IMG/VR virus record: IMGVR_UViG_3300042261_001033
Span: 1 to 21,569 of that record
Reading direction: 5' to 3' (one strand)
Source of the DNA: a virus
Length of the DNA: 21,569 bases
Below the pieces are notes generated by a model. It did no database searches and had not been told where the DNA came from. It worked only from the letters and a program-made list of their open reading frames with translations. Of the stretch, positions 1 to 21,569 are shown one piece after another. Within the stretch, counting starts at the first letter, position 1, and each line of letters starts with the position of its first letter. The position numbers and the translations under genes are program-made.

Positions 1-804
1 CTAGTAAATCTGGGTCATCTAATCGGTAAAAGCCTCAACGGAATTGTCGAACTGCTGCTTTCAAGCCGTGAAGCGGCGTTCGTCACAGTTGGGAAGGTGA
101 AAAATCTGATGGTATCAGCGGGATTGAGCCCTAACACAATCAACCGTCGGCTGGCAACAATTAGAGGATTGCTGAGAGTAGCCAGGGAACTGAGCCTGAT
201 TGATTGGGCTCTTGAAATCAAAAATCTCAAGGCCATCAAGATCAGAAACACATCTGGCCCAGGCGTCGAGAGAATCCAGTCGGCCATATCCGAGCCGGCC
301 AATGCTCAGTCGGCTCGTGACAATGCGATGATCATCCTAATGTCAACATTGGGCCTAAGGGTTGCCGAAGTGGCGGCTCTTGACCTGGCAGACTTTGCCG
401 GCTCAAAAATATCCGTTCGCAGGAAAGGGCACTTGCAGACAGTTCAGATGTCAGTGCCCGAACAGACTGCAAAAGCTATTCAAACCTGGCTATCATTCAG
501 AGGTTACAACGTCGGCCCCCTGTTCACGTCGTTCGATCGGGCTGGCAAAGGCTCAGGACGCTTAACCACTCGCTCAATCGGGCGCATCACTCAGGCTAAA
601 GTCGGCTGCAATCCTCACGGGCTGAGGCATACAGCGATAACCACGGCGATTGAACTCGCCAACGACAATGGCGTCGAATTCACCGAGTGCCGTCAGTTCA
701 GCGGACACTCACAGATTGATACGCTTCTGGTGTATCGTGATCAGACAAGGAATGTTCAAGGGACTCTAGCGGCGGCAGTCGCCAATAAAATAATGGGGGC
801 GTGA
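1..804 (+). CDS. int: Tyrosine recombinase (phage integrase), 5' end outside window
   Basis: This is a site-specific recombinase that would integrate and excise the phage at the nearby tRNA-derived att core. The frame is open from base 1, so the N-terminus is missing; a GTG at 97 is only an internal candidate start. Numbered from that GTG, the catalytic set is complete: Arg88 in LGLRVAEV, Lys110 in the beta-hairpin RRKGH, HGLRH (His174, Arg177), GHS (His204) and the nucleophile Tyr213 in LLVYRD. A SAM-like core-binding region precedes the catalytic domain (SPNTINRRLATIRGLLRVA). The stop codon overlaps the GTG of the next small gene. The att site begins about 250 bp downstream, the usual int-att neighbourhood. 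The family call is strong; the exact subfamily cannot be told. Confidence 0.93.
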   Translation, partial: LVNLGHLIGKSLNGIVELLLSSREAAFVTVGKVKNLMVSAGLSPNTINRRLATIRGLLRVARELSLIDWALEIKNLKAIKIRNTSGPGVERIQSAISEPANAQSARDNAMIILMSTLGLRVAEVAALDLADFAGSKISVRRKGHLQTVQMSVPEQTAKAIQTWLSFRGYNVGPLFTSFDRAGKGSGRLTTRSIGRITQAKVGCNPHGLRHTAITTAIELANDNGVEFTECRQFSGHSQIDTLLVYRDQTRNVQGTLAAAVANKIMGA

Positions 805-1019
805 TGATAGTCACAACATCATATCGTGAGGCGCTCGCCGCCCTGCTTCCGGGTGGGGCAATGAGCGCCTACCAACCATCGAGTTTATCTCCGGCTACAT
901 ATTATGTCGGGGACGTGAACGAAATCGGAGACGGGTCGGAATATCTCGCCCGCCTCCGCACAGAACGGGCTATCAAAATGGGAGAAGCCAATTCCCGGAA
1001 ACATAGCAACATATCATGA
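801..1019 (+). CDS. Small protein of unknown function translationally coupled to int
   Basis: A 72-codon frame starts at a GTG that overlaps the int stop (GTGA), with an in-frame ATG at the next codon as an alternative start. The product contains a helical stretch (YREALAALL), a Pro/Ser-rich middle and a charged C-terminal part (LARLRTERAIKM). I recognise no domain. It lacks an obvious helix-turn-helix, so calling it an excisionase would be a guess based only on position between int and att. It may be a genuine accessory recombination gene or a fortuitous open frame; the overlap with int favours a gene. Confidence 0.45.
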   Translation: MMIVTTSYREALAALLPGGAMSAYQPSSLSPATYYVGDVNEIGDGSEYLARLRTERAIKMGEANSRKHSNIS

Positions 1020-1052
1020 CCGAGTAGCCGCAATTCGGAACCCTCACCCATA

Positions 1053-1073
1053 GTGCAACCAAAAGTGCAACCA
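1053..1073 (+). repeat. Arm-type site pair, left of att core
   Basis: Two direct copies of GTGCAACCA start at 1053 and 1065, 12 bp apart, about 40 bp before the att core. The same pair with the same spacing recurs to the right of the core. They are probably binding sites for the N-terminal arm-binding domain of the integrase, which is itself outside the window. Confidence 0.65.
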
Positions 1074-1112
1074 ACTCGCTCTAACATATTGTAACTAAAT
1101 TCATTGCTTCAA

Positions 1113-1159
1113 GATTCCTAATCCGCAGGTCGCAGGTTCGATTCCTGCCGGGGGTACCA
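1113..1159 (+). other. att core: 3' portion of tRNA-Arg(CCT) from anticodon arm to CCA
   Basis: Reading backwards from CCA (1157-1159) there is discriminator A, acceptor 3' strand CGGGGGT (1149-1155), a perfect T-arm GCAGG-TTCGATT-CCTGC (1132-1148), a 5-nt variable loop AGGTC, anticodon-stem 3' strand TCCGC, and a loop TTCCTAA with anticodon CCT. The 5' strand of the anticodon stem should read GCGGA, but only its last two bases (GA, 1113-1114) are present, and no D-arm or acceptor 5' strand occurs upstream. The tRNA is therefore incomplete, as expected for a phage-borne att identity block that restores the host tRNA on integration. Confidence 0.88.
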
Positions 1160-1171
1160 AAGAAAAACATT

Positions 1172-1196
1172 AAAGATCAGCAAGTTGCTGGTCTTT
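1172..1196 (+). terminator. Hairpin just after the att core, possible terminator for the restored tRNA
   Basis: AAAGATCAGCAA and TTGCTGGTCTTT face each other across one base, giving a stem of about 11 bp with a 3-nt loop and one G-U pair, followed by ATTTAGTT and preceded by an A-rich run. It begins 12 bp after the CCA end of the att core on the phage side. After integration it would lie directly downstream of the reconstituted tRNA-Arg gene and could supply its terminator. The T-tract is imperfect, so termination strength is uncertain. Confidence 0.55.
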
Positions 1197-1216
1197 ATTT
1201 AGTTCTGAGACAGGTA

Positions 1217-1225
1217 TGGTTGCAC
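1217..1225 (-). repeat. Inverted arm-type site, right of att core
   Basis: TGGTTGCAC is the exact reverse complement of the GTGCAACCA repeat and sits about 58 bp after the core. A single inverted copy between the core and the distal direct pair fits an asymmetric P' arm. The role is inferred from its match to the other four copies. Confidence 0.55.
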
Positions 1226-1286
1226 TTTTTACACAGAATTCGCCCTCAACAATACCGCATATTTACATCATGTGGCATTTCGAAGA

Positions 1287-1307
1287 GTGCAACCAGAAGT
1301 GCAACCA
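1287..1307 (+). repeat. Arm-type site pair, right of att core
   Basis: Two direct copies of GTGCAACCA start at 1287 and 1299, again 12 bp apart, matching the spacing of the left pair. Exact repetition of both word and spacing on either side of the core is the main argument for integrase arm sites. Confidence 0.65.
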
Positions 1308-1380
1308 GAACTGACTTAGACAAGGCGGTCTGACAATGCCCCCGTTGCCCAAGGGGTGGTTGTGCTTATCGCTAAATAGC

Positions 1381-1409
1381 TTGACATTTAGGTGAGTTTG
1401 GTGTAACAG
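1381..1409 (+). promoter_or_regulatory. Candidate sigma70-type promoter for the late leader
   Basis: A perfect -35 hexamer TTGACA (1381-1386) is followed by a 17-bp spacer and a poor -10 TAACAG (1404-1409) with TG directly before it. It points towards the inverted repeat, the structured RNA and the terminase genes, where a late promoter would be expected. The weak -10 suggests an activator or that the match is chance. Confidence 0.3.
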
Positions 1410-1417
1410 CGGCCCCA

Positions 1418-1459
1418 AATTTATCGGAACGGCTCGAAACCGTAATTTACCGATAAATT
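1418..1459. promoter_or_regulatory. Inverted repeat, possible operator or leader hairpin
   Basis: AATTTATCGG (1418-1427) and CCGATAAATT (1450-1459) are perfect 10-bp inverted repeats with a nested ACGG/CCGT pair (1429-1432 and 1440-1443). The element lies just downstream of the candidate promoter and upstream of the structured RNA. AT-rich dyads like this can be regulator binding sites; as RNA it would form a two-part stem. I cannot choose between these roles. Confidence 0.5.
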
Positions 1460-1490
1460 CCCAAGGCTTGACGGCTTTTCTCCTTCACAA

Positions 1491-1645
1491 GAAGACGCCC
1501 GCCCTGACGGCGGTTTCCTCCCCGCTCAACGCTGTCGCTGTGCATAACTCATCATGTGCTCCCCCTAACAGAGCAGACTGGTCCAGCAGAAAAGGCTTTT
1601 CCCTGCTTACTTCTCAGGGAAACGGGCGGGCGTCTTCATTTTTTT
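1491..1645 (+). ncRNA. Candidate structured leader RNA or small RNA ending in a T-tract, upstream of terS
   Basis: Ends pair perfectly over 14 bp: GAAGACGCCCGCCC (1491-1504) with GGGCGGGCGTCTTC (1624-1637), followed by seven T (1639-1645). Inside are further stems: GACGGCG/CGCTGTC (1506-1512 and 1530-1536, one G-U), TGCTC/GAGCA (1557-1561 and 1571-1575) and TTTCCCTG/CAGGGAAA (1598-1605 and 1615-1622). The result is a closed multi-branch fold with an intrinsic-terminator-like 3' end. A 66-codon TTG frame through it has no Shine-Dalgarno sequence and looks non-coding. Possible roles are a terminated late leader relieved by antitermination (as with lambda 6S RNA and tR'), a packaging-related RNA, or a regulatory small RNA. 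The fold is visible; the function is not. Confidence 0.6.
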
Positions 1646-1658
1646 CTAGGGGGCGCGC

Positions 1659-2135
1659 TTGCCGGTAAAGGCTATCGACAAACAGAGACCTGTTCTCCGC
1701 GTGCTGCCTATGGAGAGGCCTGTCTCCGTCGATAGAGACATCTATGCCGAAACGCAGCCGGCTCTACTGAACGCGTACAACATGATCGAGTCCATGCTCA
1801 ACAAGAACATGACGGCGGTCATCAATAATATCCGACCAGAAAATATAAACGATATCGTCAAACTCTCCAACGCCCTGTCCTCGCTCGGGAGGACCGCCGT
1901 TGAAGTGGAACGCTGGGAATACCAGAAAAACACCATGCTCAAAGAGGCCGTAGACTACGTGAAATCCGAGATCCGAGGCCTCCTGGAGACGAAACACCCT
2001 GAGCTAATGGATGAACTAGTCAGGGTGCTCGAAAAACATGGAGGAAATGAGGACTCATTCGCGATGCAGGCGCAGATCAGTTCGCGTCTTCATCGCTCGC
2101 AAGCCAGGCAGTTGGTTGATGAGGGCGATGAATAA
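1659..2135 (+). CDS. Putative terminase small subunit
   Basis: The 158-residue product is largely helical, with a long amphipathic section (NAYNMIESMLNKNM, then VKLSNALSSLGRTAVEVERW) and an acidic C-terminus (LVDEGDE). The call rests mainly on position: it directly precedes the large terminase gene with a TAATG stop-start overlap. Small terminase subunits recognise phage DNA and form a ring that stimulates the large subunit; no clear N-terminal helix-turn-helix is visible. The start is a TTG at 1659 supported by AGGGGG (1648-1653) five bases upstream. That ribosome site immediately follows the T-tract of the structured RNA, so folding or termination there could control entry into the operon. 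Confidence 0.65.
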   Translation: MPVKAIDKQRPVLRVLPMERPVSVDRDIYAETQPALLNAYNMIESMLNKNMTAVINNIRPENINDIVKLSNALSSLGRTAVEVERWEYQKNTMLKEAVDYVKSEIRGLLETKHPELMDELVRVLEKHGGNEDSFAMQAQISSRLHRSQARQLVDEGDE

Positions 2136-3814
2136 TGCCACCAGTCACTCACGGCCTGGCGAGCCTACTGCCGCAAAATCACCCGTATTTCTTCCCGGTA
2201 AAGAAAAAACGATCGCTTGCGAAATGGTGCAAGGACATCCGGTACACAATAGATGGCAATGTATTCCGACTAGACAAAATACCTTATGCGAAACAGGTCT
2301 ACGCCGACGAAGCTACCACGTACGTGTTCAGGAAAGGCTCCCAGGTTGCGATGTCATCTTGGGCGCTCGCCAAAGCATTCCACGGAGCAGATGAACATGG
2401 GATGAGGTGGATCTATTTTCTCCCCACAGACGCAGAGATGGACGATTTCGTCCAGGATCGCGTCCAGGGGGTGATTGCCGCCTCAGACCATCTCTCCAGC
2501 AGGATCGGATCAATTGACAACTCAGGCCTGAAGAAAATCGGGCCCAATGGTGGGCTAATATACTTCCGTGGGCTGTGGACCCGGCGTCACGCAAAATCAG
2601 TCCCTGCGGACGGTCTCATATTCGACGAGGTGGACGAGATCCAACCCGAACTGATAGCGTTCGGCGAGGACAGGGTTTTGGCGTCAGAGTGGCAGACCAA
2701 AGTCTATCTGTCAGTGCCCTCCTTCTCAGACACAGGAATCGACAAACTATTTAAGGAAACTGATCAGAGATACTACCTGATTAAGTGCCGGTCGTGTGGA
2801 GAGTGGGCGTCGATTGATGAAGACTTCCCCAAGAACTTTCTCCCGGTTCCTCAGGCCAGCAAGAAATCATTCCCACAAGGGGCGAAATACTACCTCGGTT
2901 GCCGCAGCTGCGGGAACGAACTGAGGATCGTCCACGGGGAATGGGTGCCAAAAGTCCCTGACGAATTTCGTCACGGTTACCATGTCTCGCGCCTACTGCA
3001 AGAGGGCTGCCCGCCTGACTTCGCCAATGCCGCCACCTATCTCATGGACGAATACAAGAGATCTCAAGGCTCCCAGACGCGGACATCCCGTTTCACTATC
3101 GCGTTTAGGGGAATGCCATTTGATGGTGAAGGCGCGCGCATAACCGAGGAACTGCTTGACCAGATGGAGACTCCGGGGCAGGGCTGGAACTATACCGGCA
3201 ATGGATACTTCATGGGAGTGGATCAGGGCGATATGCTGGACATAGGTATCTACTGCAAACACGGCGACAAACTCCAGTTGGTCTACTGCGAGAACACCCA
3301 GGAATGGGACCGCCTCGATATGCTTATGGATCGGTACAGCATAGTGATGGCCGGAGTAGACGGCAACCCGAACAGACACAACGCCAAGAAATTTGCGGCC
3401 AAATACAAGAGACGGGCTTTCATCCAGGACTTTACGGGTGACAGTCTCCAGGACAAGACCTCAATGTATGAGGGCAAGACGCCTGTCAGATGGATCACGG
3501 CTGAGCGTACACAGTCGCTGGACGCCACTGTCGATTTCATAGAATCGGGGAGGTTGATGCTCCCTGATAAATGTAGACTGACGGGTCGCGATCTCTCAAT
3601 GTATGAGCGATACAGGCAGCACCTGAGGAACCTCAAGAGCAAACTGGAAGCGCCATTGACCGGAGCCACCCCTAAACGGGTATATCTCCGCAATGTGCCG
3701 AACCACCAGGGCATGGCTCTCAATACCGCACGGATAGCCGCATTCGAGTTGGGAGTCCGACCTCCTGTAACGGGGACAATGCCAGCATTTATCCGATGGG
3801 GGGGCAACGCATGA
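2135..3814 (+). CDS. terL: Terminase large subunit, GpA-like (packaging ATPase and nuclease)
   Basis: This 559-residue motor protein cuts concatemers and pumps DNA into the prohead. A lambda-type deviant Walker A is seen at residues 67-75 (KGSQVAMSS), where Lys67 aligns with the displaced lysine of lambda gpA (KSARVGYSK). Walker B is LIFDE (161-165). A four-cysteine zinc ribbon is formed by CRSC at 218-221 and 256-259, as in the GpA family. The C-terminal nuclease has the acidic motifs GVDQGD (361-366) and AGVDGN (406-411) and a late His region (VPNHQGMALN). Length is normal for GpA-type enzymes. It overlaps the putative small subunit by TAATG and the portal gene by ATGA, implying coupled translation. 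Confidence 0.93.
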   Translation: MPPVTHGLASLLPQNHPYFFPVKKKRSLAKWCKDIRYTIDGNVFRLDKIPYAKQVYADEATTYVFRKGSQVAMSSWALAKAFHGADEHGMRWIYFLPTDAEMDDFVQDRVQGVIAASDHLSSRIGSIDNSGLKKIGPNGGLIYFRGLWTRRHAKSVPADGLIFDEVDEIQPELIAFGEDRVLASEWQTKVYLSVPSFSDTGIDKLFKETDQRYYLIKCRSCGEWASIDEDFPKNFLPVPQASKKSFPQGAKYYLGCRSCGNELRIVHGEWVPKVPDEFRHGYHVSRLLQEGCPPDFANAATYLMDEYKRSQGSQTRTSRFTIAFRGMPFDGEGARITEELLDQMETPGQGWNYTGNGYFMGVDQGDMLDIGIYCKHGDKLQLVYCENTQEWDRLDMLMDRYSIVMAGVDGNPNRHNAKKFAAKYKRRAFIQDFTGDSLQDKTSMYEGKTPVRWITAERTQSLDATVDFIESGRLMLPDKCRLTGRDLSMYERYRQHLRNLKSKLEAPLTGATPKRVYLRNVPNHQGMALNTARIAAFELGVRPPVTGTMPAFIRWGGNA

Positions 3815-6129
3815 GTTGGCTCTCACGGATATGGAATGCCGCGCCCAAGAAGGGGACAGCCCCAGGCATGGTCGCCAGGATATCCACTGACGATACTGAT
3901 ACGTGGCAGGATTCATTCCAGGGCTATGCCACCGGCATGGTCTGGATGGCGGCCAAATACCCGTTCGAGTGGATGCCATTCATAGATGGACTATACAAGT
4001 TCGAGCCCAACTGCAGAAAACACCTCCTATCGACAATAGCGCTAGGGAACCCGGGTCATAATCTGGAGATAGTCACTGCGAGCGAGTCCAGAGCCAGAGA
4101 CGCTCTCTCAGTGTGCAACGACCTCGCAGCGAGATGTTTCCCGCGCGCCAGCGGGGCGGATGGGCTAATAAACGGAATGTTATCCCAAGCTGCAAGGTCT
4201 GGGGGCATCTGCTGTGAATGGGCCCCAGATCTCAAGGTCTCCAGAGTTGAACGAGCGTATCTGCCACCGGTCCGGACGATCAGGTTCAGGCGCCGACCCG
4301 ACGGATCCGTAGAGTTGGGGCAGCTCCAGGATGGTCTGTTCGTGGCTCTCAATCCGTTGCAGACGTCATTCCACGCTATCTACTTCGAAGACGAAAACCC
4401 CTACCCCATTCCCCCCGTCCTGGCAGCTCTCCAGAGACTAGCCAATCACAAGAAAGTCATGGAGCATGTCGAGCAATGGTTCAATAAACTCAGCGCCATG
4501 GGATTCCTTTCGATCGTGGCGGAACGCCCTGAGAACATGGGCGAATCCGAGAGTGAATATAAGGCTAAATGCTCAGCGCAACTTACGGAACTGAGCGCGG
4601 TGGTGAAAGACAATCTAACCTCCGGGGTCGTCCTCAGTTATGACGACCTGTCTTCCACATTCAATAACACAAACGCTGGGGCCGCCGGGGCCAAGCAGAT
4701 AGCACAGCTAATAGATGAGGACCTTTTTGCAGGGCTCGGCCGTGATCCAGTCATGTTCGGGCGCTCGTTCAGTCGATCCGAGACATGGTCAAAGGTCGCA
4801 TATGAGGAGCTCTGCGTAGAGATAAAGAATATCCAGCAGGGGGCCAAGCGTTCATTAGAACACGGGCACCGTCTGAACCTAGACCTGCAGGGGTTCGGGG
4901 ATTGCGGTGTCAAGGTCGCGTTCAAGCCAATGCGGTCCCTGGATGGGTTCCGTGACGCTGAAGCCGAGCGGATGATCGCCGACAAGGTTTACGGCGCATG
5001 GGACAGGCAATTAATCAGCGATGACAAAGCCAGAAGGCTCCTTGGATACGAGGACTCGACCGCGAATGCCGGCAAATTCATCGCGTCATTCAACCATGGC
5101 GCCTACAGTCTAAATGACTTCAAGAGATCAATACATCCCGTCGGGAGACGGACGCTGACTGCCGACTCCCATTCGTATGACGGCCCAGAATATGACATTG
5201 GAGATCTTCCGATATTTATGTGGCCAATCGGACAGGGATCCCCGGATGACGCCAGGGCAGCCGCGAGACAATATCTGTCTGAGATCCAGGACATCCTGGG
5301 GGACGCAGGCGCTGTTGGTGTCCGGGCTGTCTATGAATGGGCCATGAGACACGAGATCCCATTTGTGGAGCAGTTCGTCGAGGAATGCTTCCGGCTATAC
5401 AGGGAAGCCACCGAGGCCGCCATAAGCGGCTCCAGGGTCGCGAGGTCAGCCGAAGGACACCTCGAGATAATATGGAAGGCGGGAAAATCGGACCCTGCGA
5501 TATATGGGCCCTCCAGACGTATAGGGATCGGCTCCCGCTTTGACGCTCCGGACAGCAGGGCTATCGACTACATGAGCGAGAAGGTTGACAAGATGTATAT
5601 CAGCCGCTTCGTCTCGAATTCACCGCAGCGATCCAAGCAAATACAGAGCTGGATCCAGAATCAATACCTGGAACGAGGGCTTGGGATAGGTCGCACGACA
5701 GAACAGTTAGACAAGTTCATAGACAACTTCGGCGACATATCGGGCCGGCTCACGCAACATTCAGCCAGGATAATAGTCGATACATCGGTGCAACGGGCGA
5801 GGAACTGGTCCGCAATATATGGCCTGTCCGAAGAAGGGTTCAAGGAATTCAGGATCGCCGGCCCGATGGACAATATCACCTGCCGATACTGCAGGAACAT
5901 GGTGGGCAGGACATTTCAGGTTTCCACAGAGAAGCACAGAATAGAGAACATTATAGATACCGGCGATGAGGACATATCACGGTTCAGTCCGTTCCTGACC
6001 GCCCGCTACGGGAAAAAGGACGGATTCGAGCAACTGACGACTTCTACTGACGCAGAAGTGCAACGGGGAGGGATGGTGACGCCACCATTCCACTGTTTGT
6101 GCAGACATCGCCTGGTCGCAGTGGTGTGA
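3811..6129 (+). CDS. Portal protein fused to a MuF-type minor head domain
   Basis: This 772-residue protein combines two jobs usually coded by adjacent genes. The N-terminal part (about 1-430) reads as a portal: it has a helical PPVLAALQRLANHKKVMEHV segment typical of portal stems and a later FAGLGRDPVMFGRSFSRSET region. The C-terminal 230 residues are a Mu gpF / SPP1 gp7-like domain with its metal-site pattern: TCRYCRNMVG (Cys691, Cys694) and PPFHCLCRH (His761, Cys762, Cys764). I chose ATG 3811, which overlaps the terminase stop as ATGA and has a G-rich Shine-Dalgarno run (3798-3804). An in-frame ATG at 3796 would add five residues. The portal subfamily (perhaps DUF935/Mu gp29-like) is uncertain. 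Confidence 0.87.
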   Translation: MSWLSRIWNAAPKKGTAPGMVARISTDDTDTWQDSFQGYATGMVWMAAKYPFEWMPFIDGLYKFEPNCRKHLLSTIALGNPGHNLEIVTASESRARDALSVCNDLAARCFPRASGADGLINGMLSQAARSGGICCEWAPDLKVSRVERAYLPPVRTIRFRRRPDGSVELGQLQDGLFVALNPLQTSFHAIYFEDENPYPIPPVLAALQRLANHKKVMEHVEQWFNKLSAMGFLSIVAERPENMGESESEYKAKCSAQLTELSAVVKDNLTSGVVLSYDDLSSTFNNTNAGAAGAKQIAQLIDEDLFAGLGRDPVMFGRSFSRSETWSKVAYEELCVEIKNIQQGAKRSLEHGHRLNLDLQGFGDCGVKVAFKPMRSLDGFRDAEAERMIADKVYGAWDRQLISDDKARRLLGYEDSTANAGKFIASFNHGAYSLNDFKRSIHPVGRRTLTADSHSYDGPEYDIGDLPIFMWPIGQGSPDDARAAARQYLSEIQDILGDAGAVGVRAVYEWAMRHEIPFVEQFVEECFRLYREATEAAISGSRVARSAEGHLEIIWKAGKSDPAIYGPSRRIGIGSRFDAPDSRAIDYMSEKVDKMYISRFVSNSPQRSKQIQSWIQNQYLERGLGIGRTTEQLDKFIDNFGDISGRLTQHSARIIVDTSVQRARNWSAIYGLSEEGFKEFRIAGPMDNITCRYCRNMVGRTFQVSTEKHRIENIIDTGDEDISRFSPFLTARYGKKDGFEQLTTSTDAEVQRGGMVTPPFHCLCRHRLVAVV

Positions 6130-6136
6130 GGGGCCA

Positions 6137-7480
6137 ATGAAAGAACCAAAATACAGAATAGAGAATGGTCGAAAGATCTACACGATGGAGAGCCGAATTG
6201 ACTGTGTAAGGCGACCGGCTCAGCCGGCGGCGCCAGCTCCCAGGGGCATCAGTAACACTGCAGCCGAGACTGGAAATACTCCTAGCCAGCCGGCTGAGCC
6301 GGGGGATCCAGATGTAGTCAGCGTCCACATGCGATTAATCACCGCCCATGACGCATATCCGACCGTTGGTTGGCTGGGGCCGCAGCTCGTTAAATATGGA
6401 CATAATGGAGGTCAGGCCGTCAGGGAGATCCCTGGCGTCATGGCTACGTCGCCAAGACCCGTCCCGTTGATGTGGAATCACTCATACGATTCACGCGACA
6501 TCGCCGGAAGGATTTCCGATCCATATTGGGAGGACAGCACCGACATCCTCCCTGGCGTCAATGGGTGGGCCAGAGTTAATCGTAACTACGACCCCAAGGC
6601 CGCAATCGGCCTGGAGACCGGCGAGATCACCGCGACTTCTATTGGAGTGATCATGGAAAAAGAGCTGTCACACCCCGACATGGATTTCGACACATTTGTC
6701 TCTTTGGCTGCAGAAGGGGCGATAGTCGATGGAAAACAGGTCGCGTGGCTACCCGTCAAGTGTATAGACGTGGTGCATCACGCGCTGGTCTGGGCGGGAG
6801 CTGATCCTAATAGCGGGCCGCGACCGATGACGAATGCAGCTTCATTAGACGCCGCAGAGGCGGCCGTCAATCCTAACCCTAGAGGAGGGATCGAATTGGA
6901 GATAAAAGCCATAGAGATCCTAAACTCACTCTGCAAGGATCTCGGATTCGATGCGATCCTCTCTGAGGGCTCAGAGATACCCGACGATCTGCTGGTGAGA
7001 CTACGACACAGACTAGACGCAGGGACAGAGGCGTTGACCAGGTGTTTTGAGGTCGACGCGAGACTGGCGCGAGCCAAGCAGGCTGCGTTGCCCGACAAAC
7101 CTAACGCCACAACAATGGAAACGCTCAATGCGTTGATTGACAAGGTGCCGTTAGCGAGGTACGGCGAAGCCTATCTTGCGGACCTTCGCAATCAGGCGCT
7201 CGTTGCGTTTGACGGGGCAAAAACCGATCCAGCAACCAAGCCAGATATGACACTGGCCGAGAAAACCGTAAGAGGTGTGATCGAGGCCACGGAAGACCCC
7301 GAAGCGCTGAGGGCATGGATCGCCGAATACTCCAAAGAGAAACTGGACAAATTCCCGAAGCCGGACCTCCATTCATCCGTTGACGAGGGATTGCCGCCCC
7401 ATGTGGGCGTGGCGGATATAACCGCCGAACAAAGACGAATAGCCGCCAGCTTTAACAGATGGCAGGGAGGTAAGAAATAA
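6137..7480 (+). CDS. Prohead protease fused to a probable C-terminal scaffold
   Basis: This 447-residue protein has an N-terminal HK97-type (S78-like) maturation protease of about residues 55-235. The candidate catalytic His115 lies in LMWNHSYDSRDIAG and Ser168 in GEITATSIGV. Their spacing of 53 residues is close to that in the HK97 protease. The C-terminal half (about 240-447) is charged and helical with no recognisable enzyme motif, as expected for a scaffolding domain that shapes the prohead and is then degraded. The position between portal and capsid genes supports this. A Pro/Ala-rich linker (about 27-58) precedes the protease. The stop overlaps the next ATG as TAATG. A third catalytic residue was not assigned. 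Confidence 0.82.
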   Translation: MKEPKYRIENGRKIYTMESRIDCVRRPAQPAAPAPRGISNTAAETGNTPSQPAEPGDPDVVSVHMRLITAHDAYPTVGWLGPQLVKYGHNGGQAVREIPGVMATSPRPVPLMWNHSYDSRDIAGRISDPYWEDSTDILPGVNGWARVNRNYDPKAAIGLETGEITATSIGVIMEKELSHPDMDFDTFVSLAAEGAIVDGKQVAWLPVKCIDVVHHALVWAGADPNSGPRPMTNAASLDAAEAAVNPNPRGGIELEIKAIEILNSLCKDLGFDAILSEGSEIPDDLLVRLRHRLDAGTEALTRCFEVDARLARAKQAALPDKPNATTMETLNALIDKVPLARYGEAYLADLRNQALVAFDGAKTDPATKPDMTLAEKTVRGVIEATEDPEALRAWIAEYSKEKLDKFPKPDLHSSVDEGLPPHVGVADITAEQRRIAASFNRWQGGKK

Positions 7481-8175
7481 TGGCTACAGCCGCAAATCGG
7501 AGAATACCCGAGGGGCTCAAGATCGCATTCGATTACGACACTGAGCCGGCTATCGGGGATATGGTCGAACTCACCGGGTCCCGTCACGTCCAGGCGTTGA
7601 CGCTCGCCGGACGGCATAAATGTGTTGGCGAGGTTATCGGGGTGCGTTCCGCGCTGAGCGAATGTACTGTCGCTACAAAGTTTCAGCGTAATCTGATTAC
7701 CAGAATAGCCGGAGAAACCGTAACAGCAGGCCCTTTCGTATTCGGCGTAGACAGCAAGGTATATCAATATTCACCAGGATCTGTCGCTGTCGTAACGGGA
7801 TCGACTACTGGCGCAAAAACCTATGTGCTGAACACCTCTGATAAGGTCAAGATTAATTACAACAACGAAGGCTCTCAAACATTCACAATCACAGCCGGGG
7901 TTGGGGTGACAATGGCTACGGTAGCCACCGAGGTTAACGCCACAGCCGTCGGCTTTACATGTTCGGTTGATGCGGACGGACATTTTGTCCTTACCGGAGA
8001 TGAGATAGGGAAACCTCTGGAGATCGAGGCCGTGAGCAACGACGCTTACACTCTACTTGGTCTGACCGCTGCCGTTACCAGATGCGCTGGCCCGTCTCAT
8101 GACGCTAGCCTGATAGCTGGCCTCGTCGTTGTCGGTGGCGCCGCCGCCGCTGCGGTAGAGACACTGGAATACTAA
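7480..8175 (+). CDS. Capsid decoration-like protein with an inserted beta-rich domain
   Basis: The 231-residue product lies between the protease and major capsid genes, the usual place for a decoration or head-stabilising protein. Its outer parts form one unit: residues 1-105 (GDMVELTG, GPFVFGVDSKVYQYSPG) and a C-terminal segment (GLVVVGGAAAAAVETLEY), a pattern seen in DUF2190-like capsid accessory proteins. Between them, residues about 110-200 form a separate beta-rich domain ending in EIEAVSNDAYTLLGLT. A related domain is found in this phage's tail sheath. The insertion probably projects from the capsid surface. The decoration role is inferred from position and pattern. Confidence 0.7.
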   Translation: MATAANRRIPEGLKIAFDYDTEPAIGDMVELTGSRHVQALTLAGRHKCVGEVIGVRSALSECTVATKFQRNLITRIAGETVTAGPFVFGVDSKVYQYSPGSVAVVTGSTTGAKTYVLNTSDKVKINYNNEGSQTFTITAGVGVTMATVATEVNATAVGFTCSVDADGHFVLTGDEIGKPLEIEAVSNDAYTLLGLTAAVTRCAGPSHDASLIAGLVVVGGAAAAAVETLEY

Positions 8176-8189
8176 AAGGAGCAACAACG

Positions 8190-9320
8190 ATGGCTGACAA
8201 TCTAGGTTTGAAGAATAGCCTCAAAGAGCGGCTGATAAAGCCCTTCTGGAACTATACCAGGCCCGCGCAGGGCCCCGGCATACAGACCACCTTCTCTTCG
8301 TTCATGGCGACCAGGCCCGATGGGGGGGAGGTAATCAAGAACAACTCAGGTAACCCCATCGACCTCGAAGACCTGTTCATGGATATGGGCGTGGATCCTT
8401 ATAATCTCTACATCAACAACCTGGCGACCAGAGATGACGATTTCAGATATCTCTTCGGCCCGGTCATTGAGGATATCGTCCTGCGTGGTTACATGGAGCG
8501 CCGTGACGGACTGCCTGCCATGTGGACGAGGCTCGTGTTCGCTGCTGGCGTGACTGCGCAACAGGAAGCGATCCGCAGAACATGGTTCCGTTTCAATGGG
8601 ACGCCGATCCCCACCGCCGAAGGTGAAACCTTCCCCGAGGCGACCATTAGCCAGGGCGAAGAGACAATCGCCTGGAAGAAAAAGGGCTTGACCCTTCGTC
8701 TGTCCGAGGAATATCTCCGGGCAAATCCTCTCCCGGTTATCAGTAATTGGCTCGCAGAGGTTGGTCGTATTTTCCAGCACATGGAGAATGTCGCCGCTGT
8801 TGATACATTGGTTCTTGGCGACCTCTCAACGGGCGCGAATGCAGCGCCGGTAATCGGAGTGTCAAGCACCAGCACAGGCATCGACTACGTTGATTTCACT
8901 ACATGCTGGAACAGAGGCAATCTGATTGGCGAGGACTGGTTCGTGATGGTGTCCGGGGAGGCAATGGGCAACAAGATCTCTGCCATCGACGAGTTCAAAG
9001 AACGCCAGGTGGGCACACCACAGGTAACAATAGTCAACAGACCGGAACCAGCCACGATGGAGCGCTACGTGTCCTCCGAGGTGCCAGACAATCAGGTCAT
9101 GCTGGTAGACACCAATCATGCTCTACGTCAGCGGGTGTTTATTCCAATGACGGTTAAAGAGTCCGCGAGACCAGAGGATTGGACCAAGGGCGTGACTATT
9201 GGCTATTCCACCGCCTTTGAGCGTATTGGCGACAAGGCTGCCGTTGTCATGGATGAGACAAAAGCCTACTCAGGCTATGGGTTCCCGAGCTGGTTTGTCG
9301 TTGGCGGATATAGGTCGTAA
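8190..9320 (+). CDS. Major capsid protein (HK97-fold expected)
   Basis: At 376 residues this is the right size and in the right place, after protease and decoration genes and before connectors, for the main shell subunit. It has a charged helical N-terminal arm (LGLKNSLKERLIKPFW) and a long central helix region (EEYLRANPLPVISNWLAEVGRIFQHMEN) like the HK97 spine helix. The C-terminal part has strand-rich sections (DNQVMLVDTNHALRQRVF). A strong AAGGAG Shine-Dalgarno lies before ATG 8190, consistent with high expression. No lysine-asparagine crosslink pair can be assigned. The major capsid call is confident from synteny; the fold is inferred from the family. Confidence 0.82.
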   Translation: MADNLGLKNSLKERLIKPFWNYTRPAQGPGIQTTFSSFMATRPDGGEVIKNNSGNPIDLEDLFMDMGVDPYNLYINNLATRDDDFRYLFGPVIEDIVLRGYMERRDGLPAMWTRLVFAAGVTAQQEAIRRTWFRFNGTPIPTAEGETFPEATISQGEETIAWKKKGLTLRLSEEYLRANPLPVISNWLAEVGRIFQHMENVAAVDTLVLGDLSTGANAAPVIGVSSTSTGIDYVDFTTCWNRGNLIGEDWFVMVSGEAMGNKISAIDEFKERQVGTPQVTIVNRPEPATMERYVSSEVPDNQVMLVDTNHALRQRVFIPMTVKESARPEDWTKGVTIGYSTAFERIGDKAAVVMDETKAYSGYGFPSWFVVGGYRS

Positions 9321-9332
9321 CGGAGGCCAATT

Positions 9333-9692
9333 GTGTCCACATGGGTCAGGCTAAAAAATCAAGAGGGCCAGGTTTGGGATTCCCGAATTGGATGGGGGAT
9401 CAAACTGGACGAGGTCAAGGAACTCCCAGAGGATGTCCCTGCTGGCTCCCTAACCGCAGAACGTCTCCGTATGGGCGGACTAATCGTAGTTGACCCTCCT
9501 ATTGCGAGGGACCAGGACATGTTTGTTACCGCCGCCGCGGAGACTGTTCAGGTCCCGGTGGTTTCGCCAACCCCTGACTCAGCTGTTCTAGATAGGGTGG
9601 GGTTAGGCAACCTGCCGGGACTGCCAAACAGACAAGCTCCCGGGAAGAAACCTGTCAAGGCAGCGTCCTCCCGACGGGGAAAGAAGGCTTAG
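9333..9692 (+). CDS. Small head-tail region protein of unknown function
   Basis: The 119-residue product starts with GTG behind GGAGG (9323-9327). The N-terminal half has a compact strand pattern (TWVRLKNQEGQVWDSRIG). The middle is acidic and rich in Val/Pro, and the C-terminal 20 residues are strongly basic (GKKPVKAASSRRGKKA), suggesting contact with DNA or an acidic surface. It lies immediately after the major capsid gene. I do not recognise the family; a minor head or connector role is only a positional guess. Confidence 0.7.
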   Translation: MSTWVRLKNQEGQVWDSRIGWGIKLDEVKELPEDVPAGSLTAERLRMGGLIVVDPPIARDQDMFVTAAAETVQVPVVSPTPDSAVLDRVGLGNLPGLPNRQAPGKKPVKAASSRRGKKA

Positions 9693-9695
9693 AGA

Positions 9696-10091
9696 GTGGC
9701 AGTTAGCGCAATTCAGCTTGTCACCGACCAACTCGAGCCCGTGCTATTGTTGGATCCGACAATCGAAGCCGCCATCCCGCGGCAGGTGGACGCACAGATA
9801 GCGCTGCAAGGCTGGGCTGTATCGGCAGTTACTGATCAGCGTGCAGTCTACATCGCTATCTTGTCCACCAAAGCGCTGATACCGAGACTCTTGCTGAAGT
9901 TCTCCCAAGAGGTACAGACCGCAGAGGCTGGCCCGGCAAAAGCAGTGTTTCAGGACGCCTGCAGATTCCTCGAGGCGCTGCAAAACGAACTGGAACAACA
10001 GGCCAAGGCAGCCGCGAGAGAAGCGGCCCCAGATGATGCGATAGATACAGGTTATCGCAGAACAACCGGCGCGGGATATAGAGCCATATAG
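9696..10091 (+). CDS. Probable head-tail connector-region protein, family unknown
   Basis: This 131-residue, largely helical protein starts with GTG three bases after the previous stop. It contains hydrophobic strand segments (AVYIAILSTKALIPRLLLKF) and an Ala/Glu/Gln-rich helix (FLEALQNELEQQAKAAAREAA) and ends in a flexible Gly/Tyr/Arg tail (TGYRRTTGAGYRAI). Its place between capsid and tail-completion genes fits an adaptor that docks under the portal, but no signature motif is visible. Confidence 0.65.
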   Translation: MAVSAIQLVTDQLEPVLLLDPTIEAAIPRQVDAQIALQGWAVSAVTDQRAVYIAILSTKALIPRLLLKFSQEVQTAEAGPAKAVFQDACRFLEALQNELEQQAKAAAREAAPDDAIDTGYRRTTGAGYRAI

Positions 10092-10092
10092 A

Positions 10093-10869
10093 ATGATTAC
10101 TCAGAGCCAGACAGACAGAATCAGGTCGGCATTAGCCAAATCGTGGGGCTTGCTGGCAGGTGACGTCATCGTTGCGGTAATGGCGCCTGCGGATCTGGTC
10201 GCCAACGGTTCTTTCGATTCTGGGATGACAGGGTGGACAACGACCGGCTGGACATATTCGAACACAAACACGAATGTCATTCACACACAGGGCAACACAA
10301 TGGCTCTGGAGCAATCCAGTGTGCCTGTAGCATCCGGGGGAGTATATGAAATCACTTTCTCGATCTCGGGCGTTTCCTCGGGATCAGTTACACCCAGGAT
10401 CGGGGGAGTAAACGGAACCGCCATATCAGTGTCCGGGGCATATTCCCAGACGATTACAGCGTCTAGCGCAGACGACGGGTTGTCGTTTGTTCCTGCTACC
10501 GGATTCAATGGCGCTATCGATTCTGTGTCGTGTCGGTTGATTCAGAAACAGCTTCTGACGATAGCCTACGACTACGACACGGGGAACAAGTTCTCCAAGG
10601 GTCTGGAAATCGACAACGCCGGCGCGATGCTCCACGACTCTCGACAGTTGACCTTCCTGTCCTCCTATCTGGATTCCCAGTTAGTTGATATCCATGACAT
10701 CGACTACTGGCTGATTGACGGTGAGCGATGGGATTTTATTGAAGAAGCGCCAATACAGACGGCGCTCGTTCCTATAGCCGGGATACACAATATTATCGTT
10801 GTCTCTGTCAGGAAGGCCATCGAGTTAATCCAGACAGATACTGTAACGGGCGGATTCACCTTCGAGTAG
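10093..10869 (+). CDS. Head-tail connector-like protein carrying an inserted CBM-like jelly-roll domain
   Basis: The 258-residue protein looks like a small phage protein split by an insert. Residues 1-30 (SQTDRIRSALAKSWGLLAGD) and about 151-258 (LLTIAYDYDTGNKF to GGFTFE) would form one structural unit. Residues about 32-150 contain a domain opening with LVANGSFDSGMTGWTTTGWT, followed by Ser/Gly-rich strands (GGVYEITFSISGVSSGSVTP) and closing with FNGAIDSVSCRLI. This is the usual beginning and end of carbohydrate-binding-like jelly rolls (CBM_4_9 type) in secreted and viral surface proteins. The domain may expose a glycan-binding patch at the neck of the virion. The start ATG follows the previous stop by one base and has only a weak ribosome site, suggesting coupling. 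Confidence 0.68.
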   Translation: MITQSQTDRIRSALAKSWGLLAGDVIVAVMAPADLVANGSFDSGMTGWTTTGWTYSNTNTNVIHTQGNTMALEQSSVPVASGGVYEITFSISGVSSGSVTPRIGGVNGTAISVSGAYSQTITASSADDGLSFVPATGFNGAIDSVSCRLIQKQLLTIAYDYDTGNKFSKGLEIDNAGAMLHDSRQLTFLSSYLDSQLVDIHDIDYWLIDGERWDFIEEAPIQTALVPIAGIHNIIVVSVRKAIELIQTDTVTGGFTFE

Positions 10870-10877
10870 GGGTTGGC

Positions 10878-11351
10878 ATGGCCGATATAGAAAAAACGGG
10901 AGACTGGGATGGCTTTGCCAAGATGCTCGCCGAGGCGGGAGCAAAGTTCCAGAAAAACGTCGAGGCGGCTACCAACCGAAATGGACGGCTGCTCGAAGGG
11001 CGCATCGTGGAGCGCATCCAGGCAAACCAGGTCAGCCCAGCGACATCCGCAGCGTTCAGGGAATGGAAGGCCAAATACGGGTATAGCGTAACGACGCTCG
11101 TCATGACCTCCACCCTTATGAACGCGGTCAAGTTTGAAAAGCGCTCATGGGGCGAGGGATTTGTTGGTGTATATCGCAATGCGGAAAGCAAGGACGGGAC
11201 CAAGCTGTCCAGCCTTGCAGCCGTTCACGAATACGGCGCCCTGGACGGGTCCATACCGGCAAGGCCGTTCATAGCGCCGGTAGTGGTGAGAAGCGAACGC
11301 GAGATAGTCGCCAACTACCAGAAGGCGGTTGAAGAGACATTCAGAAAGTAG
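10878..11351 (+). CDS. Tail-completion / virion morphogenesis protein (HK97 gp10 / Mu gpG-like)
   Basis: This 157-residue protein carries the signature end of the HK97-gp10 and Mu gpG families: AAVHEYGALDGSIPARPFIAP at about residues 114-134, with the typical His-Glu-Tyr-Gly and Pro-Ala-Arg-Pro-Phe. The N-terminal half is helical (FAKMLAEAGAKFQKNVEAAT). Members attach at the tail end facing the head during joining. AGGGG lies before the ATG. It follows the connector by eight bases, and its stop is directly followed by a GC-rich palindrome. Confidence 0.85.
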   Translation: MADIEKTGDWDGFAKMLAEAGAKFQKNVEAATNRNGRLLEGRIVERIQANQVSPATSAAFREWKAKYGYSVTTLVMTSTLMNAVKFEKRSWGEGFVGVYRNAESKDGTKLSSLAAVHEYGALDGSIPARPFIAPVVVRSEREIVANYQKAVEETFRK

Positions 11352-11371
11352 CTCCGGCCTCTGCGCCGGAG
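11352..11371. repeat. GC-rich palindrome, copy 1
   Basis: CTCCGGC-CTCTGC-GCCGGAG forms a 7-bp perfect stem immediately after a stop codon and immediately before the dispersed repeat. An almost identical palindrome lies after the sheath gene at 14745-14762 (they share TCCGGCCTCYGCGCCGGA). There is no T-tract, so it is unlikely to be a simple terminator. It may protect 3' ends of mRNA or be a mobile palindrome. Confidence 0.6.
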
Positions 11372-11374
11372 GAT

Positions 11375-11462
11375 GTCATTCCCTCGAAAGAGGGAATCCA
11401 AAAAATGGATCCTCAATCGAGTTGAGGATGACACATGGATCCCCGACCAAGCCGGGGATGAC
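11375..11462. repeat. Dispersed palindromic repeat (GTCATTCC...GGATGAC type) with three hairpins
   Basis: The 88-bp element opens with GTCATTCC and closes with GGATGAC. It contains three stems in series: ATTCCCTC/GAGGGAAT around a GAAA loop (11378-11397), ATCCTCAA/TTGAGGAT (11409-11429) and ATCCCCG/CGGGGAT (11439-11459). This architecture, with its accidental translation (SFPRKRES and WIPDQAGDD), is a familiar intergenic repeat of bacterial chromosomes. Its presence in a phage late operon suggests acquisition from a host genome. The family is recognised from memory of the motif, not from a search. Confidence 0.8.
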
Positions 11463-11474
11463 AGGATAGGCAAC

Positions 11475-12065
11475 ATGCTGGCGAGTGTGGATCAACACAT
11501 AGTCGATAGGCTCAAGCTGGTAAAGAAGGGCGGCAAGTCTGTCACCGTTTACGCCCCCGGGGCTGCCCGCCCCAAGGGCAAGATGGACACGCGATGTTAT
11601 GTAGTCAGTCACTTCCTGCCGCCACAGGTCGATATAGCAAGAGCCAAGCCCTATCTGGAGGAGGCTACTCCGTCCGAGGAACAGGCGACCGTGGTCTACC
11701 CCGGCGCATACGATACAGACGGGCAGCCGGTGTCAATTACCGGGCCAGACTACTGGACGTTCCGGCGGCTCCGGACGCCGCACATCCTCCACTACCAGAT
11801 CGATGTGGTTGCGACTGTTCTGGCAGACTACTACGCTCTTTACGTGGGGCTCTCGGAAGTGTTGCCGATGCCTTACTCATTCCGGATTGGGGAATGCGGG
11901 ATACTAATGGACGAGGCGGACAAGCCGATGAACCTGGACGAGATCGAGGCGCCGCTGTTCCGCAGCGCCTACAGATACAGGGTGAGCAACGTCTGGATCC
12001 AGCGGTCAACGAGCTGGACAGTGCCGGGCATTAAGACGATCGATATGGACATGCAAGACATGTAG
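11475..12065 (+). CDS. Putative tail terminator / completion protein
   Basis: The 196-residue product lies between the gp10-like gene and the sheath, where tail-terminator or neck proteins sit in myophages. It includes a strand-helix pattern (ILHYQIDVVATVLADYYALY) and a late segment FRSAYRYRVSNVWIQRS similar in style to tail-end proteins. No decisive motif is visible, so the role is positional. I start at ATG 11475. The frame is open for 34 more codons upstream to an ATG at 11373, but those codons are entirely the dispersed repeat and its boundary, so the longer form is probably an artefact. If translated, the repeat would add a basic N-terminal extension. Confidence 0.68.
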   Translation: MLASVDQHIVDRLKLVKKGGKSVTVYAPGAARPKGKMDTRCYVVSHFLPPQVDIARAKPYLEEATPSEEQATVVYPGAYDTDGQPVSITGPDYWTFRRLRTPHILHYQIDVVATVLADYYALYVGLSEVLPMPYSFRIGECGILMDEADKPMNLDEIEAPLFRSAYRYRVSNVWIQRSTSWTVPGIKTIDMDMQDM

Positions 12066-12071
12066 GAGATG

Positions 12072-12142
12072 GGAGTTGGGAGATAGGCGAACTCTTCCCC
12101 AACTTCCAACTGCCATCTCCCAACTCCGGCGCTCCTGGCGCC
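12072..12142. repeat. Long imperfect palindromic intergenic element
   Basis: GGAGTTGGGAGAT (12072-12084) and ATCTCCCAACTCC (12115-12127) are perfect 13-bp inverted repeats separated by 30 bp. The spacer holds related words (CCCAACTTCCAACT). A second small hairpin GGCGC-TCCTG-GCGCC (12128-12142) follows directly. The element fills the gap between the terminator-like gene and the next gene and leaves only the AGAGGAGG ribosome site. It resembles simple GGGAGTTGGGA-type dispersed repeats of bacterial chromosomes and has no T-tract. Confidence 0.65.
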
Positions 12143-12161
12143 AAAACAGAGGAGGCCCCTG

Positions 12162-12443
12162 ATGGCCAAGAAAAGGATAGACGAGGAGCCGGCAGCGGCG
12201 CCTGAGCCGACGGCCCCGGCCACAGAGGGGCCAATGGACTACCGCAAGGCGGTCAATCTCACGAGCAGGGCGCTCATTGGGCTGCCACTGGCAGACGGCA
12301 CAACGATAAGTATGGCCCCAGGGCCATATTCATCGGACGCATCTCATATCAGCAGACCGTTCCTGAATAAATGGGCGACTCCGCCCCTTCGCCGTATGGA
12401 AAAAGAGGGCAAGATACGCCTGGAACCGACGAGAGGTGAATAA
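12162..12443 (+). CDS. Small protein of unknown function upstream of the sheath
   Basis: The 93-residue product begins behind a strong AGAGGAGG and ends as TAATG over the sheath start, so it is probably translated with the sheath. The first 25 residues are a charged Ala/Pro/Glu-rich linker. The remainder (VNLTSRALIGLPLADGTTIS, then SRPFLNKW) looks like one small beta domain with a helical end (LRRMEKEGKIRLEP). Small proteins of this kind often precede sheath genes in Mu-like phages, but I cannot assign a role. Confidence 0.7.
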   Translation: MAKKRIDEEPAAAPEPTAPATEGPMDYRKAVNLTSRALIGLPLADGTTISMAPGPYSSDASHISRPFLNKWATPPLRRMEKEGKIRLEPTRGE

Positions 12444-14740
12444 TGGGTTATACCGGTAGAAAAAGAGCAGTAGTAGAGAATTACGATTTATCCGGCAGGC
12501 CGCAAACCACCGACGTCGGATGGGTAGTTGCGCTAGGTCAAGCCAATAGAGGCCGTGTTGGCGTGCCATACATGTTCGGAAAATACGATGAGGCGAAATT
12601 CATCGAAACGATGGGTGACACCAGCGATGCCTTTACCGGACCGGCAGAGGCGCTCAACGCCATAAAGAACGGATGCAACCTGATCTATATCAGGGTGGCC
12701 CACTATACCGACATTTCGGACGCATCTTCGCTGACAGTGTTGCCGGCGTCCTCTCTCATCCCGGATAGAGGTGGTGTGCCTACAGCCGGGTATGTCGCGA
12801 GCAACGCGGGGCCGTTCCAGTTCACATCGGCCGTGCCGGGGAAATTTACTGGATCGGAAGTAGGGCCATTCATCTTCGCTCTGGACACCAATGACAAGCT
12901 CAAGCTCAGGGTTCGGCACAACAGTTCCTGGGGATCAGAGCAGACCGTCACGTTTGCAGCAGGGACGACCGAGGCGGCGGATACATGTGACGCAGTGAAC
13001 GGACAGACCTCTGGAGTCAACGCGAGCGTATCCGCCGCAGGGAAGCTCTATATTGAGGCGGCCAACCCCAATGATGACATAGAAATACTGTCGGTAGCTA
13101 ACGACGCGTATTCTACGCTCGGGCTTACCGAAGGCGCCTATAATCATGTGCCCGGCACTACGACGCTAGTGCTGGCCATAGACGGCGGGGCCGACCAGAC
13201 ATTCGAGTTTGTGGCCGAAGAGATACTTGATTCTTCCGGCGCATTCAGTCTGACCTCCGCCCAAGTAGCGGCGCAGATGACAGCGCTCACAGACGGGACA
13301 ACCTCCGCCGCTCAGGGGAGACTTACAGTCACGTCCGGGACTACAGGCACAGACTCGACCGTCCAGGTAACGTCGGACAGCACATGTCTGACTGTCTTCG
13401 GCTTCAATACCGACGAACACGCCGGTGTATCCGGAGAAGTGGTCTACGCGTGGAAGATAGAGCATACCGGCCCGGGAGCTTACGGCAACAACACTAAGAT
13501 ATACTTTTACGATCATCCGCTTAACGCCGGCGAACGCATGAACTACCGCAGGATCACCCCTGGAGAACGCGAGGTTTATTTTGCCAATCTCAGTAGGGAT
13601 CCGAACGATCCATATTACTGGAAGAACTACATTAACGCTCACGACGAGGGCGTATTTATCAGCGACGTGGAAGCGCCGAACGCCGCTCCATACGACTGGC
13701 CGGCGCTGAATGATCAGGGCATGCCGCTGAGCGGCGGGGCTGACGGAGACACGGTACTCGAAGACTCGGACTGGATAGGGCACCCCACCAGCAAGACAGG
13801 CTTCTATGCTATTGACAAGGTTCGCATCCCGATTATCCACTTCGGTTGCTTCGGCACGACGAGCCACGTTGTCCACGAACAAGCCATCATCTGGGCGGAA
13901 TCCCGGATAGCAAAATTCTATCACCTGCAGTTCCCTTCGGGCATGACCGCCGAAGAGACTGTCGATGTCCGGCTCGGCAACCCGCCTTACACCCATGCGG
14001 CAATCAACTCCCCTAGCGCTTCCGGTTGGACGAAGGAAGTCCAGATATATGATCAGCGCAATAACGGGCGAGTTACCGTGGGCTGTCTATCGCATCTATT
14101 CGCGGACATTACAAAGACGGAAGAGGTATATGGCCCCGGGTGGGCGCCGATGGGAGTCAAGCGTGGTGAGATGCCCGGCGTGCTGGACATCGAGGACAAC
14201 CTCGATGAGGACACCGCGCAATGGGATTTGCTCGCCATACACGGCATCAACGCCGGCGTCATACTCAGATCTTCCGACCGTAACTGGGGCAATGAGGGCG
14301 CATATCTGTGGGGCGGTTACACCCTCCAGCGGAACCCGTCCAAGCTGCAGGACTGGGCGTGGGTATGGCAGCTCAAGGCTTACGAGTTACGCACCTACCC
14401 AATTTTGCAACGCTATCTCCACGATCCGGACAAACCCGCGATATGGGGCGAGCTGAAGCGTGAACTGGGACCGATGTTTCGCGAGGACCTGGCGAAAGAC
14501 AAATTCGCTGGTGTCATGATGATCTTCGACGACCAGGCTTTTATGGCGGACGGAGACCTCAAGGGCGCTTCCATAAATACGGCCTGGACGATGGATCGCG
14601 GCGAGTATTTCTGTCGCATCCTCATCAAGCCCTACGTCCAGATCGGTTATGCGATAGCACAATTTGGGACGATGCGGATCGGCGATCCATGGGCCACATA
14701 CGCCACGAGTCTGCAGTTGCCGAATTACGTGAATGTTTAG
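12443..14740 (+). CDS. Tail sheath protein with two tandem inserted beta domains
   Basis: This 765-residue protein is the contractile sheath subunit. The N-terminal part (GYTGRKRAVVENYDL, VVALGQANRGRVGVPYMFG) and the long C-terminal part (from about 345, ending ATSLQLPNYVNV) give the sheath body. The segment GFYAIDKVRIPIIHFGCFG to AIIWAESR corresponds to the conserved core strand-helix region. Residues about 141-232 and 240-328 are two extra domains. The first (LDTNDKLKLRVRH to IEILSVANDAYSTLGLTEG) closely matches the insert in the decoration protein. The second (LVLAIDGGADQTFEF to CLTVFGFNTDEHAG) is a more diverged copy. Sheath insertions usually point outwards. The gene follows a small coupled gene and precedes the tube gene, the standard order. 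Confidence 0.86.
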   Translation: MGYTGRKRAVVENYDLSGRPQTTDVGWVVALGQANRGRVGVPYMFGKYDEAKFIETMGDTSDAFTGPAEALNAIKNGCNLIYIRVAHYTDISDASSLTVLPASSLIPDRGGVPTAGYVASNAGPFQFTSAVPGKFTGSEVGPFIFALDTNDKLKLRVRHNSSWGSEQTVTFAAGTTEAADTCDAVNGQTSGVNASVSAAGKLYIEAANPNDDIEILSVANDAYSTLGLTEGAYNHVPGTTTLVLAIDGGADQTFEFVAEEILDSSGAFSLTSAQVAAQMTALTDGTTSAAQGRLTVTSGTTGTDSTVQVTSDSTCLTVFGFNTDEHAGVSGEVVYAWKIEHTGPGAYGNNTKIYFYDHPLNAGERMNYRRITPGEREVYFANLSRDPNDPYYWKNYINAHDEGVFISDVEAPNAAPYDWPALNDQGMPLSGGADGDTVLEDSDWIGHPTSKTGFYAIDKVRIPIIHFGCFGTTSHVVHEQAIIWAESRIAKFYHLQFPSGMTAEETVDVRLGNPPYTHAAINSPSASGWTKEVQIYDQRNNGRVTVGCLSHLFADITKTEEVYGPGWAPMGVKRGEMPGVLDIEDNLDEDTAQWDLLAIHGINAGVILRSSDRNWGNEGAYLWGGYTLQRNPSKLQDWAWVWQLKAYELRTYPILQRYLHDPDKPAIWGELKRELGPMFREDLAKDKFAGVMMIFDDQAFMADGDLKGASINTAWTMDRGEYFCRILIKPYVQIGYAIAQFGTMRIGDPWATYATSLQLPNYVNV

Positions 14741-14744
14741 TAGA

Positions 14745-14762
14745 TCCGGCCTCCGCGCCGGA
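14745..14762. repeat. GC-rich palindrome, copy 2
   Basis: TCCGGC-CTCCGC-GCCGGA forms a 6-bp stem four bases after the sheath stop codon. It differs from the copy at 11352-11371 by one loop base over the shared 18 bp. Placement after two structural genes suggests a shared role in mRNA processing or stability, or a small mobile palindrome. Confidence 0.6.
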
Positions 14763-14823
14763 GTATTGCGAGAACAGCGAAACGGTGGCGCATGCCGCCC
14801 AACGATAACAGGAGCGACACAGA

Positions 14824-15291
14824 ATGGCAATTAGCGCAGCGACAACAGTCGAGAATCCACTACCGGTATCGAAGTTCCGGGCCAATATCACAGGGCTCGA
14901 TCCGTATGTTATCATAAACTACAAGCCGCCGGTGAGCGAGGTCGGCAAGCGCGACCTACGTTCCGGCGGGCAGACCATACCCGTCAAACATGTCGGAGAT
15001 CATAAGGGATACGAGTTCTCGATGACTGTGATCGTGCCGGCCGCGGGCGATCAGCGCACCTTCCTATGGAAGAAGCACAAGGCGTGTCTGACACGCAACA
15101 AGAAAGAGGCGGCATTCGATATGTCGGTCACGCACCTCGGGCCCAACGATGAGCCGTCCATAGAATATGAGCATGAAGCAGCCCAGATATCAAAATTCGA
15201 GCTTTCCGAACTCGACTCGACCAAGGACTCGGACAACATGACCATTAAGCTCGAACTTATGTGCGACAACTTCGACATGGTGGAGAGATAA
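14824..15291 (+). CDS. Tail tube protein
   Basis: The 155-residue product directly follows the sheath gene, is the usual size for a myophage inner-tube subunit, and is rich in strands (YEFSMTVIVPAAGDQRTFLW, NMTIKLELMCDNFDMVER). Tube subunits stack as hexameric rings inside the sheath and form the DNA channel. An AGGAG site precedes ATG 14824. The call depends on order and secondary-structure impression, since tube sequences diverge strongly. Confidence 0.75.
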   Translation: MAISAATTVENPLPVSKFRANITGLDPYVIINYKPPVSEVGKRDLRSGGQTIPVKHVGDHKGYEFSMTVIVPAAGDQRTFLWKKHKACLTRNKKEAAFDMSVTHLGPNDEPSIEYEHEAAQISKFELSELDSTKDSDNMTIKLELMCDNFDMVER

Positions 15292-15293
15292 TC

Positions 15294-15401
15294 ATGCGCA
15301 CAAGCCAGAAGAAAGCTGCGAGCTTTATTTTTAACGACCTTGCGCCAGCGCTAACCGGCGACGCCAACAGGGTCGCGCCTTTCGGGGGGCCTAACGAATG
15401 A
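15294..15401 (+). CDS. Very small gene (35 codons) between tube and chaperone
   Basis: An ATG lies two bases after the tube stop and eight bases after GGAGAG. The frame runs for 35 codons to a TGA that overlaps the next ATG as ATGA (15398-15401). The product has a basic start and ends NRVAPFGGPNE. The exact fit between both neighbours, with ribosome site and overlap, makes real translation likely. It may act mainly as a coupling leader. No function is recognised. Confidence 0.5.
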   Translation: MRTSQKKAASFIFNDLAPALTGDANRVAPFGGPNE

Positions 15402-16126
15402 GCATAGCCACCCGCCACAGACTGCTTCCTGTATCCGGCATGGAACTGACGACCAGGAAGCCGGACGGAAACGCTGAACAGCTCCTTTCCACCAACCTCC
15501 ACAGGATACAGGAAGTCCTGCCGGACTACTGGATACATTGCATTGTGTCGTTAGGAGATAGTGGCAAGCCAAACCGGAAACAGATACTGGACCTGACAGT
15601 GCAGGATCAGCGAGTGATGGCTGTCGAGATTGGCCGGTGCGCGTACCCGAAAGGGGAGATGAAGCTGGGCGGCGCATGCCCTCACTGCGGAAGACCTCTG
15701 CGGCTCACGGCCAAATTGGACGACCTGGACGACGACTATCGAGATATGCCGGACGACCTGGGCGTGGGGCACACCGAATGGGATATCGAGATACCGGAGA
15801 TCGACACTACCGTAACACTCGGATACATCACAGGCCACGATGAGTTGTGGCTGCGCAAGAAGAAGGGGTTGCTGTATACGCTGCATCGCCACATCAAGGC
15901 TCTGAATGGCAATACGAGCGTCCCGTTCTCTACGGTGCTGGGATGGGATTCGGAAATACACAGGACGCTGCGCGAATCGGTGCAGGAGCACGATTGCGGC
16001 TACAACACCATGATGTACCTCATCCACGAAGAGTCCGATTGCAACAAGGCTATTAATTACGACCTACTAACGGACCCTTCTTTTTTGATGCCGGGCTTGC
16101 CTGGGCCTACCGCCTGGGCTCGTTAG
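15398..16126 (+). CDS. Tail assembly chaperone, zero-frame product (T4 gp26-like)
   Basis: The 242-residue protein sits between tube and tape measure, where tailed phages encode tail-assembly chaperones. It has a two-cysteine motif ACPHCGRPL (about residues 92-100) after an IGRCAYPKGEM segment. This matches the layout of T4 gp26-like baseplate/chaperone proteins: a helical start, a LTVQDQRVMAVEIG helix, then a CxxC element. Near its end, the codons TCT TTT TTG (16079-16087) contain a canonical -1 slippery heptamer, and the downstream frame is open into the next short gene. Only the last 12 codons after the slip site are unique to this form. The function is inferred from synteny and the frameshift. 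Confidence 0.75.
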   Translation: MSIATRHRLLPVSGMELTTRKPDGNAEQLLSTNLHRIQEVLPDYWIHCIVSLGDSGKPNRKQILDLTVQDQRVMAVEIGRCAYPKGEMKLGGACPHCGRPLRLTAKLDDLDDDYRDMPDDLGVGHTEWDIEIPEIDTTVTLGYITGHDELWLRKKKGLLYTLHRHIKALNGNTSVPFSTVLGWDSEIHRTLRESVQEHDCGYNTMMYLIHEESDCNKAINYDLLTDPSFLMPGLPGPTAWAR

Positions 16127-16338
16127 GAGTGATCATGGGGCATGTGAACTACGGTCCACTATACCCCATCGGTGACCCGGCCACCGAGGCGAGGATCATA
16201 AGCTACTATGCCCGCCAACATTACGGCGATGTTATGCGATGGCCCTGCTCGGAGAGGCGGGAGTTCCTGGAGTGGTTGCGACAGGAGAAGGAACGGGAAA
16301 AGAAAGCTATCGAGGAAGCTGGAAAGGTTAGACGCTAG
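15398..16338 (+). CDS. Frameshifted tail assembly chaperone (fusion product)
   Basis: Slipping back one base at 16081-16087 joins residues 1-230 of the chaperone to 83 residues encoded in the -1 frame from 16087 to the stop at 16336-16338, giving about 313 residues. The junction reads DPSFL then DAGLAWAYRLGSLGV. The added part includes YYARQHYGDVMRWP and a charged helix EWLRQEKEREKKAIEEA, similar in kind to the T or E' extensions that bind the tape measure while the short form coats it. The efficiency of shifting cannot be read from sequence. Confidence 0.7.
16081..16087 (+). promoter_or_regulatory. Programmed -1 frameshift site T TTT TTG
   Basis: The heptamer T TTT TTG is correctly phased for the chaperone frame (tcT TTT TTG) and is the same slip site described for the P2 tail genes E/E'. 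After a -1 shift, reading continues without a stop from 16087 through the next frame to 16338. Location before the tape measure gene is where such sites are conserved in tailed phages. No clear downstream pseudoknot was worked out. Confidence 0.78.
16135..16338 (+). CDS. Chaperone frameshift extension, possibly also started independently
   Basis: This 67-codon frame has its own ATG at 16135 with AGGAG (16125-16129) five bases upstream, so separate initiation is possible. A GTG at 16129 is less likely because it overlaps the ribosome site. The frame is nevertheless open upstream to the T TTT TTG slip site, which suggests its main use is as the C-terminal extension of the tail chaperone. The product ends with a highly charged helix. 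The stop overlaps the GTG of the tape measure gene as TAGTG. Confidence 0.6.
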   Translation: MGHVNYGPLYPIGDPATEARIISYYARQHYGDVMRWPCSERREFLEWLRQEKEREKKAIEEAGKVRR

Positions 16339-18515
16339 TGCTTAAGGATGTAGGTGTAAATTTCAAGATGACCGGGGCGGATGCGTTCGCCGGGGCCATG
16401 AAGACTGTCCAGAACTCGTTCGAGCAATTGTCCCGTTCTATGGACCGCACGCCTAACAACGTAGACAAGCACTTCGGCCAGATGGCCAAGGCTGCACAGG
16501 CCACGGCGCAGAGTATCCAGCGATCGATGACCATGGCCAAGACCGCCATGGCAGCCGTGCTGACCGCCAAAGGAATGGGAGCCGGGTTCGATTGGGCGCT
16601 GGGATCCAAAGATGTCAGCGACGCAAAAAGCTTTTTGAGAGCCTCAGGAATGGATGAAACCACCATGGCGGCGTATGAAAAGCAGCTCAATGCCAATCGA
16701 AAAAAGATGATTTCTGACAAACAGGACTACTGGAAATCAGTTCGTGAAATCGATTCAGCTTTTGCTAACAAGCCACTCGATCAGCGTATCGGCGTTGCAG
16801 CCATGATGCCACATTACCAGAAGTTGCTACGTATGAGCCAGGAGGAATCTGCCCAGTTCATCAAACAGATGGATGCATCGTTCGGTCAATTCTTGCCTGC
16901 CGATAAACAGGCTACTTTCGTATCGGATCTTCTGGGCCGCATCCATGCGGCGTCAACTACGACAAAGGTCAATGCGAATGAAATAACGCAGGCAGCGACC
17001 GCCGTATCTCCTACCTACCTTCAGATGGGCCGATCGCTCGACGACATGGTGTCGGAATTGGCCTACATGATCCCAAGCATGGGTTCCGCCGAAAAAGCCG
17101 CCACATCCATTCGAAATACATGGACGCAAGCCGGTGAAGTTTACGGAAAGCTGGCGGCCGAGGTCACGGAAGCGAATTTCCGTCAACGATTTATGGGCAA
17201 GAGTCCGTGGAAGACAATGGAGGACCTGAAATTTGCAGCGAACTTCCAAGGGAATGAGCAAGCCCAGGAAATGCTGAAGACCCTGAAGGCGCACAAGGAA
17301 TACTTCGGAGAGAAAGAACAGGCCGAGGCAGGGCGTATTCTCACTCAGGAAAAGAATATCCCTAAATACATGAATACGGTCGGCCAATTAGTGGATCGCC
17401 TCAAGGCAGAAGGGGGCGACTGGATGGGCAAGCTGGGGGACATTGTTGGCCGAGAGAATGTGAATGGGTTCCTCAGGCTTCTTGATGGATACCGCTCGGG
17501 CATGATCGATCAAACAAAGAAGTCCATACAGGTTGGCGGACAACAAGCCATAAGCTACGCTGAGAACCAGGGAATGAAGGGGATCTGGGATAAGTGGGGT
17601 CTGGTCAAACAGCAAGCCGAAGACCTGTCTGGCGATTTTAAAAAAATGTTTGAAGAGCCCCTCATCAAGATAATGGAGCAATGGAAGACGTCTCTCGAAG
17701 AACTCAGATCCATTATTGGCAAAGATGCAACCGGGGATATTCAGAAGAACATAAGCGGTTTCACCACGGGGCTTTTCGGGGGTCTGTCCAAAGGCTTGCT
17801 TGGATCTGATAAATCCTTTTCTGACTGGTCAAAAGGCCAGCTCGGGGGGATGCAGTCCCAGGGATGGGATAAGGCAGGCGAAAGCATAGGCGAAAAGTTT
17901 GGTGGCGCTATATCCACATTCGCTACGGCAGCTCAGAAGTTCGCAGAGATCGTGTCATATATTCACGGCCTTCTTCCCAAAGAAGAAAAAGAGAAGCCAA
18001 AATATCCGGCGACACAGGGCATGGTCGATAACGCGGCCACAGCAGTGGGGGCTGGCGCGGGTTATAAGATTGCCGGTGCGCCGGGGGCCGCTGCTGGCGC
18101 TTACGGCGCGCGACAGATAGCAGGAAGCTCATGGGGCCTGACAGCGCTAGGCGCCGGAGTAGGCGCGCTTCTTGGAATCCCGTTTGGGCCTGCTGGCATG
18201 GCGGCCGGGGCGTTATACGGGGGGCTTGCTGGCGGTTCGGTGAAACCCCTGCAATCGATAGTGGAAGACCAGGCTCAAGGTCGCGGGATAGACATGCACG
18301 GTGGCGGGCACGAAATGAACAGCTATATGAATCAGCCTAGCCAGGTGGTCGTGCAGCCAAACACCAAAGTCGAGAACAAGATCGAAATCATAGCTGATGA
18401 GGAAAAGCTGGCCGGAGCGCTAAGCGCCAGAGTCAAGAGCGAGATCAAGGAAGAGATGTCGTCCGAACGGGATCGTTCCCGCCAGAACGCCCTGGACGGA
18501 TTTATGGGGAGGTAG
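16338..18515 (+). CDS. Tail tape measure protein
   Basis: At 725 residues this is among the longest genes in the tail module and sets tail length. It begins with a helical segment (GVNFKMTGADAFAGAMKTVQ), has long coiled helical tracts, and carries a Gly/Ala-rich hydrophobic section at about residues 565-632 (GAPGAAAGAYGARQIAG, ALGAGVGALLGIPFGPAGM) of the kind thought to insert into the host membrane. The C-terminus is charged (EEKLAGALSARVKSEIKEEM). The GTG start overlaps the previous stop. Residues about 100-455 use codons unlike the neighbouring genes: few ATA isoleucines and mostly CGN arginines, which hints at recombination. No lytic transglycosylase or peptidase motif is visible. Confidence 0.85.
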   Translation: MLKDVGVNFKMTGADAFAGAMKTVQNSFEQLSRSMDRTPNNVDKHFGQMAKAAQATAQSIQRSMTMAKTAMAAVLTAKGMGAGFDWALGSKDVSDAKSFLRASGMDETTMAAYEKQLNANRKKMISDKQDYWKSVREIDSAFANKPLDQRIGVAAMMPHYQKLLRMSQEESAQFIKQMDASFGQFLPADKQATFVSDLLGRIHAASTTTKVNANEITQAATAVSPTYLQMGRSLDDMVSELAYMIPSMGSAEKAATSIRNTWTQAGEVYGKLAAEVTEANFRQRFMGKSPWKTMEDLKFAANFQGNEQAQEMLKTLKAHKEYFGEKEQAEAGRILTQEKNIPKYMNTVGQLVDRLKAEGGDWMGKLGDIVGRENVNGFLRLLDGYRSGMIDQTKKSIQVGGQQAISYAENQGMKGIWDKWGLVKQQAEDLSGDFKKMFEEPLIKIMEQWKTSLEELRSIIGKDATGDIQKNISGFTTGLFGGLSKGLLGSDKSFSDWSKGQLGGMQSQGWDKAGESIGEKFGGAISTFATAAQKFAEIVSYIHGLLPKEEKEKPKYPATQGMVDNAATAVGAGAGYKIAGAPGAAAGAYGARQIAGSSWGLTALGAGVGALLGIPFGPAGMAAGALYGGLAGGSVKPLQSIVEDQAQGRGIDMHGGGHEMNSYMNQPSQVVVQPNTKVENKIEIIADEEKLAGALSARVKSEIKEEMSSERDRSRQNALDGFMGR

Positions 18516-18520
18516 GCCGA

Positions 18521-18976
18521 GTGGAGCGGGTGGTAAAGGGCATGATTCTGCCGATAGATAGCATAGGCGCTCCGGTGCTGTTTCAGTACAACCCGGATGT
18601 GTTGCGAGGGCCGACTATCGCCCCGCAATATGCCGCGCTGTCTGTTGCCGGACGCGAATTACCCTACCTGCAGTATCAGGGTGGCGGGATGAGCGCAATG
18701 CCTTTCGACCTGACATTCCATACGGAATCTGACGGAGGCGTTGCCGTCATGGCAGCGTGGCTATCCCTGGTCTCGCTGACCAGCGCAATTTCCTTCGGGT
18801 TTGGCGCGGCAAGGCCGCCGCGAGTAGTGTTCATACTCGGGAGTTGGCCCCGCTACACATGGGTGATTACCGGCCTGAACCCGAACTTCGCTATTGGCAC
18901 AGGCGGGACCTTCCGGAATACATTGCTACCTTCGCAAGCGATCATAGGGATCACACTGACGAGGTGGGTCGGATGA
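18521..18976 (+). CDS. Baseplate / hub-associated tube protein (CIS-tube-like)
   Basis: The 151-residue protein includes VLFQYNPDVLRGPTIAPQY near the N-terminus, the Phe-x-Tyr-Asn-Pro pattern found in contractile-injection-system tube-initiator proteins that often carry LysM domains. Here the length stops short of any C-terminal LysM domain. The next strands (MSAMPFDLTFHTESDGG, RVVFILGSWPRYTWVITGLN) continue that fold. It would link the tube to the hub. GTG start, with GGAGG at 18508-18512. The stop overlaps the hub gene as ATGA. Confidence 0.7.
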   Translation: MERVVKGMILPIDSIGAPVLFQYNPDVLRGPTIAPQYAALSVAGRELPYLQYQGGGMSAMPFDLTFHTESDGGVAVMAAWLSLVSLTSAISFGFGAARPPRVVFILGSWPRYTWVITGLNPNFAIGTGGTFRNTLLPSQAIIGITLTRWVG

Positions 18977-20220
18977 ACCTGTCCTACGCTCAGGCGCTAG
19001 TCGCAAACTTCACCTATCAGGGAGATCCGAGTTGGATCATCACCATAGGCCCCATGAGTTTCACGTCATGGGACGGGAACGGCGCGCTACTGAAGGGGTG
19101 GAAGCTGAAAGAGGATGAGCAGAACCAGTCGCAGATCGACGTGACTCTAGCCAACCCCAACCAGATACTCAGCGGCGTGTTCGGCTACGGCATGCCGATG
19201 ACACTGCGGTTCGGATATGGGATGAACTTCAGCCCTACGGCGCACCTCCCTGTCGCGCAGGTTAAAGAGAAGTATTCTTCGAGCGACCACATGACCGTCA
19301 CAGTGACCGGACGCGACGACACACAGAAAATGTCCGGAGGCAACAATAAGGGTAATCACGGCAAGAAATCGGACAGGGAATTAATCAAGGATCTACTCCA
19401 GAGCCGCGGGTTGAGCATGTCCGGCAACTCGGACAGCGTCAGCGACGGATGCAAGGGCGCACTCATGAATGAGAGCGACCGGGCAGCTGCTTACAGACTG
19501 GGGAATGCGCAGGGGCCGGGTTCGTCCGCGTCCAGTAGCGGATCGGGGACATCTCCTGCAAGTCCGTACGGGACGGAGTCTTCGTCTACCATCGAGGGGC
19601 AGGAGGCTCAAAGGGACGCCGGCTATACGTTCAGTAGCGCAGAGGGATGGGGAGAGAAGAAGGGCAAAGGCAGAGACAAGAACAGAGGCGGGAACCATAG
19701 TGGCCGCCAGAGCCAGGCCCCCATCAAGGCGAAGCTGGTGTTGCGAGGGTTCCCTACTATCAGGGCATGCGGCAACGTGGGCATAGCGGGAGTCAAAGGC
19801 AAGGCGTCGGGAACGTATTACGTGAAGACCGTCGAGACGGAGTGGGAGAATAAGGGCATGATAACCACGCTCGACATGGAGCGCGGGGGAACCGGATCGG
19901 GTGGAGTTGGTGGTTCGGCGCCAGTGATCATGCGAGCAAATATATGGCAACAGGGCGAAGTCTATCTAGGGCCACGCCAGTCGTTCGGGATGCCTCAAGC
20001 GACATTCATATATGGTCAGGACGCGTTCTGGATGGACTTCGAGTACATCGAAGCGCCGCAATCCAGCAGGGGCGGCGGCGAAGGCGGACAGGGGGGGAAA
20101 TCCAAGGGCGAAAGCCACGACCTGAGAGATAGACTCAAGCCTATAAGCACAGAGGATTCCGGCGCATCTTCCGGCCAAGGCGGTTCGACCGCGACAGGCG
20201 CGCCTTCGTCTGGGCAGTAG
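18973..20220 (+). CDS. Baseplate hub protein (gpD / gp27-like)
   Basis: The 415-residue product follows a tube-initiator and precedes the spike, the place of the trimeric hub (P2 gpD, T4 gp27). The N-terminal part has hub-like strands (GALLKGWKLKEDEQNQSQID, PMTLRFGYGM) and HMTVTVTGRDDTQKMSG, a typical hub element followed by the usual ELIKDLLQSRGL helix. Residues about 175-255 are a low-complexity Gly/Ser/Arg-rich stretch. The conserved fold resumes at IKAKLVLRGFPTIRACGNV and GTYYVKTVETEWENKGMI. The C-terminal 60 residues are again Gly/Ser-rich. I chose ATG 18973 (ATGA overlap). The same frame is open to 18757, but that stretch is antiphase to the upstream gene. Confidence 0.8.
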   Translation: MNLSYAQALVANFTYQGDPSWIITIGPMSFTSWDGNGALLKGWKLKEDEQNQSQIDVTLANPNQILSGVFGYGMPMTLRFGYGMNFSPTAHLPVAQVKEKYSSSDHMTVTVTGRDDTQKMSGGNNKGNHGKKSDRELIKDLLQSRGLSMSGNSDSVSDGCKGALMNESDRAAAYRLGNAQGPGSSASSSGSGTSPASPYGTESSSTIEGQEAQRDAGYTFSSAEGWGEKKGKGRDKNRGGNHSGRQSQAPIKAKLVLRGFPTIRACGNVGIAGVKGKASGTYYVKTVETEWENKGMITTLDMERGGTGSGGVGGSAPVIMRANIWQQGEVYLGPRQSFGMPQATFIYGQDAFWMDFEYIEAPQSSRGGGEGGQGGKSKGESHDLRDRLKPISTEDSGASSGQGGSTATGAPSSGQ

Positions 20221-20231
20221 ACAGGGGAACA

Positions 20232-21170
20232 ATGTTAGACGGACCACCGAGCGAATTCTATCCATCGCCACACCTGATGCAGCAGTTTATGAGTTTGCAT
20301 CCCGCAGTGGTGAAATGCGTCGCGGATCCGGAAGGGCGCGGACGCGTCCAGATCGAGTGCGCCGGACTCCTGGGTACGGGACAGAAGAATTGGACCTGCT
20401 GGGTGGAGCAATGCGCTAACCCCGTCGGATCAGTAATGAAGGACGGAGACGAGGGGGATTGGTGGCCAATGCAGGCTGGATCAGCGTGTTTGGTAGGGTT
20501 CGTCTGCGGCAGCCCGAAGGTGATGTTCACGATCCCCGGCCCTCCCGCTGCCGATGGCGCAGAGCAACTCATGCCGGCGGAACCGAAGAGCTACAACGAC
20601 GGCCGCAAGATCACACGCTGCAGGATCCGAAAGTCCGAGGCAGGCCACACCCTGCTGATGGATGACAACGGCAAGTCGGAGCTCCTGGCGCTGCTCACAT
20701 GGACAGGCGCAGGCTTTGTGGCGCACGAGCCGGGCAAGGAAGAGGACGAGCAGGAATCACCCGACCAGGAAAGCAAGCCCCGAAAAGGACAGCGACGTGG
20801 AACAAAGAACGTGGCGGCCGGGACAGCTCCAAAACCATCAGAAGTTATTGAAGGCGGGTCCGGCTATTACAAGTGGGCAGACCTCATGGGTAACGGGTTA
20901 TGGACCCAGGCCACAGACCAGGGGCGGAACAAGCTCGTATTGAAGGCCCACAAGAAAGATGGCTCGGTAGGCTGTTCGATTGTGATGGACCCGGAGAACG
21001 AAACCGTTCTGATCTCGGGCGGCAAGACGCAGATTCAGGTGCTCGGGGACGTGGACCGGATATTCGGCACCAAGATCATGATTCTGAAGGCCAAGTTCAT
21101 TGAGGTAAAGGATTTCATCAAGGCGATTACGGACAAGCTCAAAGAGCGAATGAAAAAATACGACGAATAA
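20232..21170 (+). CDS. Baseplate spike protein (gpV / gp5-like OB domain)
   Basis: The 312-residue protein starts with an OB-fold of the spike family at about residues 22-110: VKCVADPEGRGRVQIECAGL (the Asp-Pro-x-x-x-Gly-Arg-Val hallmark), then GDWWPMQAGSACLVGFVCGS. A strand pair RCRIRKSEAGHTLLMDDNGK follows, then a charged linker (about 165-205). The C-terminal strands (NKLVLKAHKKDG, IVMDPENETVLISGG, KTQIQVLGD) suggest a triple beta-helix tip, and a terminal amphipathic helix (FIKAITDKLKERMKKYDE) ends it. It would form the trimeric needle tip that pierces the host envelope. No lysozyme domain is seen. AGGGGA lies before the ATG. Confidence 0.82.
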   Translation: MLDGPPSEFYPSPHLMQQFMSLHPAVVKCVADPEGRGRVQIECAGLLGTGQKNWTCWVEQCANPVGSVMKDGDEGDWWPMQAGSACLVGFVCGSPKVMFTIPGPPAADGAEQLMPAEPKSYNDGRKITRCRIRKSEAGHTLLMDDNGKSELLALLTWTGAGFVAHEPGKEEDEQESPDQESKPRKGQRRGTKNVAAGTAPKPSEVIEGGSGYYKWADLMGNGLWTQATDQGRNKLVLKAHKKDGSVGCSIVMDPENETVLISGGKTQIQVLGDVDRIFGTKIMILKAKFIEVKDFIKAITDKLKERMKKYDE

Positions 21171-21207
21171 ACCGGCCCAGGCCGTGAACACATAGGAGCG
21201 CATAACA

Positions 21208-21569
21208 ATGGCTTACACAAAGAAACTGATCGGGAACATCACCAAGGGCGCAGTCACACAGCGCGGAAACAAACGGCTACAGGCTCTCGCCGATACTTGT
21301 GATGAGAACTTCTCCGACATAGAGTCCACGCTGTCAGACATAGCGGTTGAAGCGACTGCGGACCTCGTCGGATGGATGGTGACAGGCAATACTGAGACCG
21401 GCATCGCAGTAACGTATCAAGACACTGACAATACGCTGGATTTCGTCGTAGCCTATGGCACGGAACCCGGGGCGGTTTCAAGTTCTACGTCCGGGCAAGC
21501 CGGAACAGCGGATTCAGCCAGCCGCTCCGACCATAATCATGACCTTGGAGCACATGCCCACACCGGCGC
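21208..21569 (+). CDS. Tail fibre or fibre-like baseplate protein, 3' end outside window
   Basis: An ATG at 21208 with AGGAG (21194-21198) opens a frame that runs off the end without a stop, giving at least 120 residues. The N-terminal part is helical (RGNKRLQALADTCDENFSDI). It is followed by TYQDTDNTLDFVV, a motif common in phage fibre repeats, and a Ser/Ala/Gly section ending SRSDHNHDLGAHAHTG, a His-rich turn found in trimeric fibre shafts. Position after the spike supports a fibre or receptor-binding role. The C-terminal receptor-binding part is not visible. Confidence 0.7.
   Translation, partial: MAYTKKLIGNITKGAVTQRGNKRLQALADTCDENFSDIESTLSDIAVEATADLVGWMVTGNTETGIAVTYQDTDNTLDFVVAYGTEPGAVSSSTSGQAGTADSASRSDHNHDLGAHAHTG

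Follow-up and report, generated by a model that had tools for sequence, protein, structure and literature searches.

The window analyzed here, meaning the whole stretch of DNA, is a 21.6 kb virus record (21,569 nt). It begins with a tyrosine integrase gene, followed by an attP region carrying the 3′ end of a tRNA gene, a short terminator, a promoter-like site, a structured leader, and the genes for the small and large terminase subunits, terS and terL (Table 1). The leader is located between attP and terS. Downstream of terL, portal, protease, capsid, and tail genes were found, including those for head, sheath, and baseplate, and because these genes come after it, position 1659 was taken as the start of the late operon. 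The portal protein (3796–6129) carries a C-terminal extension weakly matching minor head protein families and resembles a portal–MuF-like fusion.

Table 1. Features of the attP–terminase region, in positions of the window.
Feature	Position	Strand	Remarks
Tyrosine integrase	1–804	+	Cut by the left window end; Pfam Phage_integrase, 6e-11; phrog_1
attP region, arm-type repeats GTGCAACCA	1053–1307		1053–1061, 1065–1073, 1287–1295, 1299–1307; inverted 1217–1225
att core, tRNA gene 3′ end	1110–1160	+	Read as tRNA-Arg; GGTTCGATTCC T-arm, CCA end; L003 alignment
Short intrinsic terminator	1171–1197	+	Just after the tRNA 3′ end; same place in L003
Promoter-like site	1381–1409	+	−35 TTGACA 1381–1386, 17 nt, weak −10 TAACAG 1404–1409
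5′ domain	1418–1459	+	P1 1418–1427/1450–1459; P2 hairpin 1429–1432/1440–1443
Linker	1460–1490	+	Conserved words CAAGG and CTCCTT, 13 nt apart in both phages; pairing uncertain
Outer terminator stem, 5′ arm	1491–1504	+	GAAGACGCCCGCCC
Conserved hairpin GCGG-TTTCCTCC-CCGC	1510–1525	+	Inside the large loop; block differs from L003 at one position
Rest of large loop	1526–1623	+	Pyrimidine-rich; other branches not conserved
Outer terminator stem, 3′ arm	1624–1637	+	GGGCGGGCGTCTTC
T7 run, predicted termination site	1639–1645	+	T6 at the same place in L003
terS ribosome site, AGGGGG	1648–1653	+	G-rich; predicted paired
terS, small terminase subunit	1659–2135	+	TTG start; matches the C-terminal portion of Mu gp27-like TerS
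terL, large terminase subunit, GpA ATPase type	2135–3814	+	PF05876, 4e-16; phrog_675, 6e-91

A scan with TerL yielded one relative with the same layout upstream of its terminase genes, L003, a 70 kb record from a different metagenome. Compared with the window, identity was 76% for TerL, 64% for the integrase, 42% for TerS, and about 55% for the leader DNA. The order common to both phages is integrase, attP with the tRNA 3′ end, short terminator, TTGACA-17-TAnnAG, leader, terS, and terL; between integrase and attP, several small ORFs are present in L003 and one in the window.

The open reading frame at 1659, initially annotated as a putative small terminase gene, produced no direct hit in Pfam or PHROG at 1e-3. 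Its region 61–125, however, matched the C-terminal portion of Mu gp27-like TerS proteins in related records (hhalign probability 96%, E 2e-9; BLASTP E 2e-10), and TerS of L003 matches PF11985. These matches, together with terL beginning at 2135, supported the proposed identity. In TerS of both phages (5547–6002 in L003), the gp27-like C-terminal part is kept, whereas the N-terminal helix-turn-helix part found in L002, L005, and L006 is absent.

The closing stem directly before terS consists of 14 perfect pairs, including 11 G-C pairs, enclosing a loop of 119 nt and followed directly by A and seven T; the end of the T run lies 14 nt from the terS start. The perfect stem, the seven T, the ribosome site, and the TTG start described in the initial annotation were all confirmed at the positions given in Table 1. 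With its G+C-rich stem and T run on the transcribed strand, the structure has the sequence features of an intrinsic terminator. A stem of at least 12 pairs with a loop of 60–200 nt and a T run occurred once in the real window and in none of 30 Markov-shuffled windows. Termination at about 1645 is a prediction, and the very large loop makes its efficiency uncertain.

The fold of 1470–1670 alone was moderately better than that of shuffled sequences (z −2.3). For the full leader, z-scores against shuffles were −3.3 in the window (1413–1660) and −5.6 in L003, and RNAalifold applied to the two-sequence leader alignment yielded −7.8, the null being columns shuffled within match and mismatch classes.

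Covariation was counted for four helices named from the window, in a MAFFT alignment of the window and L003 only. In the outer stem, 8 of the 14 pairs were unchanged, 4 had changed on both sides, 2 had changed on one side to G-U, and none was broken. Helix P1 contained three pairs changed on both sides, two changed on one side to G-U, and one broken at the top, while in P2 one pair had changed on both sides. Over all four helices, 8 pairs had changed on both sides yet were kept, and 63 of 64 pair cells were standard. All four one-sided changes that keep pairing lead to G-U, as would be predicted for RNA. When the partner was slid by 1–3 columns, pairing fell from 98% to about 40%.

The leader is structured, and its structure is conserved between the two phages. 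The sequence comparison argues strongly that about 230 nt (approximately 1416–1645) form a covarying two-domain RNA; resting on one sequence pair, it is strong for the presence of the fold and not for its fine detail. It had been set out beforehand that a lack of compensatory changes in the outer stem or the inner stems would speak against the structure. The outer stem showed them; the three inner stems failed this check, apart from one invariant hairpin. The extent initially given for the element, 1491–1645, proved too short: the conserved unit starts upstream, with the promoter-like site and the covarying 5′ hairpin. These two features, as well as the upstream attP and the anti-Shine-Dalgarno-like loop described below, were absent from the initial annotation.

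The promoter-like site has its counterpart at the same place in L003 (TTGACA-17-TATTAG). The word TTGACATT is conserved at the equivalent place in L003, about 37 nt before P1. Its −10 box is weak, and the site was not called in a strict consensus promoter scan. Transcription from this putative promoter would start at about 1416, so that P1 would begin at about +2. Within the 5′ domain, the apex loop and an internal strand are highly conserved between both phages: the P2 loop, CTCGAAA, is T-loop-like, and the conserved strand reads TAATTT. For the linker, a third helix was predicted on the alignment; the alignment is ambiguous there and the helix is not claimed.

Three internal branches, as had been noted, were present in the minimum-energy fold of the window, but as a conserved feature they did not hold, since only the hairpin 1510–1513/1522–1525 is common to L003. 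Its stem is invariant, and the loop common to both phages reads (T/A)TTCCTCC. The window version, TTTCCTCC, resembles an anti-Shine-Dalgarno sequence and is complementary to ribosome sites of the GGAGG type, which serve several genes of the window phage. In both phages, an open frame crosses the loop of the terminator and extends past the start of terS (1468–1668 in the window, 5377–5556 in L003); it was judged non-coding.

The predicted cost of opening the terS ribosome site was nearly the same in both phages, 10.6 kcal/mol in the window and 10.4 kcal/mol in L003, with different pairing partners. Sequestration of this site by the linker word CTCCTT was predicted in L003, whereas the window site pairs with 1703–1709; the helix is not conserved and was rejected.

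At the att core, ARAGORN found no whole tRNA, and the Rfam tRNA model gave a weak match in L003 (E 0.12). The arm-type repeats of L003 (4924–5179) read GGACAACCA, with spacings of 12 and 234 nt identical to those of the window. The change of the arm sites in concert, from GTGCAACCA to GGACAACCA, suggests co-evolution with the arm-binding domain of the integrase. In the prophage, the leader and the late genes would lie at the end that joins the host tRNA gene and would be transcribed in the direction of that gene.

Further copies of the leader were sought in viral and bacterial collections, with TerL, TerS, the integrase, and three leader DNA patterns as queries, and no third copy was found; besides the window, the only carriers were L003 and overlapping fragments of its record. 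Sixteen other matches of one leader-pattern scan were unrelated, mostly AT-rich and without the fold, and 13 of another had unrelated sequence without a T run. The phage collection contained no similar leader DNA (two chance matches of 30 bases) and no TerS relative. In L002, L005, and L006, whose TerL is 47–59% identical, other genes lie directly before terS and no leader was present. The covariance model R1, applied to the regions of TerL relatives, matched nothing but the two sequences it was trained on and, on the opposite strand, the palindrome of the window. Rfam 15 gave no match in the window at the gathering score, and both leaders had only chance-level matches at E ≤ 10; the initial statement that the element belongs to no known family thus holds for this release.

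Taken as a whole, the element is best explained as a leader of the late operon that carries its own terminator, terminated by default and passed through antitermination during lytic growth. This reading is somewhat favored. It accommodates the promoter-like site, a hairpin placed right where the transcript would begin, and the terminator immediately ahead of terS. Transcription would begin near 1416, just beyond the P′ arm of attP, and the first transcript bases would form the 5′ hairpin module P1/P2, followed by the linker. The 14-bp stem around the 119-nt loop, with its seven T, would then act as an intrinsic terminator before terS. By default, polymerase would halt at about 1645, with the leader as the sole product. 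During lytic growth, antitermination, most simply by a phage protein or by the RNA module itself, acting via P1/P2, would open terS–terL and the head–tail genes. In the lysogen, the same terminator would prevent transcription of the host tRNA gene from running into the late genes. Promoter use, termination, read-through, and insulation are what we infer from this arrangement.

The initial comparison with the lambda 6S/tR′ leader fared best among the proposals made at that time, being backed by where the leader lies, by the promoter-like site and the T run, and by the fold that both phages conserve. As in the lambdoid pR′-6S-tR′ system with its Q protein, a leader of about 200 nt would head the late operon and end in an intrinsic terminator that has to be passed. 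In contrast, the lambda leader precedes lysis genes, while that of the window lies directly before terS, is more structured, and is placed beside attP. No Q- or N-like protein was recognized among the approximately 23 proteins of the L003 record that were scanned, and the window record comprises only 21.6 kb.

Few RNA antiterminators and terminated late leaders are known, most of them from lambdoid phages and Tn916-like elements. If the preferred reading is true, the junction of attP and terS holds an unrelated solution for silencing packaging genes downstream of an active host tRNA gene. The leader forms a compact construct of 230 nt that is testable in vitro.

A less likely, though realistic, alternative is a plain insulator. 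Here the structure would be a terminator only, shielding terS from transcripts that originate in the host tRNA gene or that come from int through attP, and the late genes would be activated in another way, with no antitermination. A terminator before terS would be useful as an insulator because in a prophage the late genes would lie immediately behind the host tRNA gene, and a first terminator (1171–1197) already follows that gene. Tn916 combines an end terminator serving as insulator with an antiterminator, and T1 has been demonstrated to insulate in this way (PMC11658703). There too, the terminator lies near one end of the integrated element, before dangerous genes, and is read through in the excised form (PMC11658703). 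However, canT of Tn916 is a separate sequence of 452 nt, physically apart from the genes behind T1 when the element is integrated (PMC11658703), whereas promoter, hairpin module, and terminator of the window all lie on the same side of attP. The likeness noted here is one of layout. An insulator also fails to account for three conserved features: the promoter-like site that separates the two terminators, the 5′ hairpin, and the loop of the inner hairpin.

The 5′ hairpin could alternatively act through RNA alone, P1/P2 binding the polymerase and making it terminator-proof in the manner of HK022 putRNA or Tn916 canT, which would carry transcripts begun in the phage beyond the terminator. Two observations point in this direction, namely the high conservation of the P1/P2 loop and internal strand and the location of the module at the 5′ end of the transcript, as with the structured putL RNA, which begins at A3 (PMC9378689). 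The put elements, however, belong to early operons and comprise two stem-loops in two copies (PMC9378689), unlike the leader with its one clear stem-loop and one copy per record in the window and L003 (the window record may be partial). In local alignment with the pL-nun stretch of HK022, the leader scored no better than shuffles, which argues against homology. Transcripts started upstream would, moreover, carry the P1/P2 module too. Antitermination by RNA alone is regarded as unlikely. A similarly low probability was assigned to a more far-reaching proposal, in which the 5′ hairpin, characterized by an apex resembling a T-loop and by the invariant strand UAAUUU, would represent a novel type of antitermination RNA. 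It would make late expression dependent on excision and would work together with a large-loop terminator that, in the lysogen, shields the late genes from the host tRNA gene.

The terminated leader might also be a trans-acting small RNA whose loop TTTCCTCC pairs with Shine-Dalgarno sites, termination then just setting its 3′ end. The sole strictly conserved block of the loop is indeed the hairpin complementary to GGAGG-type sites. A precedent is the late leader of Stx phages from PR′ to tR′, which is constitutively transcribed and terminated in lysogens and can become the stable regulatory small RNA StxS (PMC7873438); the by-product logic may be shared, while the sequence context differs. Against this reading, the anti-Shine-Dalgarno-like word is short and common, and P1/P2 would be left unexplained, which makes a regulatory RNA as the main function rather doubtful. 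The small-RNA reading is nonetheless compatible with that of a late-operon leader, and a stable small RNA is a possible product of the latter.

The inverted repeats could instead be DNA elements, recognized by terminase or serving as cos beside terS. The cos site of lambda is found immediately ahead of terS, an arrangement that the position of the leader fits. The four one-sided changes to G-U, on the other hand, keep an RNA helix but break DNA palindromes, the T run follows the stem on one strand only, and the arms are 119 nt apart, all of which renders a DNA element very improbable.

A translated leader peptide with attenuation was considered in view of the open frame across the loop, which in both phages continues to the terS start with SSPL codons in common. 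It was rejected as barely credible: the TTG starts have no well-spaced ribosome site, the conserved block shows no synonymous change, the other aligned codons differ, and the 3′ stem arms of the two phages fall into different reading frames.

Least credible of all is a packaging RNA like that of phi29, produced beside the motor genes, as had also been proposed initially. Adjacency to terS–terL, and a TerS without the helix-turn-helix part of its relatives, would suit such a role, but TerL is of the GpA type and not a phi29-type ATPase, the leader has no pRNA match in Rfam, and the start of the operon explains its position; beyond position, the proposal gained no support. Staphylococcal cabRNA likewise is a structured phage RNA from the terminase region (PMC10686824). 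It originates from inside the terS–terL coding sequence and is a defence trigger activating CdnE cyclases (PMC10686824), whereas the leader of the window is untranslated and lies upstream of terS.

Two minor observations concern the integration region. The L003 record contains two tyrosine-integrase-like genes about 2.7 kb apart (L033 5373–6440 and 9114–10019). In the window, the promoter-like site (1381–1409) lies about 75 nt past the last attP arm-type repeat, and integrase complexes might affect late transcription.
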